Below, piece by piece: positions 1 through 44,844 of a DNA stretch of 44,844 bases. Each line of letters opens with the position of its first letter. The first letter of the stretch is position 1. This DNA is from Candidatus Brocadiia bacterium (GTDB taxonomy: Bacteria > Planctomycetota > PUPC01): the NCBI GenBank assembly GCA_030605345.1, contig JAUWIN010000008.1, forward strand, positions 1 through 44,844. The letters run 5' to 3'. The position numbers and the translations under genes are program-made. The notes under the pieces were generated by a model, which saw nothing but the letters and a program-made list of their open reading frames with translations, searched no databases and had not been told where the DNA came from.

Positions 1-1
1 C

Positions 2-352
2 CAGGGCCTCGTGGCGCAGGCCCTGGCAACCGACCTCCTGGCCGAAATCGCCCTGCTGCCTTTCGAAGACCCGGGCGAACAAGTCAAGTTCGGACCGGAA
101 GACGATGAGGCTGCCAGCACCAGGGCTGATTTCGACGACGTGGACGACTACGACGGCTGGACGGCCTGCCCGCCGCAGGACAAGGCCGGCGGCGAAGAAA
201 CCAAATATGCACAATATCGGCGGTCCGTGAACGTCGCACTCCTCGACCTTGACGTCAAACTAATCACCATCACCGTGTCACGTCAGGGCATGAGCCCCGT
301 GACGCTCACCACGATGCGCCTCCGCGGGGCGAACAGAGAAGACCTGCACTGA
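2..352 (+). CDS. Prepilin-like (type IV pilus/type II secretion) protein, 5' end missing
   Basis: The reading frame is open from the left edge to a TGA at 350-352, so the gene begins outside the window. The visible part opens with an Ala/Leu-rich helix (QALATDLLAEI) followed by PFEDP, then FDDVDDYDGW and a PP-containing loop. This arrangement of helix, acidic DDVDDYDGW loop and beta-rich C-terminus is typical of minor pseudopilin-like proteins in planctomycete-type genomes. The N-terminal prepilin cleavage site is not visible. It lies 121 bp upstream of pilM on the same strand, so it is probably the last gene of a pilin cluster that continues into the pilus assembly genes. The family assignment rests on the pattern and the context, not on a full-length match. 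Confidence 0.6.
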   Translation, partial: QGLVAQALATDLLAEIALLPFEDPGEQVKFGPEDDEAASTRADFDDVDDYDGWTACPPQDKAGGEETKYAQYRRSVNVALLDLDVKLITITVSRQGMSPVTLTTMRLRGANREDLH

Positions 353-473
353 GCCGGGCACAAACCGGTTATAAACTAAGCCCCCCAGGTGCCGATACCT
401 ATATCTGGAATATCAGAGTTTCTCCACCGCCGCGCCTGCAGGGACAGCGCCCGGCACTTGGGAGAAAAAAGAA

Positions 474-1574
474 GTGCTGATGAGGCGAACACATTCGGCA
501 ATCGGTATGGATATCGGCAAGGACTCGCTGAAGATGGTCCAGTTCCGTACCGGGGGCCACCCCCCTCGGCGAACGCTCCTCTCCGCCGCCAAGCTGGACC
601 TGGCGTTTCCAAATAACGCGGCCCGGTCGGGGCAGCAGGCTGACTTCGTTAACCAGATGAAGAAATTCCTGGGCGCACGGAAATTCGGGGCACGCCGGGC
701 CGTCGTTACCCTGCCCGCTTCGGAAGTTGAGGTCAGGCCGCTCACACTCCCTGTTGACGAACACGACGTAGCAAAAAGTGTCAAACGAGAGGTCAAATCC
801 TATCTCAACTGTGACCCCGAAAACGCCGTCATCGACCACATCGTCCTGGGCGAGGCAAAAAGCGCCGGAGAGCGGCGGCTCGAAGTCCTCACCGCATCGG
901 TCGAAAAATCCAGAGCACTGAGCGCCCTGGACCTGCTCGCCAGGGCGGGCATCGTCACGGAGGCCATCGACATAGTGCCCCTGGCGCTCTGCCGGCTCCT
1001 CCAGGCCTGCGCGGATGGGGCGCACACCGCCATGGCAGCGGTGGACATCGGAGCGCTCTCGACCCACGCCGTAATCATTGACAACCAGGAACTGCGAATG
1101 ACCCGAAACATCGACATCGGCGGCGACGCACTCACCCAGGCCATAGCCACGGCGCTCGAAATCGGCACCGAAGAGGCCGAGATGCTCAAGCGCCAGCACG
1201 GAGCTGGCCTGGCCGCCGACAGCGAGCCGGAAGCAGCGGAGCCGGCACAACAGTCCGAATCGGAGGAGGCACGGGAAATCGCTCGTATAATCAACGACAT
1301 ACTCCGCCACAAACTGGACTACCTGGCAGGTGAACTAGGCAAGCTGTTCCGCTATTTCTCCGCCCAGAGCCAAGGCCAAAACGTGGAACGTGTGCTCTTG
1401 GTCGGTGGGGGCAGTTCGCTCAAACACCTGGACAGGTGCCTCGCCGAAAACCTCAATACGCAGGTCGAAGTCGGCGCTCCACTCAGCCGCCTTACAGCAC
1501 GTCCGGTCGAACTCAAAGACGGCAGCCAGGAGGTGTTCGCCGTCGCGGCCGGCCTGGCACTTCGGGAAATCTGA
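474..1574 (+). CDS. pilM: Type IV pilus assembly ATPase-like protein PilM
   Basis: Actin-like cytoplasmic protein that binds the N-terminus of PilN and links the pilus motor to the inner-membrane PilN/PilO platform. The protein starts with the phosphate-binding-type motif AIGMDIGKDSLKMVQ, has a second one around TAMAAVDIGALSTHAVI, and a late VLLVGGGSSLKHLD adenosine motif. All are hallmarks of the PilM/FtsA fold. The chosen start is GTG 474, 9 nt after GGAG; an ATG at 480 is two codons later. Length (366 aa) is normal. An acidic, Ala/Glu-rich insertion lies near residues 240-262. It is followed one base later by pilN and heads a tightly packed operon pilM-N-O-P-Q. Confidence 0.93.
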   Translation: MLMRRTHSAIGMDIGKDSLKMVQFRTGGHPPRRTLLSAAKLDLAFPNNAARSGQQADFVNQMKKFLGARKFGARRAVVTLPASEVEVRPLTLPVDEHDVAKSVKREVKSYLNCDPENAVIDHIVLGEAKSAGERRLEVLTASVEKSRALSALDLLARAGIVTEAIDIVPLALCRLLQACADGAHTAMAAVDIGALSTHAVIIDNQELRMTRNIDIGGDALTQAIATALEIGTEEAEMLKRQHGAGLAADSEPEAAEPAQQSESEEAREIARIINDILRHKLDYLAGELGKLFRYFSAQSQGQNVERVLLVGGGSSLKHLDRCLAENLNTQVEVGAPLSRLTARPVELKDGSQEVFAVAAGLALREI

Positions 1575-1575
1575 G

Positions 1576-2253
1576 ATGCAAAACGTGAACCTCATGCCTT
1601 CGGGTTACGCACGTAACCAGCGGGCGAAACGCCGCTTCCTCGTCGCCACTGCCGTAATGCTCACCGTGGTGATCGCCATGTTCGGCCCGGCAATGCTCAC
1701 TCACAAGTGGGCCAGACAAAAGAGGCACAGCATCGCAACGCTGGAGCAAAAAGCCAATCAACTCAAAGCTGCGCGCGCGGAACTCGCCACACAGGCCGGA
1801 CGGCTGGGGGAACTGGCCGACGAGTTCTCCGTCATTCAAACACTCGCCCGCAACCGGCACTGGGCCTCCTGCCTTGCACATATCGCGGAGGCGGCTAACG
1901 ACAACATCCTCCTCACCAGGGCCAGCATCGCCCCGGTCAAGCGCCAGACGGACGATTCCGGCCGCTCCGACAGCCACAACCCGCGGACCAGTCCCAACCG
2001 GACTGCTGGCTCTAGACCTCAGGCGGGTCGGGAAAAACCGCCGGCGGATGAATCCAGCCCGAAGAAACTATTACTTCTGCTCGAAGGCTACGCCCTCACC
2101 AACACAGACATCACCCGGTTCATTTCCGCGCTCAACCAACGCCGAATCTTCGAGAAGGTTACTTTCAAAGGCTCGGAAATGGCACACATCAGCGCCAGAC
2201 AGCTTAGCCGGTTCGAACTGGAATGCCCCATACGCTACGGAGCAGGCCGATGA
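1576..2253 (+). CDS. pilN: Type IV pilus assembly protein PilN
   Basis: Inner-membrane assembly protein of 225 aa. The start at ATG 1576, one base after the pilM stop, gives the diagnostic PilN N-terminus MQNVNLMP, the segment that docks into PilM. One membrane helix (about residues 22-42) is followed by a coiled coil and a periplasmic ferredoxin-like domain ending in ALNQRRIFEKVTFKGSE. A low-complexity stretch rich in Ser/Arg/Pro (about residues 120-160) interrupts the periplasmic part, longer than in typical PilN. Its stop overlaps the next start (ATGA), implying translational coupling with pilO. A longer frame reaching back to 1390 overlaps pilM and is not credible. Confidence 0.88.
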   Translation: MQNVNLMPSGYARNQRAKRRFLVATAVMLTVVIAMFGPAMLTHKWARQKRHSIATLEQKANQLKAARAELATQAGRLGELADEFSVIQTLARNRHWASCLAHIAEAANDNILLTRASIAPVKRQTDDSGRSDSHNPRTSPNRTAGSRPQAGREKPPADESSPKKLLLLLEGYALTNTDITRFISALNQRRIFEKVTFKGSEMAHISARQLSRFELECPIRYGAGR

Positions 2254-2804
2254 AGTTCGCCAGGCTCGACCTCGTCACCGTCGCGATGGCCGTCCTGCTC
2301 CCCGTCTGCGCCTACTTCGGATACTTCCAGCACCGTATATCTCTGTTGAGCAAGCTCGGGCGGACAGAGGCCGAACTCCAACTCCAGGCAACGGACCGAC
2401 ACGGCACGGCAGGCGATATCAGCAGCGTCCGGAACAAAATCCGCAAACTCAGGCAGCGCCTGACTGATTTCATCGGCTCCATCCCCGGCGAGGACGAAGC
2501 ATACACTGCCGTGGACGCCGTCCTGCACAATGCAAAACACGCCGACGTCAATATCGAACTCATCAGGCCGGGCAAACTGGTGGAAGGGAAAACCCTCAAC
2601 TGCCTGCCCATCAAACTCACAGCAACCGCCGACTTCGCCAAACTGTACGACTTCCTCCTCCGCCTCGAACGCGGAAGGGTCATGGCAACCGTCAACAAGA
2701 TGGAACTGGAAAGCGAACTGCTTGCCAAAAAATGCACCGTCAAACTGGAACTGCGAATCTACTTCGTCAAAACCAGTGACGAAAACAAACAGGCGAAGAC
2801 ATGA
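2250..2804 (+). CDS. pilO: Type IV pilus assembly protein PilO
   Basis: Predicted inner-membrane partner of PilN, 184 aa. ATG 2250 overlaps the pilN stop as ATGA. One N-terminal membrane helix (about residues 7-25, VTVAMAVLLPVCAYFGYF) is followed by a coiled coil (residues 30-75) and a ferredoxin-like domain (YTAVDAVLHNAKHADVNIELI, FAKLYDFLLRLERG). The phrase FAKLYDFLLRLERG resembles the conserved Y..L..F...L..L segment of PilO. Assignment follows from the fold, size and position between pilN and a PilP-like gene. It ends in another ATGA overlap. Confidence 0.85.
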   Translation: MKFARLDLVTVAMAVLLPVCAYFGYFQHRISLLSKLGRTEAELQLQATDRHGTAGDISSVRNKIRKLRQRLTDFIGSIPGEDEAYTAVDAVLHNAKHADVNIELIRPGKLVEGKTLNCLPIKLTATADFAKLYDFLLRLERGRVMATVNKMELESELLAKKCTVKLELRIYFVKTSDENKQAKT

Positions 2805-3490
2805 CCGGTGCGAACCAAACAACTCTGCACATAACCCGAGCCAAACTGTTCAAGAGCAGGAAGGAACTCGTCGTGCTCGCGGTCGCCGCAGCTGTCTTCG
2901 CCATCGTTATCTACAAGGTATATCTGGCAAAAGACCAACAACCTGCGGCCACAACCAAACTCCCCGTCGTAGCAGCCGACACTCCTGTCTCCACCGACAC
3001 GCCCACCACCGTGTCGGTGCGCCGCCTCATCGCAAAATTGCAGGTGAACGACATCAGCAACCGGCGGGAAACCGAAGCTCCTCCCAAGCCAACCAGCGAC
3101 CCATTCACAATGAGCCAGACCATGCACCACCAGCTCTACAGAACAACTGAGCCAAGCGTTGACCGCGAGAGACCTTCTGAACCGGTCACCCTCCCCGCCC
3201 AGAACTACCGTGCCGTCCTCGCCCGGATACCCGGTGCCGAAGAGGCCGCCGGAAAAGGTCTCAGGCTCGTCGCCGTCATGGTCACCAGCGGCTGGAAGGG
3301 AGCCGCCGTCAACGGCGAAGTCATTCAACTGGGCGAATCCGTGCTCGGGTTCAAACTCGTCAAGGTGCTCGACCAGGCAGTAATACTCGAACGCGGCAAG
3401 CACCGCATCAGGCTGGTGGTGAGGTCTGCTAACTCACCGGGCCAGGGCGGACAAAACACCAGGAAACGATTGTGGAGGACCCACAAATGA
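2801..3490 (+). CDS. PilP/GspC-like pilus alignment protein
   Basis: A 229-aa protein with an N-terminal basic segment, one membrane helix (about residues 25-43), a low-complexity periplasmic linker and a C-terminal beta domain. That domain contains YRAVLARIPGAEEAAGKGLRLVAVMVTSG, KGAAVNGEVIQLGESVLGFKLVKVL and AVILERGKHRIRL. This last block resembles the homology-region domain that in PilP and GspC connects the inner-membrane platform to the secretin. It lacks an obvious lipobox, unlike proteobacterial PilP, so PilP-like is safer than PilP. Both ends overlap neighbours by ATGA (pilO upstream, secretin downstream), which supports a role in the same complex. Confidence 0.7.
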   Translation: MTGANQTTLHITRAKLFKSRKELVVLAVAAAVFAIVIYKVYLAKDQQPAATTKLPVVAADTPVSTDTPTTVSVRRLIAKLQVNDISNRRETEAPPKPTSDPFTMSQTMHHQLYRTTEPSVDRERPSEPVTLPAQNYRAVLARIPGAEEAAGKGLRLVAVMVTSGWKGAAVNGEVIQLGESVLGFKLVKVLDQAVILERGKHRIRLVVRSANSPGQGGQNTRKRLWRTHK

Positions 3491-4902
3491 CCTCCTGCGA
3501 ACCGAAGCAATGGAACTGCCCCGGGAGTGCTCGGCTGGCGCCCTTGCTCGCGGCGGTCGCCATCGTCCTCGTCGCCGCCCCCGCCGCCGGGCAGGACGGA
3601 ATCTCGAAACTGGACGCCGACCGAAACGTGACAGTCTCCACCCGCGACATGGACCTCGCCGCGTTCCTTGAACTCCTCTCGGTCAGTTACAAACTCAACA
3701 TCGTCGCACCGAAGGACATCACCGGAAAGGTCTCGGTCAACTTCTACGACGTGCCCCCGCTTGACGCCCTCCGGGCGGTCCTCGAAGCGAACGGATATCA
3801 CTATGTCCTCGAACAAACCGCGGGCAGGCCCATCGTCAAAATCCGGGCGATAACCAAGGTCGAAGGCGCGGTGCCGGTGGTCATGCGGACGTTCGTTCTC
3901 GACTACGCCACCGCCGCGGACGTTGCAGCGGCCGCCGAAAAACTCCTCAGCCAGAACGGGAGCATCACAACCGCCACAGGCAGAAACGCCATCGTGGTCC
4001 AGGATGTCGCCGAGTCCATTCAGCGCATCGAGGACCTCGTCGAACTGATGGACGCTGCCCCAAGGCAGGTTATGATCGACGCCAAAATCATCGAACTGAG
4101 CAAGACCGACGTGGAGGAAACCGGATTCAACTGGTCCATGTTCCAGAACATGAACATCGCAGACATCACCGTAGAAGCCTCCTACGCCCGGGCTGCCGAG
4201 TGGGTAACTACAAAAGTCACCGGCACCGCGACCACCCACACCCGCAACATCGTCCGCACCACCGGCACCAACGTGGACCTTCGAGCTGGGATCCTGGCCG
4301 AAAACGACGCACAACTCATGCTTGACTTCTTCGACACCATGACAAACACCACCATCCTCTCCAGGCCAAGCATCCGCACCCTGGACAATAAAGCCGCTCC
4401 CATCATCTCAGGCCAGATCGTGCCCATCCCGCTGTTCGACTTCGCCAAGGACACCGGCGTGAGGACCCTCAGCGGCTTCCAGGAAGAACAGATCGGTGTT
4501 GCACTCACCGTCACCCCTCACATCAACCAAGACGGCTACATCACCCTGGAAATCCTCCCAAAGGTGGAAAGTATTGCCCGTTACATCTCCGTCGACGGCG
4601 AGGAGCAGCGACCGGTCAAAAACACCAGACAGGCCGACACCACCATTCGCATCAAGGACGGCCAGACCGCCGTCATCGGCGGGCTCACCCAGGCCAACAC
4701 CACGATCACCACAACCGGCCTGCCGTGGTTCAAAGACCTACCCCTCATAGGCTTCCTGTTCAGGAATAAAACCAACGCCGTCGAGAACACCGAGCTCATC
4801 ATCTTCATCACCCCCAAAATCGTCAAGGACGGCGAGGAATCACTCAGCCAAGCGCACAAAAACCTCCTCAGACAGGTTGACAAGGCCACCATCGTAAAGT
4901 GA
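3487..4902 (+). CDS. pilQ: Type IV pilus secretin PilQ
   Basis: Outer-membrane secretin, 471 aa from ATG 3487, which overlaps the preceding stop (ATGA). A GTG at 3472 is possible but lies inside the upstream gene. Domains: signal peptide (about residues 1-36, ending AAGQ); STN-type domain (about 43-105, VTVSTRDMDLAAFLELLS through VSVNFYDVPPLDALRAVL); a secretin N-domain (about 118-192, with VVQDVAESIQRIEDLVELMD); and the secretin barrel (about 200-465) with VTPHINQDGYITLEI, GQTAVIGGL, LPWFKDLPLIGFLFR and ELIIFITPKIV. It is short compared with PilQ proteins that carry AMIN domains; none is visible here. It closes the pil operon. Confidence 0.93.
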   Translation: MTSCEPKQWNCPGSARLAPLLAAVAIVLVAAPAAGQDGISKLDADRNVTVSTRDMDLAAFLELLSVSYKLNIVAPKDITGKVSVNFYDVPPLDALRAVLEANGYHYVLEQTAGRPIVKIRAITKVEGAVPVVMRTFVLDYATAADVAAAAEKLLSQNGSITTATGRNAIVVQDVAESIQRIEDLVELMDAAPRQVMIDAKIIELSKTDVEETGFNWSMFQNMNIADITVEASYARAAEWVTTKVTGTATTHTRNIVRTTGTNVDLRAGILAENDAQLMLDFFDTMTNTTILSRPSIRTLDNKAAPIISGQIVPIPLFDFAKDTGVRTLSGFQEEQIGVALTVTPHINQDGYITLEILPKVESIARYISVDGEEQRPVKNTRQADTTIRIKDGQTAVIGGLTQANTTITTTGLPWFKDLPLIGFLFRNKTNAVENTELIIFITPKIVKDGEESLSQAHKNLLRQVDKATIVK

Positions 4903-4921
4903 TGTCCCCTCCCCCGCCCGC

Positions 4922-4950
4922 TTGACACCCACCGGGCGCGAGAATAGAAT
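4922..4950 (+). promoter_or_regulatory. Sigma70-type promoter for rnpA-yidD-pfp
   Basis: TTGACA (4922-4927), 17-bp spacer, TAGAAT (4945-4950), a near-perfect consensus. Transcription should begin around 4956-4960, almost on the GTG start of rnpA at 4960, so the message would have little or no leader. Confidence 0.75.
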
Positions 4951-4959
4951 GCGTCACCA

Positions 4960-5331
4960 GTGGAAGCCCGGCCAAGCCATACCTTTTCACGCCGCGAGCG
5001 CCTGAAACACAGCAGCGATTTCCGCCGCTGCATCCGGCAGGGCGGACGAGCCGCGGGAAAACACATCGTGGTCTGCATCGCCGACAACGAACTCGGCATC
5101 ACGCGACTGGGAGCCAGCTCGACAACCCGCCTCGGCAACGCCGCCGAACGCAACCGCGCCAAGCGCCTCGTGCGTGAAGCGTTCCGGCTCTCCAAAGACA
5201 AACTGCCCCACAGCGCCGACATCGTCGTACTGCCGAAAATACCGTGGCAAAACCCCTCACTCGAAGAGTTGAAAATCGAGTTACCCGACACTGCCCGCCG
5301 CGCCAAAGCCGAACTCGCCAGAAGAGTGTAG
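4960..5331 (+). CDS. rnpA: Ribonuclease P protein component
   Basis: Protein subunit that helps the RNase P ribozyme mature tRNA 5' ends. The 123-aa basic protein has the family start [16 protein letters not shown] and the signature [15 protein letters not shown] (about residues 66-80). GTG 4960 is the only plausible start before the conserved region, and no Shine-Dalgarno sequence precedes it. The promoter ends at 4950, so the gene appears leaderless. The usual neighbour rpmH is not upstream; the gene follows the pilQ secretin instead. The next gene is yidD, the usual neighbour. Confidence 0.92.
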
Positions 5332-5378
5332 GAAAAGTGAAAAGAACAAACACAACCCCGCAGGCGGGTGATTACCGA

Positions 5379-5642
5379 ATGCAGCGGAAACGCCGGGGCA
5401 TCTTTCCCATCCTTGCTTTGCTCACAGACGCCGCACAGTTTCTGCTCGTCGGCCTCCTCAGGCTTTACCAACGCACCCTCGGCGCGGTGCTGCCGAACTC
5501 CTGCCGGTTCCGCCCCACCTGCTCGGAATACTTCATCCAGGCCGTGCAAAAGTTCGGCCCGCTCAAGGGCACCGCCCTGGGAGTCTGGCGCTTCCTGCGG
5601 TGTAATCCGTATTGCAAAGGTGGACACGACCCCGTTCCGTGA
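5379..5642 (+). CDS. yidD: Membrane protein insertion efficiency factor YidD
   Basis: Small membrane-associated protein thought to assist YidC. The 87-aa product has an N-terminal hydrophobic segment and the family signature [14 protein letters not shown] (about residues 38-51), [17 protein letters not shown] and a final [15 protein letters not shown] 5379 is preceded by GGGTGA at a suitable distance. GTG 5337 in frame would add 14 residues and is an alternative. yidC would normally follow but is absent; the next gene encodes a phosphofructokinase. Confidence 0.9.
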
Positions 5643-5652
5643 GGAAAGCAGC

Positions 5653-6915
5653 ATGACAATCAGAGGTAATTGCATCGTGGCGCAGTCCGGCGGCCCGACC
5701 GCCGTCATCAATTCAAGCGCCTGCGGCGTTGTCCAGGAAGCGCTCAAAGCCGAGCCCATCACCGGCGTCTTCGCCGCACACAACGGCATCCTCGGCGTCC
5801 TCAACGAAGACATCTTCGACCTTGGCGAGGAGGACCCCGAGCAGGTTGAGGGTCTCAAACGGTCGCCGGCCGCGGCGTTCGGTTCCTGCCGCTATAAACT
5901 CAAAAGCCTCGAAGACAGCCGCACCGACTACGAACGCATCCTGGAAGTCTTCCGCGCACACCACGTCCACTACTTCTTCTACATCGGCGGGAACGACTCC
6001 ATGGACACTGCCCACAAGCTCACCATCCTGACCAAGGAACAGCGCTATCCGCTGGTGGTGATGGGCGTGCCGAAGACCATCGACAACGACCTCGCCTGTA
6101 CCGACCACTGCCCCGGCTATGGCAGCGTCGCCAAGTACAACGCCACCATCGCGATGGAAGCCGGCCGCGATACCGAAGCACTCTACACCCACGATACCGC
6201 CACAGTAATGGAGGTGATGGGGCGGAATGCCGGCTGGATCGCCGCGGCCACCGGCGTCGCCCACCGCACCGCAGAGGACGCACCACACCTCATCTACCTG
6301 CCCGAAGTCCCGTTCAGCATCGAGAAGTTCGTCGCCGATTGCAAGAAGGTGTACGACGACCTCGGACGGGTATTCGTCGTTGCGGGTGAAGGCATCAACG
6401 ACGGCGAGGGCAACTACGTCGCCGAGCAGAAAGGCCAGTTCGCCAAAGACGCCTTCGGCCACATCCAACTCGGCGGGGTCGCCGAGACGCTCAAGGGCAT
6501 TATACAGAGGCAACTTGGCACCAAGTGCCGATACATCAAGATGGGCACCGCCCAGCGGAACGGCATACACTTCGCCAGCAAGACCGACCGCGACGAGGCA
6601 TACCTGGTCGGGCAGAAGGCCGTCCAGCACGCCGCCGAGGGCGCCAGCGGCCTGATGGTCACCCTCGAACGCAAGTCCAACAATCCCTACGTTTGCGAGA
6701 CCGCCCTCGCCGACCTCCAGGAAGTCGCCAATGGTGAGAAGAAGGTGCCGCGCGAATTCATCAACGACGAAGGCAACGGCGTCACTCAGGCCATGACCGA
6801 CTACGTCACGCCATTGATGCAGGGCGAAGTAGAAATCAAAATCGCCCCCGACGGCCTGCCCGAATACACCCGTTTCACACGGCATAATCTGGAGCAGAAG
6901 TGCAAGCGGCGCTGA
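5653..6915 (+). CDS. pfp: PPi-type 6-phosphofructokinase (diphosphate--fructose-6-phosphate 1-phosphotransferase)
   Basis: Phosphorylates fructose 6-phosphate, probably with pyrophosphate, which makes this glycolytic step reversible. The 420-aa protein has the N-terminal QSGGPTAVIN motif, IGGNDSMDTA (residues 111-120) and PKTIDND (140-146), then MEVMGRNAGW (186-195). Lys in PKTIDND and Asp rather than Gly as the fourth residue of GGND mark PPi use; ATP enzymes have PGTIDND and GGDG. The third residue of that motif is Asn where Asp is commoner. ATG 5653 has a GAGGA box upstream. The last 67 codons are duplicated 1.2 kb downstream around an FRG-domain gene. Cofactor choice is inferred from the motifs only. 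Confidence 0.9.
   Translation: MTIRGNCIVAQSGGPTAVINSSACGVVQEALKAEPITGVFAAHNGILGVLNEDIFDLGEEDPEQVEGLKRSPAAAFGSCRYKLKSLEDSRTDYERILEVFRAHHVHYFFYIGGNDSMDTAHKLTILTKEQRYPLVVMGVPKTIDNDLACTDHCPGYGSVAKYNATIAMEAGRDTEALYTHDTATVMEVMGRNAGWIAAATGVAHRTAEDAPHLIYLPEVPFSIEKFVADCKKVYDDLGRVFVVAGEGINDGEGNYVAEQKGQFAKDAFGHIQLGGVAETLKGIIQRQLGTKCRYIKMGTAQRNGIHFASKTDRDEAYLVGQKAVQHAAEGASGLMVTLERKSNNPYVCETALADLQEVANGEKKVPREFINDEGNGVTQAMTDYVTPLMQGEVEIKIAPDGLPEYTRFTRHNLEQKCKRR
6712..6915 (+). repeat. Direct repeat copy 1: 3' end of the phosphofructokinase gene
   Basis: This 204-bp coding segment (residue 354 to the stop) recurs at 7918-8121 in the same orientation, at a constant offset of 1206 bp and with no gaps. By eye 182 of 204 positions match. 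The first 159 bp differ at only 5 positions; the last 45 bp differ at 17. Weak similarity may start about 6 bp earlier (LAD codons). Confidence 0.9.
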
Positions 6916-6966
6916 GAACGGAGCGACCAGAACACGACCTGCAATCCGGAAAGTGAGAGAGATGAT

Positions 6967-7890
6967 ATGAAGTCACCTGTCGCAACAAGCATATCGTCAT
7001 ACATCGACCACCTTGGCGAGTTATCCGACGAGCTCGGAGTAGGTCCGGACGATGCGATCTGGTATCGAGGCCAACCCCGGAGGTGCACATGGGACCTCAG
7101 ACCTGGGCTGTACCGGAGGGAATTCTATCCCCATCTGCAAGAGGGAGAACCATTTCCGGTGACGCCAGCGGCAGCACTCGAAGCACTGCTCAAGAAACGT
7201 TTTGTACTGCGCTCACGCCCGTTGCTGGGTCGCAAGGTGGAAAAGGAGACGCTGGAACTACTGTTCCTGATGCAACAGCACGGAGTACCCACGAGGTTAT
7301 TAGACTGGACCGAAAATCCGCTCGCTGCGCTTTTCTTCGCTGTCAGAGACGAAGGCAAGCGCGGTGAACCACCCCAGGAGAAGTCGGCGGACCATAGACA
7401 ACCGAAACAGACACGAAGGAGCGGGGCCGCGGTATATCTCCTGAAGCCAACGGCGTTAAACTCTTTGTCGCACATAGAAAGCATCTTGAGTGACGACGAG
7501 GACGAACCGTCTTTCGGTAGGTATGTGTGCCTAGAATTCATGATGCACCTGGAAGCCAAGTACCCGACAGCCTACCTGCCGCCGTTGTTGCACCAGCGCA
7601 TGGTCGTTCAACAGTCTGTTTTCACGCTTCACGGCAATGATCCCAGCTCGTTACAGGACCTGAACGCAATAGCTGAGGCAAATGGGAAAAAGCCGTTCTT
7701 AGCAGAAATACGCATCCCCCGCGAGAGTCTCAGCAACATCTACAAGGAGCTAACGGGGCACGCGGGTGTAACCGAATACTCGTTGTTCCCGGACCTTGAT
7801 GGTCTCGGAAGGGAGCTGTGTAGTCTGGCACGCCATTGCGTATGGGCCGAACGGGACAAGGAAGACACCGAGGCCAATGACACCAAGTAG
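6967..7890 (+). CDS. FRG-domain protein, inserted between two phosphofructokinase 3' ends
   Basis: A 307-aa soluble protein with the FRG-domain signature: IWYRGQ (residues 31-36), RPGLYR (45-50) and MQQHGVPTRLLDWTENPLAALFFAV (102-126). The domain is named for its F-R-G pattern and is frequent in accessory and defence-related regions, but no biochemical activity is established for it. No signal peptide or membrane helix is visible. ATG 6967 follows a purine-rich GAGAGAGAT stretch. The base composition looks lower in G+C than the flanking glycolytic gene, suggesting later acquisition. It lies 51 bp after the phosphofructokinase stop and ends 27 bp before the second copy of that gene's tail. A role in phage defence is a hypothesis only. 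Confidence 0.85.
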   Translation: MKSPVATSISSYIDHLGELSDELGVGPDDAIWYRGQPRRCTWDLRPGLYRREFYPHLQEGEPFPVTPAAALEALLKKRFVLRSRPLLGRKVEKETLELLFLMQQHGVPTRLLDWTENPLAALFFAVRDEGKRGEPPQEKSADHRQPKQTRRSGAAVYLLKPTALNSLSHIESILSDDEDEPSFGRYVCLEFMMHLEAKYPTAYLPPLLHQRMVVQQSVFTLHGNDPSSLQDLNAIAEANGKKPFLAEIRIPRESLSNIYKELTGHAGVTEYSLFPDLDGLGRELCSLARHCVWAERDKEDTEANDTK

Positions 7891-7910
7891 CGGGAGCCGA
7901 GCCGCTCCCG
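7891..7910 (+). terminator. Hairpin directly after the FRG gene
   Basis: CGGGAGC, 6-nt loop, GCTCCCG: a perfect 7-bp stem starting at the base after the FRG stop codon. There is no T-run after it, so termination strength is uncertain. Confidence 0.4.
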
Positions 7911-7917
7911 CCTAGCG

Positions 7918-8121
7918 GACCTCCAGGAAGTCGCCAACGGTGAGAAGAAGGTGCCGCGCGAATTCATCAACGACGAAGGCAACGGCGTCACTCAGGCGAT
8001 GGTTGACTACGTCACGCCATTGATGCAGGGCGAAGTAGAAATCAAAATCGCCCCCGACGGCCTGCCCGAATACACCCGCTTCCAGCGGCACAACATTGAG
8101 AAGAAATGCCCGGAACGGTAA
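7918..8121 (+). pseudogene. Detached second copy of the phosphofructokinase 3' end
   Basis: Remnant encoding only the last 67 residues (DLQEVANG... to RHNIEKKCPER, stop TAA at 8119-8121). It has no start codon context and no body. It matches copy 1 at 182 of 204 positions by eye; most differences lie in the last 15 codons (RFTRHNLEQKCKRR in the intact gene versus RFQRHNIEKKCPER here). The frame is intact, so the fragment is either young or was recently separated from its gene. It is the right-hand boundary of the FRG insertion and may be the original 3' end of the gene displaced by the insert. Confidence 0.88.
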
Positions 8122-8150
8122 GATAGAAGACGCTCGATGGTCTTCTATTT
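8121..8150 (+). terminator. Inverted repeat after the detached phosphofructokinase end
   Basis: ATAGAAGAC (8123-8131) and GTCTTCTAT (8140-8148) form a perfect 9-bp stem with an 8-nt loop; a G-T and an A-T pair extend it outward. It starts on the stop codon of the detached copy and ends in TTT. It may be the original terminator of the phosphofructokinase gene. No equivalent follows copy 1. Confidence 0.45.
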
Positions 8151-8179
8151 GCCGACAGTCACTCCGAGAAAGTCGAGTA

Positions 8180-9016
8180 ATGGACGCGGTGAACAAAATA
8201 ATCTGCGGCGACGCGCTCGGAACGCTCCGGGCTTTGGATTCAGAATCGGTTCATCTCGCTATAACCTCGCCTCCCTATAACCTGGCGAAGCTCTATTCCA
8301 ACCACGATGACAAAATGGAATACGACGAATATCTCCGCTGGATGAAGGAGGTCTGGGTCGAGACGAAGCGTGTGTTGGTCGAAGGCGGAAGGCTCTGCAT
8401 AAACATCGGAGAGAACAAGAGACAGAATATCAGCTATCCAACCTACACCGCGTTCACCCAGGATTGTGTCGATGCTGGCTATCTATACCGCGGAACAATA
8501 ATCTGGAACAAGAACAGCGCGGCAAAGCACTGCGCATGGGGTAGTTGGAATAGCGCAACGAACCCGCACATCGTTCCGCGGCATGAGTATATCCTGTGTT
8601 TCTCCAAGGGCATGTTCAAGCTGGGCGGGGAAAAGTGCAACTGCGACCTCGACCCCGACCTCTTTATGACATGCACGCGGAGCGTCTGGTCCTTCGGAAC
8701 CGAAAGTAAAACCAGGGTCGGCCATCCGGCCCCGTTTCCCAAGGAACTCCCGCGGCGGCTAATCAAGTTTTATTCTTTTGTTGGCAACGTCGTGTTGGAC
8801 ATGTTCGCCGGCAGCGGAACAGTTGGAGTGGTCGCGAAGCAACTAGGGCGCAGATTCATTCTAATTGAGAATTCTCGCGAATACTGTGAACTGGCAGTCA
8901 GGCGTATTGAGGCCGAGGCTGGCGCCACATTGTTCGACGGCAACCGCGAAGTCGTTCGACCCGGAGGCTCTCGACGGGATGAAAAAGTAACCCTTCTCGA
9001 AGAACTCCGCCTGTGA
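8180..9016 (+). CDS. Site-specific DNA methyltransferase (N4/N6 amino type, beta arrangement)
   Basis: Transfers a methyl group from S-adenosylmethionine to an amino group of cytosine or adenine in DNA. The 278-aa protein has the catalytic motif TSPPYN (residues 29-34) near the N-terminus and the SAM-binding motif DMFAGSGT (207-214) near the C-terminus, the order of beta-class enzymes. PFPKELPRRLI precedes the SAM motif as in related enzymes. SPPY is seen in N4-cytosine and some N6-adenine enzymes, so the target base is open. ATG 8180 is chosen because the frame upstream lacks family sequence. No restriction endonuclease gene is adjacent. The A+T content is higher than in most of the window, consistent with acquisition along with the FRG gene. 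Confidence 0.9.
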   Translation: MDAVNKIICGDALGTLRALDSESVHLAITSPPYNLAKLYSNHDDKMEYDEYLRWMKEVWVETKRVLVEGGRLCINIGENKRQNISYPTYTAFTQDCVDAGYLYRGTIIWNKNSAAKHCAWGSWNSATNPHIVPRHEYILCFSKGMFKLGGEKCNCDLDPDLFMTCTRSVWSFGTESKTRVGHPAPFPKELPRRLIKFYSFVGNVVLDMFAGSGTVGVVAKQLGRRFILIENSREYCELAVRRIEAEAGATLFDGNREVVRPGGSRRDEKVTLLEELRL

Positions 9017-9137
9017 GTTGACCTGACGCAGCCGCGGTAATCTCGAGCCGCATGGCGCAAACTACAAATGAAGAACGGCCTCCAGTTCGGTGGCTACTCA
9101 TTGACATGGGCGGTAACTCATTGAAAAGGAGATGGGC

Positions 9138-10214
9138 ATGGCGGAGAGACAGAAGGGTGGGTATGACTTCTCGCCGTTGGTGCTGGATAAGCAGGTGATG
9201 GAGCAGACAGAACAAGAGTTGGCCTACGATGGCGGCGAGGTGCGCACCTGGCAGCGGAAACTGCGCAGAAAACTCAACCAGTTGCTGGGGATGGACAAAC
9301 TGCCCAAGAAGAATCCGCCGCTCAACGTCCGCTCGCTGTGGAAACGAAAACATCCCCTTTCGCCAAGCCTACGGCGAACCGAAGGCGAACTGGGAACTAT
9401 CGAGAAGATTGTGTTCACGGCGGAGCCAGGCGCCGACGTGCCAGGGTATGTGTGCATCCCGAAGCACGCGACGCCCCCATATCAGTGGATGATCTGCGTG
9501 CAGGGGCACTCGACAGGGATGCACAACTCGATCGGTGTGAAGTTTGGCCACGAGACGAAACGCATGAAGACAGAAGCCGACCGCGATTTCGCGCTCGGCT
9601 GCATGCGGCGCGGTGTGGCCGCTCTCTGCCTCGAACAGCGCGCGTTCGGCGAACGCAGCGTTACCCCGCCCGAACCCAACTGCCACCGACCGGCTATGCA
9701 CGCGCTGATGCTGGGTCGGACGCTAATCGGCGAACGCGTCTTCGACGTGGACCGTGGGATCGACTACCTTGCAACCCGCGACGACGTAGTGAGGAAATCA
9801 CTGGGCATTATGGGCAATTCGGGCGGCGGAACAGTCTCGATGTTCTCGGCCGCGACGCTCCCGCGGCTTAAGTTCGCAATGCCGTCGTGCTACTTCTGCA
9901 CCTTCCGTGACTCCATCATGTCGGTATATCACTGCATGTGCAACTATGTCCCCGGGCTCTACAGGGTGGCCGAGATGGCGGACATCATGGGTTTGTTCGC
10001 GCCGAAACCGGTCGTACTCGTCGCCGGCAAGGACGACGAGATTTTCCCGGTGGCCGCCACTCGAAAGAGTTTTAGAAAACTGAGGCGGATTTACCGGGCT
10101 GCAGGTGCGGCAGACCGCTGCCACCTGGTGGTCGGCGACGAAGGCCACCGCTTCTACGCGGAAAAGGCATGGCCCAAGGCACTTAGTGAGTTGCGGACGC
10201 TCCGCTCGGGTTGA
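9138..10214 (+). CDS. Alpha/beta hydrolase (acetylesterase/dienelactone hydrolase type)
   Basis: A 358-aa serine hydrolase without a signal peptide. The nucleophile elbow is GNSGGG (Ser about residue 228); the likely acid is an Asp of GKDDEIFP (about 299-300), and the likely base is His in DEGHRFY (about 337). An HGHS-like strand turn VQGHSTG lies near residue 122. The layout, with a long N-terminal extension before the hydrolase core, resembles acetylxylan-esterase-like hydrolases common in planctomycete and related genomes. ATG 9138 is preferred over ATG 9132 because AAGGAG (9126-9131) abuts the latter but stands 6 nt from the former. The substrate is unknown. It faces the glycosyltransferase gene tail to tail. 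Confidence 0.78.
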   Translation: MAERQKGGYDFSPLVLDKQVMEQTEQELAYDGGEVRTWQRKLRRKLNQLLGMDKLPKKNPPLNVRSLWKRKHPLSPSLRRTEGELGTIEKIVFTAEPGADVPGYVCIPKHATPPYQWMICVQGHSTGMHNSIGVKFGHETKRMKTEADRDFALGCMRRGVAALCLEQRAFGERSVTPPEPNCHRPAMHALMLGRTLIGERVFDVDRGIDYLATRDDVVRKSLGIMGNSGGGTVSMFSAATLPRLKFAMPSCYFCTFRDSIMSVYHCMCNYVPGLYRVAEMADIMGLFAPKPVVLVAGKDDEIFPVAATRKSFRKLRRIYRAAGAADRCHLVVGDEGHRFYAEKAWPKALSELRTLRSG

Positions 10215-10222
10215 CGCGAAGG

Positions 10223-10279
10223 CCCCCGGCGAGCCAGCGATGTTGTCCCGCAGGCCGACGGAGTTGTCGCTGCCGGGGG
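10223..10279. terminator. Large imperfect hairpin between convergent genes
   Basis: CCCCCGGC (10223-10230) pairs with GCCGGGGG (10272-10279) and AGCGA (10236-10240) with TCGCT (10267-10271), giving 13 bp with one 5-nt bulge. It lies between the 3' ends of the hydrolase (+) and glycosyltransferase (-) genes, so it could act as a bidirectional terminator. There is no T-run on either side. Confidence 0.45.
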
Positions 10280-10308
10280 TTGGACATCTTTCGTCGTCAG
10301 CACGAGGG

Positions 10309-11463
10309 TCAAGAGGACGCTGCGGTTGCTTCGGCTTCCTTTGTGCCTCTGCCGGAGAGGACGGCCTCGTAGATGGTGGCGATGTGGCGGGCGGTGGCTT
10401 CGATATTGAAGTTTTCAGCAACCATCTGCCTGCCGCGGTGTGCGAGTTCGGCGGCCGAGTCGGGATGCTCGAGCAGGTATTCGATTTCGCGTGCGAGCGC
10501 GTCGGGGTCCCCCTTCGGCACAAGTATCCCGGTCTTCCTGTTTTCGATTAAGGCGAACATCCCGCCGGCGCTGGTGGCAATGACGGGGATGCCCCAGGCC
10601 ATAGCCTCGATGGCCGGCAAGCCGAGAGCCTCTTTCAGTGCCGGGACCACCATGATGTCGATAGCTTGCAACACGTCGAGCTGATCTACCGGCGGCCTTG
10701 CGAAGGTGACGGAACCGACCAGGTCGAGTTCGGAGACGATGTTGTGCAGCCGCTTCCGGTCGGGCCCGTCGCCCGCGATGATGAAGTGCGCGTCTATGCC
10801 GCGCATAGCGAGGAGGTTGGCGGCGCGAATGAAATACTCCTGCCCCTTGCTCTCGACGAGTCTGCCGATGGTGCCGACAACTGGGAGTTTGGAGCGATGG
10901 GCTGTTTTGCGCTCCTGCGGTACGTCGTAGTCTGTGTCAACCCCGCCGTGCACCACCTCGACGGAGCCGCGCGGCAGCCGTATCCGGTTGACCAGGTCGA
11001 CCCTGACGGCGTCGCTGGGTGCGATAATCTTTCCGATGAACCGCCTCGAGATGCTGAGCGACTGGCCCGGGTCAAGAAAGTCGTCGATTCCGAGGAGATA
11101 TGGCTTTCTGATCCGGCGCGCCAGCCTGGCCCCGACACCCGCCAGGCGAGAGCCGTGAACGTGGACGATGTCCGGGTTTATTTCACGCACGCGAGGGACC
11201 AGGTAGCGCAGATTGAACCGCCCCCGCAGATTGTTGCTCAGCGCCCGCGAAAGCAGGACGGGAGGGTTATACTCGCCGGCGCGCTGTTCGCTGTCGCGCG
11301 GATAAACTTTCGCAAGCGACCCACTGCGACACACCATCGTAACTTCGTAGCCTAACTTGTTCAGGTGACGTGCGAGCGCCACGACCATCCTGCACCCGCT
11401 GTTCGGCTGCAACCGGCCAACAACGAAAAGCACCCGCCTGAGACCGCCACCTGAGTCAGACAT
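10309..11463 (-). CDS. Glycosyltransferase family 4 (GT-B)
   Basis: Transfers a sugar from an activated donor, probably during assembly of a cell-surface polysaccharide. The 384-aa protein has the N-terminal glycosyl_transf_4 domain (RVLFVVGRLQPNSGCRMVV, INPDIVHVHGSR) and the C-terminal donor domain with GTIGRLVESKGQEYFIRA, HFIIAGDGPDRKRL and the EX7E-type block EALGLPAIEAMAWGIPVIAT. ATG 11463 is preferred to an in-frame GTG two codons upstream. It follows a second glycosyltransferase by 120 bp on the same strand and probably acts in the same pathway. Donor and acceptor cannot be told from the sequence. Confidence 0.9.
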   Translation of the reverse strand: MSDSGGGLRRVLFVVGRLQPNSGCRMVVALARHLNKLGYEVTMVCRSGSLAKVYPRDSEQRAGEYNPPVLLSRALSNNLRGRFNLRYLVPRVREINPDIVHVHGSRLAGVGARLARRIRKPYLLGIDDFLDPGQSLSISRRFIGKIIAPSDAVRVDLVNRIRLPRGSVEVVHGGVDTDYDVPQERKTAHRSKLPVVGTIGRLVESKGQEYFIRAANLLAMRGIDAHFIIAGDGPDRKRLHNIVSELDLVGSVTFARPPVDQLDVLQAIDIMVVPALKEALGLPAIEAMAWGIPVIATSAGGMFALIENRKTGILVPKGDPDALAREIEYLLEHPDSAAELAHRGRQMVAENFNIEATARHIATIYEAVLSGRGTKEAEATAASS

Positions 11464-11583
11464 AGTCACTCACAATCGCCCCCGTTCAGCATGGACTTGA
11501 ACAGGTTTGCGCCGCCGGGGAGCACGGGCAACCAGCCAAGACGGCCAAGCCAGTAAAACAGGTCGCACCCAGCACGCCCACAT

Positions 11584-12699
11584 TCACTCAACGTCATTCA
11601 GCACATCCCGGTAAACGGAGATAGTACGTTCCACCATCCTTTCGGGCGTGAAGCGCTCCAGCACCGTCCGATATCCCGCCTCCGCCATTCTGGCGCACAG
11701 CCCCCTGTTGTTCAAGGCCCTGGTTATTCCGTTCGCCAGCGCCCGGTCGTCCGCGGCGGGCACCACCAGCCCATTGACCCCGTCCTCCACGATTTCCGGT
11801 ATCCCACCTGCATCGGTGACCACGACCGGGGTTTTCACCGCCAGCGCCTCGATCACCGAAGTGCCCAGGCCTTCCATCACCGAAGACGACACAAACACAT
11901 CGAAAAGGTTCAGCAATTCCGGCACCTCGCGGCGCCAGCCCGCAAATATGAGCCGGTCGCGGCCAAGGCCCAGAGCAACGGCCATCTTTTCCAGTTCCGC
12001 TCGCAGTTCACCGTCGCCCACCAGCACGAAGCGCGCCGCTGGAACGTCCTCGGTCACGAACGGGATGGCGCCGACGAAGTGGGAGAACCCTTTCGGCGGG
12101 CACAGCGCCCCGACAGCACCGACGACGGGTGCTCTCTGTGGGATACCAAACTCAGGCCGAAGTTCGCCCGACTTGTCGGGTACGTTCCCGAAACGCCTGA
12201 GGTCGACGCACGAATTGACCACACTCACTCGCTCTGGTGCCACGCCGCCCTCAGCCAGCACATGCTTCACCGCCTCGGAAATGGCGATGTAGCGGGTTAC
12301 TCCGCGGCGGTACTTGAGCCTGCTGGCGAGACTATCCCCGACCTTAGAAACCACCCGCCGCGAGACAATCCGCCGGCCGCGGCCCGTCAGGAGTGAGGCT
12401 GCCACTCCAAGGGTGTGGGCGTGAGCTGTATGCATGTGGACGATGTGGCAGTCCAACCGGCGTAACTTAGCGCAAATCAGCGCCAACGCGATTGGGTCCG
12501 CCTCACCCCGCATCCTTATCTTATGTACCGCGATGCCGGCCTGCTCGGCGCGTCTGGCGAGTTCCCCGCCGGGCTGAGCTATCAGCGAAGCCTCGTGCCC
12601 TCGTTCCGTCAGCCCCTGCATCAGCAGCATCACCTGCCGCTCACCGCCGCGGAAGGTGTGCTCGGTATTGATATGCAAGGTGCGTATCGAGTCCGGCAT
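11584..12699 (-). CDS. Glycosyltransferase family 4 (GT-B)
   Basis: A 371-aa retaining-type glycosyltransferase. The N-terminal domain shows HTFRGGERQVMLLMQGL (residues 13-29) and IVHMHTAHAHTLGV; the C-terminal domain has VVGAVGALCPPKGFSHFV, RFVLVGDGELRAELEKM and the nucleotide-sugar-binding block SSVMEGLGTSVIEALAVKTPVVVT. The start is ATG 12699, 9 nt after GGAGGGG; the frame stays open upstream but with no family sequence. It lies 98 bp downstream of the acyltransferase fusion and upstream of a second glycosyltransferase. That order suggests lipid-linked or envelope glycan synthesis, as inference. Confidence 0.9.
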   Translation of the reverse strand: MPDSIRTLHINTEHTFRGGERQVMLLMQGLTERGHEASLIAQPGGELARRAEQAGIAVHKIRMRGEADPIALALICAKLRRLDCHIVHMHTAHAHTLGVAASLLTGRGRRIVSRRVVSKVGDSLASRLKYRRGVTRYIAISEAVKHVLAEGGVAPERVSVVNSCVDLRRFGNVPDKSGELRPEFGIPQRAPVVGAVGALCPPKGFSHFVGAIPFVTEDVPAARFVLVGDGELRAELEKMAVALGLGRDRLIFAGWRREVPELLNLFDVFVSSSVMEGLGTSVIEALAVKTPVVVTDAGGIPEIVEDGVNGLVVPAADDRALANGITRALNNRGLCARMAEAGYRTVLERFTPERMVERTISVYRDVLNDVE

Positions 12700-12797
12700 A
12701 GACCGCTGCCCCTCCGCGCATGACACGCTCCTATTATTCAGAAAAAGGCCTGAAACACAACTGCGGTCGGTCACCGCGGACGGCTCGTGGGTGCAGA

Positions 12798-15700
12798 CTA
12801 TGATTCGCTGCCACTGACCGGCCCAATCTGGGCGGCGATTTCCCTGACTTTCCGGAGCGCCACCTTGCCGGTGCCGAGGAGGGGAATTTCGGCAACCTGG
12901 GCGAACATTTCCTTCCGCGGAATCCACAACCGCGGGAGCGCTCCTTCTCGCTTGAGCCGGTCCAGAAGTTCGTCCACCGTCACCGGGAGTTGTGTGTGCA
13001 GGACGGCGAGCCGCTCACCTCTCTTCTCGTCGGGGACAGATGTGACAACGCACACCTGCGCGCCCGGTTCGAGGTCGAGCGCCTTGTGGATGGCGTCTTC
13101 GACGGCTGCGTGTGGGACCATTTCGCCGCCTATCTTGCTGAACCGTGAGAGCCGATCGGTAATGGTGATGAAGCCGTCCTCGTCAATGCGCGCCATGTCG
13201 CCGGTCAGGTACCAGCCGTCCCTGATAACTTCTGCTGTTTTTCCCGGCTGGTTGAGGTAGCCGAGCATTACGTTTGGGCCTTTGACCAGCAGGTGTCCCT
13301 CCTCACCAGGCGGCAGGGGCTCCGACGTGCCGACGTGGACAACCTTTGCGGCGACGTTGGGGAGCGGCTGGCCGATGCTCCCGCGCTTGCTCCCTGCCTG
13401 CGCCCCGCGGTCGGTGGGGCGGTCCGGGACGTTTACCGCGGCGACCGGCGAGAGCTCAGTACAACCATAACCTTCGAGGGGCCGGATGCCAAACTTCTCC
13501 TCGAACCGGTCAGCGACGTCACTTTTCATCTTCTCCGCACCGACGACCACAAGTTTGAGCGTTTTCATGTCCCCCGGCCTGCACTTGCGTTCGTAAGTCC
13601 CCAGGAACGTCGGCGTGGTGACGAGGTGGGTGGCCCGGTGCTCGCGGATTAGGCGTCCGATTGTCGCGGCCTCGAGCGGACTGGTATGATACACCACGCG
13701 GAAATACCGGAGGATCGGCGCCCACAAGGTCGCGGTATAACCGAATGAGTGAAAAAACGGCAGCACCCCGCACATGCAGGCGGTGCGGTCGAGAGAAAGA
13801 GCCTGGCAAAACCCAACAATGTTCGCGGCAATATTCTTATGCGACTGCACGACGCCCTTTGGTTTCCCGGTGGTGCCGCTGGTGAAACCGACCGTGGCGG
13901 GGTCGTCAGGCCTGAGCCGGCGCCGGCTGTATATCCGTCTCAACACCGAGGCCGGCAGTAACAATGAAGTTAGCGCCGCACGTACCTTTTGCCATGGCGT
14001 AATCAGCGCCGCGATATCCTCCAGCGTCACCATTTGCGGCATCGGCTGGACCTGCGCCCGGTGGACGAACTCGCGCGAGGTGATGACGGTCTGGATTTTG
14101 CACTGCTCAACGGCGAAGTCAATTGCCTCCGCGGACGCGGTGAAGTTCAGGTTGACGGGGATTTTGCCGGCGAACAGCGCTGCGATATTGCCGAGAACGC
14201 CGTGCACCGACGCCGGCAGCATCAGACCCACATAGTCGCGCCCCTCCGTAAGCCTCCTGATCTGATGACTGAGCACCGCAGCCGAGACCAGCAGCCGCCC
14301 ATACCGCATCTTCCTGCCGGTTGAATCAGCCACGCAGGGTTTCAACCAGTTTAGTTTGGCGGCGCGGATGAATGCGTGATGGAGCAGCACCTGGGCGCCT
14401 TTGCGATACTCAAATGCCGCGGCGCCGAGTTCGACGACCGCCGTGCGCACCTGATGGGCGGTTGAAGACGGAGGCATGGGCCTGCCGAAGGAAACCGTCA
14501 CGGGGTACGGAATGGCCCGGGGCATTTTCCAGAAGACCCGGCCGCTCTCGAAACTGAACATGCTCCCCCAGACGCGGTCGAGGTGGACGGGGATAATGGG
14601 CACGTCGGTGCCCCTGACGATGCGCTCCAGCCCGGGCCGGAATCCCCGCAAGTTGCCGGTGCGGGTGATGCTGCCCTCGGCAAAGATACACACCAGTTCA
14701 CCGTGCTCGACAAGCGCTTTGCGTGCCTGGCGGAACGCCTCGGCCAGGGCGCTCGGCCCGTCGGCGTATGAGAGTGGGATGGCCCGCATCCGCTTCGCGG
14801 CCCAGTGGAGCAGCGGATGGTCGTAATATTCGCGATACATCAGAAAACGCACGAACCGCTGGAAGCACGCCGTAATAAGCCCCGCGTCCATCAGCGACAC
14901 GTGATTACACACCAGAAGGGCCGGGCCTTCCCTCGGGCCGTTCTCCCGCCCCACCACCCGGAACCGATAGACCGTGTGGGTGGTGAGCCAGACCACGAAA
15001 CGGATGAGAAAATCGGGCACTGCCCGGCAGATATAAACGGTCACCGCCGCGGTAAGGATACCGAGCGCCACAAAAATGACGGCCGGGTTCATCTTGAAGA
15101 CCATAGAAAGGACAGCGACACCGACCGCCCCGACCAGCACGCCGCAGAACGTGATGAAGTTCAGCACCCCAATAGTTTCGCCCCTGGTTTTACTCGGGCT
15201 CCTTTGTTGGACGTAGGCGTTCAGCGGAACGAAGTAGAACCCGGCGAACACACCGAGGACCGACAGGTTCAGCCCGGTGAGCAGCAGACGCGCGTTGTAA
15301 CTTTCCGGCAGAGCGGTCACCGCAAACGCAACCGAGCACACGGCCATCCCCAGCCCGCCGAACGGGACCATGCCGAACTCGATCTTGCGGCCTGAGAGCC
15401 TTCCCGCCAGCAGGCTTCCCACCGCCACACCCAGGCACCATACCCCCAGCAGTGTGCTGATAGTCCGATTGGCCTCCACACCCATTATCTCACGCGCGTA
15501 CGGGGTGAAGTTCTGTATGCAGACCGCCCCAAACACCCACAGATACATATTGGCCAAGATGCACAGGAACAGCGGCCTGTCCTTCCTCACTCGCCGGATG
15601 CCCGCCCACGCCTCTGCCAGGAAGTTGAGCCGGAACCGCCTTTGAGCGCCGGCCGGTGGGACTTTTCCCACAAACAGGCTGGCGAACGTACCCACCACGG

Positions 15701-16259
15701 CAATACCGGCCAACACTAGAGCCGCGTTCTGTCGCGCACCCTCAAACAGATACATCAGCCAACCCGACACCCCCGTCCCGACGATGATGCCCAGGTAGGT
15801 GGTCGTGTTGATGATACCGTTGCCCTGCGAGAGCTCCTCGTCGTCGAGCAGCTCCGGCAGGATGCCGTATTTAGCCGGACTGAAGAACGCGCTCTGCGCC
15901 GCCATCAGGAACAGCACCACAATGGGGGTGATGCGGTCGCCAGCCCACAGTGCAAGGAACGCCAGGAGCATCACGGCGACTTCGGCGACCTTGGCCAGAA
16001 CAATGATTGTGCGCTTGCTGAACCAATCCGCAAGATGCCCGGCGGTCGCAGAGAAAAGGATGTAGGCGATGGCGAAAACAGCAGTCGAGCCAGCAAGGTA
16101 ACCCGCACCGCCCTCCGAAGCGATCAGCCCCGCGGAGACCACCAGCATTACCATCATCTTGTATGCGTTATCGTTGAAAGCGCCCAGGAACTGGGCAGCG
16201 GTCAGCGACCAGAACGACCTGCCGCGGAGGCCTGATTTGCCGGCGGTCTCCCGCACCAC
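12798..16259 (-). CDS. aas: Three-domain LplT-PlsC-acyl-ACP synthetase (Aas) fusion
   Basis: Predicted to import lysophospholipid across the inner membrane, activate a fatty acid and re-acylate the lipid. The 1153-aa protein has an MFS transporter of about 12 helices (residues 15-420, starting FWSLTAAQFLGAFNDNAYK). An LPLAT domain follows with the NHVSLMD (452-458) HX4D motif, FAEGSITRTG and PVHLDR. Last is an AMP-forming synthetase with FTSGTTGKPKG (about 792-802), GYGCTELSP, the TGDMARIDEDGFITITDR block and a C-terminal Lys in GTGKVALRK. In E. coli the transporter LplT and the enzyme Aas are separate proteins. The start is GTG 16259, followed directly by a second GTG. A long leader and the sigma70-like site upstream support it as first gene of the minus-strand block. 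Confidence 0.92.
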   Translation of the reverse strand: MVRETAGKSGLRGRSFWSLTAAQFLGAFNDNAYKMMVMLVVSAGLIASEGGAGYLAGSTAVFAIAYILFSATAGHLADWFSKRTIIVLAKVAEVAVMLLAFLALWAGDRITPIVVLFLMAAQSAFFSPAKYGILPELLDDEELSQGNGIINTTTYLGIIVGTGVSGWLMYLFEGARQNAALVLAGIAVVGTFASLFVGKVPPAGAQRRFRLNFLAEAWAGIRRVRKDRPLFLCILANMYLWVFGAVCIQNFTPYAREIMGVEANRTISTLLGVWCLGVAVGSLLAGRLSGRKIEFGMVPFGGLGMAVCSVAFAVTALPESYNARLLLTGLNLSVLGVFAGFYFVPLNAYVQQRSPSKTRGETIGVLNFITFCGVLVGAVGVAVLSMVFKMNPAVIFVALGILTAAVTVYICRAVPDFLIRFVVWLTTHTVYRFRVVGRENGPREGPALLVCNHVSLMDAGLITACFQRFVRFLMYREYYDHPLLHWAAKRMRAIPLSYADGPSALAEAFRQARKALVEHGELVCIFAEGSITRTGNLRGFRPGLERIVRGTDVPIIPVHLDRVWGSMFSFESGRVFWKMPRAIPYPVTVSFGRPMPPSSTAHQVRTAVVELGAAAFEYRKGAQVLLHHAFIRAAKLNWLKPCVADSTGRKMRYGRLLVSAAVLSHQIRRLTEGRDYVGLMLPASVHGVLGNIAALFAGKIPVNLNFTASAEAIDFAVEQCKIQTVITSREFVHRAQVQPMPQMVTLEDIAALITPWQKVRAALTSLLLPASVLRRIYSRRRLRPDDPATVGFTSGTTGKPKGVVQSHKNIAANIVGFCQALSLDRTACMCGVLPFFHSFGYTATLWAPILRYFRVVYHTSPLEAATIGRLIREHRATHLVTTPTFLGTYERKCRPGDMKTLKLVVVGAEKMKSDVADRFEEKFGIRPLEGYGCTELSPVAAVNVPDRPTDRGAQAGSKRGSIGQPLPNVAAKVVHVGTSEPLPPGEEGHLLVKGPNVMLGYLNQPGKTAEVIRDGWYLTGDMARIDEDGFITITDRLSRFSKIGGEMVPHAAVEDAIHKALDLEPGAQVCVVTSVPDEKRGERLAVLHTQLPVTVDELLDRLKREGALPRLWIPRKEMFAQVAEIPLLGTGKVALRKVREIAAQIGPVSGSES

Positions 16260-16326
16260 TGCTTTCCCCGCCTGTCAGTATCGGTGCACCAACGCTGAAC
16301 TTTGCGAGAAGGACGGCTCCACAAGT

Positions 16327-16355
16327 ACGATACAGCAACCCCCGAGGCGGGTCAA
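16327..16355 (-). promoter_or_regulatory. Possible sigma70 promoter for the aas operon
   Basis: On the minus strand: TTGACC (16355-16350), 17-bp spacer, TATCGT (16332-16327). The -35 is good and the -10 matches four of six consensus bases. The predicted transcript start is about 60 nt before the GTG at 16259. Confidence 0.45.
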
Positions 16356-16404
16356 GCCAGCCCTCGACTCCGAGGCATGTTGCTGAAACGCAACAACAGA
16401 GGCT

Positions 16405-16625
16405 AATGTTTCTTTTTGGCAACACGGGCCGACCGTCTGTAACCTCCGGTGCTGTCAGAGGTTACGACGCAAATCGCACCAAAAGGCCGGCCCGTGCTCA
16501 AAAAATTGGACTGCTGCACGGTTCCGGCTTTGTAGGCCCGGTCGGAAGATACAAAATACCCGGCCCGGTAAGCACAGATAATCCCAAGGCTTACGGCGTA
16601 GCCGGCATTCCCGGGCATTTTTTGG
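16405..16625 (+). ncRNA. Candidate structured RNA (unassigned)
   Basis: The 447-bp gap between aas and the next gene contains dense inverted repeats. CACGGGCCG (16423-16431) pairs perfectly with CGGCCCGTG (16488-16496) and encloses CGTC-t-GTAACCTC / GAGGTTACGACG (16434-16469), 12 bp with one bulge. Further on are TTCCG/CGGAA (16522-16547) and GTAAGC/GCTTAC (16568-16594). A G+C-rich stem then runs into TTTTTT (16618-16623), like an intrinsic terminator. A possible promoter, TTGCTG-16-GCTAAT, lies at 16380-16407. Together this suggests a transcript of about 210 nt, or a leader of the gene at 16707. I could not match it to RNase P RNA, tmRNA or SRP RNA. Confidence 0.4.
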
Positions 16626-16706
16626 CCGCGGCTGGCGCGGATCTTGCTGCAATGACAAGGCGTCACGAGCGGTTCGGGCATCAAACCTGTTCACGAGAGG
16701 CCCAAA

Positions 16707-17165
16707 ATGTTCAGCAGCGACAAAAAAGGGCAGGAATTTTTGAGTCAACTCGCCACCAAGTTGATGGCAAGCACCCAACAATTAACCCAAGCGGCACGAC
16801 GGCTCCAAATCGCGGAACTGACATACCGCCAGTACCTCGTCCGCCTGCGCCGACTCGACGAGCACGTGCGCAGCCTGATCAGCCTCTTGCAAGGCCCGGA
16901 GAAGCAACCGCCAGCCCCTGAGACCAACCCGGCGTTCTGCGAGCCGCCCCACGAAGAGCCGCCCAACGAGAACCCGCACAACGAAGAGCCGCGCAACGAG
17001 AAGCCGCCCAACAGAAAACTCCGCTACGCGGATTACATCGAGTTTTCCAACTACGCCGAACTCAAGAAGTTTGAGACCATGCCCAACATAACCGAGAAAG
17101 ACGTGGAGAACTGCGACGCCGACGCGCTGATGAGAAATCTCCTGAAAGAAGACAAACCGCAGTAA
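16707..17165 (+). CDS. Small hypothetical protein with a Pro/Glu/Asn-rich linker
   Basis: A 152-aa protein I do not recognise. Residues 1-65 are predicted helical (FLSQLATKLMASTQQLTQAARRL, then a Leu/Arg-rich segment). Residues 69-105 form a hydrophilic linker of imperfect 4-6-residue repeats of the type EPPNE/NPHNE/EPRNE/KPPN. Residues 106-152 form a charged C-terminal part with YADYIEFSNYAELKKFE. ATG 16707 has GAGAGG upstream at a good distance. No signal peptide, membrane helix or cysteine motif is visible. It stands alone between a possible structured RNA and murJ. The repeat array could arise by slippage; consistent codon use and the ribosome site favour a real gene. Confidence 0.6.
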   Translation: MFSSDKKGQEFLSQLATKLMASTQQLTQAARRLQIAELTYRQYLVRLRRLDEHVRSLISLLQGPEKQPPAPETNPAFCEPPHEEPPNENPHNEEPRNEKPPNRKLRYADYIEFSNYAELKKFETMPNITEKDVENCDADALMRNLLKEDKPQ

Positions 17166-17338
17166 GCACCGCGCTAACGCGCGCCGGCTGATTCCGCGCC
17201 GTCCATCCGCCACTTGTTATTTCCCTCTATACTCTCAAGCTGAAGGTTGATATTGTCGATATAGATAATGTCAGCCTTTTAGCTGTTTTTCGTGCCTGCC
17301 CGGCTGTTGGCTTTGCCGGTTCGAAGGTGAGGTGTGCA

Positions 17339-18913
17339 TTGTCAGAACCATCCTCCCCGCCGGGACGCATCGCGGCAAGTGCCCTGAAGTTGTTCACTGG
17401 GACGCTCGCCAGCCGGGTTCTCGGATTCATCCGGGTCGTGCTGATGGCGAGGTATTTCGGCGGCCGGGCCGCAATGGACATCTTCAACATAGCGTTCATG
17501 GTCCCAAACCTGTTCCGCAGGGTGCTTGGCGAGCAGGCGGTCGAGAGCGCCTTCTTGCCCACGTTCAGGTCACTCACGGCACGGGGGAACGTCCGCCAGG
17601 CTTGGCGGACCGCGTCCGTCGTCCTCAATTGGCTCATCATGGCGCTCTTAGTTGCGGCGACCGCTTGTTATCTGCTGGCGCCTTGGCTGGTCTCGTGGGT
17701 CCTGGCGCCAGGGTTCGACCCGGACACCGCCGGTCGGGCCGCCGACCTCGGCCGGTTGATGTGCCCGTTCATGGTGCTCATCGGCTTGGCGGCGTTCTGT
17801 GGCAGTTTGCTGCTGGCGCACGGCCAAGTGTGGGCCTATGGGCTGGCGCCGGCTCTGTTCAACGTCGGCTGGATCGCAACCATGGCCGCCTCGCACCGCC
17901 AGCTGGGCATTTACAGCCTGGGGCTCGGAGTGCTGATCGGCGGGGTGCTCCAGTTGGCAGCTTCAGTTATCGCACTCCTCTGGGGCCGACGGCGCGGCCG
18001 GGTCCGGGGCGGGTACAGGGCGAGCCATGGTCTGGCGGATGAGAGCGCCTCACGTGCTATGGGCTTGGCCGTTCCGGTGTGCGGGGCGGCGCTGATTGCA
18101 CGGTGCGCGTGGGTAGTTGACCGTTTTATCGCGTCTTATCTAGAGCAAGGGAGCATTGCGGCGCTGGGGTACGCGATGCCGCTGGTACTGGTACCGTTCG
18201 CTCTGTTCGGCCTTTCGATCGGGCGCGCTGCCTTGGCTCCGCTGAGCGAGGACGCCGCTTCCGGGGATGCTGAGCGGCTCCGGCACAGCTTGGAGAACAC
18301 CGTCTTACTGGGGCTGCTGTTTCTCATCCCTCTGACGGCCGGGACGGCGCTGCTCGCAACTCCGTTCGCCCAGCTCCTGCGGGGCGGGGAATTTGGCGAC
18401 GACGAAGTGCAGATGGCCGCCGCCGCGCTCCGCTATTACGCGCTCGGTCTGGCCGGTATGGGCATGGTCAGTATCCTTTCGCGGGCGATGTACGCGATGA
18501 AGGATACCTTCCGGCCACTGCTGGCCGCGTCCGCGGCGCTGGTCATCAATGCGATACTCAGCGCCGTGCTGGCGTTCACTCCGATGCGCCACGCCGGCAT
18601 CGCTCTGGCGACGTCTGTTGCGATGACGCTTCAGGCATTGTTCCTGTTCATCGTGGTCAGAAGAAAACTCCGTCGGTTGGGAGCGGGAGGGACTTTCGGC
18701 CGGCTGTGGAAACCTGCGGCGAAGATGTGCATTGCAACAGCCGTTATGTCGGCGACTGTGCCCATCCTGGTAGGGCTCAGCGGCTGCTATATCAATTCGC
18801 CCTCGTTTCCGGCTCGCCTTGTCGGGCTATTGATCCCCGCGTGCGGCGGTGCCGTGGTGTATGGGCTTGCGATACTCCTTCTGGACCGGCAAATAATGCG
18901 GCGGCTCCGGTAG
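17339..18913 (+). CDS. murJ: Lipid II flippase MurJ
   Basis: Flips the peptidoglycan precursor lipid II across the cytoplasmic membrane. The ~524-aa polytopic protein (about 14 helices) opens with ALKLFTGTLASRVLGFIRVVLMARYFG, then DIFNIAFMVPNLFRRVLGEQAVESAFLPTF, the classic MviN/MurJ N-terminal signature with conserved Arg residues. LLRGGEF and YYALGLAGMGMVSILSRAMYAMKDT follow in the second half. TTG 17339 is 6 nt after AGGTGAGG, which is a better ribosome site than that of GTG 17327, four codons upstream in frame; either is possible. Presence of MurJ argues that the organism makes peptidoglycan. Confidence 0.93.
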   Translation: MSEPSSPPGRIAASALKLFTGTLASRVLGFIRVVLMARYFGGRAAMDIFNIAFMVPNLFRRVLGEQAVESAFLPTFRSLTARGNVRQAWRTASVVLNWLIMALLVAATACYLLAPWLVSWVLAPGFDPDTAGRAADLGRLMCPFMVLIGLAAFCGSLLLAHGQVWAYGLAPALFNVGWIATMAASHRQLGIYSLGLGVLIGGVLQLAASVIALLWGRRRGRVRGGYRASHGLADESASRAMGLAVPVCGAALIARCAWVVDRFIASYLEQGSIAALGYAMPLVLVPFALFGLSIGRAALAPLSEDAASGDAERLRHSLENTVLLGLLFLIPLTAGTALLATPFAQLLRGGEFGDDEVQMAAAALRYYALGLAGMGMVSILSRAMYAMKDTFRPLLAASAALVINAILSAVLAFTPMRHAGIALATSVAMTLQALFLFIVVRRKLRRLGAGGTFGRLWKPAAKMCIATAVMSATVPILVGLSGCYINSPSFPARLVGLLIPACGGAVVYGLAILLLDRQIMRRLR

Positions 18914-18957
18914 AGTTCCGCGATTGAGCCGCGGCCGCCAGAATCAACACCGGAGTT

Positions 18958-18976
18958 GCAGGTATGATGTACCTGC
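18958..18976 (+). terminator. Hairpin downstream of murJ
   Basis: GCAGGT (18958-18963), 7-nt loop, ACCTGC (18971-18976), 45 bp after the murJ stop. There is no T-run. The same 6-bp pair is used in the rpsA leader stem, which may be coincidence. Confidence 0.35.
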
Positions 18977-19005
18977 GCAGTTCCAATTAGGGACCCTTTG
19001 GCTCC

Positions 19006-19033
19006 TTGACTATTGGTCAAGTTCGGTTATTAT
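19006..19033 (+). promoter_or_regulatory. rpsA promoter with palindromic -35
   Basis: TTGACT (19006-19011), 16-bp spacer, TATTAT (19028-19033). The -35 lies inside the inverted repeat CTTGAC-tattg-GTCAAG (19005-19021), which could be a protein-binding site. Confidence 0.65.
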
Positions 19034-19063
19034 AGGTTGGTAATAGGCAGTTCAAGGTGAGCG

Positions 19064-19123
19064 CCTGCGTGCCGCGCAGGTGGTGTATCTTCCGTAGTGG
19101 AAGACCTGCCGTGCGCGTTTTTT
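19064..19123 (+). promoter_or_regulatory. Terminator-like leader structure of rpsA (possible attenuator)
   Basis: Between promoter and gene, CTTCC-gtagt-GGAAG (19089-19103) is extended by GCAGGT (19076-19081) with ACCTGC (19104-19109) and followed, after CGTGCGCG, by TTTTTT (19118-19123), like an intrinsic terminator. An upstream stem CCTGCG/CGCAGG (19064-19080) shares bases with the GCAGGT arm, so the two stems exclude each other. That is the logic of an attenuator; S1 autoregulation would be one possibility. Confidence 0.5.
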
Positions 19124-19154
19124 GGTCAGTATTGAAGGTTAGAAAGCTTTTCTT

Positions 19155-20981
19155 ATGACTATGAACAAGGATCTAATCAAGGAACTGGACAGTGACAAAG
19201 AAGCAATCGACGTGGAGGTCCAGGCGGTTTTCTCAGGCGTACATGAAACCGAGGGCGGCGAGGAAAAACTGTATGAAGACTCTATGCAGCATTTTGGAGT
19301 CAACAGAATCATCGATGGCAAGGTAATTAATGTGCACGGGGACGATGTGGTTGTGGACGTGGGGTACAAGTCGGAGGGGATTGTTGCAGCCTCGGAGTTC
19401 ACGGAGGGGGTGCCTTCGGTTGGCGACCACGTCGAAGTGCTGCTCGAGGCGGTGGAGGACGAGTCTGGCTTGGTGGCGCTGTCGAAGCGTAAGGCGGACC
19501 GCATCCGCGGCTGGGAACGGGTAACGGAGACGCACGCGGAGGGGGACGTGGTCAAGGGCCGGGTAATGCGAAAGATCAAGGGCGGACTGCTGGTGGACAT
19601 CGACGTGCCCGTGTTCCTGCCCGCCTCACAGGTCTCCATCAGGCGCTCCGGAGACATCGGCCGCTACATCGGCCAGGTCATTGACTGCAAGATCATCAAG
19701 ATCGACACGGGCCGGCGCAACATTGTCGTCTCCCGGCGCCGGGTGATCGAAGAGAAGCGCGAGGAGATGAAGCAGGAATTGATGAAGGAAATCGAGGTCG
19801 GCCAGTTGCGCAAGGGCGTGGTGAAGAATATCACCGATTTCGGCGCCTTTGTCGACCTGGGCGGCATCGACGGGCTGCTCCACATCACCGACATGCGTTG
19901 GGGCCGCATCAGCCACCCGTCCGAGATGGTTGCCATCGACGAAGAGATCGAAGTGATGATCCTCAATATCGACACGGACCGCGAGCGGATATCGCTGGGG
20001 CTCAAGCAGAAGGAGCCCAGCCCATGGGACAATGTGGAGGAGAAATACCCCGTCGGCAGCAAGACACGCGGCCAAGTGGTAAACGTAATGAGTTACGGCG
20101 CATTCGTCAAACTCGAAGAAGGGGTGGAAGGCCTGGTGCACATTTCTGAGATGTCGTGGACGCGCCGGATCGCGCAACCGTCCGAGGTCGTGGCCATCGG
20201 CGACATGGTCGATGTGGTAGTCTTGGACATCAACAAGCAGAAGGAGGAGATTTCGCTGGGAATGAAGCAGACGGAGATCAACCCTTGGACACTGGTCGCG
20301 GAAAAATACCCCAAGGGAACCGTCATCAAGGGCCGCGTGCGCAACATGACTAACTACGGCGCGTTCATTGAGATCGAAGAGGGGATAGACGGCCTGCTCC
20401 ACGTGTCGGACATCTCGTGGACGAAAAAGATCAATCATCCCTCCGAAATCCTCAAGAAAGGCGAGAAGACCGAGGCCATCGTCCTTTCTGTGGACCAGGA
20501 AAAGAAGCGGGTGGCGCTGGGGATGAAGCAATTGACCCCAGCCCCGTGGCTCGACCGCATCCCGGCGAAGTACGTCGCTGGCAGTACGCTCAAGGGCAAG
20601 GCCACAAAGGTAACCAACTTCGGCGTCTTCGTCGAACTGGAGGACGGCCTAGAGGGCCTGCTGCATGTCTCCGAGTTAGCCGAGGAAAGAGTGGAGTCGC
20701 CCGAGGACCTGGTCAAAGAGGGAGACGAGGTCGAGGTCCGAATCCTCCGGGTGGACCCCCAGGAGCGGAAAATCGCGCTGAGTATGAAGGAGCCACAGGT
20801 AACCGAGTCAGCAGAAGACCAAGAGCGGCGGCAAACCGAGGAATCGGCCCCCGGTGACGCCAAGGATTCGGAGTTCGGGCAGACCGTACTCCCCACCGAC
20901 GAGGAAACCCCCGACCAAGAAACCAGCCACCAAGACGAAACTCAAACCGGGGAAGAAAAGCCGCAACCTCCCGAGTCATAA
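19155..20981 (+). CDS. rpsA: 30S ribosomal protein S1
   Basis: Ribosomal protein that binds mRNA and helps initiation. The 608-aa protein has six S1 (OB-fold) repeats at roughly 50-113, 130-197, 216-285, 301-372, 387-459 and 474-543. The later ones carry the characteristic TDFGAFVDLGGIDGLLHITDM or YGAFIEIEEGIDGLLHVSDISW pattern. The tail (about 555-608) is very acidic and Pro/Thr/Glu-rich. ATG 19155 is taken as start; ATG 19161 is two codons later. No good Shine-Dalgarno is visible, which is common for S1 genes. It is transcribed from its own promoter through a hairpin-rich leader. Confidence 0.95.
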   Translation: MTMNKDLIKELDSDKEAIDVEVQAVFSGVHETEGGEEKLYEDSMQHFGVNRIIDGKVINVHGDDVVVDVGYKSEGIVAASEFTEGVPSVGDHVEVLLEAVEDESGLVALSKRKADRIRGWERVTETHAEGDVVKGRVMRKIKGGLLVDIDVPVFLPASQVSIRRSGDIGRYIGQVIDCKIIKIDTGRRNIVVSRRRVIEEKREEMKQELMKEIEVGQLRKGVVKNITDFGAFVDLGGIDGLLHITDMRWGRISHPSEMVAIDEEIEVMILNIDTDRERISLGLKQKEPSPWDNVEEKYPVGSKTRGQVVNVMSYGAFVKLEEGVEGLVHISEMSWTRRIAQPSEVVAIGDMVDVVVLDINKQKEEISLGMKQTEINPWTLVAEKYPKGTVIKGRVRNMTNYGAFIEIEEGIDGLLHVSDISWTKKINHPSEILKKGEKTEAIVLSVDQEKKRVALGMKQLTPAPWLDRIPAKYVAGSTLKGKATKVTNFGVFVELEDGLEGLLHVSELAEERVESPEDLVKEGDEVEVRILRVDPQERKIALSMKEPQVTESAEDQERRQTEESAPGDAKDSEFGQTVLPTDEETPDQETSHQDETQTGEEKPQPPES

Positions 20982-21102
20982 CGACGACATACCGTCCTGC
21001 CGGCCGAGACCTGGCTTGGGAGCCGGGCGCCAGATGAGTTTCGTTATGCGGCTTCAGACCTCCCCCGTACCATTGCTGTGAATCTTCAATTGGCAGTCGT
21101 GT

Positions 21103-21131
21103 TTGACGCAAGCCCAGCCGGGCGGTATAAT
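21103..21131 (+). promoter_or_regulatory. Consensus sigma70 promoter for the HU gene
   Basis: TTGACG (21103-21108), 17-bp spacer, TATAAT (21126-21131). The predicted leader is about 65 nt and ends with GGAGGGG before the start at 21202. Confidence 0.75.
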
Positions 21132-21201
21132 TAGTTGAAGTACATGGACTTGAGATAGCGGTAGTTCTCATCTTGCCGCCGTCTTTTTCTGGAGGGGTCA
21201 T

Positions 21202-21522
21202 ATGGCTACCGTGACCAAGAAGGACTTGGTATGTGCCCTGGCTGAGAAGTGCAACTGCCAGCAGAACGACGCCCAAGACGCCGTGCAGTGTTTTCTTGAC
21301 CAGATCATCGACCAGTTGAGCGCCGGCAACAGGATCGAGTTGAGGGAGTTCGGTGTCTTCGAGACCCGAACCCGCAATGCTCACAAGGCCAGGAACCCAC
21401 GCAGCAAGGAGACGGTGGACGTTCCGGCGCGCGCGCGTGTCAAGTTTAAGCCCGGCTGCGCGATGAAGGAAAAAGTCCAGGTCTTGGTACAGGGCGCGTC
21501 CGTTCAGCCGCCGCCTGGCTAG
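21202..21522 (+). CDS. HU/IHF-family nucleoid DNA-binding protein
   Basis: Small dimeric DNA-bending protein of the nucleoid. The 106-aa product has the family layout: helical N-terminus (TKKDLVCALAEKCNC, AVQCFLDQIIDQLSAG), the GNRIELREFGVFETR strand turn, then a basic arm with KARNPRSKETVDVPARARVKFKPG. The arm's RNP is the minor-groove tip. The C-terminal extension after FKPG is about 15 residues longer than in a standard 90-aa HU. GGAGGGG precedes ATG 21202. Whether it is HU or an IHF subunit cannot be decided, so no symbol is given. Confidence 0.93.
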   Translation: MATVTKKDLVCALAEKCNCQQNDAQDAVQCFLDQIIDQLSAGNRIELREFGVFETRTRNAHKARNPRSKETVDVPARARVKFKPGCAMKEKVQVLVQGASVQPPPG

Positions 21523-21610
21523 GTGTCGGTGGTTCGTCTCTGGCGAATGCCTCATCGCCTCGGACCGAAGCCTTGGTGTCGGGCAGGATCTCGCTGGCCG
21601 TCCCCGCTGT

Positions 21611-21639
21611 TTGACTTCGCATCCCCACCGGTTTATAAT
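21611..21639 (+). promoter_or_regulatory. Consensus sigma70 promoter for hflX (leaderless)
   Basis: TTGACT (21611-21616), 17-bp spacer, TATAAT (21634-21639). The ATG of hflX at 21648 is only 9 bases past the end of the -10, so transcription should start at or within 1-2 nt of the start codon. Confidence 0.75.
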
Positions 21640-21647
21640 TTAGATCG

Positions 21648-22934
21648 ATGGCAGAATTGACCCCCGGCAAGCGGGCCCGGCGCAAGGAACGCGCCATACT
21701 ACTCGGCCTGATAACGTCCGGCTCGGCGGCCGATAACGAGTCCCCTCTGGACGAACTCCGCCAATTGGCCCAAACCGCCGGCGCCGAAGTAGCTGCACCC
21801 GCAACTCAGCGCGGCACCCATTTCAACGCCTCCACATATATTGGGTCCGGCAAGGCAAAAGAAGTCCGGCACCTCATCGCGGAAACAGACGCCGACACGG
21901 TCATCTGCGACCACGACCTGACGCCGGCGCAGATCCGAAACCTGGAGGAACTGCTCGACACCAAGGTGGTTGACCGCAGCGAACTCATCCTCGATATTTT
22001 TGCCGCACACGCTCGCACCAAACAAGCCAAGTTGCAGGTCGAACTCGCCCAACTGGAATATACGTATCCCCGCCTGACGGGAATGTGGGCGCACTTCGAG
22101 CGGTTGGAGGGTGCCATCGGTACCCGTGGCCCCGGCGAACAACAGCTCGAAACCGACCGCAGGCTGGTCAGGAAGCGAGCCGGCAAACTGAAGAGCGAAC
22201 TCAAGAATATCCAGAAACGAATCGAACGCGAGGTCGAAGCGCGGCACACCGCCTTTACCGTCTCTCTCGTGGGATATACAAACGCCGGCAAGTCCACCCT
22301 GATGAACGCCCTCACCGGTACCCACGTCCGTGTGGAAGACCAGCTCTTCGCCACCCTCGACACCAAGTCTGCCAGGTGGGAAGTACAGAAAAACCGGTTC
22401 GCGGTTCTCAGCGACACCATCGGCTTCATCCGTCGCCTGCCACATCACCTCATAGCATCCTTCCACGCCACCCTGGAGGACGCGACTCAGGCCGACCTGC
22501 TCATACACGTGGCCGATGCAAGCCACCCCCATTGCGAGGAACAGATGCAAAGCGTGAAGAACGTGCTGGCCCAGATCGGCTGCGCCGAGCGCCCGGTCCT
22601 CACTGTGCTCAACAAAACCGACGTAGTGAACAACGAGGCGAGGCTGCTGATACTGAAGAACCAAAGCCCAGAGCATATACTAATCTCAGCGCTCAACCGG
22701 CAGGGTCTCGAGGAGGTCTCCCAGTGGGTCGCGGCGCAGATGTCGAAGCGCTTCGTCGAAGTCAGGGTCTGGTCCAGCCCCGGCGACGGCAGGCTCATTA
22801 GTTTCCTGCGAGGGAACGCCCAAGTCCTCGACGAAACCCAACGCGATGGCAACATCCTGTTTGGCGCCTTGATGGATCGTCAACTGCTCGGACGACTGCG
22901 CGCGATGACCGAGTCGGTAGAGGTCAGGGACTGA
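21648..22934 (+). CDS. hflX: Ribosome-associated GTPase HflX
   Basis: GTPase that splits stalled ribosomes. The 428-aa protein has the N-terminal HflX domain (THFNASTYIGSGKAKEV, VICDHDLTPAQIRNLE, VVDRSELILDIFAAHA), the GTRGPGEQQLETDRR linker signature (158-172) and a G domain. The G domain shows GYTNAGKST (209-217), DTIGFIRRLPHHLI and NKTD, and a C-terminal domain follows. All catalytic motifs are intact. There is no Shine-Dalgarno; the promoter geometry implies a leaderless mRNA. It is followed 125 bp later by the maturase-like gene, apparently as a separate unit. Confidence 0.95.
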   Translation: MAELTPGKRARRKERAILLGLITSGSAADNESPLDELRQLAQTAGAEVAAPATQRGTHFNASTYIGSGKAKEVRHLIAETDADTVICDHDLTPAQIRNLEELLDTKVVDRSELILDIFAAHARTKQAKLQVELAQLEYTYPRLTGMWAHFERLEGAIGTRGPGEQQLETDRRLVRKRAGKLKSELKNIQKRIEREVEARHTAFTVSLVGYTNAGKSTLMNALTGTHVRVEDQLFATLDTKSARWEVQKNRFAVLSDTIGFIRRLPHHLIASFHATLEDATQADLLIHVADASHPHCEEQMQSVKNVLAQIGCAERPVLTVLNKTDVVNNEARLLILKNQSPEHILISALNRQGLEEVSQWVAAQMSKRFVEVRVWSSPGDGRLISFLRGNAQVLDETQRDGNILFGALMDRQLLGRLRAMTESVEVRD

Positions 22935-23059
22935 TAAGAAAGCGGCTTGCCTGACTTTCCTCGCCGTGTTCGGGTTTTTGCCGCCTGAGGTGTCACAGGC
23001 CGGGCAGGTCAAATCTGCTCCTTCCTGTGTCGCCCCGTGTTGTGGTGGCGGGGAAAAGG

Positions 23060-24160
23060 ATGCGCCAATTCCAACTGCTCATAAAGCCTGTCGGTGACCG
23101 TTGCAACCTGCGCTGCAAGTATTGCTTCTACCTGGGGACTGAGGAACGGTTCGACGGTCACCTCGACCCGCAAAAACGCGCCGCCGACGTCATGGACGAC
23201 GACATCCTGGAAAAAATGGCGGCTGAGTTTCTTTCGTATCGCATGCCGCAATCGATCTTCTGCTGGCAGGGCGGCGAGCCGACCCTCGCCGGCCTGGATT
23301 TCTTCAGGCGCGTTGTTGAGTTCCAGACCAAACACGGCGGCCGCGGTCAGGTCGTTGGCAACGCCTTTCAGACCAACGGCGTGCTGATCGACCGCCGGTG
23401 GGCAAGGTTCCTGGCCGAATACAAGTTCCTCGTCGGCCTCTCCATCGACGGGCCCCGCGATATACATCAAACCATGCGTGGCAACTCCTTCGACGCAGCA
23501 ATGCGCGCCGCACAACTCTTCAGGCAGTTCGGCGTCGAGTTCAACGTCCTGTCTGTTGTCAGCCAGGCCAACGTCGGCCGCGCCGCTGAGGTCTATCGCT
23601 GGTTTGTCAGCCGGGGCTTCAACAATCTCCAGTTCATTCCCTGCCGCGAACTACGCGACGACGGCAGCCTGACCGCGGAAAGCATCACCGGCGAGCAGTT
23701 CGGCGATTTCCTCATCGCCATATTCGATGAGTGGTGGAAAGATGACGTTCGCAAAGTGTCCGAGCGCAACATCGACAGTGCCATTGCCTGTTACGTGACC
23801 GGCCAGCCAACCACGTGTACGTACCACGCGCGGTGCAGCGACTACCTGATGATTGAACGGGCCGGCGAGGTGTTCCCCTGCGACTTCTTCGGCCGGCCCG
23901 AATGGCTGTTGGGGTACATCGGCGAGCGCCCGTTGAAGCAGTATCTCGAAAACGTGCGGGAGGAGAAATTCGGGAAACTCAAGCTGCAAGTCCCAGCGGA
24001 ATGCCGCGAGTGTGAGTGGTGGCAGATGTGCCACGGAGGCTGTCCGCGCGACCGCGCGCCTGACGGCCGAAGCCACTACTGCGAGGGCTACAAAAAATTC
24101 TTCGCCGCCACCGCGGCCCGCCTCAAACAACTCGCCGCGAGTCTCAGAATGAACAAATAG
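23060..24160 (+). CDS. Radical SAM anaerobic sulfatase-maturase family protein
   Basis: Family members oxidise a Cys or Ser of type I sulfatases to formylglycine, using SAM and [4Fe-4S] clusters. The 366-aa protein has the CX3CX2C motif CNLRCKYC (residues 15-22), WQGGEPTLAG and a SPASM-like C-terminal Cys set (CTYHARC, FPCDFFG, CRECEWWQMCHGGCPRDR, HYCEGY). ATG 23060 is preferred because the family begins about 14 residues before the first Cys; GTG 23027 would add 11. The nearest sulfatase-like gene in the window (30604-32013) has Thr at the modified position, so this enzyme must serve another substrate if it is a true maturase. Confidence 0.88.
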   Translation: MRQFQLLIKPVGDRCNLRCKYCFYLGTEERFDGHLDPQKRAADVMDDDILEKMAAEFLSYRMPQSIFCWQGGEPTLAGLDFFRRVVEFQTKHGGRGQVVGNAFQTNGVLIDRRWARFLAEYKFLVGLSIDGPRDIHQTMRGNSFDAAMRAAQLFRQFGVEFNVLSVVSQANVGRAAEVYRWFVSRGFNNLQFIPCRELRDDGSLTAESITGEQFGDFLIAIFDEWWKDDVRKVSERNIDSAIACYVTGQPTTCTYHARCSDYLMIERAGEVFPCDFFGRPEWLLGYIGERPLKQYLENVREEKFGKLKLQVPAECRECEWWQMCHGGCPRDRAPDGRSHYCEGYKKFFAATAARLKQLAASLRMNK

Positions 24161-24503
24161 CCCCGCCTCGTACGCGCCGCCAGACACAGCGACACGTGCT
24201 TGTGACCGCGCACGCACCGGCGGTCCGCCTTCCCACACACGCGTGCCATGCGGACCAAGCTCCCCCGAAGCAACGGCCAACCGTGGAACAACTGCGGCAG
24301 GCGCGAGCGGGCCTCACGCTGCCGCGCTTGCCGCCCTTCAAAAACTCAAGTTGCGGAATTGCTGGGCCGAGTCGATAGTCCGAATACCGGGCATTTGAGA
24401 GACGCAGTACTCGGACAAGAGGTAATTGATGCAGCTCTGACGCCGATCTGCAAGCCCGTGATGGGAATATCGACTCCAACGGGACTTACGGCCTATTTCG
24501 GGG
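24161..24503. other. 343-bp intergenic stretch between convergent genes
   Basis: Lies between the 3' ends of the maturase-like gene (+) and the DUF3160 gene (-). The open frames here are short, Arg/Cys/Ser-rich and resemble no family I know. No tRNA, hairpin with T-run or repeat was recognised. It may be decayed sequence. Confidence 0.5.
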
Positions 24504-26798
24504 TCAGTCACTTTTCAGGGTTGGCTTGCGTAGCTCGCGGCCCGCTACAATCGACTTCACCCACGTCGGGATGCCCGGCCGCTTCGGCGAGTCCAACAGC
24601 CTTTGCCATTCTCTATCGGTCAGGCGCGTCCAACTCTGAAACTCGTAGTACGGCATGACCGCGCCGCGACAGAGGACCTCGCCGCCCTTCAGGGGGTAGA
24701 GGGCGTATATCGCCCGCGCCCTGCCGACGCCGACCTCGAGGCATTTGCTGGACATCGGATTGTAGAAGACGTCGACGACGCGCGGGGCATCGTCGTTCGG
24801 GGTGAGATAAGAGTTCCCACCGTACAACATTATACGTGCGAGCACCTCGCCGTATCCCTTGATGAAGGCCTCGTCTGCGGCGCAGAAGGGGCGCTTGCGG
24901 AGCTGCTTGTGGGCCAGCGCCTCCAGCTTGAGGCAAAGGTCGCCCAGCCTTCTCCAGAGGGGCTGCACGTCCACGGCCGCTTCTTTGAGCGCTTCTTTCA
25001 AGGCGGGGCTGTCGGGGACCTGGCCTTTTTCAATCTGGTCCGCCAGTTGTCTGAGTTCCCTCGTGAGCTTGCCGAAGAACTTGGGAATATTTTCCTCGTC
25101 GTCGGGCGGTCTCAATTTGGCGGCCCAGAAGACCCACTCGATCTTGGAAAGGAGCATCCCCTCCTTTAGGCTCAGTTCTTTCAGTGCAGCCTTGCCCTTG
25201 TGAGCGATGTCCTTCTTCTCGATCAGGTCCGCCGCGATTCGGAGGTCGGCCACCAGGCTCGTTGTGTCCGGCGTGAACGCACCTGCCTGTCGAAGCAGCC
25301 CTTCGGTGTCTCGGACGAACCGGGCCATGCGGGCGAAGAACTCCGGCTCCGGCTCCACAAACCCGGCCGGCTTGCGCGCCATTCCCAGATACATGACCGT
25401 TTGCTTTGCCTGCAAGGCCCAGGTATGGCGGAGCTGCGCCCAGCCGCCGAGCGCCGTCTGACAGCTCTTTATCTGCCACGAGTCACGGGTCATGAATTCC
25501 GGCGCGTCCGGCTCCGGCTTGTCGAGCAGCGCCGCCAGGCAATCGAGGTAGCGGCAATACAGGCTTTCGCCCTCGAAGGAGGCCCTGCACCTGTCAATGG
25601 TTGCCAGGAGTTTTTGCTTGTCCTTGTATTCGAGCTTCGACCTGGCCCAGGAGGATTCGAGCGCGGCGCAGAGCTCGAGGCCCGCCGGGAAAGGGCGCTC
25701 GAACTGGCGCAGGTCGGTCGTGCGGTGGAAGAGGATCGCGTCGGGTGTGCGGTATGCCGAGATGATGCGGAAGTTCGGCTCGGCCGTCTTGGTTGGGTCC
25801 TCCGGTGCGAAGCGAATCTGGTCGTTGATTGCTGGAGCTCTGCCGTAGTTCTTGGCGCGTTCAAGCAGGCTGCTCCGCTTGCGCGGGAGCGAACCGGGGT
25901 CCAGATCATTCTTGTTCTGCGCAACCTGTGCCGCGGTCATCAGGTCCCAGTCGTCTCCGACCCCGACGAACTGTGAGTAGCATCGGAAGAAATCGTGGTA
26001 CTCCTTCAGCTTCGAGGGGTCGTTGCGGAAACGGTTGTACGTCACGCAGTTGCCCATCATCAGAATCGACAGGAGTTCCTCGTCCTTCGACAGGCGGAAC
26101 GGAATGGACTGGAGCCAGCTCAGGGCCCTGAAATAGCGCTTGAGGTCGTCGGACTTCGTGTAGAATCCGCGCGGGCGGTAACGGGAGTAATCGAGCGCGG
26201 TGAAGGTGGGATCATCGGGCGGGCCGAGCCACTTGGGCTTCATTGTGGCCTTTGCCTCGATGACGCGCTTGACTTCGGCGTCGATGAGCGTGGCGACCGC
26301 ATTGTCGGGTTTCATGGTTTTGTCGCCGAGGAGCCTGAGCGCGGTTCCGATGACGACCTGCGCTCGTCTCTTGGCGGCGGCCACCAGCTTCGGCTTGCCC
26401 TTCATGCCCGCGTCGATGGCTTCGAGGTTATTCCAGATGAAACGCAGGATTTCTGGCAGCTTGCGCGCGTTCGCGTTCTCCATGCGTAGAACCGACTCTT
26501 CGTACAGGACGTGAAACGCGTTGAGGAGCGAGTCCGACGTGATGAACAGGGGGATGCCTGACTTGATGTAGGGAGTGAAGACCTGTTTGTATGCCTCGTT
26601 GGTGACGAGGATTTTGTTGCGGCCGAGCTGTTTGATGTCAGCCGGCTTGAGGCCTTGCCCCTTCGCAATCGTCTGCCACTTGTAGCCCTTGCCGGGATCA
26701 GGCATCTTCTGCCGCATGGGGCGCGCGAACGCAGCTCCACACAGCGGCGCGAACAGAGCACACCCCAACACCGCGGCAACGATTCTCCTCGCAGTCAT
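24504..26798 (-). CDS. Secreted DUF3160-family protein
   Basis: A 764-aa protein with a signal peptide (about residues 1-25, MTARRIVAAVLGCALFAPLCGAAFA split after the Ala box) and a large helical body. The block RDSWQIKSCQTALGGWAQLRHTW, followed by ALQAKQT, matches the signature of DUF3160, a family with no known function. It also contains FITSDSLLNAFHVLYEESVL near residue 85 and a C-terminal beta-rich region (VVDVFYNPMSS, YALYPLKGGEVLCRGAVMPYYEF). ATG 26798 has GAGGGGGG upstream; the frame extends further with non-family sequence. It is 46 bp downstream of the TIM-barrel gene and probably the last gene of that operon, suggesting an extracytoplasmic role tied to the sugar pathway. Confidence 0.8.
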   Translation of the reverse strand: MTARRIVAAVLGCALFAPLCGAAFARPMRQKMPDPGKGYKWQTIAKGQGLKPADIKQLGRNKILVTNEAYKQVFTPYIKSGIPLFITSDSLLNAFHVLYEESVLRMENANARKLPEILRFIWNNLEAIDAGMKGKPKLVAAAKRRAQVVIGTALRLLGDKTMKPDNAVATLIDAEVKRVIEAKATMKPKWLGPPDDPTFTALDYSRYRPRGFYTKSDDLKRYFRALSWLQSIPFRLSKDEELLSILMMGNCVTYNRFRNDPSKLKEYHDFFRCYSQFVGVGDDWDLMTAAQVAQNKNDLDPGSLPRKRSSLLERAKNYGRAPAINDQIRFAPEDPTKTAEPNFRIISAYRTPDAILFHRTTDLRQFERPFPAGLELCAALESSWARSKLEYKDKQKLLATIDRCRASFEGESLYCRYLDCLAALLDKPEPDAPEFMTRDSWQIKSCQTALGGWAQLRHTWALQAKQTVMYLGMARKPAGFVEPEPEFFARMARFVRDTEGLLRQAGAFTPDTTSLVADLRIAADLIEKKDIAHKGKAALKELSLKEGMLLSKIEWVFWAAKLRPPDDEENIPKFFGKLTRELRQLADQIEKGQVPDSPALKEALKEAAVDVQPLWRRLGDLCLKLEALAHKQLRKRPFCAADEAFIKGYGEVLARIMLYGGNSYLTPNDDAPRVVDVFYNPMSSKCLEVGVGRARAIYALYPLKGGEVLCRGAVMPYYEFQSWTRLTDREWQRLLDSPKRPGIPTWVKSIVAGRELRKPTLKSD

Positions 26799-26844
26799 GG
26801 TGCACCCCCCTCTAAACACTGTGCATTGACCACCGCTCTCCGGC

Positions 26845-27807
26845 CTACGCCCACCAGATGGCGCCAACCTTTTCCTTGAGCAGGACGCCCTGAAGGAAAC
26901 TGACGGCCTTCTGGAAGCCCTCGTTCATGCTCATCAGGCTGTCTTCGTGCTCGATGGACATGACGCCGTCGTAGCCCACGGCACGAAGGGTGCTGACGAA
27001 ATCAGTCCAGAACTCGGCGCCGTGTCCGTAACCGACAGTTCTGAAAATCCACGACCTGTTGAGCTCGTCGCTGTAGTGCTTGGTATCGAGCACGCCGTTT
27101 TCGGCGGTGTTCTGCGGGTCAACGCGGCAGTCCTTTGCGTGGACGTGGAAGATGGCGTTACCGAGTTTTTTTACGGAGACCAGCGGGTCCATCCCCTGCC
27201 AGAACAAGTGGCTGGGGTCGAAGTTGGCGCCGAGGTTGTTGCCGCATTCCTTTCGGAGCCGCAGCATCGTCTCGGTGTTATAGACCACGAAGCCGGGATG
27301 CATCTCGAAGCCGATACGGACGCCGTGGTTCTTGGCGAACCTGGCCTCGGCCTTCCAGTATGGGATGCCCTTTTTCTCCCACTGCCACTCTACAATTTCG
27401 GAGAAGTCCTCCGGCCAAGGGCACGTGACCCAGTTGGGCCTTGTGGCTTTTTCGCTAGCTCCGGGACAGCCGGAGAAGTTGACCACGGTCTTGACGCCAA
27501 GTTTTTCGGCGAGTTTGACGGTATTTCGGTGCGCGTCGTGGTGGTTTTTGGCGAGCGCCTTGTTCGGATGCAGCGGGTTACCGTGGCACGAGAGAGCGCT
27601 TATCTCCAGCCCTCGGTCGGGCACCTTCGCCTTCCACTCATCGAGCTTCTTTTTGCTCTTGAGGAGCGAAACCACCGGGCAGTGCGGCCCGCCGGGGTAT
27701 CCGCCCGTTCCGATTTCGACCGCGTCGAGGCCGGAATCCTTGATATAATCGAGCGCCTGCTCGAACTTCTGCTGACCAAACGCCGCCATAAATACGCCCA
27801 GTTTCAT
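26845..27807 (-). CDS. TIM-barrel sugar phosphate isomerase/epimerase
   Basis: A 320-aa member of the xylose-isomerase-like (AP_endonuc_2) TIM-barrel family, which includes sugar epimerases and inosose dehydratase/isomerase enzymes. Likely metal ligands appear in IGFEMHPGF (Glu), NFDPSHLFWQ (Asp and His), HVHAKDCRV (His) and a final SIEHEDS (Glu). The N-terminus MKLGVFMAAFGQQKFEQALDYIKDSGLDAVEI is typical. Its ATG overlaps the stop of the HEPN gene (ATGA), so it is translated from the same message. With the Gfo/Idh oxidoreductase three genes upstream it probably forms a sugar or inositol catabolic pair; the substrate is unknown. Confidence 0.87.
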   Translation of the reverse strand: MKLGVFMAAFGQQKFEQALDYIKDSGLDAVEIGTGGYPGGPHCPVVSLLKSKKKLDEWKAKVPDRGLEISALSCHGNPLHPNKALAKNHHDAHRNTVKLAEKLGVKTVVNFSGCPGASEKATRPNWVTCPWPEDFSEIVEWQWEKKGIPYWKAEARFAKNHGVRIGFEMHPGFVVYNTETMLRLRKECGNNLGANFDPSHLFWQGMDPLVSVKKLGNAIFHVHAKDCRVDPQNTAENGVLDTKHYSDELNRSWIFRTVGYGHGAEFWTDFVSTLRAVGYDGVMSIEHEDSLMSMNEGFQKAVSFLQGVLLKEKVGAIWWA

Positions 27808-28211
27808 TTTCCCTCCTCCTTGTTCATTAGGGTTCGAACTTCCGCGATGAACTGCTCCGCCATCTGGGCAGCCTCGTGGGCCTCTTGGACGGCGATCTCT
27901 CGCCGGAACCGCGGGTAGTCACCCGCCATTCGCAACTGAAACAGGTTCTGCACGTTCTGGAGGTGGTTTGGCGTCAGCAACCCAGTCTGCACGAAATGCT
28001 CGCGCAGGGCGGCCGCCAAACCGCGGTGCGTACGGCAGTACACGCCCTTGGTCCACAGGGCGGCCTCTGCGGCGTAGAAGGCCGCGTAGTAAGCCCGGCC
28101 CACCGCGGACTCCGGGTACTCCGCCTCGAGCTTCCGGGCCGCGGCCAGTGCTCGGTCCGCCAGAGCCAGACAGTGCGCTGTGTAGGTCGGGTCTGGGTTT
28201 TGCTCCCTCAC
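27804..28211 (-). CDS. HEPN-domain protein (UPF0332 type)
   Basis: A 135-aa helical protein with the UPF0332/HEPN pattern: SAVGRAYYAAFYAAEAAL (residues 36-53), RTHRGLAAALREHFV (60-74), TGLL and RMAGDYPRF. HEPN proteins paired with MNT nucleotidyltransferases form toxin-antitoxin-like modules, or nucleotidyltransferase-targeted RNases. The RX4-6H catalytic motif of RNase HEPN toxins is not evident here, so nuclease activity is doubtful. The start is taken as GTG 28211, which overlaps the MNT stop (GTGA); a longer frame to 28259 would overlap MNT. It is translationally coupled both to MNT and to the TIM-barrel gene. Confidence 0.85.
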   Translation of the reverse strand: MREQNPDPTYTAHCLALADRALAAARKLEAEYPESAVGRAYYAAFYAAEAALWTKGVYCRTHRGLAAALREHFVQTGLLTPNHLQNVQNLFQLRMAGDYPRFRREIAVQEAHEAAQMAEQFIAEVRTLMNKEEGK

Positions 28212-28531
28212 AGCGCCACGCCCTCCCGCCGGACGTTCAGGTAAAAGGGCCAGCGGCAATTCTGGTAGTCATCGAGGGACATTGCTTGCGCAGAGATGTA
28301 ATGAGAGCTCTCCAGCTGCAGGGGGAATAGCGCGTCGACAATCGGCCCGACTTCGCGGTAGACATCTACCTCTCCGTGCAGCAGCACCAACAGGTCGATG
28401 TCGCTCTCCTCGTCGTAGTTGCCGCGCGCCATCGAGCCGTAGAGGACAAGGCCGGCAAACCTGTCGCCGTAAAGTTCTTTAAGAGCGGCCTTGCACTGTT
28501 CAATTATGGCGTCGTACTTTTTCGGCAGCAT
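28208..28531 (-). CDS. MNT-type nucleotidyltransferase
   Basis: A 107-aa minimal nucleotidyltransferase with the GS...DXD core: YGSMARGNYDEESDIDLLV, Gly32-Ser33 and Asp44/Asp46. In MNT-HEPN modules this protein can AMPylate the HEPN partner and act as antitoxin. ATG 28531 shares its A with the stop of the oxidoreductase gene (TGATG) and has GTGAGG upstream; a longer start at 28552 is less likely. The stop overlaps the HEPN start. The pair is thus embedded between the oxidoreductase and TIM-barrel isomerase genes of one operon. Confidence 0.88.
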   Translation of the reverse strand: MLPKKYDAIIEQCKAALKELYGDRFAGLVLYGSMARGNYDEESDIDLLVLLHGEVDVYREVGPIVDALFPLQLESSHYISAQAMSLDDYQNCRWPFYLNVRREGVAL

Positions 28532-29685
28532 CAGTACCTCACTTTCGTCCATCTGCGGTTCCTCGCACTGGCCATCACCGCGTCACAGATGGCCATCTCG
28601 ACGTGCCCGTCCTTGAACTGCGCGTAGAGCGGGTTCTTGCGCGGCCTGCCGCGGCGGATGTCCTTGTAGGCAAGCTGCACCATGTTCCTGGTGCCGACGT
28701 CGTATCCTTCGGGGTGGCCGCCGGGGTAGTGGGCGAACTCCTGCGCTTCGGGCAGAACCAGCGATGGGTCCTTGAGCAGGGTCTCGTTCGGCTGGTCCCG
28801 ATGGCCGACCCACAGTTCGTTCGGCCGTTGCTGGTCCCACGCGATGGAGCACTTCGAGCCGTCGATGGCGAAGGTGAAGCCGTTCTTGAACCCGGCGCTA
28901 ATCTGGCTGGTGGTGGTGCTGCCGGTGGCACCATTGGCGAACCTCATCATTACCACCGCCAAGTCTTCTGTCTTGACCTGATAAGACTTGTAGTCCTTCG
29001 GCTTCAGTTTCTTCCCGGCGAACGCCTCTACCTCGTGTCTCGGGCGTTTGCGGGTGTTATACACCTTCATCGTCTCGGCGATTACCTCGGTGACGTGCGT
29101 GTCCATGAGCATCTGGGCCATGTCGCACCAGTGGCTTCCGATGTCGCCGAAGCAGCGGCTCTCACCAGCCTGTTTCGGGTCGATCCGCCAGCTGTAGTCA
29201 GTGGGGTAAATAAGCCAGTCCTGGACGTATGTGCCGCGCGCGTTCCAGATTTCGCCCAGCATCCCCTTCTTGATCATCAGCCGCGCGTGCTGGATGACCG
29301 CGTTGAAGCGATAGTTGAAGTTCACCACGTTCACCAAGCCCGATTTCTCGGCCAGCCTGACCAGATCCTTCGACTGCTTCGAGTCCATTGCAAGCGGCTT
29401 TTCCGAAACGCAGTGTTTGCCAGCGTTGAGGATGTCACAGTTGATCGGATAGTGGAGGTTGTTGGGCGTGCAGTTGTGGACCGCGACGATGTCGTCGTCC
29501 TTGAGCATGTCCTTGTAGTTCCCGTACGCACGCGGAATGCCCAGGGCGTCCGCCTTCGACTCCGCGGTCTCCTTGTTCACTTCCGCCAGCGCCAGCACCT
29601 CGATGTTGCCCTGCCTCCGCAAAGACTCCACGTGAATTGGCCCGATAAATCCCGTACCGATAACGCCAACCTTAACCTTCTTCAT
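28531..29685 (-). CDS. Gfo/Idh/MocA-family oxidoreductase
   Basis: NAD(P)-dependent sugar or inositol dehydrogenase, 384 aa. The Rossmann motif is VGVIGTGFIG (about residues 6-15), the catalytic-type motif is SEKPLAMD (about 97-104), and a C-terminal alpha/beta domain contains FGDIGSHWCDMAQML, which carries the conserved Asp/His of this family. ATG 29685 follows GGGAGGTG at 8 nt. It is the first gene of an operon with MNT, HEPN, TIM-barrel isomerase and DUF3160 genes. A promoter with an overlapping palindrome lies at 29721-29761. The substrate is unknown. Confidence 0.9.
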   Translation of the reverse strand: MKKVKVGVIGTGFIGPIHVESLRRQGNIEVLALAEVNKETAESKADALGIPRAYGNYKDMLKDDDIVAVHNCTPNNLHYPINCDILNAGKHCVSEKPLAMDSKQSKDLVRLAEKSGLVNVVNFNYRFNAVIQHARLMIKKGMLGEIWNARGTYVQDWLIYPTDYSWRIDPKQAGESRCFGDIGSHWCDMAQMLMDTHVTEVIAETMKVYNTRKRPRHEVEAFAGKKLKPKDYKSYQVKTEDLAVVMMRFANGATGSTTTSQISAGFKNGFTFAIDGSKCSIAWDQQRPNELWVGHRDQPNETLLKDPSLVLPEAQEFAHYPGGHPEGYDVGTRNMVQLAYKDIRRGRPRKNPLYAQFKDGHVEMAICDAVMASARNRRWTKVRY

Positions 29686-29720
29686 CGAGTAACACCTCCC
29701 AAGCAAGTGGACAAATCGCA

Positions 29721-29761
29721 CATAACGCCATTATGTTATGACCCGCCTTCGAGAGAATCAA
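29721..29761 (-). promoter_or_regulatory. Promoter plus overlapping palindrome for the oxidoreductase operon
   Basis: Minus strand: TTGATT (29761-29756), 17-bp spacer, TAACAT (29738-29733). The -10 lies inside the perfect inverted repeat CATAAC-8 nt-GTTATG (29721-29740), which could be an operator. The predicted leader is about 40 nt. Confidence 0.6.
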
Positions 29762-29821
29762 GAATTTTAATTGCGGAATTATTAGCGCTTCTGCCAGCCG
29801 GCTCTTGTCAGAGCTGAGTGC

Positions 29822-30493
29822 TCACCAATTGAACACGTCATCCGGCGCCTCGGCAAGGGTATTGGCAAGCCAGTCCGCCTCCGACAGCTCACCCGCGGAA
29901 AAACAAGTAAGAAGCGCGAGGCACCGCGCCCCGGCGGCCTTTGCCGCAGCAACGCCGTTTACCGCGTCCTCCACTATCAAACAGCTCCGGAGAGATACGC
30001 CCATCCTCCGCGCGGCCACCACAAATATCTCCGGGTCAGGTTTCTTCCTTTCTACTTCCAGCCCGTTGACGGTGGCGTCGAACGTCTCCAACGGGACACC
30101 TATCTCCCTGAGATTGACCAGCATTTTCGTTTCATCCGCGCTGGTCGCCAGAGCCAACTTCAGCCCGCGCTCGCGGCACACGCGGATGAACTCACGAACA
30201 CCCGGCAGCGGCTCCAGCCGTCCCTTGACGCTCTCCGCGTAGATTTGATACGTCCTCGCCTTGTCACGTTCGATGTCGATTGGAAAGCCGTATTTCTCCG
30301 CCGGGCCGCCCAGGTATCGGTTCTCACCGGCTCCCACGAACGGCAGGAAGTCCTCGGGCTTCACGGTCAGCCCGCGTTCGGCGAACATGCGTATGGCAGC
30401 TTCGCACATGAACTTGCCGGAGTCCACCAATACGCCGTCCATGTCAAATATCACGCCCTGAATCACGCCGCCCTTCCCCTTTCTCACCGGCAC
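29822..30493 (-). CDS. HAD-superfamily phosphatase (beta-phosphoglucomutase-like)
   Basis: A 223-aa HAD hydrolase. Motif I is FDMDGVLVDS (about residues 16-25), motif II the T/S of LATSADETK, motif III the Lys in RKKPDPEIF and motif IV EDAVNGVAAAKAAG. DMDGVLVDS and KPDPEIF are typical of the subgroup including beta-phosphoglucomutases and sugar-phosphate phosphatases; the cap domain appears as an insertion after motif I. The frame starts at GTG 30493; a second GTG at 30487 is possible. It lies between the sulfatase-like gene and the promoter of the oxidoreductase operon, so it is probably the end of the upstream transcript. Substrate unknown. Confidence 0.87.
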   Translation of the reverse strand: MPVRKGKGGVIQGVIFDMDGVLVDSGKFMCEAAIRMFAERGLTVKPEDFLPFVGAGENRYLGGPAEKYGFPIDIERDKARTYQIYAESVKGRLEPLPGVREFIRVCRERGLKLALATSADETKMLVNLREIGVPLETFDATVNGLEVERKKPDPEIFVVAARRMGVSLRSCLIVEDAVNGVAAAKAAGARCLALLTCFSAGELSEADWLANTLAEAPDDVFNW

Positions 30494-30603
30494 GGCACCT
30501 GGTTGTGCTTCGTATGTCTGGGTTTGCAGAGCGCGCCGCCGGAACTCACAAGAGATCTTTCGACATAGCCGCAGCCGACGCGCCCAACGAGTTCTTATTG
30601 GTC

Positions 30604-32013
30604 TTATTTCGGTCGTACGGCCAGTTCGCTGCAGCCTGGGGCGTCAGCATCGCGCGTTGCCAAATCCACCAGCCATTCCGGGAGACCGCCGACGGCATCC
30701 TCAACCGCCTTGGTGAACAGGTCGTCTGCCACTTTGGGGTGCTTGTCTCCGACGTTCGAGGTGAAGTGCTGTTCTGCATTCAGGTCACGCAGGAAAACCC
30801 CGGAACCGTCCACCTTGCAGTTCAGCCACCACCTGTCATCAACCACAGTGACGGCCGAGCCCCATGCTACGGTCACGTGGTCGCGGACAGGCTCTCCGCC
30901 TTCCAGCGCCGCGCGGTAGAACGAAACCCCGTCGAGCGGTTCGGGCGGCTCCACGCCGGCCTCCTCGAGAATCAGCGCCGTCAGGTCGTGGTGCTGGAGG
31001 AACAAGTCGCTCTCCTTACCAGCGCCCCTGCCATCTGGGTGGCGGATGAACAGCGGGATGTCGTACACCTCCGGCCCCGACGGATAGCCACGCTTGCCTA
31101 TGTAGTTCCCGTCGCCAATCGAGTGTCCGTGGTCGGCAGTGAAGATAACCAGCGTGTTGTCGATAAGGCCGGTGCTGCGGAGGGTATCCATAAAGTGGCC
31201 GAACCAGCGGTCGCACATTGTGACCAGGCCGCTGTAGTTCGCCTGCGTCCGCCTCAGCAGTTCTTCAGGCCAGCTGCTGCAGTCGTTGTAGTGCGAACAC
31301 ACCTGCTCGCGGCCATCGCTTGGGTCGTACATCCTGCGGTAGTGTTCCGGCACGAACCACGGTTCGTGCGGGTCAAAACTTTCCACCGTGAGAAAGAAAT
31401 CGTCAGCGTCCTTGTTTTCTTCCAGCCACTTTGCCGACTCAATCAGCACTCGTGCGTTGAAATAATCTTCCTCATGCACCCGGCCAATCATGTTGAGCAA
31501 TGCCGTTCGGACAAAATTGATGTTCCCCTCGCTCCGCAGCTCCTTGGGCAGCCAGTATTCGATTTCCTCCTTCGACGGGGCCGGGCCGCTGCGGGACGGG
31601 TCAGTTTCCTGGCCGCGAAGGAACGTCCATTGGTCGAATCCACGGGTGTAGTTCTTCGACGGCTTGAACATGTGATAGACATCTGCTACCAGGCCCGTCC
31701 GGTAGCCCGCTTGGCGCAGGGTCTCGGCCATGGTGGGCTGTTCTTCCGGAATTGGGCCCCAGCCGGGCGCTCCGACGAAATCGCCCTTGAGATCAAAGTC
31801 CGCATGGTGAAAAGGATAGACCCTGCGCCCGGTGTAGAGCGCCCGCCGCGTCGGCAGGGTAGGCAGCGATTCGGGATAGGCCCGCGTCATCACCAGCGAT
31901 TCCTCAGCCAATGCATCGAAGTTCGGCGGGTTCACCTTCCCCCTGTATGGCTGTCCGTAACGGCCGACAGAGTCCTTGCGAAGCGAATCGAAAACCACTA
32001 ATACGATGTTCAT
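30604..32013 (-). CDS. Sulfatase-family hydrolase with Thr at the formylglycine position
   Basis: A 469-aa member of the sulfatase/alkaline phosphatase superfamily, with no obvious signal peptide from ATG 32013 (GGAGGAG upstream). Its metal-site motifs are present: VVFDSLRKDSVGRYG at the start and FTADHGHSIGDGN late in the protein. The nucleophile motif C/S-X-P-X-R reads T-L-P-T-R, with Thr52 (codon ACC at 31860-31858) where formylglycine is normally made, followed by RALYTGR. Maturases act on Cys or Ser, so this Thr should remain unmodified. Related phosphotransferases use Thr directly. The enzyme may therefore be a phosphatase or phosphodiesterase, or inactive. Sulfatase activity is not supported. 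Confidence 0.85.
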   Translation of the reverse strand: MNIVLVVFDSLRKDSVGRYGQPYRGKVNPPNFDALAEESLVMTRAYPESLPTLPTRRALYTGRRVYPFHHADFDLKGDFVGAPGWGPIPEEQPTMAETLRQAGYRTGLVADVYHMFKPSKNYTRGFDQWTFLRGQETDPSRSGPAPSKEEIEYWLPKELRSEGNINFVRTALLNMIGRVHEEDYFNARVLIESAKWLEENKDADDFFLTVESFDPHEPWFVPEHYRRMYDPSDGREQVCSHYNDCSSWPEELLRRTQANYSGLVTMCDRWFGHFMDTLRSTGLIDNTLVIFTADHGHSIGDGNYIGKRGYPSGPEVYDIPLFIRHPDGRGAGKESDLFLQHHDLTALILEEAGVEPPEPLDGVSFYRAALEGGEPVRDHVTVAWGSAVTVVDDRWWLNCKVDGSGVFLRDLNAEQHFTSNVGDKHPKVADDLFTKAVEDAVGGLPEWLVDLATRDADAPGCSELAVRPK

Positions 32014-32098
32014 GGCTCCTCCTCTCATCTTAAAAAGCAATTAGACCGCAACTCGTTTTGGTGGAACGTAGCGCCTCGGCATAACGCTGTCAAGGCCG

Positions 32099-32127
32099 TT
32101 GATTCGGAGCCGTGCTTTTGTGATAAT
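32099..32127 (+). promoter_or_regulatory. Sigma70-type promoter for dapF
   Basis: TTGATT (32099-32104), 17-bp spacer, GATAAT (32122-32127). Predicted leader of about 43 nt ends with GGAGAAAAGG before ATG 32177. Confidence 0.6.
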
Positions 32128-32176
32128 GAGAGTTGCCGCGGTCGAAGCAAAACTGTCGGAGAAAAGGCTGCGCCGG

Positions 32177-33028
32177 ATGAAATTTACGAAGATGCATGGA
32201 TGCGGCAACGACTATGTGTGCGTCAACGGCTTCGAGGAGACCGTCCCTGATCTGCCGGCGGCTGCCCGCCTGGTCAGCGACCGGCACTTCGGCGTGGGCG
32301 CCGACGGCCTCATCCTCATCCTGCCGTCAGACTCCGCCGACTTCAGGATGCAAATTTTTAACCCCGACGGCAGCGAGGCAGAGATGTGCGGGAACGGAAT
32401 CCGGGGCGTAGGCAAGTACGTGTTCGACCGCGGCCTGACCGACAAGACGGAACTCGAGGTGGAAACGAAGGCGGGGGCTAAAAAACTGGGCCTGACCGTG
32501 ACAAACGGCAACGCCCACACGGTGCGCGTAAACATGGGCGAGCCCAGGCTAAAACGCAGCGACATTCCGATGAAATCTCATGCAGACAGCCCGGGCCGGG
32601 TGTTGCGCCAAAAGCTTCACGCTGGCGGTAAGGTGTTCGAAATTTCATGCGTCTCGATGGGCAATCCACACACCGTAGTCCGGGTTGGCGACGTGTCCGG
32701 TTACCCCGTCCGCGAGCACGGCCCGCTGATAGAAAATCACCCACTGTTTCCGGAGCGCACAAACGTGGAGTTCGTGCAGGTTATCTCGCCAAACGAACTG
32801 CGCTCGCGCACCTGGGAACGCGGCGCTGGAGAGACCCTCGCCTGCGGGACCGGTGCGTCCGCCGCCGTTGTCGCCTGCGCCCTCAACGGCTGGGCGGACA
32901 GGAAAGTGCTCACACACCTGGTCGGCGGTGACTTGGAGATCGAATGGGCCGCAGATAATTGCGTCTACATGACCGGCCCGGCGGTAGAGGTGTTTACCGG
33001 CGAGATCGAACTCGGAGGTGCGGCCTAA
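32177..33028 (+). CDS. dapF: Diaminopimelate epimerase
   Basis: Converts LL- to meso-diaminopimelate for lysine and peptidoglycan synthesis. The 283-aa enzyme has the start MKFTKMHGCGNDYV and both catalytic Cys motifs: MCGNGIRGVGKYV (Cys71) and LACGTGASAAVVA (Cys223). FNPDGSEAEMCGNG and RTWERGAGETLACGTG are the family signatures. ATG 32177 is preferred to earlier in-frame starts because the conserved protein begins there. Its stop overlaps by 3 nt the stop of a small zinc-ribbon gene on the other strand. Confidence 0.95.
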   Translation: MKFTKMHGCGNDYVCVNGFEETVPDLPAAARLVSDRHFGVGADGLILILPSDSADFRMQIFNPDGSEAEMCGNGIRGVGKYVFDRGLTDKTELEVETKAGAKKLGLTVTNGNAHTVRVNMGEPRLKRSDIPMKSHADSPGRVLRQKLHAGGKVFEISCVSMGNPHTVVRVGDVSGYPVREHGPLIENHPLFPERTNVEFVQVISPNELRSRTWERGAGETLACGTGASAAVVACALNGWADRKVLTHLVGGDLEIEWAADNCVYMTGPAVEVFTGEIELGGAA

Positions 33029-33294
33029 GAATCGTCGAACAAGTTGAAGGCCGAGACGGGCCATTCATCCGGGACGCGGTACGTTCTTGTCTTTTCGTGC
33101 CCCCCGTTCCGCTGCCGGCAACGGCCGCAGAGCTTGTTCCATGGCCCACGCGACTTGAAGGGCCGGTCACAGCCCAGGCAGATTCGCACCCGCGCGTGGG
33201 GGCCGTTGAGTCTGGCTCGGCTCCCGTTGCGACGGCCGGCGCCGCCACGGGTCCGCCGATTGCCCCGGCTTGTGTGCGATGAACGGTAGCTCAT
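33025..33294 (-). CDS. Small zinc-ribbon protein
   Basis: An 89-aa basic protein. The N-terminal half is Arg/Gly/Ser-rich, followed by a two-knuckle zinc motif CLGCDRPFKSRGPWNKLCGRCR (Cys spacing CX2C-X13-CX2C) and a short acidic end. Small proteins with a similar CxxC...GPxNxLCxxCR knuckle occur in several bacterial groups without known function. ATG 33294 follows GAGAGGT at 5 nt; a longer frame reaches 33321. It is encoded tail-to-tail with dapF, overlapping at the stop codons. The intact motif and ribosome site argue against a shadow frame. Confidence 0.7.
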   Translation of the reverse strand: MSYRSSHTSRGNRRTRGGAGRRNGSRARLNGPHARVRICLGCDRPFKSRGPWNKLCGRCRQRNGGHEKTRTYRVPDEWPVSAFNLFDDS

Positions 33295-33411
33295 TTGACC
33301 TCTCGGCCAACAGGCTTCCACCTGTTTGTTATCGGAGCCTGGCGGAACGCTTTAGCAAAAAAGCGGGCCGGCATAGAGCCTGCGGAGGCCGGAAGTATTA
33401 GGAGCGAAAAA

Positions 33412-34236
33412 GTGAAAGTGTGGAACAGCGTGGGATTGGCCGTGTTGTTGGCATCAGGGTGCGCCAGGGTAGTTACCATCGAGGCGGAAGTGCCGCCCCT
33501 GGTCCCCGGCCTGAAAAACGTCAGCACGGTAGCCGTCGGGAAGTTCACCAGCAGGGACAGAACTCCGCAGCTCGACGCCCAGAACGTGGCCTCGATGCTG
33601 GCCGCCGAAATCCGCGACAGCGCCCGGTACCAACTCGCCACCCCCGCGGCCGACGCTCAGGGCGTCGTTTCGGGGCGGGTGTCCTGCCGGATTACGGAGG
33701 GGACGGCGGAGCGCCAGTTTGAAACCCTCAAGACCCACACGGCCGAGGTCGCTGTGACCTTCACCGGCACAGCCGGCAAGACGCTGAAAGTATTCAGCGT
33801 TACAGAAAGGCCGACAATCGAGGACAAGCGGAAAATCGCACAGAAGCTTCCACAGGCCGAGAAACTCAGACGAGCGCTTCTGCGCGCCTGTGTGCGGTCA
33901 TTTGTCCACGACATCTCACCCAGGAAAGTGCGTGTCAAGGTGCCGAGGCCCGGGCTGTTCGGCCCCCGCCACACCAGGCGAGGCATCGACAATCTGCTCG
34001 CGAGCCCCGGCGAGGCGATTATGGAACTGACCAAGGCGATTGAGGAAAACCCCGAAGACGACGCGGCGTTGAATGCGCTCGGGTTTTGCAGCGAAGTAGC
34101 CGGCAACCTGGACTTGGCCCTGTCCAGTTACACCTACGCCGCAGCGCTTGACCCTCGAGACGAGTATCGGGAGAACATGCAGCGGGTGCACCAACTGCTC
34201 GAGCGCAGAAAAAACATAGAAGAAGCAGAGGAGTAA
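33412..34236 (+). CDS. Outer-membrane-type lipoprotein with TPR repeat
   Basis: A 274-aa lipoprotein: hydrophobic signal VWNSVGLAVLLASGC with the lipobox LASGC (Cys17). A beta-rich domain follows (LKNVSTVAVGKFTSRD, ASMLAAEIRDSARYQLA, GVVSGRVSCRITEG, like proteins that compute lipoprotein-associated flux or assembly factors). Next comes a C-terminal TPR-like pair (AIMELTKAIEENPEDDAALNALGF, NLDLALSSYTYAAALDPRDEY) and an acidic tail. GTG 33412 lies 7 nt after AGGAG; the upstream frame is not protein-like. It is 27 bp upstream of uvrC, so the two are probably co-transcribed. Function unknown. Confidence 0.78.
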   Translation: MKVWNSVGLAVLLASGCARVVTIEAEVPPLVPGLKNVSTVAVGKFTSRDRTPQLDAQNVASMLAAEIRDSARYQLATPAADAQGVVSGRVSCRITEGTAERQFETLKTHTAEVAVTFTGTAGKTLKVFSVTERPTIEDKRKIAQKLPQAEKLRRALLRACVRSFVHDISPRKVRVKVPRPGLFGPRHTRRGIDNLLASPGEAIMELTKAIEENPEDDAALNALGFCSEVAGNLDLALSSYTYAAALDPRDEYRENMQRVHQLLERRKNIEEAEE

Positions 34237-34263
34237 GCGAGCAACCGGATACTTGATGTTCAA

Positions 34264-36093
34264 ATGAAGGATCTGGAAAACAAAGTCACCGCGCTCCCCG
34301 CTGCGCCGGGCGTTTACATCATGAAAGATGCGCGGCAGGAGGTCATCTACGTGGGCAAGGCGAACGACCTCCGGGCGCGGGTGCGGTCGTATTTCCGTCG
34401 CAGCGGAGATAACCGCGCTTTCCATGATTTGCTGGTCTCTCGGATCGCAGACATCGACTTCGTGGTGACGGGAAGCGAGAAAGAAGCACTGATACTCGAA
34501 AACAACCTCATCAAGCAGTTCCGACCACGGTATAACATCCGCCTCCGCGACGAGAAAACGTACATCAGCCTGAAAATCGACCTGAACGAACCCTTTCCAC
34601 GCATTCAGTTTCCAAAGAAAGCCGCATCGCGCGCAGAAGTCGAGCAACGCAAGGGGCAGCGCGGTGTATTCTACTTCGGCCCGTATTCCTCGGCCAAGGC
34701 AGGGAGGGAAGCAGTCAGGTTCGTCAACTCCGTTTTCCCCGTCCGCAAGTGCAGCAACACCGTGTTCGGCAAACGCACCCGCCCCTGCATCAACGCGCAG
34801 ATGGGCAACTGCATGGCACCGTGCTCCGGTGAGGTCGATGAAAACGCTTACCGGGAGATGCTCAACGACGCCATCCTGTTTCTCCGGGGAAAAAACGACG
34901 ACGTCCTGCGGGCGCTTCGTGCGAAAATGAAGTCCGCCGCCGAGAACCGCGAGTACGAAATGGCCGCACAACTCCGCGACCGGATCGACGCGATAGAACG
35001 CACCATCGAGAAACAGAAGATCACGTCTGACCGGGATGTGGACAGGGACGTGTTCGGTATGTTCCGCGAGGCGGGGAAGGTGGCGTTCCAGGCGATGTTT
35101 GTCCGGGCCGGCCGATTGGAAGACGTCGCAACAAACGAGTTCGAGGGGCACGGCCTCATCGACGCCGAGTTGCTGGGCGAATTTCTGCGGCGGTTCTACG
35201 GGCAGATGAGGTTCACCCCGGGCGAAATCCTCGTGCCCGTCGAGCCTGCCGACCGCAGCACCATCCAGGAATGGCTCAGCGAAATGAGGGGGGCGGCAGT
35301 AAAGATTGCCGTCCCCAGGCGGGGCACCCGCCGCCAACTGCTCGAGATGGCCTGCCGAAACGCGCGAAGTTCGTTCGAGGCTCGGCACACCAGCAAAAGA
35401 AGGGCGAAAGAGCTGCTCGCCTCCTTAAAAGGATTGCTCGAACTGTGCAAAGTGCCGAGGCGCATCGAATGCTTCGACATCTCGAACACCGGCGGGAAAA
35501 CCGCCGTCGGCTCGCTCGCCGCATACACCCACGCCGCACCGGACAAGGCCCGGTACAGGCGGTTCAAGATAAGAACAGTCAAAGCACAGGACGACTTCGC
35601 GATGATGCGCGAAGTAATCGGGCGGCGCTATCGCCACCGTGAAGACCTCCCGGACCTTATCCTGGTGGACGGCGGCGCCGGGCAGGTCAGCACGGCCCGC
35701 CACGCACTGGGGGAACTCGGTCTGGAACACACCGACCTGGTCGGCATCGCCAAGCCGCGCACACGGACTGGCACTGAGCGTTTCTTCAAACCGGGCCGAA
35801 CCGACCCCATAGTGCTTCCATCCGACAGCGGCGAGTTGCTGCTGCTGGAGCGTATCCGCGACGAGGCACACCGGTTCGCCATCACATATCACAAGAAACT
35901 CCGCCAACGAAAGTTCCTGCACTCGGCGTTAGAAGATGTCCCCGGAATCGGCCCCAAGCGGATCGCCGCACTAAGAAAACATCTCGGAAGCTTCAAGGCC
36001 ATCGAACAGGCCACGGCGGGACAACTCGCCGAGGCGGAAAACATCCCGCCAAAACTGGCGAAAATTATTTATAACCACCTTCACCTGGCTTGA
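34264..36093 (+). CDS. uvrC: Excinuclease ABC subunit C
   Basis: Makes both incisions in nucleotide excision repair. The 609-aa protein has the GIY-YIG domain (GVYIM 16-20, YVGKA 29-33), the zinc/iron-type Cys cluster CSNTVFGKRTRPCINAQMGNCMAPC (about 163-188), a UVR motif (MKSAAENREYEMAAQLRDRIDAIE), an RNase-H-like domain (CFDISNTGGKTAVGSL, DLILVDGGAGQ) and C-terminal helix-hairpin-helix units (VPGIGPKRIAALRKHLGSF). All parts are intact. The start ATG 34264 gives the usual N-terminus. Confidence 0.95.
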   Translation: MKDLENKVTALPAAPGVYIMKDARQEVIYVGKANDLRARVRSYFRRSGDNRAFHDLLVSRIADIDFVVTGSEKEALILENNLIKQFRPRYNIRLRDEKTYISLKIDLNEPFPRIQFPKKAASRAEVEQRKGQRGVFYFGPYSSAKAGREAVRFVNSVFPVRKCSNTVFGKRTRPCINAQMGNCMAPCSGEVDENAYREMLNDAILFLRGKNDDVLRALRAKMKSAAENREYEMAAQLRDRIDAIERTIEKQKITSDRDVDRDVFGMFREAGKVAFQAMFVRAGRLEDVATNEFEGHGLIDAELLGEFLRRFYGQMRFTPGEILVPVEPADRSTIQEWLSEMRGAAVKIAVPRRGTRRQLLEMACRNARSSFEARHTSKRRAKELLASLKGLLELCKVPRRIECFDISNTGGKTAVGSLAAYTHAAPDKARYRRFKIRTVKAQDDFAMMREVIGRRYRHREDLPDLILVDGGAGQVSTARHALGELGLEHTDLVGIAKPRTRTGTERFFKPGRTDPIVLPSDSGELLLLERIRDEAHRFAITYHKKLRQRKFLHSALEDVPGIGPKRIAALRKHLGSFKAIEQATAGQLAEAENIPPKLAKIIYNHLHLA

Positions 36094-36095
36094 AG

Positions 36096-36135
36096 TTCGT
36101 CGAGTCCCTTATGGCTCATACATCTGAGCGACGAA
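36096..36135 (+). terminator. Hairpin after uvrC
   Basis: TTCGTCG (36096-36102) pairs with CGACGAA (36129-36135), with GCTCA/TGAGC (36114-36129) nested inside. It starts 3 nt after the uvrC stop. No clear T-run follows. Confidence 0.4.
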
Positions 36136-36177
36136 GTTGATTTTGCACTTATTCGCTATTTCCCAAGGAGATACATA

Positions 36178-37938
36178 ATGCGGTCATTGCTCTGCTTCTT
36201 GCTTGTCCTAAACGCGTCCCTGGCCTCGCTCGGTGCAGAGCCGGCAGCAAGGCCCGCACCAACCGTATTGAAATCGGTCGACGTTGTCACCAACCGTAAC
36301 GCCGCCAAGATTACATGGCTGGCCGAGGAAGGTGACGGAATCGACGGCTGGGTGGTTCAGTATGGGACTTACCAGGGCCTTCTGCATCGCACGTGGTACA
36401 TCAGAAAACTCCTCGAAGTCGGAACACGAGAGTTCACCATAACGGACCTCAAGCCGGGCAGGACGTACTCTGTCCGCGTGTATCCTTATGTCGCGCGGGA
36501 AAAGCGCATCTCAAGAGCGCCGACCTCCGGGCAGGTTCAGCGTCTTGAGGTTCGGGTCGGGCGGCGCGCCGAGGGCAGGCCCGCTCCGCCCGGAGAACTC
36601 AGGGCTATGTCCGACCACTCACGCGTCAGGCTCACTTGGGCCCCGAGCGAGGAGAGCAACGTCGCCGGTTATGAAGTTTTCCGTAAGGCACCGGGCCAAG
36701 AAGAGGCAAACCCGTATTTGAGGTTGCTTATCAACCAGGTGAGGCCGAGGGTCATGCACGCCGTGCACAGCCGTTGGCGGCCACGGCTGCCTGGGGTCTC
36801 TGAAATCCTCGACTCTGGCCTGGAAGAGGGCAAGGAATACGAATACTGGGTGCGGTCTTTTACCGACGACGAACCGCCGAAATACTCCGAGCCGGCGGGC
36901 CCCGTCATCGTGAAAACCGAACCTTACGTCCTGAAGTCGAGCAATGTCCTGTTCGTGCTCAACACCGAGGCCGAAAACGCTCGCAACATTATGGTCAATT
37001 ACTGCACGGCGCGGGGCATAGAAGACCCTGGCATCGTGCGGGCCAAGCTGCCGCTTGGTGGCTGGATTTCGCGTCGCGACTACGAGCGAAACCTGCTGGC
37101 GCCTGTTCGCAATTATCTGCAACACCACCAGCGCACCACCATCGTTGTGCTCGTCCGCGGCATACCATGGCGAATTGGGGAGAGCAAGCACAGTGCAAAT
37201 CGCCCCCCCTATTCCGGCTGGGAGCGGGCATCAGTGGATTCCGAATTGGCACTTGCCCGTTTCAAGGAATACCCCATTACAGGCCGCATCCCGAACCCGC
37301 TCTACAACAAGGCGGCCAAACTCACACCGGTGGACCGGATTCTGGGCGTGTGCCGGCTGGACGGGCCGGACGATAGTATCGCAGATGACCTGGTGAGGCG
37401 GGCGATGGCGGCGGAGGAGAAAGGGGTCGAGGGTATCGCGTTTTTCGACACCCGCGGCCTGAAGTCAGGTTCATACAAGAAGGGCGACACGATGATCCTC
37501 AACGCCGCCCGCATCGCACGGGAAGACGGCCGACTCACCGTAAAGGTGGACAACAAGAGCAAGGTGGTTGACCTGTCTCTGATGGACCAGAAGATTGGTT
37601 TTTACTACGGCTGGTACAAGGGCAGTTTCCAGCCAAAGAACAAGGCTTTCCGGTTCGGCCGTGGTGCGGTGGGCGCCCACTTGCATTCTGGCGCCGGCAG
37701 CGTAATCGAAAAGGACAGCCGGTGGGTCGGCGAGATGCTGTTTTACGGCGCCACCGCAGTGCAGGGCGTCGCCTACGAGCCGCTGCTTGATGGATTTCCG
37801 GCGGCCGACGCCCTCATCGACGCCCTGCTCAAGGGCCGCAACTTCGCCGAAGCCTCCCTCTCGTCCGCAAGATACCTGAGCTGGATGCCGATGAACATAG
37901 GCGATCCGCTCTATCGCCCTTTTGAGGCGAAGAATTAG
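36178..37938 (+). CDS. Secreted fibronectin-III/TIGR03790-family protein
   Basis: A 586-aa exported protein. Signal peptide residues 1-21 (LLCFLLVLNASLASLGA). Two fibronectin type III-like domains follow (about 30-120, with ITWLAEEGDGIDGWVVQYG and LKPGRTYSVRVYPY; about 138-245, with VRLTWAPSEESNVAGYEVFR). A TIGR03790-type domain (about 255-580) then shows ASVDSELALA, GVCRLDGPDD and GAVGAHLHSGAGS, then GATAVQGVAYEPLL. The TIGR03790 family has no established function. AAGGAG stands 7 nt before ATG 36178. It is placed between uvrC and comEC without an obvious pathway partner; extracellular binding or surface display is possible from the FN3 units. Confidence 0.82.
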   Translation: MRSLLCFLLVLNASLASLGAEPAARPAPTVLKSVDVVTNRNAAKITWLAEEGDGIDGWVVQYGTYQGLLHRTWYIRKLLEVGTREFTITDLKPGRTYSVRVYPYVAREKRISRAPTSGQVQRLEVRVGRRAEGRPAPPGELRAMSDHSRVRLTWAPSEESNVAGYEVFRKAPGQEEANPYLRLLINQVRPRVMHAVHSRWRPRLPGVSEILDSGLEEGKEYEYWVRSFTDDEPPKYSEPAGPVIVKTEPYVLKSSNVLFVLNTEAENARNIMVNYCTARGIEDPGIVRAKLPLGGWISRRDYERNLLAPVRNYLQHHQRTTIVVLVRGIPWRIGESKHSANRPPYSGWERASVDSELALARFKEYPITGRIPNPLYNKAAKLTPVDRILGVCRLDGPDDSIADDLVRRAMAAEEKGVEGIAFFDTRGLKSGSYKKGDTMILNAARIAREDGRLTVKVDNKSKVVDLSLMDQKIGFYYGWYKGSFQPKNKAFRFGRGAVGAHLHSGAGSVIEKDSRWVGEMLFYGATAVQGVAYEPLLDGFPAADALIDALLKGRNFAEASLSSARYLSWMPMNIGDPLYRPFEAKN

Positions 37939-37965
37939 GGAGAATGGCGCTGCTCACGTTCTGCT

Positions 37966-40470
37966 TCATCTCTCCGTGCGCACGAGCCACCCGCTGCCGG
38001 TCGAGATGAACTCAACATTTCCGCGATCGAAGGTATGATACACCCGAGCACCCCCCAGCAGACGTTTTACCTCTCTCCATTCGTTTTTCTCCGGGCGTTC
38101 GTTACTGACCACGGCGTAGTGTGGACTAACAGCTTGGATGAACTCGTCCAGCACCGGCTCCTTCGCGCCGTGGTGCGGGACATACAACACCTCCGCCCGC
38201 AGTTCGCTGCTCGTAGCGAGCAGCCCACCCATTCCGGCCCGTTCGATGTCGGCAGTAAGCAAGAGACTTCGTTCACCTGACTTTATACGCGCCACGAGCG
38301 ACCGGTCGTTCACCGCGTTCAGTTGCCATTGGGCCTGCGCCTTTGGCGGCCACAGTACCTCGATCTCCAGCCCCGGCAACTTTATCCTGTCGCCTGCGGC
38401 GACTTCAGTAAAGGGCAGGCCGCGACGCTCGAAACGCCGGATCAGTTCCTGGCCCGTCTCGTCCTCCCCGAAGGTGGCGTTGGCCACCACCCGCCCCACA
38501 GGGAAGCGGTCGAGCAGCGAAGACACCCCGTTCACGTGGTCTGCATCGGTGTGCGAAAGGACGAGGAGGTCAATCCTGCTGACACCCTTCCGCCAGAGCT
38601 CCAATGCGGCGGGGCCTTTTCCAACGTCGTAGGTGGAGAAGGGTGTCCCCGAGCCGCAATCGAAGACCACCGTCTGCTGCCCGCGAGTGATTACGGCGCA
38701 CATTCCATGCTCTGCGTCCACAAACGTCGCCGCAAGCTCCGGCCCAGGGCCCACCAAGGCGCGCCAGCCAAGGTACAAGCACATCACACACGACGGCGCC
38801 AGGATGGCGCGGGCACCCCTCACACCGCACCATCTTCTCGCCGTAACTGCCAGCAGCGCCCCATAAAACAACCATATCCATCCTTCCGGTGGCGGTCCAA
38901 CAAAAACATGCCCGAACGGGACCTCGCTTGCGAGCTCAACCGTGGCGGTAAACAAACCAGCAACAAGGCCAATCACCTTTGCCACCGGAAGAGCCAGCAC
39001 CGGCACCAACGACCCGAGCGCCAGGAAAACGAAGCCGAGCGCAATGAGCACAGAGACGACCGGAACCAACACGGCGGTGGCGACGATAGACACCGGCGTG
39101 ACTATATTGAAATAGTACGCCTGGAGCGGCGCCACGCAGAGCGTCGCCGCGGCACACACGCCCAGCGCGCCGACGACGACTTTTCGCGCCCTCCCGGCGG
39201 CGCTCCGGAACCGGCTCCGGCGCTCAGGCTCCACAAGCCGCTTCATTTCGTCCGGGGCACCTGTCATCAGCCCTGCAATGTCTCTCGCAAACAAGATGAT
39301 GCCGAGCACCGCCACGAACGTGAGTTGGAACCCTGCTTCGAACAACTGCTGTGGAGCCCAGGCAAGAATAATCAGTGCAGTTGCGGCAACCACGTTGATT
39401 GAGTCTCGAGAAAATCTCGTTGCTCCGGCCACCTCGAACATGACAATCATCAGCGTGGCGCGAGCAATAGCCGGGCGCAGCCCGGTCATAAGGGCATAGG
39501 AAATGACAACAGCCAGCACGATGACCCGCCTCGCCGAGGCCCGCACCAGAAGTATGCGGCAGAGCCAGAAGACGGCGGCGTAAACAATCGCGACGTGCAG
39601 CCCCGAGATAGCCAGAATGTGCATTGTGCCGCTCTTGCTAAAGAAACCCTCAAGCCGCCGGCTCAGCCGCGCCCGGTCACCCAACAGCACAGCCTTCAGC
39701 ACCAGCGGCGTTCCGGACACCTCGTCCGGAGCGGTCGGGAAAGACCTGTCGATCTGGTCCCGAAAGGCCCGCTTGGCCGCATACAAAAATCTGAAAAACG
39801 ACCCCGCACCTTCCTTTTCGACCTTGACCGCGTCGGTGCAGGAAACCCACATCCTTGCCACAATGCCCTGCGATGCAGCATAGCGACCGAACGGGCTCTG
39901 ACGGTTAATAAGTGCAACCGACCCGAACACGCGCACCCGGTCGCCGTGGGCGACCCTTTTGAGCTCGCCATCTACGGCCACGCTTACGTCGCCCGTGGTT
40001 TGCACCACACGCCCGTTGGACTCGGCGCGGTCCACGCTGACTCGGATGGTGCTGACTTGCCTGTGCCGAACCCCAGCGGTATCGAGGACTGGTTTGCCCC
40101 TGGCAACAGCGGTTTCTCCCCTGACCGTGCCGCAGATAGTGCAAAGAGTGGAACCCTGCCCCAGCCGTTGGCTAAGCGAGCCGGCGGCGGTGGTGTGGTA
40201 TGCCTGAGTCGCAGCGCCCGCGGCACCGGCCAGAAGGAGAATCAGAAATGACTGCAGGTTGTCATGCAGCACGCGGCGCAGAGCAGCCAGAGATACAACA
40301 CAAAAGCCGCTCAGCAGCAGCGCGCCCCAGAAACCCAGACAAAGGGTCCGCGCCGCGAGAATCCCAATCGCAAACGCGACCGCAGCGCTGAGCAGAGGGC
40401 GATGCTTGATTACTGACCGCTCGTGAACCTGCGATTCCGGCGGCTGCGCGGTCCCGCTGCGTTCGCTCAT
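37966..40470 (-). CDS. comEC: Competence DNA channel protein ComEC/Rec2
   Basis: Inner-membrane channel for single-stranded DNA uptake in natural transformation. The 834-aa protein has an N-terminal helical/OB-like DUF4131 region (about 30-230), the Competence domain with many helices and the signature SGTMHILAISGLHVAIV, and a C-terminal metallo-beta-lactamase-like domain with LSHTDADH (about 638-645), VVFDCGSG, and VPHHGAKEPV. The start is ATG 40470. A consensus-like minus-strand promoter lies about 125 bp upstream. Together with the pil operon at the other end of the window it suggests a competence pathway, though no comEA or dprA is seen here. Confidence 0.93.
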   Translation of the reverse strand: MSERSGTAQPPESQVHERSVIKHRPLLSAAVAFAIGILAARTLCLGFWGALLLSGFCVVSLAALRRVLHDNLQSFLILLLAGAAGAATQAYHTTAAGSLSQRLGQGSTLCTICGTVRGETAVARGKPVLDTAGVRHRQVSTIRVSVDRAESNGRVVQTTGDVSVAVDGELKRVAHGDRVRVFGSVALINRQSPFGRYAASQGIVARMWVSCTDAVKVEKEGAGSFFRFLYAAKRAFRDQIDRSFPTAPDEVSGTPLVLKAVLLGDRARLSRRLEGFFSKSGTMHILAISGLHVAIVYAAVFWLCRILLVRASARRVIVLAVVISYALMTGLRPAIARATLMIVMFEVAGATRFSRDSINVVAATALIILAWAPQQLFEAGFQLTFVAVLGIILFARDIAGLMTGAPDEMKRLVEPERRSRFRSAAGRARKVVVGALGVCAAATLCVAPLQAYYFNIVTPVSIVATAVLVPVVSVLIALGFVFLALGSLVPVLALPVAKVIGLVAGLFTATVELASEVPFGHVFVGPPPEGWIWLFYGALLAVTARRWCGVRGARAILAPSCVMCLYLGWRALVGPGPELAATFVDAEHGMCAVITRGQQTVVFDCGSGTPFSTYDVGKGPAALELWRKGVSRIDLLVLSHTDADHVNGVSSLLDRFPVGRVVANATFGEDETGQELIRRFERRGLPFTEVAAGDRIKLPGLEIEVLWPPKAQAQWQLNAVNDRSLVARIKSGERSLLLTADIERAGMGGLLATSSELRAEVLYVPHHGAKEPVLDEFIQAVSPHYAVVSNERPEKNEWREVKRLLGGARVYHTFDRGNVEFISTGSGWLVRTER

Positions 40471-40596
40471 AAGGCCCCGTAGCTATCTAGGCACGCACAA
40501 AATGCCGAAACCGTCGAGGTAATCCCGCCGTCGTCCCATTGCGTCCACATTTGCCCCATTAGCCTGAGGGGCTGGCACAGCGGCGTGTGTGCCCAA

Positions 40597-40625
40597 AATA
40601 TACTCCCCTGGCCGAAGGCGGTCAA
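40597..40625 (-). promoter_or_regulatory. Sigma70-type promoter for comEC
   Basis: Minus strand: TTGACC (40625-40620), 17-bp spacer, TATATT (40602-40597). The predicted leader before the start at 40470 is about 120 nt. The remainder of the 337-bp gap (40471-40807) holds the divergent promoter for the EIIA/V-ATPase operon and nothing else I recognise. Confidence 0.65.
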
Positions 40626-40706
40626 GTTCTCCACGGTTGGTCGAACGCGGGCCCTCTCGTAGTCGTTCCAAAAGCTGTCCGAATCACAGGCTTGTCAGAA
40701 TTAGCA

Positions 40707-40735
40707 TTGAAAAGCGCCGCAAGGTTTGCTAACAT
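40707..40735 (+). promoter_or_regulatory. Sigma70-type promoter for the EIIA/V-ATPase operon
   Basis: TTGAAA (40707-40712), 17-bp spacer, TAACAT (40730-40735), about 65 nt ahead of ATG 40808. Confidence 0.5.
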
Positions 40736-40807
40736 TTTGGGGAACAGGTGTTTCGCCGGCAGACGGGTACTGGCGCATCCTGCCTTCGGTGTAGAGAGCT
40801 CCACGGC

Positions 40808-41272
40808 ATGAAGCTTCTGGAAATCCTCGATCCCGGCGTCATCAAGGTCGGGATGGAGGCTCTGGACAAGGAAGAGGCCTTCGAGGAGTTGATTGACCTG
40901 CTGGTCAAGGCGGGCAAGGTCAAACATCGCCAGGGAGCGCTGGATGCTATCTACGCCCGGGAGGAAATGCGAAGCACAGGCATCGGCAGGGGCGTGGCTA
41001 TTCCGCACGGGAAGCACGAGTCGATCGAACAGCTCACCGCCGCAGCAGGTACGTCGAAGGATGGGATCGAGTTCGAGTCGATCGATGGTAAGCCGGTGCA
41101 TCTGGTGTTCCTTGTGCTCGCTGAGGTGAACAATCCCGGCCCGCATCTCCAGACCCTTTCCGAAATCGCAACCTGCCTCAACCAGCCAGGGGCGTACGAC
41201 AGGCTGGTGAACGCGAAAACGCCTGAAGAGTTCCTCAAACAATTTTTGCCCGCCGACGAAGAGGTGCTGTGA
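40808..41272 (+). CDS. PTS EIIA-type (fructose/Ntr) protein
   Basis: A 154-aa EIIA domain of the fructose/mannitol/Ntr class. The phosphoryl-accepting His is in RGVAIPHGKHESI (His67). KEEAFEELIDLLVKAGKV near residue 22 and VHLVFLVLAEVNNPGPHLQTLSEIA are family signatures. No EIIB or EIIC gene is adjacent. ATG 40808 starts the domain; the frame extends 20 codons upstream with non-family sequence. It ends 4 bp before the first V/A-ATPase subunit, so it is probably co-transcribed with the ATPase. A regulatory (PtsN-like) rather than sugar-transport role is the likely one, as inference. Confidence 0.88.
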   Translation: MKLLEILDPGVIKVGMEALDKEEAFEELIDLLVKAGKVKHRQGALDAIYAREEMRSTGIGRGVAIPHGKHESIEQLTAAAGTSKDGIEFESIDGKPVHLVFLVLAEVNNPGPHLQTLSEIATCLNQPGAYDRLVNAKTPEEFLKQFLPADEEVL

Positions 41273-41276
41273 CAGG

Positions 41277-41603
41277 ATGAAAGAAACCATCGCCGAAATG
41301 CTGAAGGTGGAAGCTCAAGCGAGAGACATCGTGGCTGAGGCGGGCAAACAGGCGGAGGAAATCGTCCGAAACGCCCGAACCGAAGCCGCCGCCATCCAAG
41401 ACGCGGCCCAACGCGACGCCCAAGCCGCTTCCGCTGAAACTATCAAGCAAGGTGTCGAACAGGCCCGAAAACGCCGGAACCAAATCCTTGCGGAGATCGA
41501 CACCAAAACTGAACGACTGCGACACGTGGAGCAAAAAAAAACCGAAGAAGTGCAAAAACTCATCCTCGCTGCGTTGACCGCCCGCCAGCAGGCCCAAACA
41601 TGA
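41277..41603 (+). CDS. V/A-type ATPase peripheral stalk subunit (H/G-like)
   Basis: A 108-aa almost fully helical protein rich in Ala, Glu, Lys and Arg (EAQARDIVAEAGKQAEEIVRNARTEA, KQGVEQARKRRNQILAEID), as expected for a right-handed coiled coil of the AhaH/G or E-type stator. It has no membrane helix. It lies directly upstream of subunit C and I genes, which decides the assignment. Whether it corresponds to subunit H/G or an N-terminal part of E cannot be settled from the coiled coil alone. Confidence 0.75.
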   Translation: MKETIAEMLKVEAQARDIVAEAGKQAEEIVRNARTEAAAIQDAAQRDAQAASAETIKQGVEQARKRRNQILAEIDTKTERLRHVEQKKTEEVQKLILAALTARQQAQT

Positions 41604-41624
41604 GCCGACGCCGGCGCTAAACTT

Positions 41625-42650
41625 ATGAGCAATTTAGACTTTCTCACAGCTAAGGTTCGTGCAATACGCAGCAAAATCTACGAAGGGGAAAAGCTCTATC
41701 GGCTGTGTCAACTCCAGAACATAGAAGACCTGGCCAAAGCGCTCGCCCCCGACGAACCCGGCGGCGACGCCATCAGCCTCCAGCGGTATCTTACCGCCCG
41801 GCACGTCATCGCGCTCCACAAACTTCTGCAGTGGCTCGACGGCTGGGAGGCCGAAATGTTCCTCTGGATGCTACGGCGCTACCAGGTCGAAAACCTCAGG
41901 GTTATCCTCCGCTGTTGGGCCACCAACGCCGACAAGTCATTCCTGGGCGCATACACGGTCAAACTGCCCGAGGAGCTCGACCTGCCCACCGAAGTCCTCA
42001 TGAAAAGCCCGGACATGGAATCACTGGTAATGACTATCCCCCTCGCTCAGTTACGGGAGGGCGCCCTGCTGGGGCTGGGCGAGTTTGAGGAATCCCAACG
42101 CCTGTTCTTCATAGAGGCCGGGATCGACAAGGCGTATTTCACCGAACTCAACCGCATAGGACAACAATGCAAAACCGAGGCTCAGCCGGCGGTCAACAAA
42201 CTGGTCAACCTCGAGCTGGACATATACAACACCATGCTGGTGCTGCGAGGGTTGTTCAACTACTCGGTGCGCTTCAACAAGATTCGCGTGCTCCTGGCAC
42301 CCTTCGGCCGCGAGATAGGAATGAAGGCGCTGGAGCAACTTCGCAACGCAGCGAACCTCGACGACGCCGCCGAGGCCATACCCGCCGCCTTGCTCGGCCG
42401 GCAAGCACCACCCACCACCGCCGACCAAGCCGAGACGGCCATGTGGAGCACCCTTTACCGGACCGCAAACCGCCAGTACTACACCTCCGTACTCGACTTC
42501 GGCACAATCGCAGCATTCTACTACATCAAAAGAGTCGAACTGAGCAACCTCATCAAGATCAGCGAATGTATTCGGTACGGTCAAAAGGGCGGTCAGATGC
42601 GCCAGAAATTGATCCGATTGCCCCCGGCCGCGCCGGAGAGAGCCGGTTGA
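41625..42650 (+). CDS. V/A-type ATPase subunit C (d-type)
   Basis: Central-stalk cap that joins the rotor ring to the V1/A1 shaft. The 341-aa helical protein has the family-like start DFLTAKVRAIRSKIYEGEKLYRLCQLQNIEDL and the middle segment EMFLWMLRRYQVENLRVILRC. LELDIYNTMLVLRGLFNYSV follows, and late comes SVLDFGTIAAFYYIKRVELSNLIKI. The last segment, ...YYIKRVELSNL..I, is the characteristic C-terminal motif (KxxEixNLr.I). ATG 41625; it ends one base before the subunit I start. All neighbours belong to the same complex. Confidence 0.88.
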   Translation: MSNLDFLTAKVRAIRSKIYEGEKLYRLCQLQNIEDLAKALAPDEPGGDAISLQRYLTARHVIALHKLLQWLDGWEAEMFLWMLRRYQVENLRVILRCWATNADKSFLGAYTVKLPEELDLPTEVLMKSPDMESLVMTIPLAQLREGALLGLGEFEESQRLFFIEAGIDKAYFTELNRIGQQCKTEAQPAVNKLVNLELDIYNTMLVLRGLFNYSVRFNKIRVLLAPFGREIGMKALEQLRNAANLDDAAEAIPAALLGRQAPPTTADQAETAMWSTLYRTANRQYYTSVLDFGTIAAFYYIKRVELSNLIKISECIRYGQKGGQMRQKLIRLPPAAPERAG

Positions 42651-42651
42651 A

Positions 42652-44598
42652 ATGTTCATCTCCGCACGGATGAAAAAAATCCAAGTTCTCACTCTGCTCT
42701 CGGACGAGCCGAACGTGACCGAGGCCATCGGCGAGATGGGGCTGCTGCACCTCACCCGGGCGCCGGCCGAAGGCGGCACGCTGCCGGTTGAAGGCCCGCA
42801 ATCTCGCCAAAGCGAAACGCACCTCGAAGCGCTCGAAACGCGCGCTGAAGGGCTCTGCAGGTCGCTCGGCATTGACACCCGTGAGACGCCGCAAGCCGCC
42901 GTCCCTCATCCCAGCATCAAGAAAGTAGAAGGCCAACTTGAAGAGATCGAGGCGGAGGTGGGCACAATCATCGCCGACCGAGACAAACTCAACACAGAGC
43001 GAAAACAAATCGAAAAACTGCTTCACGACACTTCCAGCCTCCCCTATATCGATGCCCCGCTGGAGGATCTCGCTAATATGAGTTTCCTTCACTTCGCCAT
43101 CGGCAGCATGACGGGAGACAGCGCCAGTTCGGCAGAGAAGGAACTCGGAGACCGCGCCATCGTCCTGCCATATACAACCCCGTTCGGAGAGAACAAGGTC
43201 ATCGCCATCTCCAGTAAGAAAGGCCGCTGGGCGTTAGAGTCCAGCCTGGAAAAACACGGGTTCAGGCGCGACGAGCTGCCGGTGAAGCAAAAGGGGCTAC
43301 CGGCAAGAATCACACAGCTCGCCGAACAGAGGCTCGGGAACCTGGTCGGCAGAACAAAGGAGATCAACGCCGCCGCAAAGTCGGCGGCGGAACGTCACCG
43401 AGACCAACTCCTTGCCATACGCCATCGCCTCCGCACCGAACACCGCATCGCGGAGGCCCGCCACAGCTTCGCCCACACCGAGGCCACCATGCTCATCACC
43501 GGATGGGTCCCGGCCGAAAAAGTCAACACCCTCTGCGAGACCGTTTTGGACGTTACCGACCACCGCACTGTCATCGAGGTCCGTGACCCCCGCGCCGAAG
43601 CAGAAGAGCCGCCCACACTGATGAAGAACCACCCACTCATCCGCCCGTTCGAAATGCTGGTCTCCTCGTACAGCACGCCCCATTACGATGAGATCGAGCC
43701 GACCCCGTTCATGGCCGTGCTGTTCTTGCTGATGTTTGGCGTGATGTTCGGAGATGTCGGCCACTCCGCCCTGCTGCTCGTCGCCGGCATAATGATCTGG
43801 GTGAAAGGCAGGGGCAAGATTCACGACGCCGGCGTGATTATCACCTTCTGTAGTATTTCCGGAATCATCTTCGGCCTGCTATACGGGAGTGTGTTTGGGT
43901 TCGAGCAGTTCGCCGGGCACGAGTTCGGCGTCTTGCCGCGGCTCCGCAACGCAAGGTTCCTGCTCGCCCTCACCGTCTTGTTCGGCGTGGCCACTATCAG
44001 TCTTGGAATGGTGCTCAACATCATCAACCGGCTGCGGCGGCGCGAATACCTGGAGGTATCACTGGACAAGTTCGGCATCGTGGGCGGGATTTTTTACTGG
44101 GGCTCGCTCGCCATCGCTGCACGCGGCGTGGTCACTGGCGGGCGGGTGAGCGTGGTCGCTGTGCTGTTGCTCATCATCGCGCCCCTCGTTATCATATTCG
44201 CACACAGGCCCCTGACGGCGCTCCTGCACCGCCACAAGCAACAGCAGGAAGTTGGGGCGGAGGGGATGTTCATCATGCTGATTGAAAGCGCCGCCGAGGC
44301 GTTCGAGACGGTGCTGGTCTTCGCCGCAAACACCCTCTCGTTTGCCCGGCTCGGCGCCTTCGCGCTGGCGCATGTCGGCCTCTGCCTCGCTGTGTTCGAA
44401 CTTATCGAAATTGTGCGAGGGCTGCCCGGCGCGCCGGTCTGGACCGCGCTAATTTTCGTGCTTGGCACACTGTTCATCGTGCTGCTGGAGGGGTTCATCG
44501 TCGCCATACAGTCGTTGCGTCTGGAATACTACGAATTTTTCAGCAAGTTCTTCCGCGGCGAGGGCCGCGGATACAAGCCGTTCAGTCTGAAAACATAG
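42652..44598 (+). CDS. V/A-type ATPase subunit I (a subunit)
   Basis: Membrane stator that forms the proton or Na+ half-channels. The 648-aa protein has a long cytoplasmic N-terminal half (about 1-330) with coiled coils and the family start MFISARMKKIQVLTLLSDEPNVTEAIGEMGLLHL. The C-terminal half has about 7-8 membrane helices, beginning PFMAVLFLLMFGVMFGDVGHSALLL. The essential Arg region is LSFARLGAFALAHVGLC, and it ends with GFIVAIQSLRLEYYEFFSKFFRGEGRGYKPF. All expected parts are present. It is followed 12 bp later by the proteolipid gene. Confidence 0.93.
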   Translation: MFISARMKKIQVLTLLSDEPNVTEAIGEMGLLHLTRAPAEGGTLPVEGPQSRQSETHLEALETRAEGLCRSLGIDTRETPQAAVPHPSIKKVEGQLEEIEAEVGTIIADRDKLNTERKQIEKLLHDTSSLPYIDAPLEDLANMSFLHFAIGSMTGDSASSAEKELGDRAIVLPYTTPFGENKVIAISSKKGRWALESSLEKHGFRRDELPVKQKGLPARITQLAEQRLGNLVGRTKEINAAAKSAAERHRDQLLAIRHRLRTEHRIAEARHSFAHTEATMLITGWVPAEKVNTLCETVLDVTDHRTVIEVRDPRAEAEEPPTLMKNHPLIRPFEMLVSSYSTPHYDEIEPTPFMAVLFLLMFGVMFGDVGHSALLLVAGIMIWVKGRGKIHDAGVIITFCSISGIIFGLLYGSVFGFEQFAGHEFGVLPRLRNARFLLALTVLFGVATISLGMVLNIINRLRRREYLEVSLDKFGIVGGIFYWGSLAIAARGVVTGGRVSVVAVLLLIIAPLVIIFAHRPLTALLHRHKQQQEVGAEGMFIMLIESAAEAFETVLVFAANTLSFARLGAFALAHVGLCLAVFELIEIVRGLPGAPVWTALIFVLGTLFIVLLEGFIVAIQSLRLEYYEFFSKFFRGEGRGYKPFSLKT

Positions 44599-44610
44599 AG
44601 AGGACGCGCA

Positions 44611-44844
44611 ATGAGCAGAGTGACCAGGTTCGTAATTCTGTCCAGCGTGTCGATGGTAGTGGTGGCGGTGGTGCTTGGCACCGTGCTTTCGTCAGCGCTC
44701 GGCGCTGAGGTGCAGGGCGAGGGGCCTGTGGCGGCTTCTGCCAGCGCCACGGGTTGGGTCGCCATCGCCATCGCCCTTTCGGTCGCGTCCGGCGCCCTCG
44801 GTGCCGGCTACGCCGTCGGTAAGGTAGGCTCCGCCGCCATAGGG
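44611..44844 (+). CDS. V/A-type ATPase proteolipid subunit K, truncated by the window end
   Basis: The first 78 codons are visible. A hydrophobic leader helix (RFVILSSVSMVVVAVVLGTV) is followed by a short periplasmic segment and the start of a c-ring helix with GWVAIAIALSVASGALGAGYAVGKVGSAAIG, the glycine-rich K-subunit signature. The ion-binding carboxylate helix lies beyond the window. GAGAGGA is upstream of ATG 44611. The rest of the operon (E, A, B and D subunits) is expected further right. Confidence 0.88.
   Translation, partial: MSRVTRFVILSSVSMVVVAVVLGTVLSSALGAEVQGEGPVAASASATGWVAIAIALSVASGALGAGYAVGKVGSAAIG

Follow-up and report, generated by a model that had tools for sequence, protein, structure and literature searches.

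How single defence genes that lack an integrase travel between genomes is an open question. When DNA homologous at one end only entered Escherichia coli, 56 of 60 clones had insertions accompanied by duplications of 109–950 bp, which were accounted for by circularisation and a single crossover (PMC3240628). At rhs loci, circles carrying a piece of the conserved core together with a new tip have been proposed to recombine and shunt the old tip downstream, the core pieces being of variable length (Jackson et al. 2009, PMC2935791), and cdi and T6SS loci carry stacked remnants of a rhs-like kind (PMC6336857, PMC5361080). FRG proteins represent a clade of the ART superfamily and are possible NADase effectors in prokaryotic immunity (PMC9503650). 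Here, we compare these systems with a planctomycete locus at which an FRG-domain gene lies between two copies of the 3′ end of the phosphofructokinase gene pfp.

The locus is part of a 44.8-kb window (the whole stretch of DNA analysed) from a planctomycete genome that was assembled into 141 contigs with a total of 2.28 Mb and is 92% complete and 3.3% contaminated. Base-by-base recomparison reproduced exactly what the initial annotation had described: two pfp tails of 204 bp each, at an offset of 1206 and with 22 differences, of which five fall within the initial 159 bp while the other 17 lie in the final 45 bp (Table 1). A repeat search of the window returned the same pair as 6705–6903 and 7911–8109 (spacing 1206, identity 91%), the sole direct repeat of at least 40 bp in this DNA. 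Both copies keep the reading frame and stop at the equal position, copy 2 being an in-frame tail of ~68 residues, and the tail peptides match with an E value of 3e-39, which places the repeat far above chance. The presence of an FRG gene between the copies was likewise borne out, and from its family matches, which include PDC-S15, a candidate defence family of PADLOC, this gene is predicted to serve in phage defence. Of the two stems noted earlier, the one behind copy 2 proved strong and the one behind the FRG gene moderate; a simple terminator scan called neither of them. No third pfp tail was found 3′ of the methyltransferase gene that follows copy 2. This type II-like methyltransferase, directly 3′ of the displaced pfp end, has no visible endonuclease partner and is missing at this place in the sister genus.

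Table 1. Features of the pfp locus (coordinates refer to the window).
Feature	Coordinates	Strand	Evidence and remarks
pfp, diphosphate--fructose-6-phosphate 1-phosphotransferase; intact, terminates in tail copy 1	5653..6915	+	PF00365 E 9e-55; NF010675 E 1e-166; 79% identical single-tail orthologues in G001/G002
Tail copy 1: conserved part (6712-6870) and divergent terminal 45 nt (6871-6915)	6712..6915	+	
Cargo: FRG-domain gene, 307 aa, predicted NADase-type antiviral effector of the ART superfamily	6967..7890	+	PF08867 E 2.6e-17; PADLOC PDC-S15 E 4e-41
Hairpin immediately 3′ of the FRG gene, at the junction of cargo and tail copy 2	7890..7911	+	fold -17.7 kcal/mol, z -1.9
Tail copy 2: putative displaced pfp 3′ end, in frame, stop present, without gene body	7918..8121	+	protein-level identity 91%; open frame of just 76 aa
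Strong stem-loop 3′ of tail copy 2; may mark where the pfp transcript originally ended	8121..8150	+	z -4.95, 0/200 shuffles equally stable; no call in terminator scan
DNA methyltransferase (N6_N4_Mtase) 3′ of tail copy 2	8180..9016	+	PF01555 E 3e-46; PADLOC MTase_II E 1e-70

A genome-wide repeat comparison, covering 1.73 of the 2.28 Mb with each contig set against itself, revealed this layout at three loci, pfp/FRG, idh/Mrr and A2M/hicBA, which are alike in order and orientation. In each case, an intact conserved gene is followed by defence-type cargo on the same strand and then by a displaced copy of the gene's own 3′ end, and the frame runs intact through tail copy 1, so that the 3′ end of the target gene is restored. 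At the second locus (contig 75, L121), a gene for an isocitrate/isopropylmalate dehydrogenase (PF00180, Iso_dh) precedes a same-strand gene for an Mrr-type endonuclease (Mrr_N, Mrr_cat), 3′ of which the last 146 nt of the dehydrogenase gene are repeated. An eroded third tail of 42 nt begins 42 bases past the stop of tail 2 and itself ends in a stop (QMGDAIIGALGKA followed by the stop); its alignment score of 44 compares with a maximum of 27 in 100 shuffles. Displaced ends accordingly stand in series at idh, while the pfp and A2M loci have one each. The third locus (contig 114, L161) consists of an alpha-2-macroglobulin gene, a gene pair and a copy of the last 88 nt of the former. The second member of the pair encodes a HicA toxin (PF07927); for its HicB-like partner, family searches returned no match. 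The A2M tail copy carries an in-frame stop, which points to decay of this copy.

By family, all three cargoes are thus defence-type or addiction genes, and the repeats around FRG, Mrr and hicBA measure 204, 146 and 88 nt. Among 1492 ORFs scanned, one-sided duplications of gene tails occurred at three genes and those of gene heads at none, the remaining hits (tandem paralogues and protein repeats) having been sorted out by eye. The G+C content of cargo and host is 0.55 vs 0.62 for FRG, 0.49 vs 0.60 for Mrr and 0.58 vs 0.59 for hicBA. As a separate observation, a perfect 24-bp palindrome, GTTCGCCTGTGCGCACAGGCGAAC, occurs twice in L121 (G000:C75), first in the interval that separates the Mrr gene from tail 2 (1111–1134) and then 3′ of the third tail (1502–1525); one further copy lies in L142 (C96), and none elsewhere in the 1.73 Mb read.

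Other direct repeats were set aside, comprising tandem paralogues (L141, L135, L186, L074, L181), PEP-CTERM family genes (L126, L094), TPR-like protein repeats (L081, L080), Rhs fragments (L159) and intergenic repeats (L048, L080 at 9267/11234, L124, L128, L067). The L159 fragments (G000:C112, ~4213–9818, minus strand) are of Rhs type and stand in a row with different ends, sharing core pieces at 5037–5175/7856–7994 and 7754–7862/9631–9740; they are apparently classical dissociated rhs tips. L126 (G000:C80, 1–3702) holds three consecutive PEP-CTERM genes with unrelated bodies and a common 3′ end of 200–280 bp, made up of a dockerin-like region and the sorting signal, of which a fourth copy is found at 1–174. 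The 85-bp intergenic direct repeat in L080 (G000:C33, 9267–9351 and 11234–11321) surrounds a PLD-like/DpnI_C restriction-type gene (9949–10770, minus strand) and was not convincing as a gene tail. In L124 (G000:C78), a 48-bp repeat (16585–16632 and 18142–18189) lies at the ends of trpE and a HEAT-repeat gene, which flank a PEP-CTERM gene; it resembles an intergenic element that has become part of the coding sequence for the HEAT protein's C-terminus.

The nearest relatives compared, G001 and G002, are sediment metagenome assemblies that belong to another genus of the same family. Both have yidD upstream of pfp, a single pfp tail (79% identity for the whole protein) and a different gene downstream. 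The methyltransferase is absent behind pfp in both. Across 392 Planctomycetota genomes, the pfp tail was matched in 53 and the dehydrogenase tail in 84, and each is doubled side by side in this genome only; in relatives, the dehydrogenase gene is uninterrupted and followed by other genes. As far as can be seen with nearest relatives from another genus, single tails in these genomes speak against an old duplication shared among relatives, a scenario that the initial annotation had named as a refutation of its reading. Its suggestion that pfp might be a hotspot for cassettes found no counterpart either, since in every other genome matched by the pfp tail a second tail beside the first is lacking. 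FRG genes are present in 50 of the 392 genomes. Viral contigs yielded no close relatives of FRG or Mrr, and plasmids and phages harbored distant FRG proteins only. In G239, another member of the Planctomycetota, one of two matches to the dehydrogenase tail (C35:5854–5994 and C79:84577–84663 of that genome) falls within an open frame of 63 aa that includes a stop, and is possibly another displaced end; the other match, in a full-length frame, covers just the first 29 tail residues.

Differences between tail copies are concentrated at their ends. With the 45-nt boundary taken beforehand from the earlier reading of pfp, the last 45 nt contain 17 of 22 differences at pfp (p = 5e-9, hypergeometric test), 9 of 13 at idh (p = 0.003) and 10 of 12 at A2M (p = 0.016). 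The repeat is therefore not a plain target copy. In the preceding part of the pfp tail, the two copies are 96% identical to each other and about 75% identical to the sister genus; in the terminal 45 nt they are 62% identical, equal to the identity of either copy with the sister genus. The counterpart comparison of the idh copies gave 107/111 against 26/35. Gene ends vary faster in the sister-genus pair, too, G001 and G002 differing at four positions in the preceding part of the pfp tail and at five in the last 45 nt. The 17 terminal differences seen here exceed those five (Fisher p = 0.006), whereas a comparison of the ratios alone was not significant (p = 0.38).

Except in the A2M copy, the frame is preserved despite the changes, and the resulting ends look like natural variants of the C-terminus, for instance HNLEQKCKRR vs HNIEKKCPER at pfp. 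Such frame-keeping terminal divergence of between-genus size suggests that one end was imported with the cargo and that recombination kept the conserved part alike; for pfp, joint import of one of the two ends with the FRG gene is the most likely course. Which of them is native is a matter of plausibility. It had been proposed that copy 2 represents the original end, and both the strong stem behind it and a Val codon block (GTT/Val) that it has in common with the sister genus fit this view; a comparison of both tails with pfp of the relatives, as had been recommended, showed the terminal parts to be equally distant from the sister genus, and the assignment is accordingly not proved. The terminal part of copy 1 has no closer match to any known donor, and the five differences within the conserved part reveal no clear crossover point.

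We consider integrase-free, RecA-type displacement of the 3′ end by an imported tail plus defence gene to be the best explanation of these observations, and a probable one. DNA of a related cell, in which the tail of the corresponding housekeeping gene was followed by a defence-type gene (FRG), would enter the cell, and the imported tail would recombine with the conserved part of the resident tail, in the simplest form as a circularised fragment by a single crossover. This would fuse the resident gene body with the imported 3′ end and the cargo, leaving the resident's old end, together with its terminator-like stem, downstream of the cargo. The gene would remain intact, with the cargo placed for read-through from its promoter. 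The same process may have acted at the idh gene (Mrr), at least twice judging by the third tail, and at the A2M gene (hicBA-like pair). The claim of the initial annotation that an insertion supplies a replacement end and leaves the old one behind is well supported and is joined by two further independent loci in the same genome, whereas its overall reading is supported in part. We infer that homologous recombination was the agent and a circle the intermediate, that the DNA came in by natural transformation and that the cargo was retained because it serves in defence. Natural transformation would be possible given that the window contains ComEC and pilM/secretin (type IV pilus) genes.

With three loci in one metagenome-assembled genome, the case for this mechanism is moderately strong. 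On this reading, ordinary recombination at gene ends may be enough to bring in single defence genes, with no dedicated insertion enzyme. If so, gene tails would act as homologous anchors, and any conserved gene end could take up cargo harmlessly. Duplicated 3′ tails would moreover be a signature by which defence genes could be found without knowledge of their families, and here a blind tail scan led to the Mrr endonuclease and the HicBA-like pair. More tentatively, 3′ ends of housekeeping genes might be general recombinase-free docking sites, tail and cargo forming a mobile unit that RecA moves between tail copies, so that a single lineage would accumulate defence genes behind numerous genes, with stacked tails as a record; we regard this generalisation as possible, yet doubtful.

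Chief among the alternatives is a site-specific integrative element, since e14 at icd in E. coli shows the same layout. Such an element would be either a remnant or non-autonomous, with an integrase that acts in trans or has since been lost, an att site in the 3′ end of the gene and a substitute end that it brings along. At icd–e14–icdC, the duplication comprises 165 bp of the icd tail, the e14 gene next to the old end is mcrA, a restriction gene, and the dehydrogenase targeted here has a gene end related to that of icd. The earlier likening of the pfp locus to integrative elements at tRNA genes indeed holds for the layout; it fails for the mechanism. In agreement with what had been noted for pfp, no integrase or IS end is near that locus, and no recombinase lies near any of the three. 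In the 1.73 Mb read there are no serine resolvases and two full tyrosine recombinases (C35, C68), which in number would match a XerC/XerD pair although they were not identified as such. Three unrelated target genes would call for three specificities, the copies start at varying positions (204, 146, 88 and 42 nt before the stop), and searches at the cargoes detected neither terminal repeats nor a shared cargo-end motif, nor, as for an IS or transposon, terminal inverted repeats above shuffles. In e14, furthermore, differences are dispersed over the 165 bp with the last 21 nt identical, whereas those described here are clustered in the last 45 nt. A site-specific element hence appears unlikely.

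Duplication within the genome, of a segment comprising tail and FRG behind pfp with subsequent loss of the second FRG copy, would make import unnecessary and would suit two in-frame tails with a nearly identical conserved part. Decay after such a tandem duplication would not produce intact, orthologue-like and yet differing C-termini or terminal divergence of between-genus size, and the scheme needs three events with defence-type genes, each followed by a precise loss. Partial tandem duplication and homologous recombination of imported DNA had been rated as equally possible at the outset; the latter is now favoured, and the orthologue-like divergence of the terminal 45 nt renders the former quite improbable. 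Even less credence is due to an assembly chimera, in which strains with different pfp ends were merged: although an assembly with the number of contigs, completeness and contamination given above would permit it, identical order and orientation at three unrelated loci, each with defence-type cargo, are not what it predicts, and the junction of FRG with mid-pfp sequence requires physical DNA or a chimeric read, with contigs extending to both sides. Displacement by an imported tail could also have proceeded by classical homology-facilitated illegitimate recombination (HFIR), in which one end of a linear DNA pairs with homologous sequence and the other is joined at a microhomology, in this case at a point upstream of the first. 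One-sided homology fits this sub-variant, which has been invoked for T6SS and cdi displacement (PMC5361080, PMC6336857), but HFIR typically deletes recipient DNA, duplication being a sign of the circular single-crossover route, and no junction microhomology of 3–10 bp stood out. We deem it unlikely.

Displacement of a gene end by an imported tail shares features with several described systems. Insertion of restriction–modification genes with long target duplication (Nobusato et al. 2000; PMC1643837, PMC3031569, PMC4978471) likewise involves single defence-type genes, a long direct target repeat and no IS ends. It was demonstrated there by a comparison between two strains belonging to the same species; at our loci, what is repeated is the 3′ end of a gene in particular, and its terminus is divergent, the cargo includes an FRG effector and a toxin–antitoxin pair, and a third, stacked tail is seen. 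In the circularised-DNA single crossover in E. coli (PMC3240628), foreign DNA is flanked by a duplication of 109–950 bp of the homologous end, an arrangement comparable to the one described here, yet that system is a laboratory conjugation assay with a selectable marker, as opposed to a natural cassette. At icd/icdC of E. coli K-12, e14 similarly replaced the 3′ end of a dehydrogenase gene with the element's own, the old end being icdC behind mcrA; unlike the loci described here, e14 is a 15-kb prophage with intE, and the differences are evenly spread through the 165 bp. Displacement at rhs (PMC2935791) and at cdiA/T6SS loci (PMC6336857, PMC5361080) has in common with our loci a near-identical conserved part, a divergent end, old ends stacked downstream and a proposed recombination of circular intermediates. 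In those systems, the anchor itself encodes the polymorphic toxin, its new tip serving as payload, whereas the anchors here (PFK, Iso_dh and alpha-2-macroglobulin) include no Rhs, CdiA or other polymorphic toxin, and a housekeeping gene would keep its function while the payload is a separate gene.
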